Shown here one piece after another: positions 1-64,000 of a stretch of DNA of 64,000 nucleotides (its first letter is position 1; each line of letters starts with the position of its first letter). The notes beneath the pieces were generated by a model. That model saw only the letters and a program-made list of their open reading frames with translations, searched no databases and was not told the DNA's origin. Made by a program: the position numbers and the translations under genes. The stretch is from positions 496,001 to 560,000 of the forward strand of contig NC_013517.1 of NCBI RefSeq assembly GCF_000024405.1, written 5' to 3'. This DNA is from Sebaldella termitidis ATCC 33386. GTDB taxonomy: Bacteria; Fusobacteriota; Fusobacteriia; Fusobacteriales; Leptotrichiaceae.

Positions 1-2
1 AT

Positions 3-314
3 CAATTATGGAGTTATATTTTGAATTTAATTGAAAAATATATAGAAAATGATAAAAGTAGGGTATATTTTCCTGATTCACCTAATGAAATTTGCATGGA
101 AAAAGTAAATAGAAATGGTATGATGCTAGCGATTACAACAGATAAAAAAAGAAAAATAATACAAAATGAGAGAAAAATGATTGAGTTATTATTAAGAGAG
201 GCGAAATTTTTCTTTAACAATATATCAATATTAAGAGATTATAAACAAGAGAGTTTAGAAGAAGTAGAACGAATAGAAGTTATAGAAAAAAAATTAATAA
301 TGAGAAACAGTTAA
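3..314 (+). CDS. C-terminal part of an unknown protein (cut by window start)
   Basis: The reading frame is open from the first bases of the window, so the gene almost certainly begins upstream; the first possible internal start is a TTG at 21 with no clear ribosome site. About 100 charged, Lys/Glu-rich residues remain, with a hydrophobic-helix-like stretch around FFNNISIL and a coiled-coil-like Glu-rich tail. I recognise no family. It lies just ahead of MORN/YwqK-type and immunity-like genes, so it may belong to the same toxin-antidote neighbourhood, which is inference only. Confidence 0.5.
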   Translation, partial: QLWSYILNLIEKYIENDKSRVYFPDSPNEICMEKVNRNGMMLAITTDKKRKIIQNERKMIELLLREAKFFFNNISILRDYKQESLEEVERIEVIEKKLIMRNS

Positions 315-401
315 TTTTATTATTTTCTTGGAAGAGTTAATACTAGCTCTTCTGAATAAAATAATAAGCAGATACAAGATAATGCAATATTAGGAAGACA
401 A

Positions 402-731
402 ATGAAAGAAAAAAGGATAAATTATCAAACGCTAATAGGAAATGTTTTTGAGTTAAAGTATATGATGGGAAAATATGCTTTATTGTTGAATAATGAATTG
501 TTTAGCGGGAAACTTATTTTAGAGTATGATAATGGGAATCTTCATTCAAGCGGAATTATAAAAAACGGATTTAAACATAAAGAATGGATAACATGTTATG
601 AAAACGGGGAAGTACAGATAAAAGAATTATTTACAGCCAATCTGCACCAGGGCGAATATTTAGAATATCATAAAAATGGAAAATTAAAAGGAAAAAGTTT
701 TTTTATGTTTGGAGATTCACATGGGGAATAG
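402..731 (+). pseudogene. Truncated duplicate of the MORN-repeat (YwqK-like) gene
   Basis: The first ~85 codons and about 70 bp upstream closely match the intact gene at 2614-4218, including the shared leader GATAATGCAATATTAGGA. The match then jumps, within the codons for an NGK repeat, to a point about 72 codons further on (KLKGK..FFMFGDSHGE), so three MORN units have been lost in frame, probably by recombination between repeats. The frame ends at TAG (729-731) where the intact copy has CAG. The ribosome site is weakened (AGGAAGA against AGGAGGG). A non-functional duplication remnant is most likely; a short expressed decoy is possible. Confidence 0.75.
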
Positions 732-1048
732 AGAATGTACTATAGATGAGATAAGTAAGCATTTTGATTTAGAAGAAGCTAAAAAAATATGAGAGAAAGA
801 TAGATACTTCAAAATGTTTTGATCTTGATAAAGGATATTTCAGAACAGTTTCAGATGGAAGATTATTTGAATAGGATGATTAAAGAAGGAGACGGCAGAT
901 ATAAAGACTTTGCTAAAAAATTGAAAAATTATGAAAAAAATATCCGGGTTTACAATATGAATTTATTAGAGTAGAAACTGACATAAAAATAACTAAAATA
1001 GGATTTGGAGTAGATGAGTTAAAAGTAAAGGATTGGAATAAAATGTAA
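732..1048 (+). pseudogene. Decayed coding remnant of unknown family
   Basis: After the truncated MORN gene the DNA still reads like protein in pieces, with stops and frame changes: a block ending DLEEAKKI, one containing KGYFRTVSDGRLFE, then RMIKEGDGRYKDFAKKLKNY, and finally EFIRVETDIKITK..DWNKM ending at TAA 1046-1048. No intact start or frame covers it. It may be the remains of a toxin or immunity gene that once followed the MORN copy. The family is not recognised. Confidence 0.4.
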
Positions 1049-1068
1049 ATAAAAGAGGTGTTTATTAG

Positions 1069-2043
1069 ATGTCATATAGAAAAAAAATAGATATATCATA
1101 TAAAAGGTATAAAAGTAATTTTGAAAAAAAAATTAGGTTTGAAGAAATAGAAGAGGAATATAATGAAATTAAAGATGAAATTTTTGGAATAATTAATTCA
1201 AATAATTTAAATGAAGATCATATTTTATTAATAGATTTAGATACAATATATCAATACTATATTTCAAAATGGAAAAAAAATGTTTTGATAGAAAATAAAA
1301 AAGAAACAATAGAGTTGAAAAAAATGCAGGTAGCTGTATTTTATACATGTATAGTACAAGATTTATATAAAACCCGTTATCCGAATATGAGATTACAATA
1401 TAATTTTAGGGATATTGTGTTAGCATTAGTGCATTTTAATCTTTTTGGATGGACAAAAGAAGAAGATATTTTGTTTAAATTTATTACAGAGAATATTGGA
1501 AGTAATATACTAGATATGAATGATTATAATACTCATGTCTGGTTTCTTTTAGAATTGTATTTAAGATACACTAATAAGACTATACTAGGCACAAATAAAA
1601 ATGTAAATTTGATGATAAAAAAGGAACTATCGGCTAAGGATTTAAATACTAATTTTATCCCGGATACTCTGAATGTTTACGAAAATACTTTGAATAGTTG
1701 GGAAACAAAAGATTTAAAAGAAATAACAGAATTAATGAAACAAATGATTGAATACCATACAATTAAAGCAGAAAATATAGGAGATTTAGATGAGTTTACA
1801 AATTATATTTATGGATTCTACCCAATAGAAATTTTGTATCTGATTCAAATAAGAAAAAAACTGGGATTGTCAGTTAGTGAGGAATTTGATGATTTTCTAA
1901 TGAATACACCAGAAGCTAAAATGGAATTTAAAGAGAAAGAGCCATATCCGGAGATGGATGAACTTGTGGAAGAAATAGATAAATTTTACAGAAGAAATTA
2001 TCCGGAGTATATACCAAATAAACACGGAGAATTATTTAAATAG
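1069..2043 (+). CDS. Hypothetical protein, possible immunity protein (DUF1911/PoNi-like)
   Basis: A 324-residue, mostly helical soluble protein without signal peptide, with ribosome site AGAGGTG before ATG 1069. The N-terminal ~60 residues are highly charged. The middle contains an LALVHFNLFGW segment and the C-terminal third has a long helical stretch followed by FYPIEILYLIQIRKKLGL. That arrangement resembles the DUF1910/DUF1911 immunity proteins that protect against DNase toxins, but I recognise only the general pattern, not diagnostic residues. The next gene starts 23 bp later with its own strong ribosome site. The setting beside a YwqK-like antitoxin supports an antidote role. The family call is weak. 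Confidence 0.55.
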   Translation: MSYRKKIDISYKRYKSNFEKKIRFEEIEEEYNEIKDEIFGIINSNNLNEDHILLIDLDTIYQYYISKWKKNVLIENKKETIELKKMQVAVFYTCIVQDLYKTRYPNMRLQYNFRDIVLALVHFNLFGWTKEEDILFKFITENIGSNILDMNDYNTHVWFLLELYLRYTNKTILGTNKNVNLMIKKELSAKDLNTNFIPDTLNVYENTLNSWETKDLKEITELMKQMIEYHTIKAENIGDLDEFTNYIYGFYPIEILYLIQIRKKLGLSVSEEFDDFLMNTPEAKMEFKEKEPYPEMDELVEEIDKFYRRNYPEYIPNKHGELFK

Positions 2044-2065
2044 AATTAGAAGAAAGGGGAGTCAT

Positions 2066-2509
2066 ATGAGAATAAATAAATTAGTAGAAATAATATTTAA
2101 TGAAGCTTATGAAGTTTATGATAAAAATGATGTATGCATGGAAATTTTAGATTATGGATTAGAAAATAAAAAGCTTCTGTATATTGATTATAAAGGGGAG
2201 GAGAATCAAGAAATAGTAAATTATATATTAGATTATGAATTTGAGAATGGGCTGGAACTCGCAAACGAAGAAGAACTAGAGTATCTTGAGGATTTTGATT
2301 ATACAGAATTACCAGAGAAAATAAAAGAAGTAAATAAAATAATAAAGAAAAATAATTATGGTTTATTTTCTTATCCAACATTTAGTGATTTTTATGCATT
2401 ATTTTTGTCAGAGTTAAAAAATAAAGAAGAATTATTGAAAAGTGATATATGTATAAATTCTACGGATGAAAGAGTGCCTTTGGAGGCAAAAACAATCCAA
2501 TATTATTAG
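2066..2509 (+). CDS. Small acidic hypothetical protein, immunity-like
   Basis: A 147-residue strongly acidic protein (runs such as ELANEEELEYLEDFD) with AAAGGGGAG upstream of ATG 2066. It has no signal peptide or membrane segment. The segment LLYIDYKGEENQEIVNYIL is reminiscent of DUF6630-type small proteins (weak recognition). It follows the 324-residue gene closely and probably shares its transcript. Small size, acidity and a toxin-antidote neighbourhood suggest an immunity protein, but no motif proves it. Confidence 0.5.
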   Translation: MRINKLVEIIFNEAYEVYDKNDVCMEILDYGLENKKLLYIDYKGEENQEIVNYILDYEFENGLELANEEELEYLEDFDYTELPEKIKEVNKIIKKNNYGLFSYPTFSDFYALFLSELKNKEELLKSDICINSTDERVPLEAKTIQYY

Positions 2510-2613
2510 AATGGTCAAAAAATGTTTTTTGTTGTTTTATTGGAAGAGTTAATATTAGTTCTTCTGAATAAAATAATAAGTAGATGCAAGATAATGCAAT
2601 ATTAGGAGGGCAA

Positions 2614-4218
2614 ATGAAGGAAAAAAGGATAAATTATCAAACACCGATAGGAAATGTTTTTGAGTTAAAGGATATGATGGGAAAATATGCTTTATCACTG
2701 GAGAATGAATTGTTTACCGGGAAACTTATTTTAGAATATGATAATGGGAATCTTCATTCAAGCGGAATTATAAAAAACGGATTTAAACATAAAGAATGGA
2801 TAACATATTATGAAAACGGGGAAGTACGGATAAAAGAATTATTTACAGCTAATTTGCGTCAGGGAAAGTATCTGGAATATCATAAAAATGGAAAAATATC
2901 TGTAAAAGGTCTATTTTTAAATGGTATGAAGACTGAGAGCTGGAAATGGTATCATGAAAATGGAGTTTTGAAAATGATAGGTTCGTATATAGCAGGAAAT
3001 AAAACTGGGGAATATAAAGAATACTCTGAAAATGGGAAACTCATCAGAATAGCACAATTCCTTGATAATAAAGAACATGGAGAAGGAATTTGGTATTATG
3101 AAAGTGGAAAATTAAAGGGGAAAAGGCTTTTTATGTTTGGAGATTCGCATGGAGAGCAGAGAATATACTATGAAAATGGTAATTTGAAATCAGTTGGTAA
3201 GTATATTAGGGATGAAAGAGTGGGGGAATGGAAAGAATATTATGAAAACGGGAATTTGAAAATAATATCAAATTGGACGAATTCAAGACAAAATGGAAAA
3301 GCATATGAATATTATGAGAGTGGTGCGATGAAGGCAGCTGCTAATTATCATAGAGGAAGGCAGCATGGGGAAACAGCTTTTTTTCATAAAAATGGAAATA
3401 AAAGAAAAGTAGAGATGTATAATAATAATACACTGGATGGAAAATCATATGTGTATGATGAAGAAGGAAATTTGGAAAAAGAATTATTTTATAAAAATGG
3501 AAAGATAAACGGTTTGGTAACAGCCTATTACTCAACTGGTAAAGTTAAATACAAAGCTCATTATAAAATGGGTGTTATTTATGGAGAATACAAAGCTTTC
3601 GATAAAAATGGAAATTGTACAGAAAGAGGCTTTATAGATGAAATGAATAATATTTTTGATATAAAAGCAATAGAGATAAAAAAGGAAATTAAGAAAAAAG
3701 AAAGAGCTGTAATTAAAAATATTGAAATAAGAAAAATAGAAAAAGAGAAAGTGACAATTAGAGAAGATAAAAAAGAGGTAAATTATTATAAAAGTATAAT
3801 TCAACCGGAAGAGCCAAAACAGAATATAAGAACAGAAGGCAGTCCTTTTCTAAGATATGATGAAGTTTTGGAATTAAGGGAAAAGAATAAAAAAGCGCTA
3901 GGAATAATTGATTTTAATGATTGGAGGGATATGTTTGATTTAATTAATGAAATAAAAGGTTATATAGAGAATAGAGATATGGAAAGAGCTGTAAATAAAA
4001 TTTTAATACTTTCAAATATTGATAAACAATTGGCAGAGAATAATTCAGCAGTAAAAAAAAATTTATCTGTATTATTGAAAGAAACGAGTAGATTTTTTAT
4101 GGTTAAATCAAAAGATTTTGAAGAATATTGGGGATTTTTTGAAGGAAAGGAAAAATTAAAAACGGAATTTGTAAAAAGTATTGAAGGTTTGAAGGAAAAA
4201 TTCGGGATAGGAAGTTAA
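2614..4218 (+). CDS. MORN-repeat (YwqK-family antitoxin-like) protein
   Basis: 534 residues from ATG 2614, chosen because AGGAGGG sits just upstream; the in-frame ATG at 2584 lacks a ribosome site. Residues ~25-350 hold about 13 copies of a MORN_2-type repeat with core Y/F-x-x-(N/S)G-x-(L/K) (YYENGNL, YHENGVL, YYESGKL, FDKNGNC) spaced 22-25 residues, predicted to form an extended beta solenoid. Then comes a Lys/Glu-rich linker (~365-400, coiled-coil-like) and a helical C-terminal domain of ~130 residues that I do not recognise. In Bacillus the repeat family includes YwqK, antitoxin of the deaminase toxin YwqJ. No signal peptide, so probably cytoplasmic. A truncated copy lies at 402-731. Confidence 0.75.
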   Translation: MKEKRINYQTPIGNVFELKDMMGKYALSLENELFTGKLILEYDNGNLHSSGIIKNGFKHKEWITYYENGEVRIKELFTANLRQGKYLEYHKNGKISVKGLFLNGMKTESWKWYHENGVLKMIGSYIAGNKTGEYKEYSENGKLIRIAQFLDNKEHGEGIWYYESGKLKGKRLFMFGDSHGEQRIYYENGNLKSVGKYIRDERVGEWKEYYENGNLKIISNWTNSRQNGKAYEYYESGAMKAAANYHRGRQHGETAFFHKNGNKRKVEMYNNNTLDGKSYVYDEEGNLEKELFYKNGKINGLVTAYYSTGKVKYKAHYKMGVIYGEYKAFDKNGNCTERGFIDEMNNIFDIKAIEIKKEIKKKERAVIKNIEIRKIEKEKVTIREDKKEVNYYKSIIQPEEPKQNIRTEGSPFLRYDEVLELREKNKKALGIIDFNDWRDMFDLINEIKGYIENRDMERAVNKILILSNIDKQLAENNSAVKKNLSVLLKETSRFFMVKSKDFEEYWGFFEGKEKLKTEFVKSIEGLKEKFGIGS

Positions 4219-4417
4219 AAAAAACTAATTATGTGTAAATAAGAAAGTTGGGCAGAATTTCCAAATCATAATAAAATAGTGCTAACTTAAATATTGTGAT
4301 AGTAAAATTTATGAAAAAAATAGACAATGAGATATTTTCGTGAGACTAACAATAATTATTTATTTATAAAAAGAGTCAGAAAAATTTCAGTATTAAAAAA
4401 TATGAGGAAGTGTAAAT
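4219..4417. other. AT-rich intergenic DNA, no clear feature
   Basis: No intact reading frame, strong hairpin or recognisable RNA gene is visible between the MORN gene and the broken frame starting at 4418. Confidence 0.4.
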
Positions 4418-4582
4418 ATGGATGTATTCAAATAAAAAAGACTTGCTAATAGTATATTTGATTATTTTAGAATTTGGGCTCCAATGAAAGATTCAACACT
4501 TGTATCGGGATGTTTAAATGAGTTTAGTTTTAGAACTGAGGAAGAAAAAAGAGGTGGAATAGCAGTCTTAGAAGTGCTCTAA
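4418..4582 (+). pseudogene. Short broken gene ending in ..KRGGIAVLEVL
   Basis: ATG 4418 has GAGGAAGTG upstream, but codon 6 is TAA. The same frame then continues open for 48 more codons (FDYFRIWAPMKDSTLVSG..) to TAA 4580-4582. The last codons (..IAVLEVL) recur at 16610-16640 as ..IAVLEML, followed by the same kind of terminator, so this is the 3' end of a duplicated gene. Family not recognised. Confidence 0.45.
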
Positions 4583-4600
4583 TTAATTAGAGCATTTTTT
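4575..4600 (+). terminator. Intrinsic terminator
   Basis: Perfect 10-bp inverted repeat TGCTCTAATT/AATTAGAGCA followed directly by six T. It overlaps the end of the preceding broken frame. A decayed version of the same terminator follows the related sequence near 16637-16662. Confidence 0.75.
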
Positions 4601-4670
4601 AATAGTAAGGAAAGTAAATTTAAAGTTAATGTATTGAAATCAAGAAAAATAGATAAAACAAGAAATTTTG
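4601..4670. repeat. ~70-bp dispersed repeat, copy 1 of 3
   Basis: AATAGTAAGGAAAGTAAA.. through ..AGAAATTTTG recurs nearly unchanged at 16982-17051 and more diverged at 56424-56482. It is non-coding. Copies 1 and 2 each lie beside IS91-type transposase remnants, so it may be flanking or terminal DNA of that element; copy 3 has no transposase near it. Confidence 0.6.
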
Positions 4671-4687
4671 ATATATATGAGATATGA

Positions 4688-4709
4688 ATAAGGAGCGTAA
4701 GCTCCTTAT
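4688..4709. other. 9-bp perfect hairpin near the IS91-type element
   Basis: ATAAGGAGC/GCTCCTTAT with a 4-nt loop. A second perfect hairpin (AATCTAAC/GTTAGATT) lies at 4734-4752, right after the transposase stop. Rolling-circle IS91-type elements carry hairpins at the end near the transposase 3' end, so these may be remnants of that end (inference). Confidence 0.4.
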
Positions 4710-4761
4710 CTATTAAAAAAAAACATCACAAAATAATCTAACAGAGTTAGATTAAAAAAAA

Positions 4762-5795
4762 TCAAATATATATTCTGGTTGGTGGATATAAGTAATGATA
4801 AAATTCTGAGACTTTCATTTTAATATTACATTTAGGGCAAACAAAAGGATTGATACCAAAGGTATTGAATATTTGTCTTTCATACCATGGAAAATTTGAA
4901 GAAACAGCAGAAGTTTTAAATGCTTGAATAGCGTTAGTGAGTTTATGTGATTTTCTTCTGGCGTAAAACCCAAATCTGCTGATCATTTTAAAGTTTTTAG
5001 GAGGCAGGTGAATAAGGATTTGAGTAATAAATTTGGACAAAGGCATGGTAACTAAAGTTTTCTTTTTATCTAGTTTAAGATCATAAAAAAAGAAAGAAAC
5101 AGAATCATGGGAAATATTAGAGATTTTGTATTCAGCAATAGGAGCTCTAGCAAGATACCGGCCAAGATATTTAATGATTCCCTTGTTGTTGTTAATATTC
5201 CCGTTAGCAACATCAAAGAAGAATCTTTTATCAATTTTGTACATTAGACTGACAGTATTTTTAGCTTTTAAACGAATATGTTCGTTAGGATATTTACCAT
5301 TTGAAATAATATCAAGAAGAAGGAATTTCCATTGTCTAGCGATTGATTCAGCGTGAAAATATCGAAAGTTAACAAAGTGAAAAAATTTATTAAAACCGCC
5401 AAGAGAGAGAATAGCATGAATATGAGGATTCCACTTGAGGTCTCTGCTAAAGGAATGAATAACAGTAATAAGTCCGTAATGAATGACATCAGAGGGAGTA
5501 AAGTATTGATAGAAAGATTTAGGAATTTTGTTAACTCTTAGATTTTTACGATGAATATTATGAAATTGATATTTAAAGATATGATTAACAGCCAAAGGAA
5601 GTTTAGAAAGAAGAGTTCTGTCATAGAAGAAAAATTCTCTGCATTGTTTAGGAATAGTAAAAAGGACATGTCTGTGAGGACAGTTGAGAATATCCTTTTG
5701 AAAAGAAGATCAATGTTATGTATAATGTTATTGCTGAAGATATATTTCAGTTTATTCTGTATAGTTATTTTACTAGTCATAAAACAATTATACAA
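4762..5795 (-). pseudogene. IS91-family HUH transposase, zinc domain deleted and frame broken
   Basis: The catalytic frame covers CPHRHVLFTIP (near 5670), the HUH metal motif NPHIHA, a candidate catalytic-tyrosine segment KYLGRYLARAPI and a C-terminal CPKC pair, the order expected of the Y2 transposase family. The normal N-terminus (YNCFMTSKITIQ..) is present in another frame at 5710-5795, but the zinc-binding segment between the two is missing and the join is out of frame. The longest remaining frame (TTG 5595 to 4762) lacks both the N-terminus and CPHRHV. Non-functional by itself, although it keeps the HUH core. Confidence 0.8.
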
Positions 5796-5801
5796 GAAAT
5801 C

Positions 5802-5826
5802 AGCCGGATTTTGAATCCGGCTTTTT
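5802..5826 (+). terminator. Terminator-like hairpin at the end of the IS91-type copy
   Basis: AGCCGGATT/AATCCGGCT, a perfect 9-bp stem, is followed by six T. The equivalent position in copy B (17374-17400) has the same sequence with mismatches in the stem. It could shield the element from outside transcription or be an element end. Confidence 0.55.
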
Positions 5827-5840
5827 TAAATTTAATTCCA

Positions 5841-6060
5841 TATGAAAATCATTATGCAGCGATACATTATAAACTTTTTTCTAAGATAATCTAAAAAAAT
5901 GAATACAGTGTTTATAGTATTTTGACCATTTCGGGCAACAAACGTTTGGTACATGGATTTTTATTCCTGAAGAACTTTTTAGTTTAATCTTATTTTATAT
6001 AAAAAGCTTTCTGATCACAAAATCCGTAAGCGGATTTATTGCACTGTAACATATGGGGCA
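5841..6060. repeat. Degenerate repeat (blocks P and Q), copy 1
   Basis: Block P (5841-5985) recurs at 8717-8870 and block Q (5986-6060) at 9464-9535, in the same orientation. The minus strand reads as broken peptide containing Cys pairs (HCPIC.., NVCCPKW..), so it is probably a relic of a zinc-ribbon-bearing transposase. The element family is not recognised. The two copies bracket the imported block at 6120-8690. Confidence 0.5.
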
Positions 6061-6340
6061 ATGCATGAGGTAAGAAGCTTGGGAGCTTCTATTTATAAAT
6101 TTAGAGGACTATATATAAAGGACAGATGATACCTCCTTGACACTGCCGTATCCTTAAAAAAGGGTGATTTTAACACACCCTCCGTATGCTCTTTTTTCAA
6201 AAAGAAAATGGCGGATTGAAATTTGATGTTTCAAAACCGCCGTAAGGTTACTGTATTTTGTTTTGGCGCATAGACACTTGCTCTCGCCAAACAACGTTTT
6301 TTTATTTCCCGTTATCGTGAGCAAGAGTAACACACGTGTA
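6061..6340. other. Non-coding junction of the imported segment
   Basis: Base composition changes here from strongly AT-rich to clearly less AT-rich. The minus strand has an open stretch (CLCAKTKYSNLTAVLKH..) with no ribosome site that I do not recognise; it may be a gene fragment brought in with the downstream GNAT gene. A 7-bp hairpin AGAAGCT/AGCTTCT lies near 6073-6090. Confidence 0.35.
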
Positions 6341-6841
6341 TTATTCCCGCAACAAAGCATATAGTTTGCTGTCATAGAGGTGACCATTCTTATATACCGC
6401 CTTTTTTAGCACGCCCTCTAATTCAAAACCGTTTTTTTCAAGAAGCCTGCATGAACCCAAATTATGAGAAAAGACGGTTGCATATAATCGGATGATATTG
6501 CGATTTTGGAATGAAAGCTGCACCATCTGTTTTACAGCTTTTGTCATGATCCCTTTTCCCCAGTAATCTTCTCCAAGCCAGTATCCAAGTTCTGCGCTTT
6601 TCTCATAAATATCAGAACCTACTGTAATACCGATACCGCCCACCGCTTGACCGTCAATGACGATTGCAAGGTTGCGAATTTTCTGTAAATCTTGCGTTTG
6701 GCAAAATTCAATAAAGCGCACAGCATCTTCTTCCGTATAGGGGTAGGGAAAGATATTTCCCAAATTTCGGGAAATGATCTGGTTATTTGCATGATGTACC
6801 AAGTCGTGAACATAGTCTAAAGACCATTCTTTTAATTCCAT
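6341..6841 (-). CDS. GNAT-family N-acetyltransferase (RimJ/RimL type)
   Basis: 166 residues from ATG 6841, chosen for the AGGAG 7 nt upstream; longer forms have none. The fold is visible in order: ELKEWSLDYVHDLVHHANN, FPYPYTEEDAVRFI, then IVIDGQAVGGIGITVGSDIYEKSAELGYWLGEDYWGKG containing the acetyl-CoA loop, and the C-terminal YATVFSHNLGSCRLLEKNGFELEG typical of RimJ/RimL-like enzymes. It probably acetylates a small-molecule or protein amine with acetyl-CoA in the cytosol; substrate unknown. It starts 10 bp after the aaRS-like gene and shares its transcript. Composition differs from the surrounding genome, suggesting recent import. Confidence 0.85.
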   Translation of the reverse strand: MELKEWSLDYVHDLVHHANNQIISRNLGNIFPYPYTEEDAVRFIEFCQTQDLQKIRNLAIVIDGQAVGGIGITVGSDIYEKSAELGYWLGEDYWGKGIMTKAVKQMVQLSFQNRNIIRLYATVFSHNLGSCRLLEKNGFELEGVLKKAVYKNGHLYDSKLYALLRE

Positions 6842-6851
6842 AAATTTTCTC

Positions 6852-7772
6852 CTAAAGCAATAATAACCTTTCCAAACCAAGACCACTTATTAAACACCGA
6901 TTTTTTTTACTCCCGGTCATTTTGCCAATCCAATCAACAAAACCACCATCGCCGATCTCAATTTGCTCGTTATCTTTTTGCATATAAATCTTAAAATTGA
7001 TTCCTTTGTAGTAGTTGTTGTTCTCACTATCTAGAACAACAGAAATAGGAGTGTCAGGAAACATCTCTTTTGTAGCAGAGTACATTTTTTCAAAAAAGTC
7101 CTCATAGGCTGTATATCCAGTTCGCCGTCTTAGCACAATCGTCATTTTACGATGGTATCTTGTCTGTATTAAATTATCATAGAATTGAAGATGGTGCTTT
7201 AACAGCTCCTTTTCACACAGATAAGAACCCTTATCCTGTGCGGTGGATACAATGCAAAAAATCCCAAAATGTGCATATTGATTTTCGCCTTCCCACTTCT
7301 GACCTCTAACTACGCGTGTCGTCGTTGCATAGTGTGTACAGCGGGTATGGTCAATTTGGTTGTTCAATATATCATTGGAAAGCATGATTGCCAGAATATT
7401 AGACGGATCGGAAAGCACCTCAACATTCCGTACCGCACTTAATACATTGTTTTGGTTTACACAGCCAAACACACTACAACTTCCAATCGGTGCAACCGGG
7501 GACAATAATTTGTTTGTAATTCCGGCTTTTGATGTCATTGATAATAGTTCAAGTTCCAATTGGTGCAGTTTAATCGGGTCAAAGCTGCTCGGAGCAACAA
7601 AGCGATTTTCCCTGAATGTATGCAGGACTTTTTGTGGTGTGGATTTCGCTGTTCTTAGTGAAAACAGTTTCAATAAAATAGAATTGAAGTCTGCTGTATT
7701 CAAAGAACAAATTCTGTCGAAAAAGTCCTGTATTTCTATTTTTTGTAATATTCTTTTGCAAATTTTGTCCAT
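6852..7772 (-). CDS. Class II aminoacyl-tRNA-synthetase-like protein
   Basis: 306 residues from ATG 7772 (AAGGAGAG upstream). The C-terminus ends CLISGLGLERLLLL, matching class II motif 3 (GxGxER). Further up, RVVRGQKWEGEN..AHFGIFCIVSTAQD looks like motif 2 and the adjoining strand. There is no anticodon-binding domain and no obvious editing domain, so a free-standing catalytic core in the style of HisZ or amino-acid-activating paralogs is more likely than a housekeeping synthetase. Flanked by a Crp/Fnr gene upstream and a GNAT gene 10 bp downstream, all in one orientation. The function is not known; the family call rests on the two motifs. Confidence 0.5.
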   Translation of the reverse strand: MDKICKRILQKIEIQDFFDRICSLNTADFNSILLKLFSLRTAKSTPQKVLHTFRENRFVAPSSFDPIKLHQLELELLSMTSKAGITNKLLSPVAPIGSCSVFGCVNQNNVLSAVRNVEVLSDPSNILAIMLSNDILNNQIDHTRCTHYATTTRVVRGQKWEGENQYAHFGIFCIVSTAQDKGSYLCEKELLKHHLQFYDNLIQTRYHRKMTIVLRRRTGYTAYEDFFEKMYSATKEMFPDTPISVVLDSENNNYYKGINFKIYMQKDNEQIEIGDGGFVDWIGKMTGSKKNRCLISGLGLERLLLL

Positions 7773-7837
7773 GAAAATCTCTCCTTTTTTCAGTATAGCA
7801 AAAGTGAGAAATTCTATCGAGGTCAATTGACCCGCCA

Positions 7838-8458
7838 TTATAAATATGGCACACTTTTTTGGAGTTTTGCCATATCCTTAATCAAAAATGTGTTGTTACT
7901 ATATGAAATTATCCCCTCGCTCTCACAAGTGCTGATAGCCCTATTTAAACTCCGAATAGGGGTGTTAATTTCCTTTGACAAATTTGCTTTTGTGAGATTT
8001 TGCAAAGTGCCTCGCCGATAATGTAATAGAATACTTCTCAAAAGTCTTTCTTTCACGGTAAGGCTTAGTAAATGTTCTACCAATTCAGTGTTTATTATCA
8101 ATTTATTTGCTAATTCCTTAATTAAAAATTTAGTAGCCTCAAAATCAGATTGTAACCATGATAGGAAGTCTGTTTTATAAAGTCGTTTGGCAATACATGA
8201 TGTAACGGCTGTAATCTCAACTGGTTTCCTTCCATCGTAGAATGGTTCTATTTCACCAAAAAAACTTCCTTTTTCATAAAAATACAGAGTAGCAAATGTT
8301 CCGTAAGGGCTTTGAATATACGCCTCAGCAGTGCCCTCTATCAAGAAATAAATGTAGTTGTTCTCCTGCTCTGCAAATAATATTGTTTCATTGGGATTAT
8401 ACATTTTAGTTTCCAACTTCTCTTTCACACGGTTAGGTATAATATCATAAAAAAACAT
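7838..8458 (-). CDS. Crp/Fnr-family transcription regulator
   Basis: 206 residues, AGAGGAG before ATG 8458. Residues ~15-120 form a cyclic-nucleotide-binding-like beta-barrel (ILFAEQENNYIYFLIEGTAEAYI..GSFFGEIEPFYDGRKP). A dimer helix follows, then a winged helix (LTVKERLLRSILLHY..LTKANLSKEINTPIRSLNRAIS) near 140-195. No cysteine cluster for an Fe-S centre is present, so it is not FNR proper; YeiL-like proteins are a fair comparison. It sits at the head of the aaRS-like/GNAT group and probably controls it. Less AT-rich than its surroundings. Confidence 0.85.
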   Translation of the reverse strand: MFFYDIIPNRVKEKLETKMYNPNETILFAEQENNYIYFLIEGTAEAYIQSPYGTFATLYFYEKGSFFGEIEPFYDGRKPVEITAVTSCIAKRLYKTDFLSWLQSDFEATKFLIKELANKLIINTELVEHLLSLTVKERLLRSILLHYRRGTLQNLTKANLSKEINTPIRSLNRAISTCESEGIISYSNNTFLIKDMAKLQKSVPYL

Positions 8459-8585
8459 TGTACTCTCCTCTTGTTATTCAAAAATATTACCATAAATATT
8501 GGTGTAAAGAAAACGCCTAAATTATCTTCAAGCAACCAATATTTTATTCGTATTTTAACTTTTTTCTTCTTCCATCACTGGGCTT

Positions 8586-8624
8586 TTACGCGTCTTTAGG
8601 CCTTGGTTCGTTTGGTTGTTTCAT
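8586..8624 (-). CDS. 12-residue ORF MKQPNEPRPKDA
   Basis: ATG 8624 is preceded by AAAGGGG at good spacing and by a promoter-like CTTTGT..TATAAT further upstream (around 8655-8690, minus). The ORF encodes MKQPNEPRPKDA and stops at TAA. It lies 128 bp upstream of the Crp/Fnr gene in the same direction. It may be a leader peptide or the truncated start of a longer gene carried in with the imported segment. Its expression signals are better than chance, but I cannot assign a role. Confidence 0.4.
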   Translation of the reverse strand: MKQPNEPRPKDA

Positions 8625-8716
8625 ATAAAACCCCTTTCTATAATAAATATATTATATCACGGAAAATTAGAGTACAAAGACAGCTGAAAATATAAACTGA
8701 TTTTTTTAATTTTATT

Positions 8717-8870
8717 TTATATAATAATCATTATGGAACTTAGTCTTATGAATATTTTTATAAGATAATATAAAAAAATGAATTCAATGTTTAAAGTATT
8801 TTGACCATGTCGGCCAGCTGCAGCCTGGCATATGAGTTTTTATTTCTGAAGAACTTTATTATTTAATTTA
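8717..8870. repeat. Degenerate repeat block P, copy 2
   Basis: Matches 5841-5985 in the same orientation (shared TTTGACCAT.TCGG and TTTTTATT.CTGAAGAACTT). It marks the right edge of the less AT-rich segment. The minus strand reads as a more decayed version of the same Cys-containing peptide. Confidence 0.5.
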
Positions 8871-8875
8871 AAACT

Positions 8876-9048
8876 AATCAAAAAATGAAAATAAAGTTGA
8901 CATTGATACGAAAAAAACTAAAGGACAAATTGCATTAGATCAAATGAGAAGTATAAGCTCTGTTAGAATAGTCAAGAAATTAGATATCCTAAAAGATGAA
9001 GAAACTAAGAAGAAAATAACAGAAACATTTGAAATAATTTTTGAATGA
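8876..9048 (+). pseudogene. C-terminal remnant of a MazF/PemK-type toxin
   Basis: The frame ending at TGA 9046-9048 reads KGQIALDQMRSISSVRIVKKLDIL.., followed by a Glu/Lys-rich helix. This matches the end of MazF/PemK mRNA interferases, where (A/L)DQ(I/M)R..D..R(L/I)(V/I)KK(L/I) is characteristic. No start codon or N-terminal toxin core remains and no antitoxin is visible. The fragment sits between repeat blocks P and Q. Confidence 0.65.
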
Positions 9049-9195
9049 GGTGATTCAATGCTTTAAATAAATGGTGCGGTAGACAAATTTCCGAATATAT
9101 TCACGCATGTTCGGTAGTTGATCTAAATCCAAAAATGAACTAAAAAAATGGAATTGATTTTTAAAATAAATTTCAATATTCAAAAGGAGAAAAAA

Positions 9196-9357
9196 ATGAC
9201 AAAAGTGAAAATATTTGAAAGTTTCATTCACAGTTCTTTAGAAAGAGATATAAACAGTACGTTAGAAGGATATTATATAATATCGTCAAGCATATGCACC
9301 GCAATTACGAACAACAGGGTTTTATATACTGCAATAGTAGTATATGAGGTGGACTAA
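9196..9357 (+). CDS. Cse60-like small protein (DUF2758)
   Basis: 53 residues from ATG 9196, which has AAAAGGAG upstream; the longer frame from 9148 lacks a ribosome site. The sequence MTKVKIFESFIHSSLERDIN.. with a C-terminal ..VLYTAIVVYEVD follows the pattern of the Cse60/DUF2758 family (KVKxFxxxxxxxLExxIN..YxAxIxYE), first known as a Bacillus sporulation protein but widespread in non-sporulating bacteria and mobile elements. Function is unknown. It lies between the MazF remnant and an IS256 fragment, which suggests mobile cargo. Confidence 0.6.
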   Translation: MTKVKIFESFIHSSLERDINSTLEGYYIISSSICTAITNNRVLYTAIVVYEVD

Positions 9358-9463
9358 ATGAAGGACTATGATAAATTTAAACAAAAAATATATAGGAAAA
9401 ATTAGTAGACTTGAAAAAGGAGAATATAAATAAATTAAAGACAGTTGATATCAAGTAGTAGTT

Positions 9464-9535
9464 TTTTTTAATTTAATTTTATACAAAAAGCTTTCTGATC
9501 ACAAAATTCACAACTGGATTTATTGCACTGCTACA
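9464..9535. repeat. Degenerate repeat block Q, copy 2
   Basis: AAAAAGCTTTCTGATCACAA and GGATTTATTGCACTG are shared with 5995-6050. In copy 1 blocks P and Q are adjacent; here they are separated by about 590 bp carrying the MazF relic and the Cse60-like gene. Confidence 0.55.
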
Positions 9536-9540
9536 AATAA

Positions 9541-9909
9541 AAGAATAGCAGACAAGACATCTTGAGGAAGTATATCCGATAAGTATTTATGGATACAATA
9601 CATTACAGTGTAAGACAGGACGGAATGAATAGTAAAAAATCAGTATATATACTAATAGGAATAAATACGCGAGGAGAAAAGGAGATATTAGGATTCTGGC
9701 TAAATATATTGAATGAGATAGGAAGCAGAGGAGTACAGGATAATCTGATAATATCAGTAGATAATTTGAAAGAATTTAGTGGAGCAATAAAAAGTAAATA
9801 TCCAAAATCAGAAATACAGAAATGTATAGTACATCAGATAAGAAACAGTATAAAATATGTAGCTTCAAAAGACATGAAGGAATTTACAAAAGATTTAAAA
9901 CAGGGATAA
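9541..9909 (+). pseudogene. IS256-family (mutator-type) transposase fragment
   Basis: Starting out of frame with RHLEEVYPIS and continuing as MDTIHYSVRQDG..VYILIGINTRGEKEILGFWLN, then IISVDNLKEF, KSEIQKCIVHQIRNSIKYV and a final KDLKQG stop. These are hallmark segments of the DDE mutator-type transposase (DAIHYKVRQDG, CIVHQIRNS). Missing are the N-terminal ~150 residues, a short internal segment (WIGENESSKF in relatives) and the C-terminal third. Non-functional. Confidence 0.85.
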
Positions 9910-9949
9910 AAATCTCTGTATATATTATTTTTATTGATTTATCTAGAGA

Positions 9950-10002
9950 TTTACACAGAAATTGGGACATTTTCAAAATTTCATATCTTAACTCTGTGTA
10001 AA
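9950..10002. repeat. Facing IS256-type terminal repeats
   Basis: TTTACACAGA (9950-9959) and its inverse TCTGTGTAAA (9993-10002) lie 33 bp apart; the first is followed by AATTGGGACA, a typical IS256-family end. The arrangement looks like the right end of the fragment at 9541-9909 abutting the opposite end of a related copy. No transposase lies between them. Confidence 0.45.
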
Positions 10003-10175
10003 CTTTTTTGGGGAATTCTACTTTTTTTATTTCAAAAAATAAAGGTCTTATTTCCCAATTAAAAATATTACTGGTTAGAGAAAAAGCGGAATAATTCTGA
10101 TAGTCAGAAAAGTGGATAAATCCGGAACTTAATAACTCTAAAAATAGTATTGAAGAAAATTGTTAGGGGGAACTT

Positions 10176-10195
10176 TGGCGCACTTGAGTGCGCCA
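10176..10195. other. GC-rich perfect hairpin
   Basis: TGGCGCAC/GTGCGCCA with a 4-nt loop stands out in AT-rich DNA just past the end of the leftward cargo operon. No T-run follows on either strand, so it is not a textbook terminator. It may be a 3'-end processing hairpin or a protein-binding palindrome. Confidence 0.4.
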
Positions 10196-10212
10196 CTTTA
10201 AAAAAACTAAAT

Positions 10213-11106
10213 TTAGAATAGAATCTTAATGTTATCAGTATCTTTGATAACTATTTTTTTATTAAGCTCATCTACCAAATATTTGTCTCTATTAGGACAT
10301 TCAAAATATAAATTCAATTTATCCTTATTTTTTCTTTTTAATGTTTTCTTTTCATTAAAAATTTTATTCATATCAAAAAAATCCACTACTTTTTCTAGAT
10401 ATTAGTTAATGGTAATATCTTTTAAGTTAAAATTTCTTATATCTGAATAACTATTTAGTATTTCAGATTCACTTCTTGTACGAGTAAATGAGTTTCCATT
10501 AAATCTTGTTATAAAGTCATTTGTTTTTCTGTTACCTAATATTCTAAATCTCAGATTTTCATAAATGCTACTTCCAATATCTTTTATATTCCATAATTTC
10601 TAATTTTTACTATTTGGAGAATCAGAATAAACAAACAATTTCTCATGCTCTCTTTCAATTCTAAAGATTTTGCCATTTTTTATTTTAACAAGATCATTTA
10701 GAGAATTGCTTGAAAATATTTGACATTCATATACTTGGTTTTCATTAATTTTAGATGCAGCATGATCTGATAAAACTTCTCTTTCTTCTAAGTTTCAAGC
10801 TAAAAAATAATTTTTATACATATTTTCATTATATTTCCCATAGTCTAATTTTATAACTTTAATATCTATATTATCATTAATATTTTTAATATAAATTTCA
10901 AAAAAATTCTACTATATAGGATGTATAAAACTTTCCAATTTATATTATTAATTTCAAAAACTTCTAATTCTTCTTCTTTCAGTTGATTCAAGAAATCATC
11001 AATTATATGTGGAACAAGACCTGTACTCAATTCTCTAAAAAAATCTCTGTCTTTATCATTCGTTAAATTTTTTTATGCTTCTTTTAGTATTTTTTATATA
11101 TTCCAA
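10213..11106 (-). pseudogene. Broken last gene of the VgrG operon, unknown family
   Basis: A TTG at 11106 with AAGGAG upstream starts a frame that is lost by a frameshift after ~17 codons. About 290 codons of protein-like sequence follow in alternating frames with several stops: DKDRDFFRELSTGLVPHIID, KVIKLDYGKYNENMYKNYF, LRFILGNRKTNDFITRFNG-like text, and the C-terminus FECPNRDKYLVDELNKK..NIKILF. The length matches the two intact genes before it, so it was probably a third protein of the same effector/immunity set. Family unknown. (Segment spellings are approximate where frames change.). Confidence 0.6.
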
Positions 11107-11131
11107 GCTTCTTCTCCTTATATAGTTAAAT

Positions 11132-11938
11132 TTAAATTCTGTAACCATAGTCAATATATTCTTTTAAATTGTAATTTTCTCTCATTGTTTTTTTGACCAA
11201 AAAGCTTTCATAATATTGATTATTTTCTTTAAAAACATAATAGCCTTTGATACCTAATGTTAAGTTTAAAGATTCATACATAGGTATTCTGTAAATATCT
11301 CTTAAATGTGCGTAAAATTTATTTTTACTAATTATTTCTTCATCTAATTCACCAACAAATTTCAATAAAAAACCATTGTTCGGCAGATTTACTATTTCTG
11401 TATTTAATACCATTGGAATAAACTGCATTGGAATAAGGTCACCAATTGTTATTTTTATATTATTATTGTTTAAGTGTTTATTATAGACAGGAACAAACAT
11501 GGAATTTGTAATTCCGTTAAATTCAAATAACAAATGCATTTTTTCCATCTTTAATAGTTCCTCATAAGACATAATTGTAGATAAATTATCTGATGAATTT
11601 ACAGGATCGTATGTTAATAAAGCAATTTTTTCTTTTTCTAAGTTATTTAAAATTTCTTTTCGATTTTCAATGTTACTTATTCTTCCACTGGCAGAAAGTT
11701 TAAATAAATAGTCATTTCCTATAACTTTATTCAAATTATCTAAAAAATTATTAATTTTAATATTCTTATATTCCTTAAATCTTACTATATTATTTTCAAA
11801 AAAAGCAAGCATGATCATAGTATCGGTGAATACCTTTTCATTTATTCCTTCTTCCATGTCTATTTCATGGAGAAATGAGATTGCTTTATAATTTATTCTC
11901 ACATTAGCAGGAAGATTTAATTTATAGTTATTTATCAC
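11132..11938 (-). CDS. Unknown protein in the VgrG/DUF4280 operon
   Basis: 268 residues from a GTG (11938-11936) overlapping the upstream stop as GTGA, with GGAGG ahead: translational coupling to the 259-residue gene. A mixed alpha/beta soluble protein without signal peptide. Notable segments are a central MEKMHLLFEFNGITNSMFVPVYN and a C-terminal LTLGIKGYYVF..YYESFLVKK. I recognise no family. Position after the PAAR-like gene in a cargo operon suggests an effector accessory or immunity role (inference). Confidence 0.6.
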   Translation of the reverse strand: MINNYKLNLPANVRINYKAISFLHEIDMEEGINEKVFTDTMIMLAFFENNIVRFKEYKNIKINNFLDNLNKVIGNDYLFKLSASGRISNIENRKEILNNLEKEKIALLTYDPVNSSDNLSTIMSYEELLKMEKMHLLFEFNGITNSMFVPVYNKHLNNNNIKITIGDLIPMQFIPMVLNTEIVNLPNNGFLLKFVGELDEEIISKNKFYAHLRDIYRIPMYESLNLTLGIKGYYVFKENNQYYESFLVKKTMRENYNLKEYIDYGYRI

Positions 11939-12714
11939 ATTTCCTCCAGTAAGTATGCATTTTTTATATATCTTTCTTTACAATATTTTATTTCAATTTC
12001 TCTGTTACACCTTCTTACAAGTTCTGCTTCTTTATATATTTCAATATGATAATTAATGTCAAAAGTAAAGTTTTCTTGTTTTAATTCCTCTGTAATTTTA
12101 GAATTTTTTTTATAAATTTCCATAAACTTATAAAAATCAAATAATATATCATCAAGTTTACCATACATTTTATAAATAATGCTTTTCTCTTTATATACTG
12201 TTTCTTTTAAATAATATCTAAGTGGAAGTGACATTTCTGGTATGATATTTTTTATTTCCTCTGTTATATATTCTTTTTTAACTTCATTGTATTTAGAACT
12301 AATAATACAATTAAAAAATATTTGGAAAAATGGTATATGAGAGATAAGATTTTTTAACTCATATTCATTAGCTAATATTTTTTCTGATTCATGTAAAAAT
12401 TTTAAAAATCTGTTGCTAAATTGTTGAGTATACAAGTTATTAAAAATTTTCTGTATTTCAGATATATTTATTATTTTATATAATTGAAAATTTCTATCAA
12501 TAGATATTTCCAAATATTTAAGTATATTATAAAACAAAGTTTCCAATTCAGAAATTTTTCCGTTATATATTTTTACATCATTATTATAAAAGAAAAATTC
12601 TTTAAAGTTATTGCTTTTATTAATTATATTCAAAAGTTCATAGCTTTTTTCGATCTTTACTTCTTTTCTTTCCTTTTCTTCAATGGTATGCGTAAATTTA
12701 TATTTAATAGGCAT
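11935..12714 (-). CDS. Unknown helical protein in the VgrG/DUF4280 operon
   Basis: 259 residues, ATG 12714, with GGAG inside the end of the preceding reading frame. Rich in Lys, Glu, Ile and aromatic residues, predominantly helical, without signal peptide or membrane span. No recognisable motif. It begins 1 bp after the TGA of the extended DUF4280 frame and overlaps the next gene, so production of the set is coupled. A chaperone-like or immunity role is plausible for a gene placed after a tip protein, but this is inference. Confidence 0.6.
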   Translation of the reverse strand: MPIKYKFTHTIEEKERKEVKIEKSYELLNIINKSNNFKEFFFYNNDVKIYNGKISELETLFYNILKYLEISIDRNFQLYKIINISEIQKIFNNLYTQQFSNRFLKFLHESEKILANEYELKNLISHIPFFQIFFNCIISSKYNEVKKEYITEEIKNIIPEMSLPLRYYLKETVYKEKSIIYKMYGKLDDILFDFYKFMEIYKKNSKITEELKQENFTFDINYHIEIYKEAELVRRCNREIEIKYCKERYIKNAYLLEEM

Positions 12715-12715
12715 A

Positions 12716-13990
12716 TCATTCTCCGTCCTTAATTATTATTTTGTTTTCTTTTATCAATTTATTATATTCATAATACTCTTCTGAAGTATCTATTAATATT
12801 CGATTGGTATTTCTTGTATTTGAGTTTGCCAGATCGATTATTTTTTTAGCTTTTGCAAAATCACTGGGATCTCCTGATTCTAGAAATTTACTGTAGCTTT
12901 TTCCACCCTCTACAGTATCTATTACAAGTTTTGCTGTATCATAATATATTAATATTTCATCAGTTTCATGTTTATGATCATTATAAATATCAGAATATGA
13001 TTTTCCAGTTCCGACTGTTGATGAATAAGAACCACAAAATACAGCTTCCTGAGCTGGTTTTAACAGCTAGCTTAAAGGTGGCATCAGATCAGTGGGAGTT
13101 CCGGAAGCACGGCATATATTTGCTTTTATAGGATGTTCTTTTTCATATTCTTTTAAATAAGCTTCCTTAGCTAATTTGGTCTGTACGATTTCTCTTACTA
13201 TACTGTAATTTTTACCTGTAATTAATTTATTTATTGAAGAAATTCCACCATCCACAGCATACACTAATTTTACAGACGTATAAGTTATAGTACCGACTGC
13301 ACCGCTGGATGCTGTTGCTGTACCTAATCCCTGAGCAAGAGAAATAATTTTTTTAACCCCATTATATGCAGATAAAGCATCCATTGCTTTTATATATCCT
13401 TTTATAAATATATTATTGGTATTAGGGTCAACTCCGTAATACGGAGCCCTTTCACTCCACCACATCATAGCTCGGATATCTCCTAATTCTTCCTGACCAT
13501 TTGACATAAATACAAGCTGTAAAAGATCTTTTCCGTGATCAACAGCTTTTTGACATTTTAGTCTTGAACCCATTAAAAGAGGGTAGCCGCCGTTTACTTC
13601 AATTCCATCATAATAACTAATCCATTCAACAGGTTCTAAAGTACATGGAGCACCATCAATAGGACATTTGAGTTTTTCATATCCGCTGAAATATTTTATA
13701 TCAAGATCAGTAGTAAGAGCCAGTGGAAGAAGCCCAAAAAGAAAAACATTTCTGTCTGATGGTAAGCTCATAGTAATTAAAGGTGTAGCACCATTATATG
13801 GATTTATATTAGATGACTGTGAATAGGTATGATATCCCAGTTGTTCCTTACAGGTTAATGTAGCTCCGTCACTTATTAGCCTTTCTCCTGAGGTATTATC
13901 AAGGTCGTGGGTTGTGATATCATTTTGCCCAGTGATATCTTCGTTCGTATAAAATATCATATATTTTATATCTATATTATCCAAAAACAT
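12716..13990 (-). pseudogene. DUF4280 (PAAR-like) protein, interrupted by an in-frame TAG
   Basis: Starts at ATG 13990, right after the lipoprotein gene's stop, with AAAGGAG upstream. Residues ~35-170 match DUF4280: SDGATLTC.., a Cys-Pro segment KCPIDGAPCTLEPVEWISYYDG, and GGYPLLMGSRLKCQ, a fold thought to cap VgrG-type spikes. A Gly/Ala-rich hydrophobic stretch (~215-255) follows. After ..TDLMPPLS comes TAG (13069-13067), but the same frame then stays open for 116 codons (LLKPAQEAVFCGSYSS..) to TGA 12718-12716, which abuts the next start. So a 424-codon gene carries one nonsense codon; the 307-residue product may still be made. Confidence 0.75.
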
Positions 13991-14758
13991 CTACTTCTCC
14001 TTTAGTTCTTTCAGTTTTTTCTTTGAATTTTTGTAACCTGATTTTGCAGATTTTTTATACCAATAAACAGCTTTTTCTATGTTATTTAAGTTTTCTTCAT
14101 ATAAAATTCCTAAATTATATTGGGCAGCTAAATTACCTTGCGTTATCGCTTCTAAATACCATTTTTCTGCCTCATTAAAATCACCTGTTTTTTTGTAAAT
14201 AATACCTAAATTATTTTGTGAATCACTATCCTTATTTTCAGCAGCTTTCAAATACCACTTTTCTGCTTCTTTATACTTTTGTTGCTTCAAATATAAATAA
14301 CCTAAATTTTTCCACGCTTTTAAGTGATTTTGTTCTGCAGCCTTTAAATACCACTTTTCTGCTCCATTAAAATTGCCTTGTTTATATAATCTTACTCCTA
14401 AGTTATTTTGAACACTTGCCTCCCCCATCTCAGCAGCTTTTACTTCCCATTCCTTTATTTTTTCTTCATCTTTTTCTGAATTATACAATTCATATAATTT
14501 GACTGCTCCTCTTACATCCCCTAGTTCATATGCTTTTTCAAAGTATCTTATTGCAAGAGCCTTATTTCCATCACCATATGAAGCAATTCCCGAGATTAAC
14601 AAAGAGTCTAACTCACCGGGCTTTGTTCCGTCTACCTGACTCAGATATTCTTCACTTGCTTTTGATATTACGTCATTTCTACTGTTTTGCTTTTCACAAA
14701 ATAAACCTAGTAATGCTAAAAAGATAATTAGTAGAAATTTTAAATACTTTTTTTTCAA
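13991..14758 (-). CDS. Sel1/TPR-repeat lipoprotein
   Basis: 255 residues from TTG 14758, which best fits the upstream GAGGGGTGA; a GTG at 14767 is the alternative. The N-terminus KKKYLKFLLIIFLALLGLFC is a lipoprotein signal with Cys at 21. The mature part is a tandem array of ~36-residue Sel1-like repeats (A.KWYLKAAE..H..A..NLG.LY), about six units from residue ~55 to the end. Such solenoids bind partner proteins. Coding is coupled to the DUF4280 gene, which starts immediately after its stop. In this operon it could be a lipid-anchored immunity or loading protein. Confidence 0.8.
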   Translation of the reverse strand: MKKKYLKFLLIIFLALLGLFCEKQNSRNDVISKASEEYLSQVDGTKPGELDSLLISGIASYGDGNKALAIRYFEKAYELGDVRGAVKLYELYNSEKDEEKIKEWEVKAAEMGEASVQNNLGVRLYKQGNFNGAEKWYLKAAEQNHLKAWKNLGYLYLKQQKYKEAEKWYLKAAENKDSDSQNNLGIIYKKTGDFNEAEKWYLEAITQGNLAAQYNLGILYEENLNNIEKAVYWYKKSAKSGYKNSKKKLKELKEK

Positions 14759-14802
14759 GACTGTCACCCCTCACTTTCGTATTAAATAATTTTGTTTTTA
14801 GT

Positions 14803-16431
14803 CTATTTATTTATTATTACATTACCCCCGCCATTTATATTATATATTCCTCCTGATGTTGCAACTGTTTTCCCACTGGAAACCTGTGAAATTTCCTTTG
14901 CTATTGTTGATTTTACACCGCTGGAAATTTCTGTAATGTTTTTAGTATTAGCTGTATAATTCTCTGCTGTCATATTTGCATTTGTAGTATTCATGATCAT
15001 ATTATTTTTAGAATTCAAACCAATAAAGTCTGTTGTATTAACACTAAAAACTTTGCTATTTAATTGAAAATTAAACATTGGAGCACCGCCTGCACTATCA
15101 TCACCTGATAAAGTGTAATTTCTTATATTAGGGTTACTAAATCTTTCACTTCCGGGATTATTAACAGCACCAGTAACATAAGAAAAATTCTCATTATTTT
15201 GTGGAACATAAATTGTAACAATATCTCCTTTTTCCGGGGAACAGAACATGCCACTGTTACTACTGCTGTATTCCGTGCAGTATGGAAAATTATGTGAGCC
15301 GGCATATTCATCTTCATATGCCTGTGATTTTTTTTCTGCAGATTTTTCAAGTCCGTGAGAGAAATCAACAGTCATGGTTGCTATTCCGTCTGTTCCTCCT
15401 ATTTTTAATACTTTTCCTTCTATTATATAACCGACGGAATTTTTCAATGCTTCGAATTCATGTGATATTTCTATTAATTCATAATCATTAACAACATAAT
15501 TATCTTTCATTCTTAATAATGCCTTTGACACTATTCTTGTGTCTGTACCGTCTTCTCCTTGACTTCCTTGATTTTTAAGGGTTATCTTAACTCTTTCGCC
15601 TGTATTATACGGAGTAGCTGCTTCTCTGACTTTAAATATAATATTCTCTCCTTCTCTTCCGCGTCCATAGACAGCATTATCAAGTTCAGCATTATATATC
15701 TCTAAATTTATTTCATTCCCCATGATAATTTCGTCTAAATGTGAAGCCATTGGTATTCCCATATCCTTACATATTCTTACAAGAAAATCCCAGTCATTTT
15801 CATTGTATTGAATATATATTTTTTGAATATTCCTGTCAAATTCATTCCCAAGATACAATGTTATATCAGGATAATCAGCTATGACAGCTTCTGCAATCTC
15901 TCTATATGTCAGTTCCAAGCTTTGAAAAGATCTGAACTTTGTTATCTTACTCATTTGAAATGTTGCTGATGGAGTATTTATAAGCACTACTGCTCTTTCC
16001 CCCATACTTTCCTCTATGTTTATATTTTCAATATTAAATGTATGAAATATTTTTTTAAATTTTTCATCATTATTAATTAGTTCTATTTCCAATGTATTAT
16101 TCAAAGTAAAAACATAGCCATAATATTTATCTATTTCTTCAGAAGGTATTGTAAAAGTTAATTTTAGGTAATCATGACAAAAAAGAGTTTTATCAAGTTC
16201 AAAATTAATATCCTTAATATCTAAGATTTCACCGTTAAGTTTTAAAATAATATTTTTTCCGGTATACAATTCTGATATCTTATTTCTAGATTTTTCTAAT
16301 AAACCATTAAGTCCAGAACTATTAATTTCTTTTGTGTTCTGACCCCTTGCAGAATTATTTATTAGTCCTCTATTTCCAGAATATTTTTCTTCTAATTCGT
16401 TAAAAATATCATCTAATGTTTTATTGCCCAT
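14803..16431 (-). CDS. VgrG-like spike protein
   Basis: 542 residues, GGAGG before ATG 16431. After ~55 variable residues comes a gp27/phage-late-control-D-like domain with the typical IQYNENDWDFLVRICKDMGIPM (~210-235). A gp5-like OB-fold follows (~360-430: IATMTVDFSHG..FPYCTEYSSSNSGMFCSPEKGDIVTIYVPQ..SYVTGAVNN), and then a C-terminal beta-repeat stalk (NTTNANMTAENYTAN..) ending NGGGNVIINK. VgrG trimers form the puncturing tip of type VI and other contractile injection systems. The five genes downstream are in the same direction; no sheath, tube, baseplate or ATPase genes are in the window, so this is an orphan cargo cluster. Confidence 0.85.
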   Translation of the reverse strand: MGNKTLDDIFNELEEKYSGNRGLINNSARGQNTKEINSSGLNGLLEKSRNKISELYTGKNIILKLNGEILDIKDINFELDKTLFCHDYLKLTFTIPSEEIDKYYGYVFTLNNTLEIELINNDEKFKKIFHTFNIENINIEESMGERAVVLINTPSATFQMSKITKFRSFQSLELTYREIAEAVIADYPDITLYLGNEFDRNIQKIYIQYNENDWDFLVRICKDMGIPMASHLDEIIMGNEINLEIYNAELDNAVYGRGREGENIIFKVREAATPYNTGERVKITLKNQGSQGEDGTDTRIVSKALLRMKDNYVVNDYELIEISHEFEALKNSVGYIIEGKVLKIGGTDGIATMTVDFSHGLEKSAEKKSQAYEDEYAGSHNFPYCTEYSSSNSGMFCSPEKGDIVTIYVPQNNENFSYVTGAVNNPGSERFSNPNIRNYTLSGDDSAGGAPMFNFQLNSKVFSVNTTDFIGLNSKNNMIMNTTNANMTAENYTANTKNITEISSGVKSTIAKEISQVSSGKTVATSGGIYNINGGGNVIINK

Positions 16432-16745
16432 AATATTCCTCCATAATAAATTTTTTTATAATATGATTATAATATTTTATATTATAACAAAATATAAGAG
16501 TATATTTCAACATATGTTAAATTATTTTTTAGTTTATATTCAAATTATTTGATTTTGTTTTTGTGATATATATTTACAAAACAGTGGTAATTAATCTTGA
16601 AATTTTCCAATATAGAAAGAATAGCAGTCTTAGAAATGCTCTAATCAACTAGAGAATTTTTTAATTCATCAAATAAATTATTATAATAAAATCAATATTT
16701 ATATTTAGAAAAATTATATTTAAATACAATAATTAGGAGAGTAAA
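16432..16745. other. Intergenic: VgrG promoter region and decayed terminator repeat
   Basis: The minus strand has TATAAT-like boxes within 60 bp of the vgrG start. Around 16620-16662 sits a copy of the ..IAVLE.L-stop plus terminator sequence seen at 4561-4600, here with mismatches in the stem. Nothing else coding is visible. Confidence 0.4.
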
Positions 16746-16934
16746 ATGGCAGAATATAAGAAAATGGTTTTTGAAAATATTAGAATTACAAATTTAGATA
16801 AAAAAGAAAAACTTGAATATGTAAAATATATAGAAAAGCATATTGAAATATTAAAAAATTCAAAATTAAAAAAAGAGATATTTATGAATAGAATTCATAC
16901 TTTTTTTAGTACCACATCAGAAAAAAGAATATAA
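16746..16934 (+). CDS. Small charged protein, unknown
   Basis: 62 residues, ATG 16746 with TTAGGAGAG 6 nt upstream. Very basic and helical (KKEKLEYVKYIEKHIEILKN..). It is inserted between pieces of a repeat that are contiguous at 4561-4670, so it has either entered that repeat or been lost from the other copy. No family recognised. Confidence 0.45.
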   Translation: MAEYKKMVFENIRITNLDKKEKLEYVKYIEKHIEILKNSKLKKEIFMNRIHTFFSTTSEKRI

Positions 16935-16981
16935 CGCTAAAAAAACTCCCTTCCTACAAATAGAAGTAAAAAAGTTTTTTG

Positions 16982-17051
16982 AATAGTAAGGAAAGTAAAT
17001 TTAAAGTTAATGTATTGAAATTAAATAAAATAGATAAGATAAGAAATTTTG
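16982..17051. repeat. ~70-bp dispersed repeat, copy 2 of 3
   Basis: Near-identical to 4601-4670. It runs directly into transposase sequence at ATTTTGTATTC, a stretch also found inside the copy A transposase, so the junction looks like recombination at short homology. Confidence 0.6.
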
Positions 17052-17400
17052 TATTCTGCAATAGGAGCTCTGGCAAGATAGCGCACAAGATATTTAATAA
17101 TTCCCTATGAAGGGCAAAGTCTGGATTTATATGTAAGAGGAATTTTATGAGAATGACCGTAAGAGAAGCATTTAAGGAGAAGATACTCTTTATCTAAATT
17201 CCTGCTGGCAATAAAGTTAGAGATAGATTTTTTGATGAATGAAATATGAGAATAAGAAAAACAAGTCTCTTTGAAAAGGAGAGCAAAGTTGTGTATAATA
17301 TTATCGCTGAAAATATATTTCAGTTTATTCTGTATATTTATTTTATTAGTCATAAAACAATTATACAAGAAATCAGACGGATTTTGAATCTGGCTTTTTT
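17041..17400 (-). pseudogene. IS91-family transposase remnant (copy B), zinc-binding part only
   Basis: Minus strand from ~17368 reads YNCFMTNKINIQNKLKYIF.., continuing to CFSYGHSHKIPLTYKSRLCPS, the zinc-binding N-terminal region of IS91-type transposases that copy A lacks. It then jumps to a short piece equivalent to KYLGRYLARAPIAEYKI (17045-17100). The HUH core is gone. The terminal hairpin at 17374-17400 is degraded. Confidence 0.75.
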
Positions 17401-17428
17401 AATTGAATTATCTCAAGTTCTGGTTTAA

Positions 17429-17755
17429 TTGACTATTACATTAATAAAAGAATTTTGATATAATATAAATATATGTATTTTCAAGTACATCAAAGAAGTA
17501 AATATGAACAAAAAATAAAAAGAAAAATACTATTTTATTGTTATATAGAGATGAAGAAAAATTAAATTTAAAAATATTTTTTCCAGATTCGATCAGAAAA
17601 TATCTGAAAATAAATTTTTCATATTAAAACATGATCTGATAAATGAAATAAAATGGTTAGAGTCAACAAATCTAGTAATTATAAAAATTAAAATATTGGA
17701 TGACTTTTTATAATCTTTTTATTTTAAGATACAGAATTTTTGAAGGTGAAAAGAA
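17429..17755. other. Intergenic with coding relic and promoter of the efflux operon
   Basis: TGATATAAT near 17455-17466 is a good extended -10 box. Downstream, ..ISENKFFILKHDLINEIKWLES..KILDDFL is a protein-like relic without a start. A ribosome site AAGGTGA precedes the gene at 17756. Confidence 0.35.
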
Positions 17756-18238
17756 ATGAAGTTATTAACAGAACCTAAATTAAAAATGTGCATTGTTCTT
17801 TTAACAGGATATTTATTGACAATATTTACTAATACTTTTAAAAATGACTACTTGCTGGTGATGATGTGTATGATATTTTCCAGTATACCAAATGTAAGTC
17901 TATATTTGACTTCAAAAAAGATGATAGCTTTAAGTATGATATGTTCAATATTTGGCTGGACAGTGGGAGCAGTTTCAAGTTATATAAAAAATGTAGACTT
18001 ATTATTATTTCCGATAGGCGGATATATAACCATGAAACTTATAGATAACACTATGAAAAAGAAATCTGGATTAATAGTAATAACCTATCTGGCTTCTTTT
18101 TTATTCAGAGGCAATTTTGGAGATCTTATGAGAATCTGGAAAAGTTATGGGGAAGCAATATTCGCTTCTTTGATAATTTCTTATATAACAGAAATATTAA
18201 TAAAAAAGATAGGGAATAAGAATGAAAATAGATATTAG
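17756..18238 (+). CDS. Membrane protein, N-terminal half of a FUSC-like exporter
   Basis: 160 residues with about five hydrophobic helices (ILLTGYLLTIFTN, LVMMCMIFSSIPNVSLYL, MIALSMICSIFGWTVGAVSS, LLLFPIGGYITM, ASLIISYITEILI). It overlaps the next membrane gene by 17 bp, which is followed 12 bp later by a HlyD-type adaptor. This order matches AaeB/FUSC exporters with AaeA-type partners, except that the membrane part here comes as two short proteins. Family assignment is from topology and context, not motifs. Probably inner membrane. Confidence 0.6.
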   Translation: MKLLTEPKLKMCIVLLTGYLLTIFTNTFKNDYLLVMMCMIFSSIPNVSLYLTSKKMIALSMICSIFGWTVGAVSSYIKNVDLLLFPIGGYITMKLIDNTMKKKSGLIVITYLASFLFRGNFGDLMRIWKSYGEAIFASLIISYITEILIKKIGNKNENRY

Positions 18239-18680
18239 AGCATTAAAACTCAGTTTGTACTTTTTATTTATATTGATAATAATAAAAATATATCCTGATC
18301 CGAATCAGTTTTATTTATTATATCCGGCAGTGGTAATCTGTGAATATTCCAGCCATGAAACACTGGATAGTTTTAAAAAAAGAACTTTTGGATTTATAAA
18401 AGGCGGTATATTTGGCATGATTTTGGCGTTATATGTAGGCATAACTCCTTTTACTGTAGTGACGGCACTTATAATAATAGTAATAATTTCTGAACATATA
18501 GGGAGTAGTTTTTTGGTGCCTACATTAACGACGTTTTTACCTACAGTAATGAAATCAACACATATTAAATATTTGGAAATAAAGATACAGCATTATTTAA
18601 TTATTATGTTATTGTGCATTATAATTGATTACACTATAAACAGAGTATTTAGGATACCAAAAGAAAAATTACATTTATAA
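18222..18680 (+). CDS. Membrane protein, second half of a FUSC-like exporter
   Basis: 152 residues, four to five membrane helices (LYFLFILIIIKIY, FIKGGIFGMILALYVG, FTVVTALIIIVIIS, HYLIIMLLCIIIDYTI). The PAVVICEYSSHETLDSFKKRTFGFIKGG segment resembles the short cytoplasmic turn and next helix of FUSC/aromatic-acid exporters (..R..GTl.G). It starts inside the previous gene and so is translationally coupled to it, implying a fixed-stoichiometry heteromer. Neither half carries the large cytoplasmic domain of AaeB. Confidence 0.6.
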   Translation: MKIDIRALKLSLYFLFILIIIKIYPDPNQFYLLYPAVVICEYSSHETLDSFKKRTFGFIKGGIFGMILALYVGITPFTVVTALIIIVIISEHIGSSFLVPTLTTFLPTVMKSTHIKYLEIKIQHYLIIMLLCIIIDYTINRVFRIPKEKLHL

Positions 18681-18692
18681 ATAGGAGTAGAA

Positions 18693-19832
18693 ATGAACAA
18701 TAAAAGAAGACGCGGAAGAAAAAAGAAAAAAATATTTTTGAAAAAAAAGATAGAATTTTTTAATGAAAATAAAGGAATAAAAATATTCTGTATAACATTA
18801 ATCGCAATGATATCATTTTATATAATATATTCAATAAGAATGGACTACATAACACCGTATTCATCCAATGCAGTCGTAGAGTATGATGTGATTCCGGTAT
18901 ACAGCAGAGTAAATGGAATTATAAAAAGTATAAATGTAAAAAATTCAGATATTGTAAAAAAAGGTGATAAGCTGTTTGATATAGAATCAGAACAATATAG
19001 AATTTTATATGAACTAGCTGTAGCAAATAAAGAAAGTGCTGAAAGACATATAGATACAATGGACAAGGAAATATCAGTAGAAAAAGCACAGATCGAAAAA
19101 GCACAGAAAAATTTAGATACATTATCAAAAGAGCATGAAAAATACAAAATGCTATTTGAGAAAGAAATGATTTCGGAAGATCTGTATGATGATATAAAAA
19201 TAAAATATGATAATGCGAAAAATGACTATGAAATTGCTAAGAGGCAGTTGAAGCAATTAGAAGTGAGCAAAGGAAAAGAAGGAAGTGACAATGACCTTAT
19301 AAAGGTATCTGATTCTCAGATTTCAAAAGCAAAACTTGATCTTGAGTATACTGAAATAATATCACCAATAAACGGAATAGTAGAAATGAAACAGCTTTAT
19401 TCCGGAAATGCTGTTAACACCTCAGTACCTTTATTATATATAATTAATAAAGATGAATTAAAAATAAGTGTAGAAACAAAAGAAAAAACTATAAATGCTA
19501 TAAAAAATTCTGATTTGATTTTAGTTGTTTTTGATGCTTACCCTAACAAAATTTTTCATGCAAAATTAGTGGATATAACTAAAATATCATCTTCATCTTA
19601 TACAAAGCCAGGAAATCTTGAAGATGTAGAACAGATAGATAATAAGGTAGTAAGACCGCAGGGATTCGGGAAAGTGAATATAAAAATAACAGATAAAATC
19701 CCGGAAAATTACGATATAATGGGCGGCGGAAAAGCAAGCGTGCTGTTTTTTTCAAAAGATGTCGGAAAACCGATGAAATTATTTGGTAAAGTCTGGATTA
19801 AAGCTGTTCAGTTATTTAAATATATCCAATAA
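18693..19832 (+). CDS. HlyD/EmrA-family periplasmic adaptor
   Basis: 379 residues, AGGAGTAG before ATG. A basic N-terminus (NKRRRGRKKKK), one membrane helix (~29-48), a biotinyl-lipoyl half-motif VYSRVNGIIKSINVKNSDIVKKGDKLF (~66-92), a long coiled-coil hairpin (~100-190, rich in EKAQIEKAQ), the second lipoyl half (EIISPINGIVEMKQLYSGNAV), then a beta-barrel. This is the standard membrane-fusion-protein order. It should link the inner-membrane pair encoded just upstream to an outer-membrane channel. No TolC-like gene is adjacent. Likely substrates are small organic acids or drugs, by analogy with AaeAB. Confidence 0.85.
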   Translation: MNNKRRRGRKKKKIFLKKKIEFFNENKGIKIFCITLIAMISFYIIYSIRMDYITPYSSNAVVEYDVIPVYSRVNGIIKSINVKNSDIVKKGDKLFDIESEQYRILYELAVANKESAERHIDTMDKEISVEKAQIEKAQKNLDTLSKEHEKYKMLFEKEMISEDLYDDIKIKYDNAKNDYEIAKRQLKQLEVSKGKEGSDNDLIKVSDSQISKAKLDLEYTEIISPINGIVEMKQLYSGNAVNTSVPLLYIINKDELKISVETKEKTINAIKNSDLILVVFDAYPNKIFHAKLVDITKISSSSYTKPGNLEDVEQIDNKVVRPQGFGKVNIKITDKIPENYDIMGGGKASVLFFSKDVGKPMKLFGKVWIKAVQLFKYIQ

Positions 19833-20437
19833 TGCGAGAAGTGAAATGACTCATAAAAGTTTTTACAGAGTTAGGATATGAATTTTTCATACTTAACAGA
19901 ACCTAATAGTTGATAAATCCATATATTCAAAGCTCCTATTTTTAACCTCTTTCTTTGCTTCAAAATGGTCATTTAATAAATATCTTCTGAGAAAGATATT
20001 CACATAATAAAATAGAGATTGACAGTTAATGGCTGAAAATCTCTATTTTTAATAAAAAGAGGAGCGTAAAATAATTGTCATATATTTAAGGACTAATCTC
20101 AGCTTCCTTTGCGAGGATACGCTTGTTATCCTTGATTTTTAACCTCTTGCGAATGCCGGAGGTATCTGTTGAAGCGAAGAAAGTACAGTAGGAATGACTA
20201 TATGTGATTGAAAATCTTATTATATATTCCTCTCCGTAATAGCTTTTCTATTGTTCCATTTACTTTGCATATATAAAGACAATGAAATTAAGTAATCTGG
20301 TATGCTTTTTTTCCTTTAGCTTGATTATTTTATACTAACTTATTTTTTCAGTTCAGTTTAGTCCAGCTCATCTAAATTTAAAAAAAATAATAAGTAGAAA
20401 TTATTATATTTAATTTATTTATAATTCCATATTCTAT
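19833..20437. other. Intergenic: terminator and IS-end relic
   Basis: Contains the terminator at 20009-20050 and, near 20330-20380, a relic of an insertion-sequence end also present at 33845-33890 and 36235-36290. The part in between (20090-20200) has a small hairpin (GGATACGCTTGTTATCC) but no coding frame that I trust. Confidence 0.4.
20009..20050 (+). terminator. Terminator after the efflux operon
   Basis: AAAATAGAGATT pairs perfectly with AATCTCTATTTT across an 18-nt loop, and the right arm ends in a T-run. It lies ~180 bp past the HlyD stop. Confidence 0.6.
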
Positions 20438-20644
20438 TTATATATCATAAGGTTTTTCACTTTGATCATCCCATGTAACTCCACCGCTGGCATAATGTTT
20501 CGGGGCCATTTCGCTGACAATCATCTTAACAGCACTAAGTGGGCAGCCTAAAGCTTCAGCACAGGCAATAGACATATCCTTAATCATTTTTTTCTTTTTT
20601 TCATCACTGCGTCCTTCTAAAATTTCTACATATATTGTAGGCAT
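20438..20644 (-). CDS. 4-oxalocrotonate tautomerase family protein
   Basis: 68 residues, GGAGAG before ATG 20644. It begins MPTIYVEILEGRSDEKKKKM, giving the N-terminal catalytic proline after Met removal and the Arg at position 12 typical of the 4-OT family, and continues with the usual amphipathic helix (MIKDMSIACAEALG). These small enzymes interconvert enol and keto forms. As the last gene of the beta-glucoside operon it may act on an aromatic or keto by-product released from plant glucosides (inference). Confidence 0.8.
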   Translation of the reverse strand: MPTIYVEILEGRSDEKKKKMIKDMSIACAEALGCPLSAVKMIVSEMAPKHYASGGVTWDDQSEKPYDI

Positions 20645-20669
20645 ATTTATCTCTCCTTTTATATTAATT

Positions 20670-22076
20670 TTATTTTATTTTTTCAAGTTCCTCGATAACT
20701 TCTTTGAACTGGGGCAAGTGCTTTTTATGTGCAATCAACATTTCGTTCATTAATGTTTTAGTAATTTTTCCATGCGGTATAAGCGGATTAATTGTAAATG
20801 CCTGTAATGCTTTTCCATAATCACCTGTATATGCTGCTTCAATAGTGATGAGTTCCATATTTTTCATTAATTGTAACATGCCTTTAGGTGAAGGATCAAA
20901 CGAACCCCACGAAATAGGCACAGGGCCTTGACTAGTAATAATACTTGAAACTTCAACAACAACATCATTAGGAAGATCAGAAATTGCACCATTATTTTTA
21001 GTACTTACAACCATGTGAATACGTTTATCATTATAGATAGCATTAATAAGTTCACAAGCTGCATCACTGTAAAATGTACCGCCGCGTTGCTCTAATTGCG
21101 GAGGCTTGATTGATAAATCAGGATTTTTATAAAGCTCAAAGAGTTCTTTTTCTGTTTTTTTAACGACTTCAGCACGTGTTTCACCTTTTGCAAAATTCTC
21201 AAGTTCTTCGTCAAGCATATCTTGTGTAATATAGTAGTAACGATGATACATACAAGGAATAATACCTAAATTCTGTACTTGTTCTGCCAGGTAGCTGATA
21301 TTAGGAATATTCTTAACACCAGAGTCGTTTGTATTTCCTGATTCTCCAGCAGATTTTCGAACAAATTCCATTGCTTCAGCCATACTTTCTGCATTAGAAT
21401 ATGTATCTCTTAAAATTTGACTACTTTTTTCTTCTCCTGTTTTATCCCAAACGCGATGCCAGTGAAAATGATTTAAGCCCGCAAATTTGAAAAAAAGTTC
21501 TTCTTCTGGTATTTTTAATGATCCAGAGGCTATTTTTTGGCATAATATTGGCACGTTACAAAGACCGACTACCCTGTCCCAGTTGCCATAACGCATAACA
21601 GCTTCTGTAATCATACCTGAAGGATTTGTAAAGTTAACTAACCAAGCATCTGGACAAAGCTTTTTCATATCTTCTACAATATCTAAAATAACAGGGACAG
21701 TTCTGTAAGCTTTAAATATACCGCCTGCACCATTAGTTTCCTGTCCTAAAATACCATGACTTAATGGAATACGCTCATCTTTAATTCTTGCATCTAATAA
21801 GCCCACTCTAAATTGTGTTGTGACAAAATCTGCATCAGTTAAGGCTTCTTTTCTGTCTAAAGTCAAGTGTACTTTCCAATCAAGCCCTGCTGCTTTTACC
21901 ATACGTTTAGCTAAGGCACCAACAATTTCCAGTTTTTCTTTTCCTTCTTCAATGTCAACAAGCCATATTTCACCAATAGGTAATTCTTTGCTTCTTTTAA
22001 TGAAGCCTTCAAATAATTCTGGTGTATAACTGGAACCACCACCAATAGTTACTATTTTAATAGGTTTATGTACCAT
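20670..22076 (-). CDS. 6-phospho-beta-glucosidase, glycoside hydrolase family 4
   Basis: 468 residues, GGGAGG before ATG 22076. The NAD-binding motif is at the N-terminus (GGGSSYTPEL, 12-21). GH4 hallmarks follow: NFTNPSGMITEA (~148-159), GLCNVPI with Cys173, and FAGLNHFHW (~198-206), the Cys and His expected to bind the catalytic metal. GH4 enzymes use NAD+ and Mn2+ and an oxidation-elimination mechanism to cleave phospho-glucosides in the cytosol. It is likely to cleave phosphorylated cellobiose, arbutin or salicin imported by the PTS protein encoded upstream. The LicH/CelF-like subtype is inferred from context. Confidence 0.9.
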   Translation of the reverse strand: MVHKPIKIVTIGGGSSYTPELFEGFIKRSKELPIGEIWLVDIEEGKEKLEIVGALAKRMVKAAGLDWKVHLTLDRKEALTDADFVTTQFRVGLLDARIKDERIPLSHGILGQETNGAGGIFKAYRTVPVILDIVEDMKKLCPDAWLVNFTNPSGMITEAVMRYGNWDRVVGLCNVPILCQKIASGSLKIPEEELFFKFAGLNHFHWHRVWDKTGEEKSSQILRDTYSNAESMAEAMEFVRKSAGESGNTNDSGVKNIPNISYLAEQVQNLGIIPCMYHRYYYITQDMLDEELENFAKGETRAEVVKKTEKELFELYKNPDLSIKPPQLEQRGGTFYSDAACELINAIYNDKRIHMVVSTKNNGAISDLPNDVVVEVSSIITSQGPVPISWGSFDPSPKGMLQLMKNMELITIEAAYTGDYGKALQAFTINPLIPHGKITKTLMNEMLIAHKKHLPQFKEVIEELEKIK

Positions 22077-22094
22077 AATAATATTCCTCCCTTA

Positions 22095-22946
22095 CTAGTA
22101 TTCATCTGTTCCGTCTAATTCCTGCACATTACGAATAATATGAATTAGTAAATAAAATTTTTCATCAACGCTTATATCTTTTCCAACACAATTCTTAACA
22201 TATTGATTGATTTTTTCTAAACATTTTGTTTCAGAAGGATAAAGTCGAACATACTGATTAAGTAAAAAAATTTCCCTGTTTTTTAGCATTTTTCCTTCCA
22301 ATACCCGCTGCACAAAAAACTGAATGTGTGTTACAAGTCTTAAATAGTGAAGATCATCTTTATTTAACAGATGATTTGTATGATACTGAATAATATTCAA
22401 TATTTCTTTAAGCATAGTTATGGATAAAATAGTTTCACCCATTTTCAGTGCGCTGGATTGAGCATTTACAAGATAGAATGCAATATTACTAGCTTCTTCT
22501 TCCGGTAACTGAATACCGATTTTTTCTTTAATAAGCGTAAGCGCCCATAGACCTACTGTAAACTCTTTTGAATAAAATGCTTTTATATCCCAAATAAGCC
22601 TGTTTTGAAGTACAATGCCTTTATTTACACGTTCAACTGAATAAGAAATATGATCAGTTAAACTTAAAAACAATTGTGCATTAAAAATACCAGTAAATTC
22701 TTTATTTGCCCGTTCTACGATTTCCCCTGCAATTTCAAAATAAATTTCTGGGATCTCCATCGCAAGTCGTTCATAATTTTGAAGGGTATTCTTTTTTTCT
22801 AAACTAAATATTTTTTCGATTTTTTTAATATCAACTTTTTCACCTATATGGCTTGAAAAACCTACGCCTTTTCCCATTATGATTTTTTCTTCATCGCCGT
22901 CATTAACTAAAACAAGACTATTATTTAAAATCTTTTTGATCAACAA
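22095..22946 (-). CDS. licT: BglG/LicT-family transcription antiterminator
   Basis: 283 residues starting at TTG (AAGGAG 6 nt upstream). Residues 1-55 are the RNA-binding domain (KKILNNSLVLVNDGDEEKIIMGKGVGF). PRD1 spans ~65-170 and PRD2 ~171-280. In LicT the four regulatory histidines are 100, 159, 207 and 269; here His99, His207 and His269 are present but position 158 is Tyr (IAFYLVNA). It should bind the RAT site at 25023-25051 and prevent the overlapping terminator from forming when beta-glucosides are transported. Located between the PTS gene and the glycosidase, so it also controls its own synthesis. Confidence 0.9.
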   Translation of the reverse strand: MLIKKILNNSLVLVNDGDEEKIIMGKGVGFSSHIGEKVDIKKIEKIFSLEKKNTLQNYERLAMEIPEIYFEIAGEIVERANKEFTGIFNAQLFLSLTDHISYSVERVNKGIVLQNRLIWDIKAFYSKEFTVGLWALTLIKEKIGIQLPEEEASNIAFYLVNAQSSALKMGETILSITMLKEILNIIQYHTNHLLNKDDLHYLRLVTHIQFFVQRVLEGKMLKNREIFLLNQYVRLYPSETKCLEKINQYVKNCVGKDISVDEKFYLLIHIIRNVQELDGTDEY

Positions 22947-23046
22947 TGCTTTCTCCTTCTCTTTCTCAATACGTCACTATTATTCCTATATCGATATGCA
23001 TACATGTTATATATTAATTTATATTTATAGAGCTTCTTTTAGAATA

Positions 23047-24903
23047 CTAAACTTCCAGATTTAATATTGGTTTGCCAGAAATAATATTTTCTGATGATAT
23101 TTGAGTTATACTTTCAAATTCATTAGAATTAGTTATAATAATTGGGGTAATTATTTTGTAACCTGCTTTTTTGATAGCATTAATATCAAACTCTAAAACA
23201 ACATCACCAGCTTTTACTTTATCCCCATTTTTAACTTTACAATTAAAATATTTCCCATTTAACTCTACAGTATCAATACCAACGTGTACTAGAAGATCAA
23301 TACCATTATCACCGGTAAAAGCTACTGCATGTTTTGTTTCAATTATAGATACTTCTGCATCATATGGCGCAGTGACTTTACCTTCATTAGGAATAACTGC
23401 AACACCTTTTCCAAGCAGACCTTTTGAAAAAATTTCATCATTCACTTCACTTAGACTGGTAACTTCTCCGCTTAACGGACTGTTAATAACAGCTGTTTGT
23501 AAAATTGGTCTGGCAGCAGATAGTGCTTGATCCGTTATTACTTCTTCTGGTGAACCATAATTATAGTCAAATTTTATAAGCAGTGTCAATACAAATGAAA
23601 CAATAATACCAATAAAAGCAGAAATTAAAGCATTTCTGATGTTTGCAGGATCATCTGAAATAAAAACCGGAAGAGTTGCAAATCCAGGAGAACCAAAGGA
23701 ATACCTAACAACACCAGTAAGTCCTGCATAAAGTCCGCCAAGGCCGCCACCTATCATAACAGCAATTAAAGGTTTTTTCAATCGAAGAGTTACACCATAC
23801 ATTGCCGGCTCTGTAATTCCAAGTAATGCAGTTATTCCAGCAGAGATAGCCTGCTGACGCATTTCCTTGCTTTTTGTTTTAACTGCAACAGCCATACAAG
23901 CAGCACCTTGAGCAACATTAGACGGTAACATACCAGGTCCCATAATTGATTCATGCCCTGAAACTCCAAGCTGAGTTGTAGCAATTGGAAATAATCCGTT
24001 ATGGAGACCGAACATAACTAATAAAGGTGTGAATGTTCCAATAACTGTTGGAACAAGCCAGCCAGCTTTATTATCTAAAAATGCTATACCTGCGGCAAGA
24101 ATGTTTCCAATGTTGAATCCAAGCGGACCAACAACAATTAAAGAAAGTGGTGCCATGACAAGTAAAATAATAAGCGGTCTGCCTATATATTTAATATGAA
24201 CCGGCAATATTTTTTCTGCAAACCGTTCAACATAAGACATTAAAAAAACAATAAGGATAATAGGAATAACTGTCGAGGCATAACCAGCAAGCGGTACATT
24301 GATTCCTGCGAATTTGACTGCTTCACCAGCATTTTTCATTGCAATAAAGTTTGGATGTAATAATACACCAGCTAGTGTAATAGCAAGTCCGGGACTGCAT
24401 TTAAATACTTTTGCTGATGAATATGCTAATATCATCGGCATAAAATAAAAGGCTGAATCTGAAATAAATGATAATATAGCAAAAGTCTGACCATTAACAT
24501 CAATTAGAGAAAATGCCTTTAAAAGAGCTAAAACAGCTTTAATCATACCAGCACCTGTAATAGCAGGTAACATTGGATTGAAAATACCTACAACAACTGC
24601 CATAATACGATTAAGTATATTTTGATTTTCTCCCTTTTCATTATTATTATTTTTTGAACCAGTATAAAGAGCGTCGGCTGCCCGGTAAACTTCTGGTACA
24701 TCAGGACCAATGATAACTTGTAACTGGCCTCCCTTAAATATAACATCTAAAACTCCGGGAATTGCTTTTAGTTTTTCATGATCAATACTTGAAAAATCCT
24801 TTAGTACAAATCTTAACCGCGTCGCACAATGTGTCATTTGAGTAATGTTATTATTACCTCCAACAAGATCAAATATTTCCTTGCCGATTTTTTTATAGTC
24901 CAT
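23047..24903 (-). CDS. bglP: Beta-glucoside PTS transporter EIIBCA
   Basis: 618 residues, GGAGAG before ATG 24903. EIIB is at the N-terminus with phospho-Cys26 (MTHCATRLRF), EIIC occupies ~100-450 with about ten membrane spans and GITEPAMYGVTLR (a conserved sugar-site motif), and EIIA is at the C-terminus with phospho-His540 (LLVHVGIDTVELNG). It phosphorylates beta-glucosides during import using HPr-phosphate and also phosphorylates the antiterminator's PRD1 when no substrate is present. First gene of the operon, directly downstream of the RAT/terminator leader. BglP/BglF type. Confidence 0.92.
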   Translation of the reverse strand: MDYKKIGKEIFDLVGGNNNITQMTHCATRLRFVLKDFSSIDHEKLKAIPGVLDVIFKGGQLQVIIGPDVPEVYRAADALYTGSKNNNNEKGENQNILNRIMAVVVGIFNPMLPAITGAGMIKAVLALLKAFSLIDVNGQTFAILSFISDSAFYFMPMILAYSSAKVFKCSPGLAITLAGVLLHPNFIAMKNAGEAVKFAGINVPLAGYASTVIPIILIVFLMSYVERFAEKILPVHIKYIGRPLIILLVMAPLSLIVVGPLGFNIGNILAAGIAFLDNKAGWLVPTVIGTFTPLLVMFGLHNGLFPIATTQLGVSGHESIMGPGMLPSNVAQGAACMAVAVKTKSKEMRQQAISAGITALLGITEPAMYGVTLRLKKPLIAVMIGGGLGGLYAGLTGVVRYSFGSPGFATLPVFISDDPANIRNALISAFIGIIVSFVLTLLIKFDYNYGSPEEVITDQALSAARPILQTAVINSPLSGEVTSLSEVNDEIFSKGLLGKGVAVIPNEGKVTAPYDAEVSIIETKHAVAFTGDNGIDLLVHVGIDTVELNGKYFNCKVKNGDKVKAGDVVLEFDINAIKKAGYKIITPIIITNSNEFESITQISSENIISGKPILNLEV

Positions 24904-24971
24904 AACTATACTCTCCTTTCATAAATAAAAGATAACATGAATGATTAATTATTAAAAATAAAAAAAGACCA

Positions 24972-25019
24972 AAAAAATACAGAGAACCATGTGCACTTGG
25001 TTTTCTAAACTGTATTTTA
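24972..25019 (-). terminator. Leader terminator of the beta-glucoside operon
   Basis: On the minus strand AAATACAG..GAAAACCA pairs with TGGTTCTCTGTATTT and is followed by a T-run. Its 5' arm begins four bases after the RAT element, the geometry used by LicT/BglG control. Confidence 0.8.
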
Positions 25020-25022
25020 ATG

Positions 25023-25051
25023 GTCTTGCCCGCTTTAGCGGTAACACGCCA
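25023..25051 (-). promoter_or_regulatory. RAT (ribonucleic antiterminator) for LicT
   Basis: The minus-strand 29-mer begins GGCGTGTTACCGCTAAAG and ends CGGGCAAGACC, a close match to known RAT sites (GGATTGTTACTG..GCAGGCAAAACC). It is the binding target of the LicT-type protein encoded in the same operon. Confidence 0.88.
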
Positions 25052-25090
25052 TCAGGAATTTAATTAAATCACTCTTTCTAACATAAGGTC

Positions 25091-25119
25091 ATTCTAGCAT
25101 ATATTTTTTTTAAATACAA
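25091..25119 (-). promoter_or_regulatory. Promoter of the beta-glucoside operon
   Basis: Minus strand TTGTAT (25119-25114), 17-nt spacer, TAGAAT (25096-25091). Transcription would start near 25084, about 33 nt before the RAT site. Confidence 0.7.
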
Positions 25120-25281
25120 TAGAAAAATTATAATCAAAAATAGTAAAATGAAAAAAGCCGAGAAGTATTTTAGAATAGGCGTTGAAAAAGAATCTTGTGC
25201 GTCTAAAAAGAGATAGAGAGGATTGGAGGAAGAGATAATAAGGATAATTGTAGAACTAGCATGTACGAAAAATTAGAAAAA

Positions 25282-25419
25282 AGAAGAGTCAGTTCTGACT
25301 CTCGAAATTCTGCCGGACAAATTGAGCAATAAAACAAAACTGGAATGGACATAATTTATGAAGAAAAAATATCAGGAGTAAATCAACTAGAATGTGACAA
25401 TAAATTAGCTATATACTGA
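25282..25419 (+). pseudogene. Serine recombinase (resolvase) N-terminal relic
   Basis: One frame reads KRRVSSDSRNSAGQIEQ, a TAA, then NKTGMDIIYEEKISGVNQ..DNKLA. This matches the resolvase/invertase N-terminus (RVSS..Q..DRQ...L..AGCD.IYEEKISG), including the catalytic-serine region RVSS. Only ~45 codons survive, with one internal stop. Confidence 0.7.
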
Positions 25420-25525
25420 AATTGCTTAAAAATAAGGTTTACTTTCAAATAGTGGATAATTTTTTTGTTTACAGTCTAATTAATTAAAGAATATCACATT
25501 GAATTGTAGATACAAATTATTCTCA

Positions 25526-25554
25526 TTTACATATTTTTTGTAGTATGATATAAT
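25526..25554 (+). promoter_or_regulatory. Promoter of the membrane LuxR gene
   Basis: TTTACA (25526-25531), 17-nt spacer, TATAAT (25549-25554), about 50 bp before ATG 25603. Confidence 0.65.
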
Positions 25555-25602
25555 TTTAATATCTAAAAAAAAATATATTTATTTTTAGGAGGATAAAAGT
25601 TA

Positions 25603-26613
25603 ATGGAAGTCACAATTTTTATTTATAATATATTTTTAATTATTTTGTGTAGTATTGTACTAACTTTGTCAGGCTTTTATTATTTGAAAACAAAAAATAA
25701 GTGTTATTTTGGAATTATTGTTCTGTTTAGTTTATATCTGTTTAATAATATTGTGGTATACACAACAGAATTTATAAAAACTTTCTCTCTTTCATACAAT
25801 AATCTTTTTATTTCTATCCCGACATATAAGACATTAATCTTAATATCTATACTGGCTGCCTATATCATGATTAATAACATTTTTTTAAATTTAAAAAATC
25901 CTAAAATATGGTATTTTGCCCTAGCGTTTCTAACTTTCTTTTTACTTATAATTCTTGTTATGGAAAGAACTGCTTTCAAAGTCTGGCTGTTTTTTCTGCC
26001 GGGAGATATTTTTTTTATTGTATTTAATATATATATATTAAATATTCTAAGAAATAAAGAGCTAACCAAAGGGAATGAATTACTCAGGTGTTATAAAAAA
26101 ATAATGAAGTACTTCCTTTTGATGTCCTGTTTTGTACTTATTGAAGATATCTTTGTTATATTTAAAATTGATATTTATACAGACACAATTCTGCATATTA
26201 CTAACAGGAATTTTTCTGAAGATATTCTTAGAATAAGCCAGTCTATAATGATCGTGTATTATTTTTTTAATTATTATCCATTTGAATCTAACCAGAAAGA
26301 AGAGAGGCACATAATATTGTCAGGCAGCAATTACAAGCCTGCTTCAAAAGATAAAAAAAATGAAGATAAGTATAATTATTATATTTTTCATTTATTTTGT
26401 AAAACATATCTTTTCACAATAAGGGAACAGGAGGTTTTTCAGCATCTGCTTGAAGAGAAAAATAATAAGGTAATTAGTGAGAGTTTGTATATATCAGTAG
26501 GGACTGTGAAAGCTCATGTACATAATATTTTTATTAAAGCCAAGGTGTCTAACAGACGTGAATTAGCTCAGACATATAATAAATGGAAAGAAAACCAAAT
26601 AGCAAGCATATAG
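25603..26613 (+). CDS. Membrane-anchored LuxR-type regulator
   Basis: 336 residues, AGGAGG before ATG. Residues 1-235 contain about seven hydrophobic helices (IFLIILCSIVLTLSGFYYL, FGIIVLFSLYLFNNI, LILISILAAYIMI, WYFALAFLTFFLLIILV, VWLFFLPGDIFFIVFNIYIL, YFLLMSCFVLIEDIFVIF, SIMIVYYFFNY). Residues ~270-335 form a LuxR/GerE helix-turn-helix (FTIREQEVFQHLLEEKNNKVISE.., SVGTVKAHVHNIF, SNRRELAQ). Such one-component receptors bind DNA from the membrane. No cognate kinase is nearby. The autotransporter gene 470 bp downstream in the same direction is an attractive target (inference). Confidence 0.85.
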   Translation: MEVTIFIYNIFLIILCSIVLTLSGFYYLKTKNKCYFGIIVLFSLYLFNNIVVYTTEFIKTFSLSYNNLFISIPTYKTLILISILAAYIMINNIFLNLKNPKIWYFALAFLTFFLLIILVMERTAFKVWLFFLPGDIFFIVFNIYILNILRNKELTKGNELLRCYKKIMKYFLLMSCFVLIEDIFVIFKIDIYTDTILHITNRNFSEDILRISQSIMIVYYFFNYYPFESNQKEERHIILSGSNYKPASKDKKNEDKYNYYIFHLFCKTYLFTIREQEVFQHLLEEKNNKVISESLYISVGTVKAHVHNIFIKAKVSNRRELAQTYNKWKENQIASI

Positions 26614-27085
26614 TAAAAAAATCTTAAATTTAAGAAAAATAGAATATGAAGTTATATATAGAAAAGTATATAATCTTATTATAAAAAATGAAGGGAAATT
26701 GAATTAAGCAGTGACAATAGCAGGGTTAAATAAATTTTTGAGAATTTATTATACCAGAGTATTGGAAGTATACCAATAAAGTTAAAGAAAATTAGCATGT
26801 AAAAAGGCCGGATTTATACTGGTCGGTTTTTTATTGTTGTTTTTTCGAATAAAAGAATATGTCCGTGAGGGCATTTTTTGATATCATTTCTTCCATAAAG
26901 TCCTGCTTTTAATAAAAAAATAACATTTAAAATAACTTATGAAAAGAATTTTTCCTTAACTTGATAGGTATGTGGTATTGTCCCTATTTTGGATTTCAAT
27001 TTGTCAACAAAATATGATATAATAGATTTTATATTTAAAAATTTTTTTAAAATAATTGGAAATAATAAAAAGAGGAGTAATTTTA
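26614..27085. other. Intergenic: IS91-type debris and autotransporter promoter
   Basis: 26805-26835 resembles the terminal hairpin of the IS91-type element, and near 26857-26880 the minus strand reads CPHGHIF, similar to the CPHRHV segment of copy A, so these look like further fragments of that family. TGATATAAT at about 27015-27024 is an extended -10 box for the autotransporter gene. Confidence 0.4.
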
Positions 27086-30000
27086 ATGAAAAACAAGAAA
27101 TTGTTATTTGCTTTGGCATTAAATGCTTTTTCAACATCGATTGTAAATGCAAATGATCAGGCAGTAAAGAAATATAATATATTGTATAATAACATGGTAA
27201 AAAATATAGATTTAGAAAAAACAAATGAAAGTAACTATGGCTTAATTGAAAAAGTTTTAAACCAAAGAAATAAAGAACTGAAAGATTTATATCTACAAAA
27301 TGACTATATTGTAAAACCTGAATATCTGGAATGGCAGATTTTCTTTACTGGTTTCTATAATTATGCCGATAGAGGCGGAAATCAAAAAAATATTTTTAAT
27401 AAAACAGCAGCTGACGCTAAAACGGTAGATTTAGGAATGGTAATTCCTATAAAAGGAATTAAAAGAAATGATCTGATTTTAAATATAACCTCTGTGAATG
27501 AACCTATAGTGAATGTAAACTTAAATCCGATAAAAGCACCGGAAATGACAGCACCTGAAGTTGTATATACAGAAATCGATTTTCCAAATATTCCTATTAT
27601 TGGATCTATACCCTTAAATCAACAAAATTCACTTAATGCCATAAAATTTGGAGAACGTAAAAGTGAAGTAAAATATAATGTTTTGGGGAGCAGTATTTTT
27701 AATAATCTAAATGTTGATTCTACTAATGGAACATCATTATTACTTGATGAGAATACCCGTGATATTTTAATAACCGGAGAAATGTTATATTCAAACGGAA
27801 CTGTTGCAGGTACAAGTGCTTATACATATAATCATACAGGATATCCAGATGGATTTTCAGTGAATAATATAGGAAATGGCGGGAATTTTGAAATAAAAGG
27901 AAACTGGGATATGTCGGTAGTTGATGGTATGGTTTATCAGTTTGGAGTAGGATTCCTGTCTTATATGCCATATTTTTCAAATGTAGACAGTAAAGTCTTA
28001 TTTTCTGGTAATTTGGAATTAACAGCAAAATCTACGAGTCCAAGTTATTTTTCACGATCTATAGTGGGATTAAGTCTTGATCTGTCAAATCAAAACCTAG
28101 ATCCTTCAACAAAAGCAGTTTTAGAAAATAGCGGGAAAATAATTTTGAGAAGTGGAAATTCAGTAACTAAAAATATTATTGCAATGCAGCTTATAGGAGG
28201 TTCAAGTACATCTACACAGGCTGGAGAATTAATTAACTCAGGAAATATTATAATAGAGACTAGAACAGATCTAATTGGAGATGCTGGAGGAGTGGGAATC
28301 CTTGTATCTGTGGAACCAGTAACAAAACCTGTATTGGTAAAATCAGGTAATATATTGGTAAATGGGAAGGGTAATACCGGAGTTTTATTAGGGCAGGAAA
28401 ATTTTCAAACTGATTATGTTAATTCAAATATAACAATAGATGGTTCAAATGGAAAGATAATTTTGGAAGGTGAGAGAAATTCAGGATTAAATGCAAAGAG
28501 AGCTGTAACTTCAACAGGGAACTCTTTATTAGATAATGTAAAAAATATGAATATACTTATAAACGGCTTAAACACTCCTGCTATAGTAAGACATACAGAG
28601 AATCCAATTGAGATGACAATGGATATGAAATTAAATGATTCAATTATACAGTCTGTGGAATTTGGAGAAAATTCAGTCAAAAGTTCCTTAGTACAAGTTG
28701 GTTCTAACAGCAGTTACAGTTTTGGTAACGTTATACTGGAAAGCAGCCTTGCTAATTCTATAATTCCTATTAATGCAGGCAGACAGAATATAATAGCAGC
28801 AGGATCAAGCAGTTCTATAATAATTAATTATATGCCCATAACCATAAATTCAGGTGCAAAGGCTATGATAGGAATAGCCAGCGAGGGAACTATTGAAAAT
28901 TATGCAGATATAGTCAATAATTCATCAGTGTATGAAGAAAATAACTATAAATATGGGTCAGTGGGGCTCGCTTTAACCAAATATTACAGCGGATCATCAG
29001 CTTTAAATAAGGGAAATATAGATATGAACGGAGATTATGCTACAGGTATATATAATCTTGGAAAGATGTTTTCTTCAGATAGCGATCATATAGTTATAAA
29101 CGGGAAAAATAGTACAGCAGTATATGCAGGAACTTCGCATCCTAATTATTATTCTCAAACAGTTATAAATGCTGATAAAATAGTAGTTAATGGAGATAAA
29201 AGTACTCTGTTTTTTTCAAACGGAGGAAATATTGAGATAGGAACTCATACTTTGGGACAGGCAATGGAATTAACAGCAGCAGGAAAAGATACATTTGCTT
29301 TTTTTATTAATAAGTATTACAACCTATTTGGGAAATTTAGTTTGAACAGTGATGTAAACTTAAGCTTGAAAGATGGGGCAATAGGATTTTATTATAAAGG
29401 AGCAGGTGCATCAAATATAGTTGATATACCTTTATATTTAAGTACCATAGTAGATACTGCAAATGGTAAATTATCTATAAATTCAGATGACAAAAGTTAT
29501 AATATTGCTATAGAAAATTCCGGAATTAAATTAAGTGATCTTGCAAATATATCAGGATCTGGAATAGAATTTAACGGTTCAAAAAAAGCTAAACTGCTTA
29601 AGTCAAAATTAGTTTTGGATATAGATTCAAATATAGATAAAAACAATACAACAGGGGATAAAACATACAGAGATTTAGAAATAGGAAAATCAGGAGTGAG
29701 TATTCTTGAAGGAATTACACTTAGCGGAACAGAGAATGATTTGATAGGAATAGGACAGAGTTATAATTACAATGATCCTGTTAATAGTTATATCAGCAGT
29801 GAAAATGCCGGGATAATAGACTTATCAGGAAATAACTCTATAGGAATGTACAGTAAACGTTCACAGCTCACAAATGCAGGAAAAATAAGTGCAATCGGGG
29901 ATAAGAGTACAGGAATGTATATTAAATCAGGAACTGTAACAAATGATGGTGAAATAATTATAGGAGATAGTGGTGTAGGTATATATGGGGAAACTTATCT

Positions 30001-33000
30001 GGAGCCAAGTGATAATCCGTCTAATAGTAGTTCATCAATAAATATAAATAATACAGGAAAAATAACAGCAACTGCCGGTAACAAGGCAATAGGAATATAT
30101 GGTAATCAAAATGCAGTGGCAGGTACAAATTCATCCGGGAATATTTCTTTATTCACAGGGACTGAAATAGATATGAGTTCTTCAAAAGGAGGAGTAGGGA
30201 TATACTCCAACGGTATATCAATATCAGGTTTAGGTAATACTAAAATAACAGTTGGCGAAAATGGAACAGGTCTTTATATAAAAGATTCAAACGCAAATTT
30301 TGTTGATCTGGATTTAAATTTAACGGGAGACAATTCAGTTGGTGTGTATACTGACGGAAGTGCTTCTTTCGGAGGAACAGGTAATATAAATATAGATGGT
30401 AAAGGGATAGTAGTATTTAATGTAGCAGGGAGCGGGACTTTTAATGAGAACTTTACTGTAAATTCTACAGAAGAATCGCAGTATATACTACAAAATATAA
30501 AAGATAAAATTTTATATTATAATTCTACTGCTAATCTTGGAGGAGGAGGAACATTTGTATCAGGAGTTAACTCAGCAGTATTATTGGGAGAAGATTCAAT
30601 TTTGAACTCAGAAAACTCTAATCTAGTGGGTATAGCTTTAACAGGAGGTTATGTAAATGGTCTCCCTGTAAATATAAACGGAGAAATTTTGGAACATGAA
30701 GCTACAAATAAAGGTAAGATAAACTTTGGAGATAATTCAGTAGGAATATATGTTATAAATGGAGCAAGCGGTAAAAATACCGGTGAAATATCTTTAGGGA
30801 AAAGCTCTGTGGGCTTATATGGCAGCGGCAATGGAACAAATATTGATAATGCTGGAAAAATATATATAGGTGAAAATTCAGTTGGTTTATATAATAAAGA
30901 TGGAAACAGTATTTCAAATTCCGGAAGTATTGAAAGTATAGATTTAAGAGTAATAGGCTTATATTTAGATGGAAACAGCAATTCTATAGGTGTAAATACA
31001 GGGGAAATAAAATTACTGGGAGATAAATCAATTGGTATATACATCTCTGAAAATGGTACTAAAACGATTAACAATACAAACCGTATTGAAATAGGAAGTT
31101 CAAATTTAGCAGAAGATCCAAGCATAGGGATATTTAATAATAATATTAATGGAACTGTAAATAATTCATCAGATATAATATCAGGTAAAAATTCTATAAA
31201 TATCTATAATAAAGGTGGTCAGATAAACCATCTCTTAGGAAATATAGAGGTTGGAGAAAAAGGAACAGGGATTTATACAAGCTCCGGCAGTGTGAAATTA
31301 ACAAGCGGGACTTTGAATCTAAATGGCATAGCAGCTGTAGGGGTTTATGGAACTAATAATGCAATCATAGATATTAACGCAAAGATAAATGTAAGTCAAG
31401 AAAGTTATGGAATGGTCTTAATTGGAGAATCAGATCTTACAAATAGAGATGTTTCAACACTTGCAGACAAGGGAGTTTTATTATATTCAGACGGTAATGT
31501 AAATGTTAAAAATGAATATGGTGCAAATATTAATGTGGCAGGTTCGAACTCTATAGGATTCTATATGAAAAATGGCGGAACTCTTGTAAATAAAGCAGAA
31601 ATTATTGGAAATTCAGGGATAGGAAATATAGGAATATATAATAAGTCAGGGAATATAGATAATAGTGGTAACATAAAAATAGGGAATTCCCTTATAATTG
31701 ATCCCCAAAATCCATTTGTCAATGAATATGCAGTAGGTATTTATGGTGATGGTGTAAAGAATATAAAGAATACAGGTAATATAGAGGTTGGAGCTAATGC
31801 AGTAGGGTTTTATATCACAGGAAATTTAAATGAAGCATTGAATACAGGGAATATAAGTTCAGACTCAGAAAAAGCCATTGGAATTTATTCTGAACAAGGA
31901 GCAGTAAGAAATACAGGTAATATAACATTATCAGGAGATGGAAGTATAGGAATTGCAGCAGCAAGAAATAGTAAAATTTCAAATTCAGGGACAATAACTA
32001 TGAATGGTAATGAAAATATAGGGATTTATGCACATTCAAACTCACAAATAATAAATGAAAGTACGGGAAAAATTTATATAAATGGTAATGACAGTATTGG
32101 AGTTCAGTTATCAGGCGGATCAGTACTGGAAAATTATGGATTAATAGAAGTTACTGCCGGGACAATTGGTTCAATGCAAATAGTAACCGGAGATCCAGCA
32201 TATACTCCGCCTAGTATAATAAATGCGGGAGTTATAAAAGTAGATGAGAAATTTGAGTTGGATGGCTTGAATTTAATAATAAAACCTGATCCAGAAAGTT
32301 TTAGAGCACCTACAATGGAAGAATTAATAAAAAATGAATATGCATTAGAAGATATAAATGCTGGTTTTCTATTAAGCAATAAAGTAAACATAGCAGCCCC
32401 AAGTTTTGATTTTGGTAATAATACCGTAGGAATTGATCCTTTATTTACTCAGGGAACTAATGCAAGAGTGTATAAATTTGAAAATGTATTTGATCCTACC
32501 ACTCCTGAAGGCGGACCAAATACAGGTAAAGTAGCTGTCAAAAGCGGTTCTTTAACATTTGATGCAATACCTGTAACGAATGATAAAGGAAAAATAGATA
32601 TTTGGATGGAGAAAATAAACTATAATGAGTTTACTCAAGGGTCTTGGCAAAATGAGTTTGCAGGAAATATAGAAGGAAATTATTTGAATGCAACAGGTGA
32701 TGCACTAAAATTGTATGACAGGCTAGATTTAATAACTGAAAAAAATGAATTATATAAGAGATTCGATCAGCTGGCAGGAAGTGTTTATGCAAATATAAAT
32801 CAAAGAGAAAGCGATATAGCAGGAGTATTTGAAAATTCACTGTATTTATTACAAGATTCAAAGAATAACACAAAAGAGAATGTCAAGATAAATGTAATAA
32901 CAGGTCAGGGAAAAATGAAAGACGATACAGCAGGAGTGACAGGTTATGATTTTGGTACAGTTGGAGTATTAGCTTTAAGAGAAGTCGAAAGAACGTACAA

Positions 33001-33715
33001 ACATACATTTGGATATTCATTAGGATATCTGCACACAAGTTTTGAAATGGATGATAATAACAACAGTGAGGAATGGGTAGATACGATTCAGTTAGGAGTA
33101 CATAATAAGTATACAGTAAGTGGCTGGATACTGAGAAATGACTTAACAGGAAGGGCAAGTATCCATAATATAGATAGAAATATAGACTGGGCAGATGGCA
33201 GATCAGAAATGAATGGATTTTATGAGACATATAGCATAACAAGTGATAATAAGCTGGGTAAGGAAGTATTGGGTGGAAAGAACGTAAGTATAACACCTTA
33301 TGCAGGACTAAAAGCAATGTATGTAACAAGACCTTCATTTGAAGAAAAAGGATTAGAAAAATTACAAGTAGAAGGAAATGATGCCTGGAGTGTAAAACCA
33401 AAAGTAGGATTTGAATTTAAGGCATCAACAAATGAAAGTAAAAATGGCTGGAAATTAAAAGGAGCTTTAGATATAACCTATGAATATGAATTAGCTAATT
33501 TAAATACTCAAGAGAAAGCAAGATTGGTATCACTAGAAGATGGATATCACAACTTAGCGAAGCCAGAAGAAGAAAATGGAAGATTAAGAACAAAAGTAGT
33601 AATAGGAACAGAAATAGAGGACAGATATGGAATATTCTTAACAGGAGAATATTCTATAGGAGAACATAGCCAAGATGATTATAGAGCAGGAGTTACTCTA
33701 AAAGCTGTGTTTTAA
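27086..33715 (+). CDS. Giant type V autotransporter adhesin
   Basis: 2209 residues from ATG 27086 (AGAGGAG upstream; the 30-bp longer frame has no ribosome site and would spoil the signal peptide). Signal peptide 1-22 (KKLLFALALNAFSTSIVNA). An N-terminal region (~23-150) of the autotransporter-associated type is followed by a ~1700-residue passenger of irregular beta-helix repeats with core (N/K)(T/S)G.I..G..S(V/I)G(I/L)Y. The last ~280 residues form the outer-membrane barrel (GVLALREVERTYKHTFGYSLGY..) ending with Phe (GVTLKAVF), as needed for BAM insertion. It is likely a surface adhesin or biofilm factor. Nearly cysteine-free. A terminator lies 60 bp downstream. Confidence 0.92.
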   Translation: MKNKKLLFALALNAFSTSIVNANDQAVKKYNILYNNMVKNIDLEKTNESNYGLIEKVLNQRNKELKDLYLQNDYIVKPEYLEWQIFFTGFYNYADRGGNQKNIFNKTAADAKTVDLGMVIPIKGIKRNDLILNITSVNEPIVNVNLNPIKAPEMTAPEVVYTEIDFPNIPIIGSIPLNQQNSLNAIKFGERKSEVKYNVLGSSIFNNLNVDSTNGTSLLLDENTRDILITGEMLYSNGTVAGTSAYTYNHTGYPDGFSVNNIGNGGNFEIKGNWDMSVVDGMVYQFGVGFLSYMPYFSNVDSKVLFSGNLELTAKSTSPSYFSRSIVGLSLDLSNQNLDPSTKAVLENSGKIILRSGNSVTKNIIAMQLIGGSSTSTQAGELINSGNIIIETRTDLIGDAGGVGILVSVEPVTKPVLVKSGNILVNGKGNTGVLLGQENFQTDYVNSNITIDGSNGKIILEGERNSGLNAKRAVTSTGNSLLDNVKNMNILINGLNTPAIVRHTENPIEMTMDMKLNDSIIQSVEFGENSVKSSLVQVGSNSSYSFGNVILESSLANSIIPINAGRQNIIAAGSSSSIIINYMPITINSGAKAMIGIASEGTIENYADIVNNSSVYEENNYKYGSVGLALTKYYSGSSALNKGNIDMNGDYATGIYNLGKMFSSDSDHIVINGKNSTAVYAGTSHPNYYSQTVINADKIVVNGDKSTLFFSNGGNIEIGTHTLGQAMELTAAGKDTFAFFINKYYNLFGKFSLNSDVNLSLKDGAIGFYYKGAGASNIVDIPLYLSTIVDTANGKLSINSDDKSYNIAIENSGIKLSDLANISGSGIEFNGSKKAKLLKSKLVLDIDSNIDKNNTTGDKTYRDLEIGKSGVSILEGITLSGTENDLIGIGQSYNYNDPVNSYISSENAGIIDLSGNNSIGMYSKRSQLTNAGKISAIGDKSTGMYIKSGTVTNDGEIIIGDSGVGIYGETYLEPSDNPSNSSSSININNTGKITATAGNKAIGIYGNQNAVAGTNSSGNISLFTGTEIDMSSSKGGVGIYSNGISISGLGNTKITVGENGTGLYIKDSNANFVDLDLNLTGDNSVGVYTDGSASFGGTGNINIDGKGIVVFNVAGSGTFNENFTVNSTEESQYILQNIKDKILYYNSTANLGGGGTFVSGVNSAVLLGEDSILNSENSNLVGIALTGGYVNGLPVNINGEILEHEATNKGKINFGDNSVGIYVINGASGKNTGEISLGKSSVGLYGSGNGTNIDNAGKIYIGENSVGLYNKDGNSISNSGSIESIDLRVIGLYLDGNSNSIGVNTGEIKLLGDKSIGIYISENGTKTINNTNRIEIGSSNLAEDPSIGIFNNNINGTVNNSSDIISGKNSINIYNKGGQINHLLGNIEVGEKGTGIYTSSGSVKLTSGTLNLNGIAAVGVYGTNNAIIDINAKINVSQESYGMVLIGESDLTNRDVSTLADKGVLLYSDGNVNVKNEYGANINVAGSNSIGFYMKNGGTLVNKAEIIGNSGIGNIGIYNKSGNIDNSGNIKIGNSLIIDPQNPFVNEYAVGIYGDGVKNIKNTGNIEVGANAVGFYITGNLNEALNTGNISSDSEKAIGIYSEQGAVRNTGNITLSGDGSIGIAAARNSKISNSGTITMNGNENIGIYAHSNSQIINESTGKIYINGNDSIGVQLSGGSVLENYGLIEVTAGTIGSMQIVTGDPAYTPPSIINAGVIKVDEKFELDGLNLIIKPDPESFRAPTMEELIKNEYALEDINAGFLLSNKVNIAAPSFDFGNNTVGIDPLFTQGTNARVYKFENVFDPTTPEGGPNTGKVAVKSGSLTFDAIPVTNDKGKIDIWMEKINYNEFTQGSWQNEFAGNIEGNYLNATGDALKLYDRLDLITEKNELYKRFDQLAGSVYANINQRESDIAGVFENSLYLLQDSKNNTKENVKINVITGQGKMKDDTAGVTGYDFGTVGVLALREVERTYKHTFGYSLGYLHTSFEMDDNNNSEEWVDTIQLGVHNKYTVSGWILRNDLTGRASIHNIDRNIDWADGRSEMNGFYETYSITSDNKLGKEVLGGKNVSITPYAGLKAMYVTRPSFEEKGLEKLQVEGNDAWSVKPKVGFEFKASTNESKNGWKLKGALDITYEYELANLNTQEKARLVSLEDGYHNLAKPEEENGRLRTKVVIGTEIEDRYGIFLTGEYSIGEHSQDDYRAGVTLKAVF

Positions 33716-34077
33716 AAAAATTAATTTATTGAGTAAAAAAGAATAGAGGCATGTTTATTTTAATAGTAAGTATAAAAGAGCTGTATTCAAAAATAATTTT
33801 GATATAGCTCTTTTTCTATTTAGGGATAGCTCCATAATCCCAAAACACTAAACTGGACAGAAAAAATAAATTAGTCTAAAACGGAAAAAGTAAGGAAGAT
33901 ACAGTAAAAGAATATAATATTTATGTATTAGTAATAGGTAGATGGCTGAGTTAATATAACATCAGCGGAGAGAATATTAAAGAATAAAAACATGCTTAAA
34001 GCATCATAGATACTAACATATTTTTTTCAGTTTATATCTGGTAACAGCTTATTTAGCTGATGTTAAGATATAAAAAG
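33716..34077. other. Intergenic: terminator and IS-end relic
   Basis: Holds the autotransporter terminator and, at 33845-33890, an IS-end-like sequence (CACTAAACTGGACAG..AATAAATTAG) whose inverted relatives lie at 20330-20380 and 36235-36290. No gene is seen. Confidence 0.45.
33775..33815 (+). terminator. Terminator of the autotransporter gene
   Basis: AAAGAGCT..TCAAAA pairs with TTTTGA..AGCTCTTT, followed by T. It belongs to a recurring family: 45599-45640 has the same arms (GAGCTGTATC/GATACAGCTC). Confidence 0.8.
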
Positions 34078-34126
34078 TTGACATTTATTTAATTCTAGTG
34101 TATTATTTAACTAATACACTAGAATT
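34078..34126 (+). promoter_or_regulatory. Promoter with embedded 15-bp palindromic operator
   Basis: TTGACA (34078-34083), 17-nt spacer, TATTAT (34101-34106). A perfect inverted repeat, AATTCTAGTGTATTA / TAATACACTAGAATT with a 6-nt centre (34091-34126), covers the -10. TAGTGTATTA..TAATACACTA is the kind of site used by YtrA-type GntR repressors, and a GntR fragment follows directly. Confidence 0.75.
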
Positions 34127-34312
34127 AATTGAAGAATTGAATATATTTTACTAAAAAAAGGTGTGGGAACTTTGTCACTGGAAATGAGAAAAAATAAGCA
34201 GCCTATCTAAATTTGCAACGGAAAAAATAGTAATTTACTTTATTCAGCAAATGAAGAGAATAAGATTTGATATAAAAAAATATTAGATTTATAAAAGAAA
34301 GAAGTGATTAAC
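34127..34312 (+). pseudogene. GntR-family repressor relic
   Basis: Near 34160-34195 one frame reads KGVGTLSLE and the adjacent frame NFVTGNEKK. Joined at a frameshift they give GVGT-FVTGNE, the wing of GntR winged-helix regulators (RGVGTFVTENE). Little else of the protein survives. Its operator and promoter remain intact upstream. Confidence 0.5.
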
Positions 34313-34369
34313 ATGGAATTACCCGTTTATTATAAAAATATTGCCGGAGATGAGGAGGGGGTGAAATGA
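34313..34369 (+). pseudogene. Short ORF, probable tail of a deleted ABC ATPase
   Basis: ATG 34313 encodes MELPVYYKNIAGDEEGVK, stopping at TGA one base before the permease start. In GntR-ATPase-permease operons an ATPase gene occupies this place, and the ending Y.KI.G.EE.. resembles ATPase C-termini. The simplest reading is a deletion that removed most of the repressor and ATPase. Confidence 0.4.
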
Positions 34370-35044
34370 ATGAATAAACTGATTCGTTTTTATTTAGGTG
34401 AAGTAAGAAATTTTATAGAATTATTTATTGGTTTTCATATATTAAATAATATACTGGAAATATTGTTAAAAGGTCAGGGGCTAACATCTGTCTGGAGTAT
34501 GATATTACCTTTGATCATTCTTATTTATCTGATAAAGTTTAATTTATCTGATACCGGAAAAGAAACATTTACTTTCGTCTCTATGACAGATAATTCACCA
34601 ACAAAAATTTTACTGTCAAAATTAATAGTCAGTTATGTATTTGTTCTTATGCTAAGTGCAGTAAATTGTATTTTTATTATAATACATAATATATATCAAT
34701 ATGAAAGTTCATGGAAAAGTATATTAATGCTTCCGGCATGGAGTATATTTGTGACAACTATGGCAATATGTTATATTTCTTATTTTATAATATGGATAAA
34801 GTCTTTTTCCATAAATAAGATATCAAGAAAAATAATAGTAATAAGTGCAGTAGTTATATGGCTTGTTATAAATGCAACAGTAAGAAATCATGTATTTCTT
34901 TTTTCAATAGATGCTGTTCATGGCAGCAGATATTTTGGCGGCAGTACAATGACAGTATGGTCAATACTATGGCATCTGACATGGTGCACAATATTTTTTC
35001 TGGTAACAGCATATCTGCAGAAAAAAAAAATAAATCAAATATAA
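34370..35044 (+). CDS. ABC-2-type transporter permease without its ATPase
   Basis: 224 residues with six membrane helices (FIGFHILNNILEILL, SMILPLIILIYLIKF, LIVSYVFVLMLSAVNCIFII, MLPAWSIFVTTMAICYISYFIIW, IVISAVVIWLVINATV, ILWHLTWCTIFFLVTAYL). GAGGGGGTGA precedes ATG 34370. The 6-TM layout and its place behind a GntR-type operator point to the membrane subunit of a YtrA-type ABC exporter. No ATPase gene is adjacent, so it may be non-functional or use an ATPase encoded elsewhere. Confidence 0.6.
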   Translation: MNKLIRFYLGEVRNFIELFIGFHILNNILEILLKGQGLTSVWSMILPLIILIYLIKFNLSDTGKETFTFVSMTDNSPTKILLSKLIVSYVFVLMLSAVNCIFIIIHNIYQYESSWKSILMLPAWSIFVTTMAICYISYFIIWIKSFSINKISRKIIVISAVVIWLVINATVRNHVFLFSIDAVHGSRYFGGSTMTVWSILWHLTWCTIFFLVTAYLQKKKINQI

Positions 35045-35262
35045 AAAGGAGAAAAATCATCATAAACGGCAACTAGAAACAGATTTCTTTTGTTTAATCT
35101 GTTGTATTAAACATACATAAAACAAAAAATATATTATATTTAAGGAGATGTATCTGGACAAAGTGACGGAATGCTTGCAAAAATGGAAATAAAGTAAGAA
35201 TTTCTCCTTATACAGCAGTATTTCATAATTTTACATTCTAATATAATAAAGGGGTTTAGAAG
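35045..35262. other. Short coding relic between the permease and TraX-like genes
   Basis: After an AAGGAG at ~35142 the DNA reads SGQSDGMLAKMEIK and then a stop. It is too short to classify. An AAAGGGG ribosome site precedes the TraX-like gene. Confidence 0.3.
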
Positions 35263-35877
35263 ATGAGTTCTTTTTCGTTAAAGATTATAGCAATAATCGC
35301 TATGACATTAGATCATTGGAATATAATTTTGGGTGGTTCTATTTATATGAGAATACTGGGCAGATTAGCATTCCCAATATTTTCTTTTTTAATAGGCGAA
35401 GGTTATAGACACACTAGAAATAAAAAAAATTATTTTTTAAAAATATTTTTTTATTCTGTTTTATTGCAAATACCGGTATTTTTGTTTTATTCATCAAATG
35501 AAGATTTGAATATATTTTTTACATTAGCAACAGGAATTTTATTTATATCTATATTGGAAAATAACAAAATGAATAAGCTGACAAAATTTTTATTAGTATT
35601 ATTTTTAGTTATAGGATCAGAATATTTTAAATTTGATTACGGAGCTTACGGAGTTTTATCAATTGTAATTTTTTATAATTTTAGAGAAAGGAAACAGAAA
35701 ATTTTTTGGTTATTCCTCTTTATAAATATTGTGTATATATATCTAGACAGAGTATTTCTAATTCAAATATTCTCATTGTTCTCTTTATTTTTAATTTTCA
35801 AATATAACGGGAAAGAGGGAATAAAAAATTCTTTTATTTCTATTATCCAGCTCATATATTGCTGTTATATTTATTAA
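35263..35877 (+). CDS. TraX-like membrane acyltransferase, C-terminus frameshifted
   Basis: 204 residues, about eight membrane helices. The N-terminus SLKIIAIIAMTLDHWNIIL.. and GRLAFPIFSFLIGEGYRHT is characteristic of the TraX family (AM..DH; R.A.P.F..L..G), named for F-pilin N-acetylation but widespread in chromosomes of unknown role. After GKEGIKN the annotated frame ends as SFISIIQLIYCCYIY; shifting by one base in the A6 run at 35823-35828 gives FFYFYYPAHILLLYLL and a stop at 35894, the expected TraX ending (YYP.H). So either the gene is frameshifted or the run is one base short in this assembly. Confidence 0.75.
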   Translation: MSSFSLKIIAIIAMTLDHWNIILGGSIYMRILGRLAFPIFSFLIGEGYRHTRNKKNYFLKIFFYSVLLQIPVFLFYSSNEDLNIFFTLATGILFISILENNKMNKLTKFLLVLFLVIGSEYFKFDYGAYGVLSIVIFYNFRERKQKIFWLFLFINIVYIYLDRVFLIQIFSLFSLFLIFKYNGKEGIKNSFISIIQLIYCCYIY

Positions 35878-35894
35878 GTAATTTAATCTTTTAA

Positions 35895-36366
35895 ATGATA
35901 AGTTTATTACTATAGTCAGGTTATGCAGGAATTGTACATTTAAACGAATATATTACCAAAATGAACCTAGAATGCTAGATTATCTATTCTCTGTCAATTT
36001 TTATTGGTATTATAAAATAGCAGCAAAAATCTTAGGAAAAAATAGAAGAATTAATATATGATTGCAAAAAAAATTCACTATAACAGAATAATCAGATATT
36101 CTAAAAAAGTTTAATTTTTTTTATTTTTAATAAATTAATATATTGGTAGATATTTTTTTACTTTTAATATGATTAGTGTGTAATTTCTTCTCTTCCTTTT
36201 CTTAGCTGTCCAACTTCTCTCCTTCTCTTTTATTCTAATTATTTTAACCTAACTTATTTTTCTATCCAGTTTAGTGTAGTCCGTTCACTATTATAGAGTA
36301 CTAAAAAAGCATCCAAAAACAGATGCTTAAATTGTATATAGATTTTATAGTATTGTTTTATATAGA
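35895..36366. other. Intergenic with IS-end relic
   Basis: 36235-36290 (CTAACTTATTTTTCTATCCAG..) is an inverted relative of the IS end at 33845-33890. Upstream are AT-rich relic sequences without a usable frame. The terminator at 36303-36330 closes the leftward sulfur operon. Confidence 0.4.
36303..36330 (-). terminator. Terminator of the sulfur operon
   Basis: Minus strand AAGCATC, 8-nt loop, GATGCTT and then six T, 37 bp past the stop of the last gene. Confidence 0.85.
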
Positions 36367-37350
36367 TTAAAATACTTTATCATAAAAAGATTTATCACTC
36401 CATTCTTCTATAGAAAAATCTTTTGTAATTAGGTTATTTTCCAGTAAAAATTCTTTGCACTGCTCTAATTGAAATATTATTTCAGGTGTAATATTTATCA
36501 TATAGCGTTTATTTATATTATCCTTATTAAAATCATAAATTTTTCTGACAGTATTTACATTCATATTATGTGATTCTGCTAAAATTCTATAGGCTTCATC
36601 TTCATTTTCAAAAATAAAATCTACACCTTTTTTCAAACCTTTTAGTACTGCTTCTATTGCTTCTGGATTTTTTTTAGTATAATTATTATTTCCTACGAAT
36701 ATACTTTTTCCGGCTAAATCCGGATTTTTTTCAGTATCAGCTATAATCTCAGTCAAGCCCTTGTCTCTAGTAAGTCTTTCTGTAAAAGTTTCCGTGAAGG
36801 CCACAGCATCTACACTTCCCCCTAGTAATGCAGATTCTGCATCAGAAGATATTTGTAAAAATTCTACATCATTTTCAGAAAGTCCGTTTCTTTTAAGTAT
36901 TTCTATCACAAATCTGTGTATATAAGTGCCTTTTGGAAATGCTATTTTTTTTCCTTTTAAATCAGAGACAGATTTTATAGTAGAGCCTTTTTTGACTATA
37001 ATTCCTGCATTTATGTGGTTATCTGCAATTGCATATAAAGAATTATCAATACCTTTTGATTTTAAAATTATTCCGGGAACTTCAGCATAAATTGCCACAT
37101 CAATTTTTCCTCCGATTAATGCTTCATTTACTGCCGGCCCATTTCCGGAAAAATTAATATACTCAACTTCATAACCTATATTTTTTAATTCATTTTCTAT
37201 GAATTTTTTTTGTTGTGCAATTCCTGCCACTCCATCCAGTACATTAACACTGCCTGGAAAGCCAATTCTTACTTTTTTTATTTCTATTTTTTCTTTTTGA
37301 CATGATATGAATAAATTGAAAATTACTATTAAAAATATTATTTTTTTCAT
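36367..37350 (-). CDS. ABC sulfonate/nitrate-type substrate-binding lipoprotein (SsuA-like)
   Basis: 327 residues, GGAG before ATG 37350. Lipoprotein signal KKIIFLIVIFNLFISC with Cys17. The mature protein follows the SsuA/TauA/ThiY fold: VRIGFPGSVNVLDG, EVEYINFSGNGPAVNEALIGGKIDVAIYAEVPGII, VKKGSTIKSVSDLKGKKIAFPKGTYIHRFVIEIL, SSDAESALLGGSVDAVAFTETF. It captures the substrate and delivers it to the permease/ATPase encoded upstream. The precise ligand (sulfonate, sulfate ester or another organosulfur compound) cannot be read from sequence. Last gene of the operon. Confidence 0.88.
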   Translation of the reverse strand: MKKIIFLIVIFNLFISCQKEKIEIKKVRIGFPGSVNVLDGVAGIAQQKKFIENELKNIGYEVEYINFSGNGPAVNEALIGGKIDVAIYAEVPGIILKSKGIDNSLYAIADNHINAGIIVKKGSTIKSVSDLKGKKIAFPKGTYIHRFVIEILKRNGLSENDVEFLQISSDAESALLGGSVDAVAFTETFTERLTRDKGLTEIIADTEKNPDLAGKSIFVGNNNYTKKNPEAIEAVLKGLKKGVDFIFENEDEAYRILAESHNMNVNTVRKIYDFNKDNINKRYMINITPEIIFQLEQCKEFLLENNLITKDFSIEEWSDKSFYDKVF

Positions 37351-37383
37351 TTTATCTCCTTTTATATATACAGAAAATTTCCT

Positions 37384-38151
37384 CTAAATATTATATTCTA
37401 ATTCATTATTTTTATCTTCAAAAAGTTCTCTGTATACTTTATTTTTTATGTATAAAAAATCATAGCTGCTTCTGTCTCTTATCGGGTGTTCGACCTTTAT
37501 TATTTTTTCCCCTGCAGATTTTGATGATAAAATAACAATCCTTGTTCCTAAGTATACAGCTTCTTCTATGTCATGTGTTATCATTATCATTGTTTTATTG
37601 CTTTTAGACCAAATTTTCAATATCTCTTTCTGCATTTTAATTCTTGTCAAAGCATCAAGAGCTCCAAACGGTTCATCAAGCAGTAATATTTCGGGATTAC
37701 TGGCCAGTCCTCTTGCTATTGCCACTCTTTGTGCCATTCCGCCTGAAAGCTGCTTAGGATAAGCATTTTTATATTCTAATAAATTTACCATTTCTAATAA
37801 TTCTAATGATATATTCTCTCTTTCTTTTTTCAAAAGATTATCTAAACCAAACTCAATATTTTCCTTTATAGTAAGCCATGGCAGCAGTCTGTGTTCTTGG
37901 AAAACAACTCCTCTGTTAATACCGGGACCTTTTATTTCCTGTCCATTTAGACGGATTATACCTGAATCACTGGTTTCCAGACCTGCAATTATTTTTAGCA
38001 GAGTGCTTTTTCCACAGCCGCTGTGTCCGACTATTGTGATAAATTCTCCTTTTTTTATATCAATATTTATATTTTCGAGTACTTTTATCTCATTCTTATT
38101 TATAATAAATTTTTTCTCAAGATTTTTAATCTCCAGTATTGTATCTGACAA
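37384..38151 (-). CDS. ABC transporter ATPase (SsuB/TauB-like)
   Basis: 255 residues from TTG 38151 (AAGGAG 6 nt upstream). Walker A GHSGCGKSTLLK, Q-loop VVFQEHRLLPW, signature LSGGMAQRVAIARGLA, Walker B ILLLDEPFGALD and H-loop MITHDIEEA are all intact. FQEHRLLPWLT is typical of the SsuB/TauB/nitrate subfamily. It powers uptake through the permease encoded 21 bp upstream. Confidence 0.92.
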   Translation of the reverse strand: MSDTILEIKNLEKKFIINKNEIKVLENINIDIKKGEFITIVGHSGCGKSTLLKIIAGLETSDSGIIRLNGQEIKGPGINRGVVFQEHRLLPWLTIKENIEFGLDNLLKKERENISLELLEMVNLLEYKNAYPKQLSGGMAQRVAIARGLASNPEILLLDEPFGALDALTRIKMQKEILKIWSKSNKTMIMITHDIEEAVYLGTRIVILSSKSAGEKIIKVEHPIRDRSSYDFLYIKNKVYRELFEDKNNELEYNI

Positions 38152-38172
38152 TATTAACTCCTTTCTATAAAG

Positions 38173-39000
38173 TTATTTTGTAGTATTCCATGGTGTAAGT
38201 TCTCTTAATATACGGTCTAATATCCTGTCCATTATGACTCCCAGCAGACCGACTACTATTATTCCTGTAATTACTACATCAGACTGGAGTAAATTTCTTG
38301 CATCATTTATCCTGTAACCTATTCCGGATGTAGAAGCTATTAATTCCGCAGCTATCACAGTCATCCATGCCGAGCTTAAACCTAGTCTGAGACCTACAAA
38401 AATATTTGGCAGCGCATAAGGTAAATATATCTGTCTGAAAATTTTCCAGCTGTTTTTATTATATAGTTTCGCTACTTCAATATAAGCTTTTGGTGTTGAT
38501 TTTATTCCTGATATAGTATTTAATAAAATTGGAAAAAATGAGGCTTTTGCTATTAAAATTACTTTTGAAGTTTCACCTATACCAAACCACAGAATAACTA
38601 AGGGTATCCATGCAAGAGGAGGAATCTGTCTTATTGCGTCAAATGTTCCTGAAAAAAATTTATTTGTACTTCCGGATATTCCCATTAATGTACCCATAAA
38701 AACTCCTAGAATCAAACCAATTCCATATCCTTGCATTACTCTGGATAAACTAATCAATACATCCTGAAATATCTGCCCCGAGCTAATTTGTGATATCAGG
38801 GAAGTAAAAACCATTGCTATTGATGGTAAAATAACCGGTGAAAATAGTTCATTTTTTGTGGCACTTATCCAAAATATAACTATAATCACCGGCAATGCTA
38901 TATAGTTGAATATTCCTAATCCTTTATTTACAAAACCTGAAATGAAATAAAATGCTGCTTTTTTTGGATTTATTCTTATTTTTTCAGTCAAAATTTCCAT
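38173..39000 (-). CDS. ABC transporter permease (SsuC/TauC-like)
   Basis: 275 residues, AAGAGG before ATG 39000. Six membrane helices, with the subfamily's GFGIGLILGVFMGTLMG-like helix and the coupling segment (I)RQIPPLAWIPLVILWFGIGETSKV. The latter (PPLAW.PL...WFG.GE.sK) is diagnostic of nitrate/sulfonate/taurine permeases. Inner-membrane subunit of the importer. Confidence 0.92.
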   Translation of the reverse strand: MEILTEKIRINPKKAAFYFISGFVNKGLGIFNYIALPVIIVIFWISATKNELFSPVILPSIAMVFTSLISQISSGQIFQDVLISLSRVMQGYGIGLILGVFMGTLMGISGSTNKFFSGTFDAIRQIPPLAWIPLVILWFGIGETSKVILIAKASFFPILLNTISGIKSTPKAYIEVAKLYNKNSWKIFRQIYLPYALPNIFVGLRLGLSSAWMTVIAAELIASTSGIGYRINDARNLLQSDVVITGIIVVGLLGVIMDRILDRILRELTPWNTTK

Positions 39001-39044
39001 CTATTTACCTCTTTCTATGATCTAAAATTTTTTTTGGTCATACT

Positions 39045-40847
39045 TCATAAAAAACGATTTTCAATATCATTAAAAAATTCTATTAGTTCAGCCTCGCTTT
39101 TTTCTCCGTAACTTTGAGCTAAAATTTTACCTTTTTCAAAAACTATTAATGTCGGAATTCCTCTTATCTGGTATTTCTCTATAAATTCAGTTTTTTTATC
39201 TACATCAATATACTCAAATTTAAGTTTATTCTTATACTTTGAAATAATTTTGACTAAAATCAAATATAGATTTTTGCAATGTACACATCTCTCCGCTCCA
39301 AATAAAACCAATATTTTTTCTTCATTACGATTTTCTGCTTCTTTCTTTTCTGCTGTATTATTTTCTGTAAAAATTTCTCTGTCTATTGTAAATAATTTAG
39401 GACTCCTTTTTATATTTTCCTGATCAACTATGATACAAAGAGCATCGCTGCTGTCTTCATAAGGTCTTAGCCCTTCTACTTTTATTATTGAAGCAGCTCC
39501 CGTTTTTGCAGCATTAGGAAGTCTGAAATTCCTTATATCTGGTGCTGTTATTGATTTTTCTTCTGGTTTTTCTAGCTGGGGTATCCAATCATATGGTATT
39601 CTGTATGCCCGATAAATCATATTATTTTTTGTAGTTTTCCCCCAGTACGGAGAAATAAATTCCCACACTATTTCATGTTCCGGAGTAACCTCAAATATTC
39701 TCCCGTCTGCACCTTCATCAATTAATGTGTTGCCATTCTCCAGCCTTTGTGCACTGCTGATATAAGGACTATAAAATCTAAATGAATCTGTAGGATGTGG
39801 AAATCCTGCTTCTGCTGGCGTATACTGCCACACAATATCAAGTGTTACCGGATTTATTTCCAATATTCTCGAATAATCTCTCAAGGCATTTTTCTGCCCA
39901 ATTTTTGACATTGGATTTATTTCTCCATATCCTCCCCAGCCTCCATTATCAAAAACCAGTATATTTCCTTCACCCGGTAATCCCTTAGGTATCATATGAG
40001 CATGATGCTGACCTATTATCCAGCCGATGTGTTTTAATTCCTCTTTAGAATAATCAGGGCCTAATTTCCAGACTATTTTACCGCTCCTCTTTTCAATTAT
40101 TGCTATAATATTAGACTCTCTTGCATCCCATATGATATTATCGGGGTGAAATCTCTCGTCTCCCTGATCATACCATTTATTAGGACCCAAAGTTGACATT
40201 GAATTTATATGCATCCAGTCTCCCATGCCTTCTCCGGCTTTTCTCATATTAGGATCTCTGAATAAGACATTTTTAGCCGCTTCATCAAATCCTAACTCAT
40301 CAAAATGATCACTGCAAATCCATTCCCATATTACGTTTCCTTCCCAGTCTACTTCTATTATAGCGTCATCTAAAAGAAGCTTATCTGAGATTTTTTTATT
40401 ATATAAATTTTTATGTACTAAAATAAGTGTATTTCCGCTGTTAATTTTAGGTTCCTGGCCAGGTGAGTAATATCCTGTTGAACTTCCTTCTCTTTGATAG
40501 TCATGATGTGCCCTTGCCATCCACTCAGCCTCATTCTCACCATCTTTTATATATTCGTATCTGTTAAATTTCCATACAATATTTCCTTCCCAGTCTATTT
40601 GGATAAGATCTATCATATCCTGCATTCCATACTTTGGGTTCCTGCTTCCCGAATGTCCTAAAATATGTCCGCCCGGAAATATTTTATTTGGAAATCCATG
40701 CAGCCCTTCCCATAAACGCAGCTCTTTTCCATTCATATCTAATAATACCGCTCCCAGCTCACATGCCTGTATTATCGTATATCCGTTCCATGCCTTGTCA
40801 GAATTATAAATAGTTACTCCTGTAGGATAAACTGTCGGGTGTCCCAT
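39045..40847 (-). CDS. Arylsulfotransferase-thioredoxin fusion protein
   Basis: 600 residues, AAAGGAG before ATG 40847. Residues ~1-430 match the arylsulfotransferase (ASST) beta-propeller: repeated blade motifs DWEGNIVWKF, DWEGNVIWEW, GKIVWKL, LDIVWQY, EIVWEF, and conserved His segments ARAHHDYQ, DWMHINSM, GQHHAHMI. ASST enzymes move sulfate groups between aryl esters through a sulfo-histidine. Residues ~505-600 are a thioredoxin domain (ILVLFGAERCVHCKNLYLIL, Cys521/Cys524; cis-Pro at RGIPTLIVF). No signal peptide, so the fusion should be cytoplasmic, unlike periplasmic AssT. It sits between sulfite reductase and the importer, suggesting release or reductive handling of a sulfo group. Confidence 0.85.
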   Translation of the reverse strand: MGHPTVYPTGVTIYNSDKAWNGYTIIQACELGAVLLDMNGKELRLWEGLHGFPNKIFPGGHILGHSGSRNPKYGMQDMIDLIQIDWEGNIVWKFNRYEYIKDGENEAEWMARAHHDYQREGSSTGYYSPGQEPKINSGNTLILVHKNLYNKKISDKLLLDDAIIEVDWEGNVIWEWICSDHFDELGFDEAAKNVLFRDPNMRKAGEGMGDWMHINSMSTLGPNKWYDQGDERFHPDNIIWDARESNIIAIIEKRSGKIVWKLGPDYSKEELKHIGWIIGQHHAHMIPKGLPGEGNILVFDNGGWGGYGEINPMSKIGQKNALRDYSRILEINPVTLDIVWQYTPAEAGFPHPTDSFRFYSPYISSAQRLENGNTLIDEGADGRIFEVTPEHEIVWEFISPYWGKTTKNNMIYRAYRIPYDWIPQLEKPEEKSITAPDIRNFRLPNAAKTGAASIIKVEGLRPYEDSSDALCIIVDQENIKRSPKLFTIDREIFTENNTAEKKEAENRNEEKILVLFGAERCVHCKNLYLILVKIISKYKNKLKFEYIDVDKKTEFIEKYQIRGIPTLIVFEKGKILAQSYGEKSEAELIEFFNDIENRFL

Positions 40848-40871
40848 AATATCATCTCCTTTTATATTATT

Positions 40872-42344
40872 TTATTTGAAATAATTTAAAAAATTCTCTA
40901 TTTCTATTTTGTTTTCATCTACAAATGTTTGATAATCTTTTTTTGATTCTAAAATCTTCTCGCCTAAATAAAATAAAAAATCCTTTATTTTACTTCTTTC
41001 AATATCCCCATATGATTCTCCGATTTTTAAAACTTCTGCTCTTCGGCCTCCCAGAAATATTTCATATATATCTAATTGATTACCATTTTCAGTTTTTCTT
41101 TTTTTTCCCATAAATCCAATTGGAAATATTAGATGTTGGCCGCATGAATTTATACATCCTGAAATCCCTATGTTTGGAAGTATTTCCAATACTTTTTCAT
41201 TTTTTGTTTTTAAAAATTCTATTATTTCTTTCACTAATATATCTGTTTTCAAAAACCCCAAGGTGCATGTACTGGCACCTGTACAAGCTGTTAAAGATAA
41301 TACTTTATGCTGATTATAAAGATCGTAGAATATTTCCTCTCCTTTTTTTTTGTCTTCTTTATTGAGCCCGAGAATGTACAGTCCCTGTGTATTTGTTAAT
41401 CTTATTTTTGTTTTATATTTGATTTCTTTTATAAAAATTATTATTTTTTCAAGGTCATTTATTTTAAGTTTTCCATGTAACGGATGTAAGTAAAGATTTT
41501 CTTTATTTGTATATTCAAATTTATTGCTGGAGTTATCTAAATTTAGTTTTAGATCTTTTTCTTTTGATTTTTCAAAAAATAATTTTAAATATTCTTCCTT
41601 AAATTTTGTTTCTCCAAAATTATCCAGAATATATCTTATTCTGGCTTTATGCTTATTTTCTCTGTTTCCGTATTTATTAAATAATTCAGCCATAGCAGTT
41701 ATGGAAACATAAACTTCTTCCTCAGTAATAAAATCCTGAAGCAGAATACCCTGTCTGGGATTTTTCCCCATTCCGCCGCCGCCATATACTTTGAAGCCTT
41801 TTATATCATTTTTTTTAATTGCTATAAATCCTAAATCATTTATTTGGGCATTTATGTCATCTGTTTCATTATTTGAAAAGGCTATTTTGTATTTTCTGGG
41901 AAAATCGTTTTTTATTCCCGCATCTTTAAGCTTTTTACTGACTTCCTTTACGTGAACGCTAACATCAAATTCTTCATTTTCATAACCGCTTTTAGGTGAA
42001 ATTACAATATTTCTAATAGTATTCCCGCCTGTTCCAACTACGGAAAAGCCTAATTCTTCCAGTTCTTTTGCTGTTATTTTTAATTCTTCCTTAGATATAT
42101 CATGAAACTGTATGTCCTGTCTTGTAGTAATATGTATACTTTCTTTGTTTAACCTCCTTCCGAGAGAAATTAATTTTATTCCCTGCTCCGGAGTTATCTC
42201 GCCACTATTGACCCTGCCTCTTACCATAAAATTCCCTGTTCTTTCCAGATAAACCCCATAAGATGAGCGGATTTTGGAAAATTCCGTTTCTCCTTTCTCT
42301 GTGTTGATAATATCTAATACGTTTAAAAAATTATAGATATCCAT
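40872..42344 (-). CDS. Siroheme sulfite (nitrite/sulfite) reductase
   Basis: 490 residues, AAAGGGA before ATG 42344. The siroheme/4Fe-4S ligands are present as C-x5-C (Cys354, Cys360, in TACTGASTCTLG) and C-x3-C (Cys397, Cys401, in ISGCINSCGQH). The N-terminal half has the ferredoxin-like repeat with HITTRQDIQFHDI and RNIVISP, typical of the family. It should reduce sulfite to sulfide for cysteine synthesis; nitrite is the alternative substrate, but the sulfur transporter and Cys leader argue for sulfite. First gene of the operon, behind an attenuator. Confidence 0.88.
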   Translation of the reverse strand: MDIYNFLNVLDIINTEKGETEFSKIRSSYGVYLERTGNFMVRGRVNSGEITPEQGIKLISLGRRLNKESIHITTRQDIQFHDISKEELKITAKELEELGFSVVGTGGNTIRNIVISPKSGYENEEFDVSVHVKEVSKKLKDAGIKNDFPRKYKIAFSNNETDDINAQINDLGFIAIKKNDIKGFKVYGGGGMGKNPRQGILLQDFITEEEVYVSITAMAELFNKYGNRENKHKARIRYILDNFGETKFKEEYLKLFFEKSKEKDLKLNLDNSSNKFEYTNKENLYLHPLHGKLKINDLEKIIIFIKEIKYKTKIRLTNTQGLYILGLNKEDKKKGEEIFYDLYNQHKVLSLTACTGASTCTLGFLKTDILVKEIIEFLKTKNEKVLEILPNIGISGCINSCGQHLIFPIGFMGKKRKTENGNQLDIYEIFLGGRRAEVLKIGESYGDIERSKIKDFLFYLGEKILESKKDYQTFVDENKIEIENFLNYFK

Positions 42345-42372
42345 TTTATCATCCCTTTCTTAATTATTAATA

Positions 42373-42405
42373 TAAAAAGAACCTGGATTATCTGTCCAGA
42401 TTCTT
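42373..42405 (-). terminator. Attenuator terminator before the sulfite reductase gene
   Basis: Minus strand AAGAATCTGGA pairs with TCCAGGTTCTT (one G-U), loop CAGATAA, followed by TTT. It lies between the leader peptide and the first structural gene. CTGG of its 5' arm can alternatively pair with CCAG just upstream (42407-42414), a possible antiterminator. Confidence 0.8.
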
Positions 42406-42477
42406 TCTAGCTGGCACAGAACTCTAATGAAAATTTCATTTCAAAATGAGTCTGCACCTAATATTAAAATATCAGTT

Positions 42478-42537
42478 TCAAACTCGCCGGCTACACATAC
42501 ACATATTGTAATTTATAATATTTATTTTATTTTCCAT
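42478..42537 (-). CDS. Cys-containing leader peptide MENKINIINYNMCMCSRRV
   Basis: 19 codons starting at ATG 42537, with GGAG 7 nt upstream and TGA at 42480-42478. The peptide has Met-Cys-Met-Cys near its end, then Ser-Arg-Arg-Val. It lies 24 nt after the predicted transcription start and ahead of two hairpins, the last being the terminator at 42373-42405. Position and codon content fit a ribosome-mediated attenuator sensing charged tRNA-Cys, controlling the sulfite reductase operon. It is too short for automatic gene calling. Function inferred from layout. Confidence 0.75.
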   Translation of the reverse strand: MENKINIINYNMCMCSRRV

Positions 42538-42567
42538 AATTATTCTCCATATCATTAATTTTATTTT

Positions 42568-42596
42568 ATTATATACATAATTAGCATGTTTTTCAA
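42568..42596 (-). promoter_or_regulatory. Promoter of the sulfur operon
   Basis: Minus strand TTGAAA (42596-42591), 17-nt spacer, TATAAT (42573-42568); start of transcription near 42561, just ahead of the leader peptide. Confidence 0.8.
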
Positions 42597-42599
42597 ATA

Positions 42600-43025
42600 T
42601 ATTATAAAGATTTATAATATATATGTAATATATGATAATTTTTTTTATGATATGAATAATATATAAATAAACTATTTTGTTTTTATGTATTATTTTCGGT
42701 AGTGTTGTAAATAAAATTATACGAAATCAAGAAATAAATTTTTAATTCCTTTATATACAAAAAAAGGCTGATGATTATATCCTTGATCAAAATGTAAAGT
42801 AATGTTATATTAAAAACTTGGACAAAAACAGCTTACTGATGTAAGATAAAAACTAAGGAACTGAGTACAAAATAGGAAAACAAAAGAACTATGGCAAAAC
42901 GATACTAAAATTATATGGAAATGTAAAGAGCTTGAAAGAATTATTATGTGAATACGGCGTAAGTATTCAAAGCATAGGGGTTTTGAAAATACAGCAGTTC
43001 TAAGTAAAAAGGACATTGAATATTT
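42600..43025. other. Intergenic with IS-end-like repeat
   Basis: AT-rich DNA. At ~42810-42835 the sequence TAAAAACTTGGACAAAA occurs, which recurs in the same orientation at 43871-43890, on the other side of the DJ-1 gene. The rest has no reliable frame. Confidence 0.4.
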
Positions 43026-43054
43026 TTGACAAGAAATATGGCATATGTTAAAAT
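43026..43054 (+). promoter_or_regulatory. Promoter upstream of the DJ-1 gene
   Basis: TTGACA (43026-43031), 17-nt spacer, TAAAAT (43049-43054). The core ATATGTTAAAATTTT also occurs in the ilvB promoter at 53407-53420. Confidence 0.7.
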
Positions 43055-43059
43055 TTTGG

Positions 43060-43251
43060 AGTTATTTTTATTGTCATTTTATCTCCTTTCCTGTGGATTT
43101 ATTTGGCTGTAAAACGAAGAATAACAGCGATAAAAAGCAAATATAAAATATATGTTGTATTTACAGGTTTGGTTTTAGGCTTCGATGCAGTTTGTATGAA
43201 TATTGTTGAAATACTGAACATCATATTCTACTGTATATTGCTATTTTTTTA
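43060..43251 (+). pseudogene. Two-helix membrane peptide relic before the DJ-1 gene
   Basis: Between the promoter and the DJ-1 gene one frame reads VIFIVILSPFLWIYLAVKRR..IYVVFTGLVLGFDAVCMN..IIFYCILLFF and stops at TAG 43249-43251, with two hydrophobic helices. It has no ATG, GTG or TTG in frame; a TTG-started signal-like peptide exists in an adjacent frame (MELFLLSFYLLSCGFIWL). A frameshifted small membrane protein is likely. Confidence 0.35.
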
Positions 43252-43268
43252 GATTAAGGAGGATTCAA

Positions 43269-43850
43269 ATGAAGGTATTACTGTTTTGTGCTAAGGGATT
43301 TGAAACAATGGAGTTTAGCGTATTTGTAGATGTTATGGGATGGGCTAGAAATGACTATGATTATCCGGTAGAGGTTGAAACCTGTGGATTTACAAAAACG
43401 GTTTATAGCACGTTTAATGTACCGGTTATTGTTGATAAAACAATTGATGAGATTTCAGCTGATGATTACAGTGCTTTGGCGATACCGGGTGGTTTTGAAG
43501 AATTTGGCTTTTATGAGGAAGCATATAATCCGGCACTTTTAAATTTGATTCAGGCGTTTGATATTCAGAAAAAGCCGATAGCCTCCATTTGTGTTGCTGC
43601 TTTAGTACTGGGTAAAAGCGGAATTATAACAAATAGGAAAGCTACAACCTATCATCTGAAGAACGGTTATCGTCAAAAGCAATTAGCAGAATTTGGGGTA
43701 AACGTAGTGAATGAACGCATTGTCATAGATGATAATGTTATTACGTCTTATTGTCCGGAGACTGCTGCTGATGTTGCATTTGAGTTACTAAATAAACTTT
43801 GCGGCAAAGAGAAAATGCTTGTTGTAAAGAGTGCAATGGGATATAGATAA
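43269..43850 (+). CDS. DJ-1/PfpI-family protein
   Basis: 193 residues, AAGGAGG before ATG. Shows the family order: MKVLLFCAKGFETMEF with the conserved Glu12, AIPGGFEE, and the nucleophile elbow ASICVAALVLGKSG with Cys108, then ITSYCPETAADVAFELL near the end. Members act as glyoxalase/deglycase-like, chaperone or redox-sensing proteins in the cytosol; the YajL/ThiJ branch is nearest. Flanked by direct copies of TAAAAACTTGGACAAAA, so it may have been moved by an insertion element. Composition is slightly less AT-rich than its neighbours. Confidence 0.88.
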   Translation: MKVLLFCAKGFETMEFSVFVDVMGWARNDYDYPVEVETCGFTKTVYSTFNVPVIVDKTIDEISADDYSALAIPGGFEEFGFYEEAYNPALLNLIQAFDIQKKPIASICVAALVLGKSGIITNRKATTYHLKNGYRQKQLAEFGVNVVNERIVIDDNVITSYCPETAADVAFELLNKLCGKEKMLVVKSAMGYR

Positions 43851-44241
43851 CAGCTAATTTGATATTATACTAAAAACTTGGACAAAATTAGCTCGCTGTG
43901 AAAAAATTTACTGGAGTTAAGAAAAAGTATTGTAATAAAACCTATACCTTTTTTACAGCGTGAAAGAGGTATATTTTTATTCATAGGCGATGCTATCAGA
44001 CGTAAATATGGGAATTAAAAAGAAAATTCTATTATTGCACGGGTTCATGAAAAAACAGAGAAAGCTCCGATTAAACAAATTAAAGCAGTTAAAAAAGAAC
44101 GGCTGACATAAAAGAAGGTTTAAAATGTGAGTTTTAAAGAATTTTTTCTCTTATTTTTTTTAACTTTCTTTGTTATACTTAAATCTAATATAGCTGCCAT
44201 TTGTAAGCAAAGCAATTTGACAATATTTTTTAGTTAAAATA
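43851..44241. other. Intergenic with IS-end repeat and coding relic
   Basis: 43871-43890 repeats the TAAAAACTTGGACAAAA sequence. Downstream, fragments such as LQRERGIFLFIGDAIRRKYG and SIIARVHEKTEKAPIKQIKAVKKERLT read like the end of a broken gene, not identified. Confidence 0.35.
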
Positions 44242-44664
44242 TCATTTTAAATTAGAAATTCGTTTTTCCTCAGCAGCTTTCTTTAAGCGTTCTGTGATTA
44301 TTTCTACTGCATTAGATGATTCATATGCCTCAATTTTCAAATTTAATAAACTTAGGTTATCTTTCAGCATATCGATCTGTTTAAGTATTTCTTTTTTATG
44401 TTTATTTAGTAATTCATTACGAAGTGCAATTGTTTCTGTTCCTTTCATACATAAATCAATATATTTTTTAATATCACGGATTGGCATTCCTGTATCTTTT
44501 AAACAACATATTGTCTGTATCATATTTAAATCAGATTCTGTAAAAACCCTATTTCCTTTTTGGTTCCGCAGCACAAAAGGTAAAAGACCTTTTTTATCAT
44601 AAAAACGTATTGTATGTACGGAAAGTTTAAAACGTACTGCTACATCATTAATTGAATAATTCAT
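44242..44664 (-). CDS. MerR-family regulator
   Basis: 140 residues, AAGGAG before ATG 44664. N-terminal helix-turn-helix MNYSINDVAVRFKLSVHTIRFYDKKGLLPF, wing (R.QKGNRVFTESDLNMI) and a long dimerisation helix (~75-125). The short C-terminus has no metal-binding Cys cluster, so it is an AdhR/aldehyde- or redox-responsive type rather than a metal sensor. It is divergent from the SDR gene. The shared region holds a promoter with the 19-bp spacer typical of MerR activation. Confidence 0.88.
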   Translation of the reverse strand: MNYSINDVAVRFKLSVHTIRFYDKKGLLPFVLRNQKGNRVFTESDLNMIQTICCLKDTGMPIRDIKKYIDLCMKGTETIALRNELLNKHKKEILKQIDMLKDNLSLLNLKIEAYESSNAVEIITERLKKAAEEKRISNLK

Positions 44665-44690
44665 ACAAAATACTCCTTAAAAAAATATGT

Positions 44691-44721
44691 TTGACTTAGA
44701 CCATAGTCTAAGTGGTAATAT
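44691..44721 (+). promoter_or_regulatory. MerR-type promoter with palindromic operator
   Basis: TTGACT (44691-44696), 19-nt spacer, TAATAT (44716-44721). The perfect palindrome CTTAGAC-CATA-GTCTAAG (44695-44712) lies between the boxes, the arrangement MerR proteins untwist to activate. Confidence 0.82.
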
Positions 44722-44765
44722 AACTATATAACATTATTAAACAAATTTCAAGAGGAGGTATCATC

Positions 44766-45527
44766 ATGGATATAAAAGAAAAAACTGCTATAATAACAGG
44801 CGGAAGTCGCGGTCTTGGCCGGAATACAGCCCTTAATCTTGCAAGTCGGGGAGTAAATATTATTTTTACTTATAACTCTAATAAATTTGAAGCAGAAAAG
44901 ACTCTCCAACTTATTCAAGAGTATGGAGTAAATGGAGCTATGTTAAATCTTGATACAGCTAATACTAAATTATTTGATGCTTTTGTACAAAATGTTGAGA
45001 AAATTTTACAGGAATGGAAGTGTAAAACATTTAATTACCTGATTAACAACGCTGGAACATCACATCACAATTCAATTGAAAATACTACAGAAGAAGAATT
45101 AGACACTCTTTATAATGTCCATTTTAAGGGAGTGTTCTTTCTTACGCAAAAACTCCTTATGCTTCTTAATGACGGAGGGAGTATAATTAATATTTCCACA
45201 GGTCTAACACGATTTACTTCACCTGGAAGCGCAGCTTATGCGTCTATAAAAGGTGCCGTTGAAGTGATGACACGTTATTTGGCAATGGAATTAGGACCAC
45301 GTAAAATCACCGTAAATACTATTGCTCCCGGAGCCATTCAAACAGATTTCAGTGGGGGTGTAGTCCGTGATAATCCTGAAGTAAATAAAATGATAGCTGA
45401 GCATACAGCACTGGGTCGTGCTGGTGTTCCGGATGATATCGGACCTATGATTGCTTCACTATTATCAGATAGTAATAGATGGGTAACCGGTCAGCGTATT
45501 GAAGTTTCCGGAGGAATGTTTCTTTAA
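44766..45527 (+). CDS. Short-chain dehydrogenase/reductase
   Basis: 253 residues, AGAGGAGG before ATG. Cofactor motif TGGSRGLG (11-18), NNAG (94-97), catalytic Ser (INISTG) and Tyr158-x3-Lys162 (YASIKGA), and the APGAIQTDF loop. Classical SDR related to 3-oxoacyl-ACP reductases and sugar/alcohol dehydrogenases; NADP(H) preference is suggested by Ser-Arg in the Gly-rich loop. Activated by the divergent MerR protein, so it probably detoxifies a reactive carbonyl. Substrate unknown. Confidence 0.9.
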   Translation: MDIKEKTAIITGGSRGLGRNTALNLASRGVNIIFTYNSNKFEAEKTLQLIQEYGVNGAMLNLDTANTKLFDAFVQNVEKILQEWKCKTFNYLINNAGTSHHNSIENTTEEELDTLYNVHFKGVFFLTQKLLMLLNDGGSIINISTGLTRFTSPGSAAYASIKGAVEVMTRYLAMELGPRKITVNTIAPGAIQTDFSGGVVRDNPEVNKMIAEHTALGRAGVPDDIGPMIASLLSDSNRWVTGQRIEVSGGMFL

Positions 45528-45598
45528 AAAATAGTATGCCAATATTATACTTTGATAGCAAACACAAGTGTTTGTATAAATTTTAAAGTTGCTACATT

Positions 45599-45640
45599 GA
45601 GCTGTATCTAAAAAATTTATTTTGATACAGCTCTTTTTTT
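45599..45640 (+). terminator. Terminator after the SDR gene
   Basis: Perfect 10-bp stem GAGCTGTATC/GATACAGCTC followed by seven T. Same arms as at 33775-33815; a half copy (GGGCTGTATCAAAAT) lies at ~47706. Confidence 0.88.
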
Positions 45641-45655
45641 GTAACTATTTTACAA
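45639..45655. promoter_or_regulatory. TTGTAA-N5-TTACAA palindrome, site 1
   Basis: One of three identical-arm palindromes in 380 bp. This one overlaps the T-run of the SDR terminator; the other two sit inside the promoters of the tandem peptide genes. Confidence 0.55.
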
Positions 45656-45682
45656 TTATAGAAAATAATTTCAAATTTTTTA

Positions 45683-45711
45683 TTGACATAATTTTGTAAA
45701 TAAGTTACAAT
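45683..45711 (+). promoter_or_regulatory. Promoter of first secreted-peptide gene, with palindrome
   Basis: TTGACA (45683-45688), 17-nt spacer, TACAAT (45706-45711). TTGTAA-N5-TTACAA (45694-45710) covers the -10 box, an ideal repressor site. Confidence 0.75.
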
Positions 45712-45787
45712 AATTTCATCTAAGATACAAGAATTGGAAATAAAAACAAAAAATAACAAATAAATTAATTGGTTAAGGAGGCTTATC

Positions 45788-45916
45788 ATGAAAAAGACAA
45801 TATCAATACTAGCATTAACACTGACAGTATCATTCACAGCACTGGCTGATGCAGTATCATATGATTCGTCAAAAGAAATAATTGACAGAATACAATTAGA
45901 AATGAAACATAAATAA
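45788..45916 (+). CDS. Tiny secreted peptide precursor 1
   Basis: 42 codons, AAGGAGG before ATG 45788. Signal peptide MKKTISILALTLTVSFTALA with a clear Ala-x-Ala-type cleavage site, releasing a 22-residue peptide that begins DAVSYDSSKEIIDRI and ends LEMKHK. The peptide is charged and likely helical. The gene at 46090 encodes exactly the same mature peptide with a different signal sequence. Too short for usual gene callers. No family known to me; the location after the signal suggests the periplasm or outside. Confidence 0.75.
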   Translation: MKKTISILALTLTVSFTALADAVSYDSSKEIIDRIQLEMKHK

Positions 45917-45986
45917 ATTTTGAAATTATAAATATATATTTTACTGTTAACTTGTAAGCACAGAAAAATAATTTCAAAAATTTTTT

Positions 45987-46015
45987 TTAGAATTATTTTG
46001 TAAATTAATTACAAT
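45987..46015 (+). promoter_or_regulatory. Promoter of second secreted-peptide gene, with palindrome
   Basis: TTAGAA (45987-45992), 17-nt spacer, TACAAT (46010-46015). TTGTAA-N5-TTACAA (45998-46014) sits exactly as in the first copy although the spacer bases differ. Confidence 0.7.
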
Positions 46016-46089
46016 TTATTTATCTGAAATACAAATATTGTAAAAGAAAACAAATATCAAATAAAATAACTATTTTAAGGAGGTCAGCC

Positions 46090-46218
46090 ATGAAAAAAAT
46101 ATTATTAATACCGGCATTAACATTGGCAGTATCATTCACAGCTTTAGCTGATGCAGTATCATATGATTCGTCAAAAGAAATAATTGACAGAATACAGTTA
46201 GAAATGAAACATAAATAA
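46090..46218 (+). CDS. Tiny secreted peptide precursor 2
   Basis: 42 codons, AAGGAGG before ATG 46090. Signal MKKILLIPALTLAVSFTALA differs from that of precursor 1 at several positions, yet the following 22 residues are identical (DAVSYDSSKE..LEMKHK), with one silent change visible (CAA/CAG). Upstream DNA is a diverged tandem copy (~300 bp unit). Conservation of the mature peptide while the signal drifts suggests selection on the peptide. Confidence 0.75.
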   Translation: MKKILLIPALTLAVSFTALADAVSYDSSKEIIDRIQLEMKHK

Positions 46219-46267
46219 ATTTTTGAAAAATATAAATATTAAACAAAATAATTATTGGAGGAAAAAA

Positions 46268-47224
46268 ATGGAATATAAAGGTTTTGGACTTGGATGCATG
46301 AGCTTATCAACTGCTGATCAGGCGGAAAGTTCTGCTGTTATACATACAGCTTTAGATGAAGGTATTTCTTTTTTGAATACTGGGGATTTCTATGGTTCAG
46401 GGGAAAGTGAGATGGCTGTCGGAGAGGCTCTAAAAGGTTACAGCCGTGAAAAATATTACATATCAGTAAAATTCGGGGCTCTTACAATGCCAAATGGCGG
46501 GCTGTATAGTTTGGATGTACATCCTGACAGGATTAAAAACTATCTGACTCACTCCCTGAAGCGTTTAAAACTTGACTATATTGACTTATATCAGCCTTGC
46601 AGGATTGATCTTGGTATCCCTGTAGAAGAAACTATCGGGGCAATTTCAGATTTGGTTAAAGAAGGATATGTGCGACATATCGGACTTAGTCAGGTAGATT
46701 CTGAAACAATCAAAAGAGCTCAGGCAGTTCATAAAATAGAGCTGGTAGAAATGGAGTATTCTTTATTTAATCGCGGCATAGAAAAGGATATCCTTTCAAC
46801 AGCCCGTAAATTAGATATTGGAGTTGTGTCATTCGGGACGCTTGCCCATGGACTTTTAAGCGGTTCATGGACTAAAGAACGTCTTAAACATGGTGAATTC
46901 CCATTACATATGATGAGTCCGCTGTTATCAAAAGAAAACGTTGAAAAAAACATTGAGTTTGTTGAAAACTTAGACCAAATTGCAAATGAAAAAAATGTAA
47001 GTGTATCTCAGCTTGCTCACGCTTGGATTTTGTCAAAAGGAGACGATATTATACCGCTTATCGGAACAAGCAAGGTGAAACATTTAAAAAATTCTCTGGA
47101 GTCTAAAAATCTGTTTTTAAGCGAAGAAGATATACAAAGAATAGAAAATGCAGTGCCGCAGGATAAGATTTCCGGTGAAAGTTTACGAAGAATGCAGTTT
47201 AAGAATGGAGTCATAGTCAGATAG
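46268..47224 (+). CDS. Aldo-keto reductase
   Basis: 318 residues from ATG 46268 (TTGGAGG upstream; the longer frame from 46223 lacks a site). Conserved FLNTGDFYGSGESE (Asp40, Tyr42), Lys68 (ISVKFG), then DYIDLYQPCRIDLGIPVEETIGAISDLVKEGYVRHIGLSQV and SPLLSKENVEKN, with a C-terminal NADPH site (IIPLIGTSKVKHL). A YQP(A/C)R segment instead of a catalytic His is usual in this branch. Probably reduces aldehydes or ketones with NADPH. The start lies 50 bp after the second peptide gene, so it may share that transcript. Confidence 0.88.
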   Translation: MEYKGFGLGCMSLSTADQAESSAVIHTALDEGISFLNTGDFYGSGESEMAVGEALKGYSREKYYISVKFGALTMPNGGLYSLDVHPDRIKNYLTHSLKRLKLDYIDLYQPCRIDLGIPVEETIGAISDLVKEGYVRHIGLSQVDSETIKRAQAVHKIELVEMEYSLFNRGIEKDILSTARKLDIGVVSFGTLAHGLLSGSWTKERLKHGEFPLHMMSPLLSKENVEKNIEFVENLDQIANEKNVSVSQLAHAWILSKGDDIIPLIGTSKVKHLKNSLESKNLFLSEEDIQRIENAVPQDKISGESLRRMQFKNGVIVR

Positions 47225-47288
47225 TAAAAAATACTGAAATTGAGGAAATTAAGTAAAAAACATTATTAAAAATAATGGAGGAAATAAT

Positions 47289-47687
47289 ATGAATGAAGTA
47301 TTAGAATTTTTAAAAAACTGCAAAGTATTTTTTGTTGCAACAGCAGAGCAGGGAAAGCCTAAAGTCAGGCCGTTTAGTTTTGTTATGATGCATGAAGAAA
47401 AGTTATATTTTGTAACAGGAAATCAAAAACCATTTTTTAAGCAAATTCAGGCAAATCCGGAAATTGAAATATGCGGAACCAGCCAAAAAATGGAATGGAT
47501 ACGTCTTAGCGGTAAAGCTGTTCCGGATTCGAGACTTGAGATAAAACAGAGAGCATTTGAGGAATTACCGTTTCTTAAGAATAACTATAAGTCAGTTGAA
47601 AATCCGGTAATGGAATGCTTTTATCTGGGAGAAGCCAAGGCTGATTTTTGTAAAATAGACGGATCATCAAAGACAGTTGTTCTCTAA
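47289..47687 (+). CDS. Pyridoxamine-phosphate-oxidase-like flavin protein
   Basis: 132 residues, ATGGAGG before ATG. Split-barrel fold: VLEFLKNCKVFFVATAEQGKPKVRPFSFVMMHEEKLYFVTGNQKPFFKQIQANPEIEICGTS.., the pattern of short FMN-binding PPOX-family proteins. Likely binds FMN or F420-like cofactor and acts as a small reductase. Same direction as the aldo-keto reductase, 64 bp downstream. Confidence 0.85.
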   Translation: MNEVLEFLKNCKVFFVATAEQGKPKVRPFSFVMMHEEKLYFVTGNQKPFFKQIQANPEIEICGTSQKMEWIRLSGKAVPDSRLEIKQRAFEELPFLKNNYKSVENPVMECFYLGEAKADFCKIDGSSKTVVL

Positions 47688-47841
47688 AACTTACTTTCTG
47701 AAAACAGGGCTGTATCAAAATATAATTCATAATATTTTACACCTGTATTTTGGAAACCGAAAAAAATGTATTTATTTATGAAGAATTAATTTATATATTG
47801 GATAACTAAATTTATACACTGAAATAAAAGGAGAACAAATT

Positions 47842-49278
47842 ATGAACACTGAGAAATATGAACAATATAAAAATAAAAACGTAATTTTAATTACAGTATT
47901 ACTGCTTGCTTTTATGACTTCACTTGACGGAAGTATAGTAAATGTAGCCCTACCTATGATGTCAGAAAGCTTATCTGTCAATACACAATCTATAAGCTGG
48001 GTTTTTTCTTCCTATTTGATAGGAATTTGTACTCTCATATTAGCATTTGGAAAACTGGGAGATCTTAAGGGAAAAATGAAAGTTTTCAAAACAGGAATTC
48101 TCATATTTACACTGGGTTCAATGATGTCTGGATTATCTGCGGCCTTTCCCTTTCTTATAACAGCAAGAATCATTCAGGCTGTAGGAGCTGCCGCATCTAT
48201 GGCCACAAGCCAGGGAATTATCACAGAAGCTGTTCCAAGAAATGAAATTGGTAAAGCCTTTGGGTTATTTGGTACTTGTATAGCTTTAGGAACTATGATG
48301 GGAGCACCAATAGGCGGCTTTATAATTTCCATATTTAAATGGAACTACATTTTCTTCTTTAATGTTCCTATTGGGATCATAATATTTATTTTATGCTTTA
48401 AGTTTTTACCCAAAGAACATGTAAATAACGGAAAGTTTCCTGATATAAGAGGCTTTTTACTTTTTGTGATAACTATAGTCAGTTTTTTTATCGCTGTAAT
48501 GCAGGGAGGTGCTGTGGGCTACGGTAATCCTTTTATAATCAGCTGCTTTGTTATTTCGATAGCAGCGTTTATTTTCTTTGTTTTTACAGAGAAAAGAGCT
48601 GATGACCCAATGCTTGACTTGGATATATTTAAATCAAAATCATTTTCGATAAGTATTTTTTGCTCATTTTTAAGCTTTGTAGCAATCTTCTGTCTGTTAA
48701 TAATCAATCTGTTTTACTTACATTATGCGAGGGAATATGATCCTTCTTTTATAGGGCTGTTAATGATGTTTTATTCAATAATCCTTACTTTATCATCACT
48801 TTTCAGCGGTATACTTTCAGATAAGATACGCCCTGAGCTTTTGACTTTCACAGGCTTAGCAATTATGGGAGCAGGTTTTTTCTTCATGACACTCTTAAAT
48901 ATAAGCACTCCTATATTCTTATTATTGATTTTTATGGCACTTATAGGCTTGGGAGCAGGACTGTTTCAATCACCAAACAATTCATTGGTAATGTCTGCAG
49001 CGAGTAAAGATAAGCTTGGGATTGCGGGAAGCGTAAATGCATTGGTAAGAAATATAGGAATGAGTATCGGTATAGCGGTAGCTACTATTCTTTTATACGA
49101 TAGAATGAGTCAGAAAGCAGGATATAAGGTTTCGACCTATGTAGCAGGAAGCGATGATATCTTTCTTTACGGGATGAGATATGTCTATGTTGTGGCAGGA
49201 ATACTCTGTGTAATTGGGGCAATTATTACTTTTATGAGATTTTATCACCAAAAAATAAGCTTTAATAATAAAAACTGA
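47842..49278 (+). CDS. MFS drug exporter, DHA2 (EmrB/QacA) family
   Basis: 478 residues with about 14 membrane helices. Motif D1-like LAFMTSLDGSIVNVALPMM, motif A GKLGDLKGKMKVF, and motif C-like GTCIALGTMMGAPIGG are present and typical of 14-TM proton-coupled multidrug exporters. AAAAGGAG precedes ATG 47842. The EmrA partner is not here (the HlyD gene at 18693 is far away). Followed 15 bp later by a broken SDR gene. Confidence 0.9.
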   Translation: MNTEKYEQYKNKNVILITVLLLAFMTSLDGSIVNVALPMMSESLSVNTQSISWVFSSYLIGICTLILAFGKLGDLKGKMKVFKTGILIFTLGSMMSGLSAAFPFLITARIIQAVGAAASMATSQGIITEAVPRNEIGKAFGLFGTCIALGTMMGAPIGGFIISIFKWNYIFFFNVPIGIIIFILCFKFLPKEHVNNGKFPDIRGFLLFVITIVSFFIAVMQGGAVGYGNPFIISCFVISIAAFIFFVFTEKRADDPMLDLDIFKSKSFSISIFCSFLSFVAIFCLLIINLFYLHYAREYDPSFIGLLMMFYSIILTLSSLFSGILSDKIRPELLTFTGLAIMGAGFFFMTLLNISTPIFLLLIFMALIGLGAGLFQSPNNSLVMSAASKDKLGIAGSVNALVRNIGMSIGIAVATILLYDRMSQKAGYKVSTYVAGSDDIFLYGMRYVYVVAGILCVIGAIITFMRFYHQKISFNNKN

Positions 49279-49292
49279 AAGGAATGACTCTT

Positions 49293-49560
49293 ATGAAAAC
49301 AATCATTATTACAGGTGCGAATTCCGGTTTGGGATTTGAATGTGCCAAAAATATACTTTTGGAAAATTCGGACTATTTTATCATTATGGCATGCCGGAAT
49401 ATTGAAAAATCCGAGAAAGCCAAGATAGAATTAATAGGAAAAACAAAAAATAAAAATATTCAGGTTATGGAATTAAATTTATCATCATTTGACTCTGTGA
49501 GATGATTTGTAAATGATTTTAAAAATAAACAACTATTGTAATATGTAGATGTAATCTGCG
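49293..49560 (+). pseudogene. Broken short-chain dehydrogenase
   Basis: From ATG 49293 (GAAAGGA upstream) it reads KTIIITGANSGLGFECAKNIL.., the SDR cofactor motif, up to LNLSSFDSVR, then TGA 49503-49505. The frame continues as FVNDFKNKQLL, a TAA, and YVDVIC, matching the next segment of light-dependent protochlorophyllide-reductase-like SDRs (SFDSVR.FV..F). The catalytic half is missing. Inactive. Confidence 0.8.
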
Positions 49561-49701
49561 GTTAATTTGGGTATAGTTCACAGTGTTGCTAAACGCTGCT
49601 GTCTGCTTTCTCATCTGCTGCGTCACGAGTTCTTGATACAAAGAAAACATTACACACCCTAATGAAAATAAATAAAATCTTAAAGTGAGGAGTTGTTTTA
49701 C

Positions 49702-50283
49702 ATGAAAAAAATAGCGAAGATATTTTTATGTGTATTATTTATAAGTATCTCTATGATATCCTGCTCTCAGGGAAATAAGGGAGGTAAAATCAGTAACACC
49801 AATAAAACATTGATCATATATTACTCAGCATCCGGGACTACTGAAAAAGTAGCAAAGGAACTGCAAAGAAAAACAAAGGGCGATATATATTTTATTAAAA
49901 CTAATATGCCGTATTCAACAGATCAAGAGGTTTTGGGAAAAGAAATGGCACTTGAGAGAGAAAACGGGAATATTCGTGAATTAAGTGGGGAACTACCAGA
50001 CTTATCCAATTATGACCTGATTTTGATAGGAGGACCTGTATGGTCCGGGGAGCCTTCAAATCCTATTCAAAAGTACCTCAGTATAACTGATTTTAACGGA
50101 AAAAAAGTAGCAGGGTTTTGGACAGCTTACGGAGAGCCGGGAGATTATGCGAATGTATTTAAAAAATTAGTGAAGAATGTCGAATTACACGAAGGTCTCA
50201 GCTTAATAAATACAGATGTCTCAAATGAGAAAGAATTAGAGAGTAAAATAAATACATGGTTAAGTACACTAGGTATTTTATAA
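49702..50283 (+). CDS. Flavodoxin-domain lipoprotein
   Basis: 193 residues from ATG 49702 (GTGAGGAG upstream). Lipoprotein signal KKIAKIFLCVLFISISMISC with Cys21. Flavodoxin core: TLIIYYSASGTTEKVAKEL (phosphate loop SASGTT), DLILIGGPVWSGEPSNPIQKYL, GKKVAGFWTAYGEPGDY. It carries FMN and transfers electrons, here anchored to a membrane. Flavodoxins of this subgroup are often found with aldo-keto reductases, as in this neighbourhood. The next gene starts 45 bp later. Confidence 0.88.
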   Translation: MKKIAKIFLCVLFISISMISCSQGNKGGKISNTNKTLIIYYSASGTTEKVAKELQRKTKGDIYFIKTNMPYSTDQEVLGKEMALERENGNIRELSGELPDLSNYDLILIGGPVWSGEPSNPIQKYLSITDFNGKKVAGFWTAYGEPGDYANVFKKLVKNVELHEGLSLINTDVSNEKELESKINTWLSTLGIL

Positions 50284-50327
50284 TTAGAAAAATGGTATAA
50301 ATATTTAAAAGAACGGAGATGACAGTT

Positions 50328-50747
50328 ATGAGAAATATTTTAGTTTTATTTTTGACAGGATTTCTTTCTCTTGCAGTTATAAGCAATACAGTTATTAATA
50401 ATAAGCAGAAAAATCCGGCAGTTTCAGAAGAAACGAAGACAAAATCAGCCAATACATATGATTTACTGGAAGAATATAAGAAAGATGCATCTAAAAGACA
50501 GCCTACATACACAGGAGAGAATATCACGGTATCAGGTGTTGTCGTTTATAAAGGACCGGATATTCATGGACTTCCTTCGCTTGAATTATCAGATAAAGTA
50601 AATGGAACAAGTCATGTTTTATGTGTATTTGACTCAGCAGATTCACTTAACAAAATATCTAAAGGAGATAATCTCACAATTTCAGGAAAATTCCATATTG
50701 TAAGCTCTGATGATATGGTTGTACTAAAACAGAGCAAGATACAATAA
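50328..50747 (+). CDS. Exported OB-fold (tRNA_anti-like) protein
   Basis: 139 residues from ATG 50328 (ACGGAG upstream). Hydrophobic signal/anchor RNILVLFLTGFLSLAVISN. The mature region has YDLLEEYKKDASKRQPTYTGENITVSGVVVYKGPD..LELSDKVNGTSHVLCVFDSADSLNKISKGDNLTISGKF, the OB-fold pattern of the tRNA_anti-like family of secreted proteins. Ligand unknown. Probably co-transcribed with the flavodoxin lipoprotein. Confidence 0.7.
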   Translation: MRNILVLFLTGFLSLAVISNTVINNKQKNPAVSEETKTKSANTYDLLEEYKKDASKRQPTYTGENITVSGVVVYKGPDIHGLPSLELSDKVNGTSHVLCVFDSADSLNKISKGDNLTISGKFHIVSSDDMVVLKQSKIQ

Positions 50748-51211
50748 TGCTAAATTTGATGAAAAAGGAGCAAGGGTGTATATTCATGAATTAGACTATG
50801 ATTTTTTACATAACCTTGAATTAGCTGCCTCACTTTATGGTACAGCTGAAAAATGATTAAAAGAGTAAAGTCCTGTAAAAAAATATTAAAATAAATTATA
50901 TTATTAAGACGGAGAATTCAGGCTCTGTCTTAATTTTTATCCAAAAAAAGCTGTTAAAGCCGAGCTTATGCAATAAAACAAAGGTTCAAAGATAATTAAT
51001 TAGAGCAGCCTTCACGTCGGATGGACTAAGTTTAAATATAAAAATCCTACAAATTTTCATAATAGTGCAGAACTTTACAATGCTGAATTCAATCAGATTA
51101 AAAGTTTTATTTGAAAAAAATGTAAAAGTTTGTATGTGATCCAATTATATGCTAATATATAATTAATTAACTTGTAAAATTTTCAATTCAACGTTTGAAA
51201 GGAGGATTTAC
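50748..51211. other. Intergenic: coding relic, terminator and oleate hydratase promoter
   Basis: 50775-50865 reads RVYIHELDYDFLHNLELAASLYGTAEK before a stop, the tail of a lost gene. The terminator is at 50904-50937. From 51120 on there are AT-rich promoter-like boxes and AAAGGAGG before the next gene. Confidence 0.4.
50904..50937 (+). terminator. Terminator
   Basis: TTAAGACGGAG/CTCTGTCTTAA (one mismatch) followed by five T; closes the flavodoxin/OB-fold transcript. Confidence 0.75.
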
Positions 51212-52984
51212 ATGTATTATACAAATGGAAATTACAACGCTTATATGAAGCCGCAAAAGCCAAAAAATATTGATGGAAAATCTGCCTATATCGTAGGGGC
51301 AGGATTAGCGGGGTTAGCAGCAGCAGTTTTCTTGATTCGTGACGGACAAATGGAAGGAAAGAGGATTACTATTTTTGAAGAGCTTCCTGTTTCAGGCGGG
51401 AGCATGGACGCCATTTTAAAGCCGGAGCGGGGTTACGTAATGCGCGGCGGCCGGGAGATGGAAGAGCATTTTGAAACCTTGTGGGATTTATTCCGCAGTA
51501 TACCGGCTCAGGAAACACCCGGGGCCTCTATCCTTGATGAATATGCCTGGGAGAACCAAAATGATCCTAGTTTTTCTTACGCTCGTATCATAGAAAATAA
51601 AGGACAGCGAGTTTCAGATGACGGACAGCTGACACTTTCACAAAAAGCCATACGAGAAATATTAGACCTTGCCCTCACTGAAGAGAAAGATTTACAAGAT
51701 AAAAAGATAAATGAAGTATTCACGGAAGAATTCTTCAAATCAAATTTTTGGTTATATTGGGCTACTATGTTTGCCTTTGAGCCTTGGGCATCTGCTATGG
51801 AAATGCGAAGATATCTTTTGCGTTTCGTGCATCATATCGCGACACTTTCCAATATGTCAGCCCTGAGATTCACCAAATATAATCAATACGACTCATTGAT
51901 TCTTCCTTTAGAAACATTTTTGAAAGAACAGGGAGTTACATTTCAATATAACAGCAAAGTAAGCAATGTTATTATTGAAAACTTTGGAAATAAAAAAACA
52001 GCAAAAAAAATTCTGCTGATTGAAAATGACACTGAAAAAACTATTGAACTAACCGAAAATGATTTGGTTTTCATTACGAATGGTTCTATAACAGAAAGCT
52101 CAACTTACGGAACAAATACAGAGCCCGCCCCTGTTCCTACTGAAATCGGGGGAAGCTGGCAGCTCTGGAAAAATTTAGCAGCTCAGAACAGTGACTTTGG
52201 CAGACCGGAAAAGTTTTGCGAAAATATTCCGGAAGCTAATTGGGTCATTTCGGGAACAATTACCTTAACAGACGACAAAGTAATACCATATATTGAAAAA
52301 ATAAGTAAAAAAAATCCTCACAGCGGTTCTATTGTAACCAGCGGACCGGTAACCATAAAAGACTCCAATTGGTTATATGGTTACTCAATAAGCCGCCAGC
52401 CTGTGTTTAAAACACAAAAGTCGAATGAAACAATTGTGTGGGTATACGGTTTGTTTTCGGATAAAATCGGAAACTATATAACAAAAAAAATCACAGAGTG
52501 CAACGGTATTGAATTATGTGCAGAATGGCTTTATCATATCGGCGTTCCTGAAAAGGACATTATGGATATCGCTACAAACTATGCAAATACAGTTCCCTGC
52601 TATATGCCTTATATTACAAGCTATTTTTGCCCTCGTGCCTTAGGAGACAGACCTTTGGTTGTCCCTGAGGGTTCTGTAAATCTGGCATTCATAGGAAATT
52701 TTGCTGAAACGGAAAAAGATACTGTTTTTACAACAGAATATTCTGTACGAACGGCTATGGAAGCAGTCTACCAATTCTTGGATATTCAACGCGGTGTGCC
52801 GGAGGTCTTTGCTTCATCCTTTGATGTGAGAAAGCTATTGAATACTTTATATTATCTCAACGATCAAAAGAGCTTGGATGAAATCAAAAAACCTCTGCGG
52901 GATTCTATATTGGAAAAATATGTTATTAGAAAAATTAAAGGTACATATATTGAAGAAATCTTCAAAGATGAAAAATTAATATAG
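51212..52984 (+). CDS. ohyA: Oleate hydratase
   Basis: 590 residues, AAAGGAGG before ATG; full length for the family. FAD-binding motif VGAGLAGLAAAVFLIRDG (~30-47), then the family signature RGGREMEEHFETLWDLFRSIP, ATMFAFEPWASAMEMRRYLLRF, NQYDSLILPLETFLKEQGV and the C-terminal NLAFIGNFAETEKDTVFTTEYSVRTAMEAVY. The enzyme adds water to the cis-9 double bond of oleate and related acids, giving 10-hydroxy fatty acids, with FAD structural rather than redox-active. It protects against unsaturated fatty acids. Single-gene unit. Confidence 0.95.
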   Translation: MYYTNGNYNAYMKPQKPKNIDGKSAYIVGAGLAGLAAAVFLIRDGQMEGKRITIFEELPVSGGSMDAILKPERGYVMRGGREMEEHFETLWDLFRSIPAQETPGASILDEYAWENQNDPSFSYARIIENKGQRVSDDGQLTLSQKAIREILDLALTEEKDLQDKKINEVFTEEFFKSNFWLYWATMFAFEPWASAMEMRRYLLRFVHHIATLSNMSALRFTKYNQYDSLILPLETFLKEQGVTFQYNSKVSNVIIENFGNKKTAKKILLIENDTEKTIELTENDLVFITNGSITESSTYGTNTEPAPVPTEIGGSWQLWKNLAAQNSDFGRPEKFCENIPEANWVISGTITLTDDKVIPYIEKISKKNPHSGSIVTSGPVTIKDSNWLYGYSISRQPVFKTQKSNETIVWVYGLFSDKIGNYITKKITECNGIELCAEWLYHIGVPEKDIMDIATNYANTVPCYMPYITSYFCPRALGDRPLVVPEGSVNLAFIGNFAETEKDTVFTTEYSVRTAMEAVYQFLDIQRGVPEVFASSFDVRKLLNTLYYLNDQKSLDEIKKPLRDSILEKYVIRKIKGTYIEEIFKDEKLI

Positions 52985-53388
52985 GTTGTGCTGGATAATT
53001 TTAAAAAGAATTGATTTGTCATGAAACAGAGTAAAAATGTAATTCATGAATTAAAAATGCGGAAAGAAAAAATCTGTATGTAAATGGAAAATAAAATTAG
53101 CAGTTTATACTTGCAAAAGAAAGAAGAGGTTTGTGTCTCAGCTTTCATTATTGACAAAACCCGGCTATGCAGTACAGTATTTAAACAAAAGAATTTGGAA
53201 TTTGACTTATGGTGCAGGATGTTTTTAGTTATAGCTGAATAAGAAATCAAACCAAATATCTTGTATTTATAAATAATCGAAAGGGGCAGCCGCTCGTGCT
53301 GTCTCTTTTTTCGTGTTGTCAAGATAAGTACAGCAGATCACTCCATTGAAAACAGTTGTTTCTTTACAGGTACCGCTCTCAATAAATA
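52985..53388. other. Intergenic with terminator
   Basis: Contains a short protein-like relic (KPGYAVQYLNKRIWNLTYGAGCF, partly open) near 53158-53230 and the terminator at 53279-53311. No intact gene. Confidence 0.4.
53279..53311 (+). terminator. Terminator
   Basis: AAAGGGGCAGC pairs with GCTGTCTCTTT (two G-U) around a 7-nt loop, then a T-run. Confidence 0.7.
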
Positions 53389-53417
53389 TTGACATAAAGC
53401 AAATGATATGTTAAAAT
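53389..53417 (+). promoter_or_regulatory. Promoter of the ilvBN-tetR operon
   Basis: TTGACA (53389-53394), 17-nt spacer, TAAAAT (53412-53417). A GTGCTTGCAAG half-site of the downstream operator lies at 53429-53440. Confidence 0.75.
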
Positions 53418-53483
53418 TTTAAAAATTAGTGCTTGCAAGTTTTATTGTCAGAAGTCGCTGTGGATTACGGCGTTTTTATTTGA

Positions 53484-53515
53484 CTTTTATTGCAAGTGAA
53501 TACTTGCAATAAAAG
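53484..53515. promoter_or_regulatory. Perfect 14-bp palindromic operator before ilvB
   Basis: CTTTTATTGCAAGT, 4-nt centre, ACTTGCAATAAAAG, ending 16 bp before the ilvB start. The likely ligand is the TetR-type protein encoded at the end of the same operon, which would make it autoregulatory. As RNA the same bases could form a hairpin. Confidence 0.75.
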
Positions 53516-53531
53516 AAGGTGAATAATTATT

Positions 53532-55232
53532 ATGAAAATAACAGGAGCAGATTTATTTGTAAAATCGCTGATAAAAGAAAATGTGGATATCTTATTTGCA
53601 TATCCCGGCGGACAGGTTATAGACTTATTCGATGCCTTGTATGGTCGTGATGAATTTCGTGTTATACTTCCGCGGCATGAGCAGGGACTCATTCATGCTG
53701 CTGACGGATACGCCCGTTCCACAGGCAGGGTAGGAGTATGCCTTGTAACCAGCGGCCCTGGGGCTACTAATTTAGTAACAGGAATTGCCACGGCTAACTA
53801 TGACAGTGTTCCGCTTGTCTGCTTTACCGGACAGGTCTCTACTGACCTTATTGGTAATGATGCTTTTCAGGAAGTAGATATCGTAGGAATTACCCGTCCG
53901 ATTACCAAGTATGCTGTAACAGTGCGGAATCGTGAAGAATTGGGACCTGTTATCAAAAAGGCATTCCAGATTGCACGCACCGGAAAACCTGGTGTTGTTA
54001 TCGTGGATATCCCGAAAGATATCCAAAAAGAGCTGGGAACAGATAAATATCCCGAAAAAGTAGACATTCGCGGTTATAAGCCGTCAGTTGCAGTACATAC
54101 CGGACAGCTGTCCAGAGCAATGAAGGTACTTGAAGAGGCAAAACGGCCTTTGTTTTTAGCCGGAGGCGGAGTAAATGTAGCAAATGCCCAAAAAGTCATG
54201 CTGGAATTAGCTGAAAAAACTCAGATACCTGTAGTTACTACTATTATGGGAAAAGGTTCGATTCCTACAAGTCATCCGCTGTATATAGGGAATGTCGGGA
54301 TTCATGGCAGTTATGCGGCAAACTCTGCTTTATCAGACTGTGATGTGCTTTTTTCTATCGGAACGCGTTTTAATGATCGTATTACGGGAAAGTTAAATGA
54401 GTTTGCCTCAAATAAAACTATTATTCATGTTGATGTAGATCCTGCATCAATTTCTAAAAATATAGCAGTAAATATTCCCATTGTTGCAGATGCCGGACAG
54501 GCAATAGTTGCTATGCTTGAAAGAAGTAAACCATTCAATGATGCAGAATGGCTTACTGAGATTCAGAGCAGGAAGGAATTACATCCTGTCGAGATGAGAT
54601 ATCCTGGTCTGACACCGCAGATAATTATTGAAAAAATAAATAAAATATTTGATAATTCGATTATAGTAACCGATGTAGGACAAAATCAGTTATGGTGTAC
54701 ACAGTTTTTAGCTTTGGATACAAAACGCCAGATGCTTACAAGCGGCGGTCTGGGAACTATGGGCTATGGTTTTCCTGCTGCTTTAGGTGCCAAACTTGGT
54801 AATCCTGATAAAAATGTATTGGTAATTACTGGAGACGGAGGGTTCCAAATGAATTTGCAGGAGCTTGCAACTGCTGTAATTGAAAAAATTCCGGTTATTA
54901 TCTGTATTTTAAATAATGGATGTCTTGGCAATGTGCGTCAATGGCAGGAAATGTTTTTTGAAAAACGTTATTCTTATACTAATCTTACGAATGATTCCGG
55001 CAGTTATGTTCCTGACTTTGTAAAGTTCGCTGAAAGTTACGGTGTAACAGGTATACGTATAACCCGTGAGGAAGAAATCGATGAGGCATTTATCAAAGCA
55101 AATAAAGTGAAAGACTGTCCTGTTTTATTAGAGTTTATTATTGATAGTACACAAAATGTATTGCCAATTGTACCTCCGGGTAAATCATTGAAGGAAATGA
55201 TTTCAACACAGGAAAAGGAGGAATCGAAATGA
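53532..55232 (+). CDS. ilvB: Acetolactate synthase large subunit
   Basis: 566 residues, AAGGTGA before ATG. TPP-enzyme hallmarks: catalytic Glu50 in ILPRHEQGLIHAADGYAR, VTSGPGATNLVTGIATA, ITRPITKYAV, and the TPP/Mg motif GDGGFQMNLQELATAV..ILNNGCLGNVRQWQ. Biosynthetic (anabolic) type, FAD-binding middle domain present, with a regulatory subunit gene overlapping by 4 bp. Makes acetolactate or acetohydroxybutyrate for valine, leucine and isoleucine. Other ilv/leu genes are not adjacent. Confidence 0.95.
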   Translation: MKITGADLFVKSLIKENVDILFAYPGGQVIDLFDALYGRDEFRVILPRHEQGLIHAADGYARSTGRVGVCLVTSGPGATNLVTGIATANYDSVPLVCFTGQVSTDLIGNDAFQEVDIVGITRPITKYAVTVRNREELGPVIKKAFQIARTGKPGVVIVDIPKDIQKELGTDKYPEKVDIRGYKPSVAVHTGQLSRAMKVLEEAKRPLFLAGGGVNVANAQKVMLELAEKTQIPVVTTIMGKGSIPTSHPLYIGNVGIHGSYAANSALSDCDVLFSIGTRFNDRITGKLNEFASNKTIIHVDVDPASISKNIAVNIPIVADAGQAIVAMLERSKPFNDAEWLTEIQSRKELHPVEMRYPGLTPQIIIEKINKIFDNSIIVTDVGQNQLWCTQFLALDTKRQMLTSGGLGTMGYGFPAALGAKLGNPDKNVLVITGDGGFQMNLQELATAVIEKIPVIICILNNGCLGNVRQWQEMFFEKRYSYTNLTNDSGSYVPDFVKFAESYGVTGIRITREEEIDEAFIKANKVKDCPVLLEFIIDSTQNVLPIVPPGKSLKEMISTQEKEESK

Positions 55233-55717
55233 AAAAAAGATGGCTCTGTTTATATGTAGAAAATGAGATTGGTGTATTGGCGAGAATTTCCGGTCTTTTT
55301 GCCGGAAAATCTTATAATCTTAACAGCCTGACAGTAGGAACAACTGAGGATGAATCTATTTCTCGTATGACTATCAGCTTATACGGTGATGATAAAACTT
55401 TTGAACAGATAAAGAAGCAGCTGAACCGTTGTATTGAAGTAATAAAAGTTGTTGACTACTCGGATATCTTTATTCATTCAAAAGAAATACTTTATATTCG
55501 CATTTCTTTTCGTTCAGAATCTGATAAAATTGAAATATTTCGCTTAGCTGAGGTGTACAAAATGCGGGTAGCCGATTATGGTGCAGAGAATATAATTGTA
55601 GAATGTGTCAAAGAGGAAGAGAAAAACAGTTTTATTATTAATAAATTTGCGAAAGCTTTCCCGAACCATATTGAAGTAGTGCGCGGCGGCAGTGTAGCTA
55701 TGGAGGGATTACAGTGA
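55229..55717 (+). CDS. ilvN: Acetolactate synthase small (regulatory) subunit
   Basis: 162 residues, start overlapping the ilvB stop (ATGA), AAAGGAGG upstream. N-terminal ACT domain RWLCLYVENEIGVLARISGLFAGKSYNLNSLTVG with the Gly-rich valine-binding loop, then the C-terminal domain (ILYIRISFRSESDKIEIFRLAEVYKMRVADYG). Stimulates the large subunit and mediates valine feedback. Confidence 0.93.
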   Translation: MKKRWLCLYVENEIGVLARISGLFAGKSYNLNSLTVGTTEDESISRMTISLYGDDKTFEQIKKQLNRCIEVIKVVDYSDIFIHSKEILYIRISFRSESDKIEIFRLAEVYKMRVADYGAENIIVECVKEEEKNSFIINKFAKAFPNHIEVVRGGSVAMEGLQ

Positions 55718-56289
55718 AAATCATCAGTAACCGCCAAATTACAGATGCTGCTATGGAACTCATTATTGAAAAGGGATACAGCAATATGACCACAAAGGAC
55801 ATAGCTGTAAGAGCGAATGTAAATGAAACTACATTATTCAGACGTTTTGGAAGTAAAAAGGAAATAATATTAAGGGCTTTAAGTGAAGGCTTCTGGCTTC
55901 CGGTTCTGAATACTAAAATTTTTGCGGATGCCGACTGGGATTTGAGAAGTGATTTGGAAAGGTTTATGCTTGAATATATTAAAAAAATTACCCCGGATAT
56001 GGTAAAAATGTCTATAGGTCTTCGTTCGCCGCAAATATATGAAGATACAGCACCTTATATAATGAAAGTACCTGAAAGCTTTATAAATGCTTTGCAAAGT
56101 TATTTTGAAATTATGAAACAAAAGGGAAAGATCATAGAAGGCGAGCCAAAAGTTCTTGCACAGACTATTTTTTCTTCAATATTTGGTTTTGTATTTTTGC
56201 AGGCATCATTTGGAAATATGCTTTCGTTATCAAAGCAGGAAAAGTATGTAAAAGAAAGTATAAAAATATTTGTTAATGGTATTGAATAA
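55714..56289 (+). CDS. TetR-family regulator
   Basis: 191 residues from GTG 55714, overlapping the ilvN stop (GTGA). N-terminal helix-turn-helix ISNRQITDAAMELIIEKGYSNMTTKDIAVRANVNETTLFRRFGSKKEIILRAL is canonical TetR/AcrR. The C-terminal ligand domain is not assignable. Translational coupling to ilvBN and the palindrome ahead of ilvB argue that it represses the operon in response to a metabolite, an unusual partner for these genes. Confidence 0.9.
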   Translation: MKIISNRQITDAAMELIIEKGYSNMTTKDIAVRANVNETTLFRRFGSKKEIILRALSEGFWLPVLNTKIFADADWDLRSDLERFMLEYIKKITPDMVKMSIGLRSPQIYEDTAPYIMKVPESFINALQSYFEIMKQKGKIIEGEPKVLAQTIFSSIFGFVFLQASFGNMLSLSKQEKYVKESIKIFVNGIE

Positions 56290-56347
56290 AAAAATGACAG
56301 TTTATCAGAGGTGTAGAGCCTGTGATGCTGCCATCATAGGAAAAATG

Positions 56348-56391
56348 AAAAAATACGTCAGTATTGTATAATGCTTTGAACGTATTTTTTT
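56348..56391 (+). terminator. Terminator of the ilvBN-tetR operon
   Basis: AAAAAATACGT pairs perfectly with ACGTATTTTTT across a 21-nt loop; the T-rich arm serves as the U-tract. Confidence 0.65.
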
Positions 56392-56423
56392 AATTTGTAA
56401 TATTCTTTGGAATTTTTCAAATA

Positions 56424-56482
56424 TTAAAGGAAGTAAATTACAAGTTAATATATTGAAATTAAATAAAATAGATAAAATAAAA
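56424..56482. repeat. Dispersed repeat, copy 3 of 3 (diverged)
   Basis: AAAGGAAGTAAATTACAAGT..TATTGAAATTAAATAAAATA matches 4606-4660 and 16986-17040 with several differences. No transposase remnant adjoins this copy. Confidence 0.5.
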
Positions 56483-56703
56483 ATCCCCTCAATAAAATTG
56501 ATTAAAAATTTCAAGTATAGTATAATACTGAAAAATAAGGGCATTGGCAAAATGAAGTGGTTTTTTATGTGTTTATTATTACATTTGTGAAACAGAATTG
56601 CCTGAAATACAGCAATTCATACAAAAAAAATCAACAGCCGTGATTTCGCCGACAGCGGGTATTCTTAAACAAAGACTGCTGTCAATTTTTGGAGGTGTAA
56701 AAA

Positions 56704-57840
56704 ATGACGGAAAATAAAGACGGCGGGATGCAGAATGCTCCCCGCAAAAGGAGGAAGGCAGTCATGGTACTATTTTCAATTATTGGTATTGTATTTATAT
56801 GTTTACTGCTTATCATGGCAAATAGCCCCGGCAAGCTGGCTCCCCTAAAGGATGAGCAGGGAAATGCCATTGAAAATTCTATTTCTGAAAAGGTATGGGT
56901 TGATATCAACGGAATTAAACAGGGAATGTTTATTCGGGGAGAAAATCCTCAAAATCCGGTAATATTGTACTTACATGGCGGACCTGGGACACCGATGCTG
57001 CAATTTATTTCTTATTTAGAAAAAAATGAACGTCTTGAGAAGTATTTTACAATTTGTTATTGGGATCAGCGCGGTTCCGGTATGACTTATAACAAATCAA
57101 CAGATCCTTCGACTATGACGGTAGAGCAAATGGTAGAGGATACACACAAAGTTACTGAATACCTCAAAGAACGCTTTGGACAGGATAAAATATATCTTAT
57201 AGGTCACTCCTGGGGTTCGTATCTTGGCGTTAAAACCATAGAAAAATATCCTGAAAACTATCTTGCGTATATTGGCATAGGTCAAGTAACAAATCAAACG
57301 GAATCAGAACGTTTAGCCTATAATTATATGCTAAATCATGCAAAAGAAATAAATGATAAAGATGTTATTAAAAAATTGGAAAAGTATGATCCGTATTCAG
57401 ATGACTTTTTGTCTCTTGATTATCTCGTAAAAGTCAGAACCGGAATTCTCAATAAGTATAAAATCGGTCATTTACACCAAGGACTTGCTTTTACCGATAT
57501 TCTTAAATCACTATTTGTATTTAAAGGTTATACAGCAGGAGAAAAAATAAACTGGTTTCTGGGTGCTGATTTTTCGATGATACATTTGTTTCCTGTAATA
57601 CTAAAAGATGATCTCTTTACATCATCCGTAAAATTTGATGTTCCGTTTTATATAGTTCAGGGAGCTTATGATTATCAAGTTTCACAGGTTCTTGCCGAAA
57701 AATATTTAGATGCTTTGGAGGCTCCTAAAAAAGCATTCTTTATATTTTCTGATTCTGCCCATTCTCCAAATATGGAGGAGCCGGAAAAGTTTATTGAAGT
57801 TTTTCGTAAAATAGCATTGGAAAATCCAGCCCAAGAATAG
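56704..57840 (+). CDS. Membrane-anchored alpha/beta hydrolase (prolyl-aminopeptidase-like)
   Basis: 378 residues, GGAGGTG before ATG. N-terminal membrane anchor (~19-39, VMVLFSIIGIVFICLLLIMA). Hydrolase core: oxyanion-hole LHGGPGTP (90-97), WDQRGSG (120-126), nucleophile elbow GHSWGS (Ser169), and late His in SDSAHSPNMEEPEKF. HGGPG plus WDQRG is the signature of the proline iminopeptidase branch. Probably cleaves small peptides or esters outside the cytoplasmic membrane; substrate unknown. Confidence 0.88.
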   Translation: MTENKDGGMQNAPRKRRKAVMVLFSIIGIVFICLLLIMANSPGKLAPLKDEQGNAIENSISEKVWVDINGIKQGMFIRGENPQNPVILYLHGGPGTPMLQFISYLEKNERLEKYFTICYWDQRGSGMTYNKSTDPSTMTVEQMVEDTHKVTEYLKERFGQDKIYLIGHSWGSYLGVKTIEKYPENYLAYIGIGQVTNQTESERLAYNYMLNHAKEINDKDVIKKLEKYDPYSDDFLSLDYLVKVRTGILNKYKIGHLHQGLAFTDILKSLFVFKGYTAGEKINWFLGADFSMIHLFPVILKDDLFTSSVKFDVPFYIVQGAYDYQVSQVLAEKYLDALEAPKKAFFIFSDSAHSPNMEEPEKFIEVFRKIALENPAQE

Positions 57841-58020
57841 ATACTGATTTTGTTATTTTCGGACTGTGTGATTTATGCTAAATTCAATTAATGCAGTATT
57901 AATAAGACTGGTTTTGATGTATAGTTATACAGAAATTATGGATAAAAATAATTTGTCAGCAGGAATTCTGAGCTTATTGAGCGGCGGACTGATCAGTTTA
58001 TATAATTACAGGAGGTAAAT

Positions 58021-58626
58021 ATGCAGGCAGGAGATAAAATATTATTCGGAAATTACGAGTGGCGTGTACTTGAGGTACAAAATAATACGGCTTTGATTAT
58101 AACTGAATACATTATAGAGCAGCGTGCTTACCATAATGCTTATAAAGATATAACATGGGCTGACTGTTCATTAAGAAAATATCTTAACAGTGAATTTTAT
58201 GATAGATTTACTGCAGCTGAAAAATCAAGAATAATTCCGGTATTAAATAAAAATCCTGATAATCAGTGGTATGGCACAAAAGGAGGGACAGATACGCAGG
58301 ACAGTATATTTCTGCTGAGTATTGAAGAAACAGTGTGCCGGTATTTTGGAGACAGCAGCTCAAAGCTGTATAGTCCCGGAAAAAATCAAAGATATTGGTT
58401 TGAAAGAAAAGATAAAAATAACAGTAAGCGTATTGCCAGGCTTGAAAAAAGAAAAGAAGGTTCCTGGTGGTGGTGGCTTCGGTCGCCGGGCCGTGTTAGT
58501 ATAAAAGCTGTGTATATTCACGGTGATGGTAATATAGGGATACAAGGCAATAATATATTAAAGGGCAATATCAGTGACGGTGAGTGTAAAGGCGGTCTTC
58601 GCCCCGCGTTGTGGCTGAAATTCTAA
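58021..58626 (+). CDS. DUF6273-type protein
   Basis: 201 residues, ACAGGAGG before ATG. Features ILFGNYEWRVLEVQNNTALIIT at the N-terminus, CSLRKYLNSEFYDRF, SIFLLSIEE and the C-terminal WWWWLRSPG and GGLRPALWLKF. This is the pattern of the DUF6273 domain common in gut bacteria, often in surface proteins; here it stands alone without signal peptide. Function unknown. Confidence 0.75.
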   Translation: MQAGDKILFGNYEWRVLEVQNNTALIITEYIIEQRAYHNAYKDITWADCSLRKYLNSEFYDRFTAAEKSRIIPVLNKNPDNQWYGTKGGTDTQDSIFLLSIEETVCRYFGDSSSKLYSPGKNQRYWFERKDKNNSKRIARLEKRKEGSWWWWLRSPGRVSIKAVYIHGDGNIGIQGNNILKGNISDGECKGGLRPALWLKF

Positions 58627-58764
58627 TTTTGATTATCTAGCGGCGTTGTTAAATCCAGCAGATTTATGTCTAAACATATAAAAATATTATATTTTCAAAT
58701 ATGACATGCAGTTGTCTAATTTATTCTGTTACAATAATAGAAAATTTAGCAGGAGGAATTTGAA

Positions 58765-59253
58765 ATGAGCAGATATGAAGAAGGAATAAAATTAATTGAA
58801 GAAGGATGCGGCAATGGAAAAGATAATGTTATATCACTCTCAACCATTGCAATGGAACCAAATGCTGAAGGGAAACCCAGTCCTTGTGTCCGGGAGGTGG
58901 ATGCCCATTATGAGGACGGCGTATTTTATGTTACTACCTGGGCAAAATCAAATAAAATGCAGCAGATAGCCCAAAATAAAGAGGTCGCATTCGCGGTTTG
59001 TTTTGAGGGAATCTCCGGAAACGGAATCGGTGAAAATCTTGGATGGGTTTTAGATCCAAAAAATGCTGAGTTAAGAACTAAACTCCGTAAAACATTTACT
59101 GACTGGTATGATCATGCAAATGATGAGCAGAATGAAAACTGCGTTATTTTAGCAATCCGTATCACTAAATGTAAGATATTCAGGGATCATGGGGCTGTAC
59201 GTTACAGTCTGGACTTTGTGAACAGGGCAGAGATTGAAGAGAAAATTAGTTAA
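58765..59253 (+). CDS. FMN-binding split-barrel (PPOX-family) protein
   Basis: 162 residues, AGGAGG before ATG. DNVISLSTIAMEPNAEGKPSPCVREVDAHYEDGVFYVTTWAKSNKMQQIAQNKEVAFAV.. fits the pyridoxamine-phosphate-oxidase-like flavin-binding barrel. Longer than the homolog at 47289 and only distantly similar. Likely a flavin reductase-like or stress-related protein. Confidence 0.82.
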   Translation: MSRYEEGIKLIEEGCGNGKDNVISLSTIAMEPNAEGKPSPCVREVDAHYEDGVFYVTTWAKSNKMQQIAQNKEVAFAVCFEGISGNGIGENLGWVLDPKNAELRTKLRKTFTDWYDHANDEQNENCVILAIRITKCKIFRDHGAVRYSLDFVNRAEIEEKIS

Positions 59254-59330
59254 TGACTGTATTTGATAAGTATTTCCAAATTTGCTTAAGTTTTTTGTTA
59301 AGCTTCTTAATTACACAGATTTTCAGAGAT

Positions 59331-59372
59331 ATAAAAACAGCTACAGGGGATTTTTTCTATCACTGTTTTTAT
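59331..59372 (+). terminator. Terminator-like hairpin after the flavin protein gene
   Basis: ATAAAAACAG pairs perfectly with CTGTTTTTAT across a 22-nt loop. Confidence 0.5.
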
Positions 59373-59565
59373 ATATAATATTTCAGGCTTTACTATATTA
59401 AGCTTGTGTTGCTTATATAAGCCGGACAGGAAAAAGTATCAGATCAGAAGAAAAAACAGATGAGAACAGAGAAATAATTTAAGATTTTCGCGGGAACTAA
59501 GTATAGTTTTTATTTTTACAGGAAAATTAGTACATTTTTGAATATGATATTTTTTATATTTTAGG

Positions 59566-59595
59566 GTTATCAGGATTTCTGATAACTTTTTTTTA
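59566..59595 (+). terminator. Strong intrinsic terminator
   Basis: GTTATCAG, loop GATTT, CTGATAAC and then eight or nine T. It lies 310 bp from the nearest upstream gene. Confidence 0.75.
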
Positions 59596-59774
59596 ATTTG
59601 GAGTTAGTCTCAAATAAGGTACAGACATAAGCTTACAGAATTATTATTTATTAAAACGGCAGTTTTTTGACAATAAGTTTCTTTCCTCTGCTTCAGTCTT
59701 ACTTTTTCAGGCATTCTCAAGCTAGGGTAATTTCTCTTTTATACTGATATGGTTTTATAAGAAAAAAAATTTTC

Positions 59775-59793
59775 GATCAAAAAGAATCAGAAA
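59775..59793. repeat. Direct repeat GATCAAAAAGAATCAGAAA, copy 1
   Basis: An identical 19-mer lies at 59859-59877, on the other side of the promoter and 84 bp away. Two matching sites around a sugar-operon promoter suggest a DeoR-like or other regulator binding both. Confidence 0.65.
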
Positions 59794-59817
59794 AGAATTA
59801 TAAAAAATCAAAAATAC

Positions 59818-59846
59818 TTGACAAAAGATTATTATCGAGGTATAAA
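59818..59846 (+). promoter_or_regulatory. Promoter of the fructose-type PTS operon
   Basis: TTGACA (59818-59823), 17-nt spacer, TATAAA (59841-59846), lying between the two 19-bp direct repeats. Confidence 0.78.
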
Positions 59847-59858
59847 ATAAATATAAAG

Positions 59859-59877
59859 GATCAAAAAGAATCAGAAA
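59859..59877. repeat. Direct repeat GATCAAAAAGAATCAGAAA, copy 2
   Basis: Lies immediately after the transcription start region and touches the ribosome site of the aldolase gene, so a bound protein would block initiation or elongation. Confidence 0.65.
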
Positions 59878-59888
59878 GGGTGAAGAAT

Positions 59889-60722
59889 ATGTTAGTTAAT
59901 ACAAAAGAAATATTTCAGATTGCCAGAAAAAAAGGCTTTGCAATACCTGCTCCGAATTTCTATAATTCAGACTCTATAAAAACATATATAGAAATCGCGG
60001 CCAAAAATAACTTTCCTGTTATAGCAAGCTTTGCAGAGGTTCATACAGAGCTGATGAGCATAGAGGAAGCAGCAGAAATGGGGAAATTTTATGCTGACAA
60101 ATATGATATTCCTGTAGTACTTCATTTAGATCATGGAATGACTTATTCTGTTATTGTGAAAGCAATAAAGAATGGTTTTAGTTCGGTAATGATTGATGCA
60201 TCTTCAAAATCATTTGATGAGAATGTAAGACTCACAAAAGAAATCGTGAAAGTAGCACATGCAGTGAATGTTTCTGTAGAAGCTGAAATAGGTCATGTCG
60301 GAGCCGGGCAAAATTATGAAAATCATGAACAGACTGAATCTCAATATACTAAAACAGAAGAGGCAGTAAAATTTGTAGAAATGACAAATATAGATTCATT
60401 GGCAGTGTCAGTGGGAACTGCGCACGGATCATACATCGGAACTCCTGAAATTAATTTTGAAAGATTAAAGGAAATCTATGAAAATATATCAATACCTTTA
60501 GTTTTACACGGCGGTTCATCAACGGGGGACGAAAATCTCAGAAAATGTGTTGGATTTGGAATTGCAAAAATTAATTTGTTTACCGATATTGTAAATGCTG
60601 GAATGAAAGCAGGGCAGGAAGGAAAAGCGGCTGATCTTCTTTCTTTGAATAAAGATATTTCAGGTGGTATGGGAAATTGTCTTGAACATTATTTTAAAGT
60701 TTTTAAAACAGAAAGGGTGTAA
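59889..60722 (+). CDS. Class II fructose/tagatose-bisphosphate aldolase-like enzyme
   Basis: 277 residues from ATG 59889 (AAAGGGTGA 5 nt upstream; a GTG at 59880 overlaps that site). Zn-aldolase residues are in place: VVLHLDHG (Asp81, His82), EAEIGHVGAG, SVGTAHGSY and VLHGGSSTGDENL. Similar to GatY/KbaY/FbaA-type enzymes that split a ketose bisphosphate into dihydroxyacetone phosphate and an aldehyde. With fructose-family PTS genes directly behind it and no kinase in the operon, it may act on a phosphorylated sugar alcohol or ketose delivered by this PTS. Confidence 0.9.
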   Translation: MLVNTKEIFQIARKKGFAIPAPNFYNSDSIKTYIEIAAKNNFPVIASFAEVHTELMSIEEAAEMGKFYADKYDIPVVLHLDHGMTYSVIVKAIKNGFSSVMIDASSKSFDENVRLTKEIVKVAHAVNVSVEAEIGHVGAGQNYENHEQTESQYTKTEEAVKFVEMTNIDSLAVSVGTAHGSYIGTPEINFERLKEIYENISIPLVLHGGSSTGDENLRKCVGFGIAKINLFTDIVNAGMKAGQEGKAADLLSLNKDISGGMGNCLEHYFKVFKTERV

Positions 60723-60727
60723 TTAAT

Positions 60728-61183
60728 ATGATAAATATCAGTGATCTTTTTACCGAAGATTTTATCCTTCTTGATGTGGATATTAATTCAAAGGATGAAT
60801 TATTTAAAGCTGCTGCCGAGCATCTATACAGTAAAAATATCGTAAATGATAAGGAATTGTTTATAAAAGCACTGTATGACAGGGAAAGCATCGGGGAAAC
60901 AGGTGTCGGCGACGGATTTGCCATACCTCATGCAAAATCTGAAGCTGTTAATAAGCCGGCTGTTTTATATATAAAAAGTAATAGAAAAATAGAATATGAA
61001 TCTCTAGATGACTTACCCATAGATAATTTCTTTATGCTGGTTGTTCCGGAAAATTCTGGGAATGAGCATATAAATCTTTTAAGCTCTGTAGCATGTCTGC
61101 TTTTGGAGGATGAATTTAAAGCTAAGCTGGAAAATGTCAAAAGTAAATTGGAAATTATAGATTTAGTGAATAAATATATATAG
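60728..61183 (+). CDS. PTS fructose-family EIIA
   Basis: 151 residues. Phospho-His68 in GVGDGFAIPHAKS, the signature of the fructose/mannitol EIIA family, preceded by ALYDRESIGETG. AAAGGGTG overlaps the end of the aldolase gene, so the two are coupled. Passes phosphate from HPr to the EIIB domain of the next protein. Confidence 0.92.
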   Translation: MINISDLFTEDFILLDVDINSKDELFKAAAEHLYSKNIVNDKELFIKALYDRESIGETGVGDGFAIPHAKSEAVNKPAVLYIKSNRKIEYESLDDLPIDNFFMLVVPENSGNEHINLLSSVACLLLEDEFKAKLENVKSKLEIIDLVNKYI

Positions 61184-61197
61184 AAAAGGAGAGTTTT

Positions 61198-62607
61198 ATG
61201 AAAAAGATAGTAGCTGTTACTGCATGTACAACGGGGATAGCGCATACATACATGGCAGCCAAAAGTCTTAGCAAGGCTGCAGCAGATATGGATGTGGAAA
61301 TATATGTAGAAAAACAAGGAGCCGCAGGAGTGGAAGATGAGCTTACATCTGAACAGATTAAGGAAGCTGATGTAGTCATATTTGCCATTGAAAAAGGAAT
61401 AGACGAATCCAGATTTGCAGGGAAAAAAATCTATAAAACTAAACCGGGAAAGGCGATAAAAGAAGGAAAAAAGACAATTGAGGAAGCCTTGGAAGGAAAA
61501 GGTATTTATATAGGAGAGTCATTAAACGGAAGTTCAGCAGTAAAAACTGGAAATACTGCCTCGAAAAAGAAAACAGGATTTTCTGGGGCATATACACATA
61601 TGCTTGCCGGTATATCATACATGATTCCGATTGTTGTTACCGGAGGGATCTTAATAGCATTATCATTTGCATTTGGAATCACTGCATTTGAAAAAGAAGG
61701 TTCTCTTCCGTGGGCTTTATTCCAAATGGGTGGCGGAAGTGCATTTGCTCTGATGTTCCCTGTGCTTGCAGCTTTTATTGCTTATGATATAGCAGATAAG
61801 CCCGGCTTCGGACCTGGTATAATCGGAGGGTATCTTGCCTATACCAGCGGTTCGGGGTTTGTCGGAGCAATAATAGCCGGATATCTTGCCGGGTATCTTG
61901 CAAGGTATATAAATAAAAATCTGAAAGTTCCGGAATTTTTACAAGGATTAAAGCCTATAGTAATTATTCCCGTGGTGACTACTCTGGTAGTAGGTCTGGT
62001 TATACTTTACGTAGTCAAGGTTCCTATAATTTATTTACAGGATATGGTATCGGCATTTTTGAATTCATTGGCTGATAATAATACCGGAGCTATTGTGCTA
62101 GGACTGGCATTCGGATGCTTATACTTTGATCTGGGGGGACCTGTTTCAAAAATGGTTTATTCATTTGCAATAGCTGCATATACGACAGGAATATATACAC
62201 CTATGGGAGCAGCAATGGTTTGCGGAATGGTTCCGCCTATAGGAATGGCAATAGCGACATTTTTAAAGCCGAAGTTATTTTCTGAAGATGAACGTGAGGC
62301 AGGAAAAACTGCATTGATTTTAGGATTCAGTTTTATTACTGAAGGAGCAATACCGTTTCTTATTTCCAAGCCAAAGGCAAGTATTATAGCAAATGCAGCT
62401 GGAAGCTCTGTGGGATCAATAGTAGCGTTTCTTTTGAAGCTGGAAATAAAGGCTCCGCATGGAGGAATGTTTCTGGCAGTTATTCCTAATGCGGTAAGCA
62501 GCGTACTTGGCTTATTAGTTGCTGTTTTGGCAGGAAGTCTGGTTACTGCACTTATTATGGTTGTGATTTTGAAATTTGAAGATAGAAAAAAACTTGTTAT
62601 CGAATAA
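61198..62607 (+). CDS. PTS fructose-family EIIBC
   Basis: 469 residues, AAAGGAG before ATG. EIIB domain at the N-terminus with phospho-Cys10 (AVTACTTGIAHTYMAA), a linker (~100-125), then EIIC with about nine membrane helices, including GPGIIGGYLAYTSGSGFVGAIIAGYLAGY and the conserved ITEGAIPF (GFSFITEGAIPFLIS). Imports and phosphorylates a fructose-like sugar. Together with the EIIA and the aldolase it forms a complete import-and-cleave unit. Confidence 0.93.
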   Translation: MKKIVAVTACTTGIAHTYMAAKSLSKAAADMDVEIYVEKQGAAGVEDELTSEQIKEADVVIFAIEKGIDESRFAGKKIYKTKPGKAIKEGKKTIEEALEGKGIYIGESLNGSSAVKTGNTASKKKTGFSGAYTHMLAGISYMIPIVVTGGILIALSFAFGITAFEKEGSLPWALFQMGGGSAFALMFPVLAAFIAYDIADKPGFGPGIIGGYLAYTSGSGFVGAIIAGYLAGYLARYINKNLKVPEFLQGLKPIVIIPVVTTLVVGLVILYVVKVPIIYLQDMVSAFLNSLADNNTGAIVLGLAFGCLYFDLGGPVSKMVYSFAIAAYTTGIYTPMGAAMVCGMVPPIGMAIATFLKPKLFSEDEREAGKTALILGFSFITEGAIPFLISKPKASIIANAAGSSVGSIVAFLLKLEIKAPHGGMFLAVIPNAVSSVLGLLVAVLAGSLVTALIMVVILKFEDRKKLVIE

Positions 62608-62627
62608 AGATAAAAAAATAAATTTTG

Positions 62628-62664
62628 AACAGAGCAGGATAATGAAATTTTGCTCTGTTTTTTT
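62628..62664 (+). terminator. Terminator of the PTS operon
   Basis: AACAGAGCA pairs with TGCTCTGTT and is followed by T-rich sequence, 20 bp past the stop of the EIIBC gene. Confidence 0.85.
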
Positions 62665-62887
62665 ATTAACAATAGAAGAGAAAAAAGATAACAGCCGGGC
62701 GAGCACTACAGGAAGGAAAAGAACGCAGAATTAGTATATGAAGCTCTTACACATGAATACTGTAACTGAGACGTTAACTAAAAATTTGATATTAAATGAA
62801 ATATATGTAAATGAAAGTAAAAATGAAAAATATTATTAGTATTATTTCTTTTCTTATTATTGTATTTTTAGAAAGATGATAAAATAA

Positions 62888-63091
62888 TGTTTTTTGAACG
62901 GACAGTCCCGGAAGAAATGAATCAAGCAAAAGGAGCTGATCTAAAAGCTTTTGTCTTAAAGATAAGAGGAATTTTTATTATATAGGAAAATCAATAAAAG
63001 TGATAGATGGAGGAACATTAGAAGCAGTTAATATACAAAGAAAAAATCCGGAGACGGAGCTAAGATTCGAACTGTCTAAAATGACAGTTTA
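62888..63091 (+). pseudogene. Frameshifted small gene of unknown family
   Basis: ATG 62888 reads FFERTVPEEMNQAKGAD..LKIRGIFII then stops. The neighbouring frame continues directly as YIGKSIKVIDGGTLEAVNIQR..LRFELSKMTV to TAG. Joined, they make one ~65-residue protein, so a single frameshift near 62983 broke it. Family not recognised. Confidence 0.5.
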
Positions 63092-63291
63092 GATTTATTT
63101 TAGAAAATAGAGAATATATTTTTATGTTTTATATACTTGATTTTATTCATTAAATGAAATATAATTTATTGATGTTCAATGTTGAACAAAATCTATTCAA
63201 AGGATACTTGGTAGAAAAAACATTGATATTTATTTGTTTTTTAAATAGATCGAGTGTTCGGTTTAGAAAAATATTTTAAAGGAGATTTGAC

Positions 63292-63822
63292 ATGAAAAAG
63301 TTGTTATTTTTTATTTTAACGTTATTTGTAGTTACTAATGTTAAAATAATGGCTGATTGTTCACTTGTAAGTAAGATCAATGAAGATATTCTGGGTGGAA
63401 GTGTTTTGTCAGCAGTAAATTCTATAAATTTGAAAGGAGATATTTATTGCGACAAAGAAGGATATTATATGGTTTATTATTTACAAAACAATAATTATCT
63501 GCAGGTAGGATTGGAGTATAAGGTAAACAGTTTAGAGAGTTCTGTTCCTATAGGTTCTTTTATTTCTGATGCAGATAAAATCTATGGAAAAATAAAGGAA
63601 GATTTAAAAGGAAGAGATATTATTTTCAGAATGTATTTAAGAACAAACAAAAATATTTATCAGCACGGCAGTATTTCTATTAATAAAAAGGGTAAGGAAA
63701 CACATTATTCTAATGTTAATAATAAAGGGACGAGTGCAACAGGAGCACCATTCGGAGCCCGTAGAATCAAATACAGTTTCGCAGCCCCGAATTGGGATTA
63801 TACAGATGATATAATTTATTAA
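63292..63822 (+). CDS. Secreted protein of unknown function
   Basis: 176 residues, AAAGGAG before ATG. Signal peptide KKLLFFILTLFVVTNVKIMA with cleavage before DCSL. The mature part has two cysteines early on (Cys in DCSL and DIYCDKEG) that could form a disulfide, and beta-rich segments (GYYMVYYLQNNNYLQVGLEY, SISINKKGKETHYSN). No family recognised. A second signal-peptide gene begins 24 bp later, suggesting an operon of exported proteins. Confidence 0.7.
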   Translation: MKKLLFFILTLFVVTNVKIMADCSLVSKINEDILGGSVLSAVNSINLKGDIYCDKEGYYMVYYLQNNNYLQVGLEYKVNSLESSVPIGSFISDADKIYGKIKEDLKGRDIIFRMYLRTNKNIYQHGSISINKKGKETHYSNVNNKGTSATGAPFGARRIKYSFAAPNWDYTDDIIY

Positions 63823-63846
63823 AAAAAATAAAAAAGGAGAATTAGT

Positions 63847-64000
63847 ATGAAAAAAATTATGTTATTAATTACGTTATCAGGAATGTTAGCGGTAGTATCT
63901 TTTAGCTTTAATGTAGGAGGATTTATTAAAGACAAAGTGAGTGAAAAGGTAGATGAAACAATATCTAATCAAATGTATACGATGTCTAAGCCTGTAATCA
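63847..64000 (+). CDS. Exported protein, cut by the window end
   Basis: AAAAAGGAG before ATG 63847. The first 51 codons encode a signal sequence (KKIMLLITLSGMLAVVSFS) and then FNVGGFIKDKVSEKVDETISN, a charged helical start. The gene continues beyond 64000. Probably co-transcribed with the preceding secreted protein. Confidence 0.65.
   Translation, partial: MKKIMLLITLSGMLAVVSFSFNVGGFIKDKVSEKVDETISNQMYTMSKPVI

Follow-up and report, generated by a model that had tools for sequence, protein, structure and literature searches.

There is only a partial understanding of how anaerobes that lack sulfate activation derive sulfite from organic sulfur, and the enzymes known to us for this purpose are radical enzymes or lyases that act on sulfonates. 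One gene of Sebaldella termitidis ATCC 33386, located in the 64,000-nucleotide stretch of DNA that we analysed (the window), bears on this question, as it encodes an arylsulfotransferase (AssT)-type propeller joined to a thioredoxin domain. What does such a protein do in the cytoplasm? The initial annotation had proposed that the thioredoxin domain couples sulfo transfer to the release of sulfite. We found no description of such a system in the literature searched (AssT with thioredoxin, sulfite and sulfonate). The annotated copies carry only the name 'aryl-sulfate sulfotransferase', which makes it probable that the function has escaped notice.

Domain architecture of the fusion protein

The gene has the ribosome site AAGGAGATG, starts with ATG and encodes 600 amino acids (Table 1). 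Pfam assigned residues 135-398 to the arylsulfotransferase families PF05935 (Arylsulfotrans, 88.1 bits, cut-off 24.2) and PF14269 (55.7 bits, cut-off 27) and residues 506-592 to PF00085 (Thioredoxin, 63 bits, cut-off 23.5); each score exceeds its curated cut-off. The AlphaFold2 model (mean pLDDT 90, pTM 0.78) is confident for the propeller and the thioredoxin and poor for the connecting stretch at ~470-510. Using Foldseek, the propeller matched Cpz4 (9kf6, E 4e-18) and E. coli AssT (3ets, E 6e-12), while the C-terminus matched thioredoxins. The latter domain carries Cys521 and Cys524 (CVHC) and the cis-Pro motif IRGIPT. No signal peptide was found at the N-terminus (MGHPTVYPTG), and the start position is common to the relatives of the protein. 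Congruently with the initial annotation, the protein is thus a propeller with a C-terminal redox domain and no export signal.

Table 1. Features of the operon in the window and layout of the fusion protein
Feature	Position	Strand	Basis or remark
Terminator-like hairpin	36307..36328	-	past the last operon gene
SsuA-family substrate-binding lipoprotein	36367..37350	-	TIGR01728, 164.2 bits, cut-off 163.5
ABC ATPase, SsuB/TauB type	37384..38151	-	profile matches
ABC permease, SsuC/TauC type	38173..39000	-	profile matches; 44-base gap from the fusion gene
AssT-type propeller + tail + thioredoxin fusion	39045..40847	-	Pfam, alignment, AlphaFold2, Foldseek
Layout of the fusion protein			propeller ~1-450; tail with conserved Cys471; thioredoxin ~500-597, C521VHC524
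NIR_SIR sulfite/nitrite-reductase family protein	40872..42344	-	siroheme/4Fe-4S pattern CX5C...CX3C
Terminator-like hairpin with T run	42377..42405	-	between leader peptide and sulfite reductase
Putative leader peptide MENKINIINYNMCMCSRRV	42478..42537	-	ribosome site; Cys codons

The propeller fold and a catalytic His/Asn/Arg set are common to the fusion protein and AssT of E. coli CFT073 (PDB 3elq/3ets; PF05935), but the former is cytoplasmic, carries a fused thioredoxin, lacks the Ig-like N-terminal domain (PF17425 was not matched) and the Cys418-Cys424 disulfide loop, and its gene lies in an uptake/sulfite-reductase operon. Its only cysteines are Cys29, 178, 471, 521 and 524; the absence of the structural disulfide cysteines fits a cytoplasmic protein, unlike the classical exported AssT enzymes with their signal peptide and Dsb-served structural disulfide. 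Cpz4, the caprazamycin sulfotransferase of Streptomyces (PDB 9kf4/9kf6), is the best structural match of the propeller, but at 18-19% identity; it is a biosynthetic sulfation enzyme and the matched chain has no redox domain. Classical AssT units also occur elsewhere in this genome: a protein of 1349 amino acids (L101:4439-8488, minus strand; C1 ~2557439-2561488) carries two of them in tandem, with PF17425 and PF05935 each matched in two stretches, and its gene has nucleotide-sugar and glycosyltransferase genes as neighbours.

The active site and a conserved tail cysteine

The family profile aligned to AssT 3elq (HMMER, E 4e-14), from which the AssT numbering is taken. In this alignment, AssT His436 (TQH) corresponds to His281 of the fusion protein (QHH), His356 and Asn358 to His213 and Asn215 (DWMHINS), and Arg374 to Arg243; His252 was placed on His114 (in the HH of HHDYQ) through a homologue alignment. 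These five AssT residues are catalytic, with His436 as the sulfated histidine. All five counterparts are invariant in the 81 aligned rows, so that the histidines to which the initial annotation had pointed fall on the AssT active site; AssT Thr501 is replaced by Ile363.

Beyond residue 446, conservation reaches 90% at only three positions, Gly450, Gly459 and Cys471. Cys471 is kept in 78 of 81 rows and lies just ahead of the thioredoxin linker in fused proteins and near the C-terminus in unfused ones; it is missing in four exported or outgroup homologues (Methylosinus, two from Mailhella and SAR324). In the AlphaFold2 model it falls in the low-confidence region. From its conservation, Cys471 is probably the sulfo acceptor, with or without the fusion. 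In PAPS reductase, a C-terminal tail cysteine carries the sulfo group, a parallel that is suggestive only. APS/PAPS reductases (CysH, PF01507) resemble the fusion protein in this tail cysteine and in the thioredoxin-driven sulfite release proposed here, but their fold is unrelated: PF01507, the adenylyl-sulfate-binding fold, was not matched in the fusion protein, for which no nucleotide substrate is proposed.

A sulfur-uptake operon with a putative attenuator

The operon consists of a leader followed by the genes for sulfite reductase, AssT/thioredoxin, permease, ATPase and SsuA, separated by 24, 44, 21 and 33 bases. The SsuA/B/C-type importer and the role in sulfur supply are shared with the Ssu/Tau/Ats systems of organosulfur scavenging, but the operon has no flavin monooxygenase, dioxygenase or formylglycine sulfatase, and the route proposed here is oxygen-free; SsuD and SsuE, for oxygen-dependent desulfonation, were not found in the operon. 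An assignment of the transporter to the SAO organometal system was rejected, since the matches to SaoX, SaoA and SaoP stayed under the NCBIfam equivalog cut-offs (37.9/300, 251.3/360 and 210.9/295 bits). Elsewhere in the window, positions 27056-33715 (plus strand) encode an autotransporter-like repeat protein of 2219 amino acids.

The leader reading frame comprises 19 residues, and the folding of the leader region beats nearly all shuffles (z -3.9). The same operon occurs in another genus of the family (genome G082), where a similar leader (L097:11866-11949, minus strand) ends in MCMWF (...NEMCMWF). Searches against Rfam gave only sub-threshold matches, and the motif has only imperfect matches, near control level, elsewhere in the Sebaldella genome. 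Because of its Cys codons, the leader and its hairpin look like an attenuator that would sense the supply of cysteine (or methionine), as expected of a sulfur-assimilation operon. In G082 the reading frame of the sulfite reductase is broken (L097:9980-11598, minus strand), with the fusion and transporter genes intact.

Sulfur metabolism of the host

In the Sebaldella genome (4.49 Mb, 3 contigs) we found neither PF01747 (ATP sulfurylase) nor PF01507 (the PAPS/APS reductase family), which was matched in 14 of 14 control genomes. As PF01507 also takes in CysD, the enterobacterial sulfate-activation route is excluded as well. There are two sulfite reductase-type systems, the NIR_SIR protein next to the fusion and a separate AsrC. 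Among seven other Fusobacteriota carriers tested, of which G008 is only 67% complete, all have NIR_SIR proteins and none has PF01747, while in two of them a frame of ~555 amino acids matches PF01507.

With no detectable sulfate activation, released sulfate would be useless to the cell, while sulfite would feed the adjoining reductase. This bears on the reading of the protein as a hydrolytic sulfatase that yields sulfate, with incidental neighbours. AssT-type enzymes do desulfate aryl sulfates when given acceptors, which such a reading could draw on; yet a scavenging operon that delivers sulfate and includes a sulfite reductase makes no sense in a host without a detected activation route, and the redox partners described below would go unexplained. 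We regard a hydrolytic sulfatase as very improbable.

DsrA scored above its curated cut-off in 23 of 31 carrier genomes (29 with unfused and two with fused genes) and in none of the 14 controls, and Moorella sulfitireducens combines the AssT gene and DsrA with no match to PF01747.

Dithiol partners of fused and unfused relatives

We collected 79 loci with relatives of the gene. In 31 of them thioredoxin is fused to the propeller: 29 are from Enterobacterales, one is from a Lachnospiraceae MAG and one from another MAG of the Firmicutes. Every Fusobacteriota carrier has the fusion too. The domain is thus far from being lost in close relatives, and the CxxC is retained in all 40 fused proteins. 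The 48 unfused loci come mainly from Desulfovibrionales, Desulfosporosinus, relatives of Desulfotomaculum and Moorella, among others, and the unfused orthologues are 60-70% identical. A single origin of the fusion was not recovered in the tree, which requires four changes and is weakly supported. In Enterobacterales the fused genes adjoin LysR, SsuA-like, double-permease and ATPase genes. Culturable carriers include Klebsiella oxytoca and Cetobacterium; E. coli genomes contain no close counterpart of the Klebsiella gene.

A dithiol gene lies within 4.5 kb in 33 of the 48 unfused loci versus none of the 31 fused ones, a difference whose Fisher value (p 8e-11) is descriptive only and overstates independence, as these patterns follow lineages. 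The partners at unfused loci are a glutaredoxin-like/radical-SAM-fold protein with an invariant CxRC (30 loci), a lipoyl H-protein with an ESAK lipoylation site, ESVK in one case (13 loci), a dihydrolipoyl dehydrogenase-type match, weak in a few cases (17 loci), and a separate thioredoxin with a thioredoxin reductase-like gene (two loci, L076 and L081); LipA/LipB genes stand beside the unfused gene in L033. Where no dithiol gene is nearby (15 of 48, some on short contigs), housekeeping thioredoxin may serve as donor. Four genomes that belong to a single Fusobacteriota genus (Cetobacterium-type; G006, G007, G010 and G014) have genes for a thioredoxin reductase and an SLC13 carrier that adjoin the fused gene or are one gene off; on a plasmid of Cetobacterium somerae, the corresponding places are held by genes for an FAD-dependent oxidoreductase and for an SLC13 carrier.

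A dithiol source and its reductase thus accompany the clade in several unrelated forms, as predicted for a reaction that consumes dithiols. From these gene neighbourhoods, dithiol coupling would belong to the cytoplasmic clade as a whole, and the fusion would be one of several ways to provide the partner. The unfused loci recall the lipoate-binding protein (LbpA) sulfur oxidation systems (PMC6067878), in which a lipoyl H-protein and a dihydrolipoyl dehydrogenase also lie beside sulfur enzymes, but we propose them to be reductive and not oxidative. As a further difference, the H-protein of L030 passes the ordinary GcvH cut-off.

An ordinary intracellular sulfotransferase acting between phenols, whose thioredoxin has no role other than to protect or regulate cysteines (Cys178 or Cys471, for example), would agree with the PF05935 membership and the conserved site. 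We judge it improbable, since it accounts neither for the adjoining sulfite reductase and the lack of sulfate activation, nor for the dithiol donors and their reductases that recur at these loci, nor for the DsrA-rich hosts.

Three further observations concern the unfused loci. The partner at L030:8378-9232 (minus strand) and about 30 other loci is an uncharacterised family, with a glutaredoxin-like N-domain bearing the invariant CxRC and a radical-SAM-fold domain that lacks the cysteines of the cluster. In Mailhella, exported-looking AssT-like homologues adjoin the cytoplasmic gene (L074:12367-13656, minus strand; L062:4277-5662, plus strand). In Desulfosporosinus, a metallo-beta-lactamase with an alkyl-sulfatase dimerisation domain is encoded beside the unfused AssT gene (L048:8240-9529, plus strand).

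Transporters and the likely substrate

Transporters of the SsuABC, SLC13, TRAP and aromatic-acid MFS types are associated with the family loci, as are TctA-like ones, judged by length and sequence start, which indicates that the cells take up an organic anion. At L098, a tightly packed operon encodes tyrosine phenol-lyase, thioredoxin reductase, AssT/thioredoxin, DASS and NhaC. Its first gene product (857 bits, cut-off 720.7), a single case, would consume tyrosine freed from tyrosine O-sulfate, which suggests that the substrate is phenolic.

A sulfate ester is not what Ssu-type transporters would suggest, since their usual association is with sulfonates. The same reductive scheme could act on an organosulfonate or an S-sulfo compound (such as S-sulfocysteine or thiosulfonates). 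The SsuA/B/C-type transporter, which the window shares with Enterobacterales, would allow this; the DASS, TctA, TRAP and aromatic-acid MFS carriers found elsewhere fit too, and all of these suit many anions. Known AssT chemistry cleaves an O-S bond with a phenolate as leaving group, and we know of no precedent for C-S cleavage by this fold. The wholly conserved AssT site and the tyrosine phenol-lyase make such substrates unlikely. Aryl or phenolic sulfates, favoured by AssT chemistry and by the tyrosine phenol-lyase neighbour, are most likely the substrate.

Proposed mechanism and implications

The reading that we favour, and hold to be reasonably likely, is that of a PAPS-independent cytoplasmic AssT-fold enzyme with a reductive end to its cycle, which would convert aryl sulfate to sulfite. 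An organic sulfate ester, likely a phenolic or aryl sulfate, would enter through the Ssu-type ABC transporter, and its sulfo group would pass to His281 to form a sulfohistidine and from there to a cysteine thiol, likeliest that of Cys471 in the flexible tail or of thioredoxin Cys521. The thioredoxin dithiol would then free sulfite from the Cys-S-SO3 adduct, as APS/PAPS reductases do, and be re-reduced by thioredoxin reductase. Sulfite would go to the adjoining sulfite reductase for assimilation; in other hosts, Dsr-type or Asr-type reductases would receive it. Points against this scheme are the usual tie of Ssu-type transporters to sulfonates, the unfused loci that have no dithiol gene nearby, the replacement of AssT Thr501 and the low model confidence around Cys471.

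The dithiol mechanism of the initial annotation, in modified form, is thus the best available reading and is partly supported. Its core, the release of sulfite by the redox domain, gained from the gene context (the adjoining sulfite reductase and the lack of sulfate activation) and from the genes for dithiol partners that adjoin unfused orthologues and for thioredoxin reductase next to fused ones; the fusion itself is not unique, and the likely acceptor is the tail Cys471. Whether this amounts to a new activity, an "aryl-sulfate reductase" of a widespread cytoplasmic AssT clade that would turn sulfate esters into sulfite with dithiols from thioredoxin, glutaredoxin-like, lipoyl or related partners, appears to us evenly poised.

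If true, a dithiol route from sulfate esters would explain the operon and save the ATP of sulfate activation. It would allow assimilation without this activation in Fusobacteriota, Enterobacterales, Clostridium and Paenibacillus, and would provide sulfite as a respiratory electron acceptor in Desulfovibrionales, Desulfosporosinus and Moorella. Bacteria of the gut and of sediments would then also draw sulfite and H2S from sulfate esters, such as the phenolic conjugates that reach the gut.

Follow-up and report, generated by a model that had tools for sequence, protein, structure and literature searches.

The window, the whole stretch of 64,000 nucleotides of DNA analysed here from Sebaldella termitidis, a bacterium of termite guts in the family Leptotrichiaceae, carries two tandem genes on its forward strand, each encoding a peptide of 42 amino acids. 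Copy 1 (45788-45916) is composed of the signal MKKTISILALTLTVSFTALA (45788-45847) and a 22-residue mature part, DAVSYDSSKEIIDRIQLEMKHK (45848-45913), which contains a conserved 20-residue core (45854-45913). Copy 2 (46090-46218) has the signal MKKILLIPALTLAVSFTALA (46090-46149), again followed by DAVSYDSSKEIIDRIQLEMKHK (46150-46215), with the core at 46156-46215. Both genes are preceded by the ribosome-binding site AAGGAGG on the same strand, at 45775-45781 and 46077-46083, respectively. The preliminary description had reported two such ORFs with signal peptides and identical mature parts, and both points were confirmed, 22 of 22 mature residues being the same. It had also stated that the signals and the upstream DNA have diverged. 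The signals do differ, by five synonymous and five non-synonymous changes, but the divergence upstream is partial: over 89 nt the two regions keep 73% identity, and the same palindrome occurs in both. Depending on the predicted cleavage site, the candidate mature form is DAVSYDSSKEIIDRIQLEMKHK or VSYDSSKEIIDRIQLEMKHK.

Structurally, the AlphaFold2 model places a second helix at residues 28-40 behind the signal helix, with a block pLDDT of 92, and the mature peptide is modelled as a short extended N-terminus followed by an N-capped helix. Read by eye, the S/T-P/S-K/E-E stretch serves as a capping box for the helix, and an i/i+4 ladder is made up of E30, R34 and E38. Conservation extends to both helix faces (also by eye), which suggests a specific partner for the modelled helix rather than membrane lysis.

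The peptide family and selection on its core

A profile of the 20-residue core, searched against 98 Fusobacteriota genomes, recovered at least 23 copies of the core, spread over three Sebaldella genomes, all with E <= 1.2e-11, followed by a sharp gap with nothing further below E 0.03 across the phylum. This answers the proposal of the preliminary description to search Fusobacteriota for homologues; none was found outside these three genomes, either in the 95 other Fusobacteriota, in genomes of other species, or among viruses, phages and plasmids, and a viral or plasmid origin is unsupported by these searches. Eight copies were found in the genome of S. termitidis itself. Besides the window pair these are another tandem pair (590379 and 590560), three single copies (584369, 3843724 and 3332821) and a longer, 60-aa version (1423156), in which additional residues separate signal and core. 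The other copies belong to two further genomes of the genus, G088, whose contigs match the metagenome-assembled genome Sebaldella sp. Gw_Prim_bin_201, and G089. Copy numbers and E-values of this kind put the observation well beyond chance. The fourth genus member, G090, is 86% complete, and neither the peptide nor the regulator MerR111 described below was found in it; of the four genus genomes sampled, one is a complete assembly and three are drafts.

The copies are arranged singly, in pairs, or four in a row (G088 contig 35), and in G089 a single broken array may account for the copies at the end of contig 79 and at the start of contig 61. Nearly all copies follow the core pattern [VI][ST]YD[ST][SP][KE]EI[IT]xRxQxEM[KR]HK, with HK as the last two residues. 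The core is the C-terminal end of the protein in every copy and is exactly 20 residues long in all 22 complete copies, with no indels. Mature parts span 20-22 residues, the 60-aa copy being the one exception. All complete copies have signal-type N-termini, and nearly all have a hydrophobic signal with an A-x-A-type cleavage site. A related ORF in G088 (contig 80, L061 4685-4831) encodes a 48-aa lipoprotein, MKKMIRILVVLSAMLFIISCSSTGVTYDNPQDIIKDDQATLHDKDHDF, in which a degenerate first half of the core lies behind a lipobox that takes the place of the signal-peptidase-I site. Its sequence makes it a possible membrane-anchored relative, and the lipobox would fit an envelope location. The export proposed in the preliminary description is supported by the anatomy of the signals and by this related ORF.

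The peptide does not reach the cut-off of any Pfam or NCBIfam model, and Rfam gave no match. The sequence matches in Pfam, NCBIfam and PDB were rejected as chance or signal-peptide matches, as were weak full-length HMM matches in other Fusobacteriota, which were essentially matches to the signal peptide. The best of the short, weak matches to the core profile were, by eye, proteins of the HicA, GrpE, RlmN or SecG type, and these were also set aside. Searches for published work on Sebaldella or on fusobacterial small exported peptides returned none. The claim that the peptide had not been described before holds within the libraries searched (Pfam, NCBIfam, PDB, other genomes, viruses, phages and plasmids), and by its sequences the family is Sebaldella-specific, a multicopy family of tiny genes without any protein-family model. 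Tiny exported-type ORFs are otherwise rare, a census of 400 kb of the S. termitidis genome having found none. A second exported-type ORF, of 53 aa, comes immediately after the 60-aa family member, downstream of a MarR gene (L066 5968-6129; G000 C1:1422967-1423128); it has no convincing relatives in the phylum and was rejected as a family member.

The identity of the two mature parts had been taken as a sign of selection on the mature peptide. From the pair alone this does not follow. The core of the window pair has one synonymous and no non-synonymous difference, against five of each in the signal. Since the core is poor in synonymous changes as well, the pair fits gene conversion; it is explained equally well by gene conversion, by a recent duplication of the 3' half, or by selection. 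The wider family, compared for synonymous and non-synonymous change as had been proposed, does bear the claim out. Across the family the core has a pS of 0.64 and a pN of 0.13, a ratio of 0.20, compared with 0.54 for the signal. Additionally, the dispersed copies at 584369 and 3843724, which lie 3.26 Mb apart, differ in the core by four synonymous and no non-synonymous changes. Judged by the high pS and low pN of the core, the wholly synonymous changes of the dispersed pair and the fixed core length, purifying selection is acting on the peptide core.

Promoters, operators and regulators

Copy 1 is preceded on the forward strand by the promoter TTGACA-17-TACAAT (45683-45711), which matches the consensus at 11 of 12 positions and is the best in the region. 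Palindromes of the type TTGTAA-N5-TTACAA accompany it as putative operators. The proximal one, TTGTAAATAAGTTACAA (45694-45710), overlaps the spacer and the -10 element, and the distal one, TTGTAACTATTTTACAA (45639-45655), lies 55 bp upstream of it, the operator-to-operator distance at most sister loci being 53-56 bp. A third putative operator, TTGTAAATTAATTACAA (45998-46014), lies over the promoter of copy 2, TTTAGA-18-TACAAT (45986-46015), which is weaker than that of copy 1. The exact palindrome occurs seven times in the whole S. termitidis genome, and four of these seven are at peptide genes (probability by chance about 2e-13). The composite promoter element is common to peptide loci of the three Sebaldella genomes; with up to two mismatches it is found at seven sites in the four genomes of the genus, every one of them intergenic and just upstream of peptide genes.

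The probable binder of these operators is MerR111, a MerR protein of 111 aa (C1:589856-590188). Its gene is divergent from the peptide genes at three loci, and its close homologues within the phylum are confined to the three peptide-bearing genomes, G090 being without one. At four loci the palindrome, with up to two mismatches, stands 39-93 nt upstream of the start of MerR111 itself; at one of the four, that of the second copy in G089, no peptide gene adjoins. The best NCBIfam match of MerR111 is TnrA (E 1.6e-12), although its score against the TnrA model NF053740, 47.5 bits, is below the cut-off of 140. Because of this divergence, the distribution in the same genomes, the palindrome at its own promoter and TnrA as its best match, MerR111 probably binds the paired TTGTAA-N5-TTACAA operators at the window copies. 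The TnrA/GlnR box is TGTNA-N7-TNACA, and promoters of TnrA and GlnR are optimally spaced at 17 bp (PMC6191146). The Sebaldella element resembles it in the half-site TGTAA/TTACA and in the 17-bp promoter spacing, whereas the half-sites are 5 apart rather than 7 and the model score is far below the cut-off. No link of MerR111 to glutamine synthetase was seen.

Other copies adjoin regulators of the LmrA/YxaF-like TetR, MarR, PucR or TetR type. The copy at 3332821 has a divergent LmrA/YxaF-like TetR gene (PF21993, TetR_C_13_2, 7.4e-29; PF00440, TetR HTH, 2.7e-14), with an orthologous TetR at the orthologous locus of G089, and AGACCGGTC lies just after the -10 element at the LmrA-like TetR locus. 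The quercetin-responsive PqdoR has its operator directly after the -10 (PMC8481877). The Sebaldella TetR is like the flavonoid-responsive LmrA/QdoR (YxaF) proteins of Bacillus in its C-terminal Pfam domain and in the position of its putative operator, but its apparent target is a tiny exported peptide, not a quercetin dioxygenase or a drug exporter. At G000 C1:3332821 and 3334000, the LmrA-like TetR is followed by a MerR protein with a Cass2/GyrI-like effector domain. A MarR gene lies upstream of the 60-aa version, a PucR-type regulator at locus L055, and a TetR gene together with an FMN reductase gene at locus L060. Genes of the 584369/3843724 type stand alone, with an inverted repeat and T-run behind them and with a conserved upstream element of their own, TTCTAAGGAAA..AGACAC..TGCCATATT..TATAAT, shared by the two loci. 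This conserved element makes it likely, on sequence grounds, that a further regulator governs this type.

Gene neighbourhood

The window copies probably head an operon. An aldo/keto reductase gene follows on the forward strand at 46268-47224, with no terminator detected after copy 2, and is probably in the same operon. Behind it, on the same strand, are genes for a PNPOx-like flavoprotein (47289-47687) and an MFS transporter (47842-49278), both placed with the reductase in the probable operon; in both G089 and G088, homologues of the transporter follow peptide genes or lie close to them. Further along the forward strand, the same module includes a flavodoxin with a lipoprotein-type signal (49702-50283), whose homologue is directly behind the peptide gene on G088 contig 20, and a tRNA_anti-like OB-fold protein with an N-terminal export-type segment (50328-50747). 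A truncated SDR gene of 70 aa (49293-49505) lies behind the MFS gene, and a longer homologue of it stands directly behind the peptide gene on G089 contig 63. On the other side, an NmlR-like MerR gene and an SDR gene (44242-45527) form a separate unit ending in a probable intrinsic terminator on the forward strand (45599-45640), a perfect 10-bp stem, GAGCTGTATC/GATACAGCTC, followed by a T-run; this was read by eye, the loop being too long for the scan.

Behind peptide genes in G088, in G089 and at 590 kb in S. termitidis, parts of the module reappear in differing orders, accompanied by DUF2316 and an MBL-fold lipoprotein. Of 15 peptide places, 7 have redox genes within 2 kb; for random places drawn from 400 kb the share is 3.6%. 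This contrast is inflated by the fact that the query genes came partly from peptide loci. About half of the peptide places (S590, S584, S3843, S3332, B79, B83, B3 and C35) have no redox query gene within 3 kb, several of them being near contig ends. A close homologue of the operon's reductase (E <= 1e-60) was not found in other Fusobacteriota, and the neighbourhoods read contained no receptor or target gene accompanying every copy.

Proposed role and rival explanations

The preliminary description had offered three roles for the peptide: signalling, antimicrobial or envelope. The envelope role fits best, because the peptide genes lie in putative xenobiotic/redox stress regulons, a setting that had been missed. 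We propose, with a probability of roughly one half, a Sec-exported peptide of 20-22 residues that would be induced by xenobiotic or redox stress under small-molecule-sensing regulators and would act in the envelope. The family, its export signals, the selection on it, the promoter elements and the gene neighbourhood come directly from sequence, and we infer the following course of events. A toxic aromatic, carbonyl or redox-active compound would be sensed by a small-molecule regulator, leading to transcription of the peptide gene. At the window copies this regulator would be the TnrA-like MerR111, acting through the paired TTGTAA-N5-TTACAA operators; for other copies it would be an LmrA/YxaF-like TetR, MarR, PucR-type or TetR protein. 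The precursor would be exported by Sec and its signal cut, releasing the 20-22-residue peptide into the periplasm. It would be made together or in parallel with detoxifying redox proteins, namely the aldo/keto reductase, PNPOx flavoprotein, flavodoxin lipoprotein, FMN reductase, SDR and MFS efflux proteins. In the periplasm it would most likely bind a specific envelope partner and protect or adjust the envelope while toxic aromatic or carbonyl compounds are present, in a mode of action comparable to that of the small periplasmic stress proteins RclB and BhsA.

The DUF1471 family, which includes YhcN, BhsA, McbA and RclB, belongs to Enterobacteriaceae and has 10 paralogues in E. coli, several of which have links to different stresses; the RclB protein comes from the operon that encodes the HOSCN reductase RclA, and the mechanism of most DUF1471 proteins is unknown (PMC12096828, PMC4092069). 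The Sebaldella peptides are alike in their Sec signal, in having several paralogues per genome (eight in S. termitidis) and in the stress-type regulators beside many of them. They differ in host, Fusobacteriota as opposed to Enterobacteriaceae, and in the mature part, a single predicted helix of 20-22 residues instead of an alpha+beta domain of about 70. None of 22 copies matches the DUF1471 Pfam model at E <= 1, and membership of that family is excluded by size, fold and sequence.

The main rival is that the exported 20-mer, or its C-terminal EMKHK, serves as an intercellular or self-sensing signal of toxic exposure, comparable to Phr and PapR. These are short Sec precursors in which the C-terminus is the active part, and Phr-type paralogues differ among themselves to stay specific. 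The Sebaldella precursors share this architecture, a signal followed by a short peptide with a conserved C-terminus, and the many copies with drifting signals and identical mature parts under different regulators would also suit a signal. However, all 20 residues are conserved and not the C-terminus alone, the mature sequence of the paralogues is nearly one, unlike that of Phr-type paralogues, and no RRNPP receptor, protease or oligopeptide importer was seen beside any copy, nor was a receptor or processing gene found nearby for the signalling role first suggested. We consider this rival possible but unlikely.

The toxin, bacteriocin and leader-peptide readings fit poorly. An antimicrobial peptide or bacteriocin, the other role first suggested, would be small, helical, exported and present in several copies, as these peptides are, but the cationic amphipathic mature part expected of a class II bacteriocin is lacking: the net charge is -2 to +1, the hydrophobic moment is within that of shuffles in most copies, and no immunity or dedicated exporter gene was found in the neighbourhoods read; with a detoxification-gene setting and a sequence under purifying selection, this role is very improbable. 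A type I toxin, a small membrane peptide silenced by antisense RNA, is scarcely more credible. The tandem and dispersed small ORFs, hydrophobic and charged in part, do recall the multicopy Ldr, Ibs and Hok toxins, yet here the hydrophobic half is variable and ends in A-x-A and the polar C-terminus is the conserved part, the promoters are specific and regulated, and the genes have an operon position. As regards an antisense RNA, Rfam has no match, and the promoter-like sites on the minus strand of this region are weak, matching 9-10 of 12 positions. Equally improbable as a bacteriocin is a leader peptide or a non-translated region governing the downstream reductase operon. The ORF is short, near the promoter and first in the operon; on the other hand, S584, S3843 and B83 are solitary genes, each with an inverted repeat and T-run behind it (read by eye), up to four copies stand in a row on G088 contig 35, and neither a signal peptide nor selection at the amino-acid level would be expected of a leader.

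A wider form of the envelope reading, which we offer tentatively and hold to be doubtful, is that one 20-residue helical exported peptide serves as the common envelope effector under at least four unrelated xenobiotic sensors (the TnrA-like MerR, LmrA-like TetR, MarR and PucR/TetR types), its signals drifting while the peptide stays frozen. If so, few known exported stress effectors would be as small, and it would have a defined envelope receptor. How RclB, BhsA and their relatives work is an open question in the field, and a fully conserved 20-residue peptide makes synthesis, labelling and the fishing for partners much easier than a folded protein does. The family also illustrates how tiny multicopy genes that lack a protein-family model can be identified and placed through their promoters and regulators.

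Two further loci in the window were read by eye. A protein of 600 aa (39045-40847), with what look like an arylsulfotransferase-type domain and a C-terminal thioredoxin domain, adjoins a sulfonate-type ABC transporter and a sulfite/nitrite-reductase-like protein. At 13067-16431, a VgrG-like protein, a Sel1-repeat-like lipoprotein and a PAAR/DUF4280-like protein look like a cluster of the type VI or contractile-injection kind.
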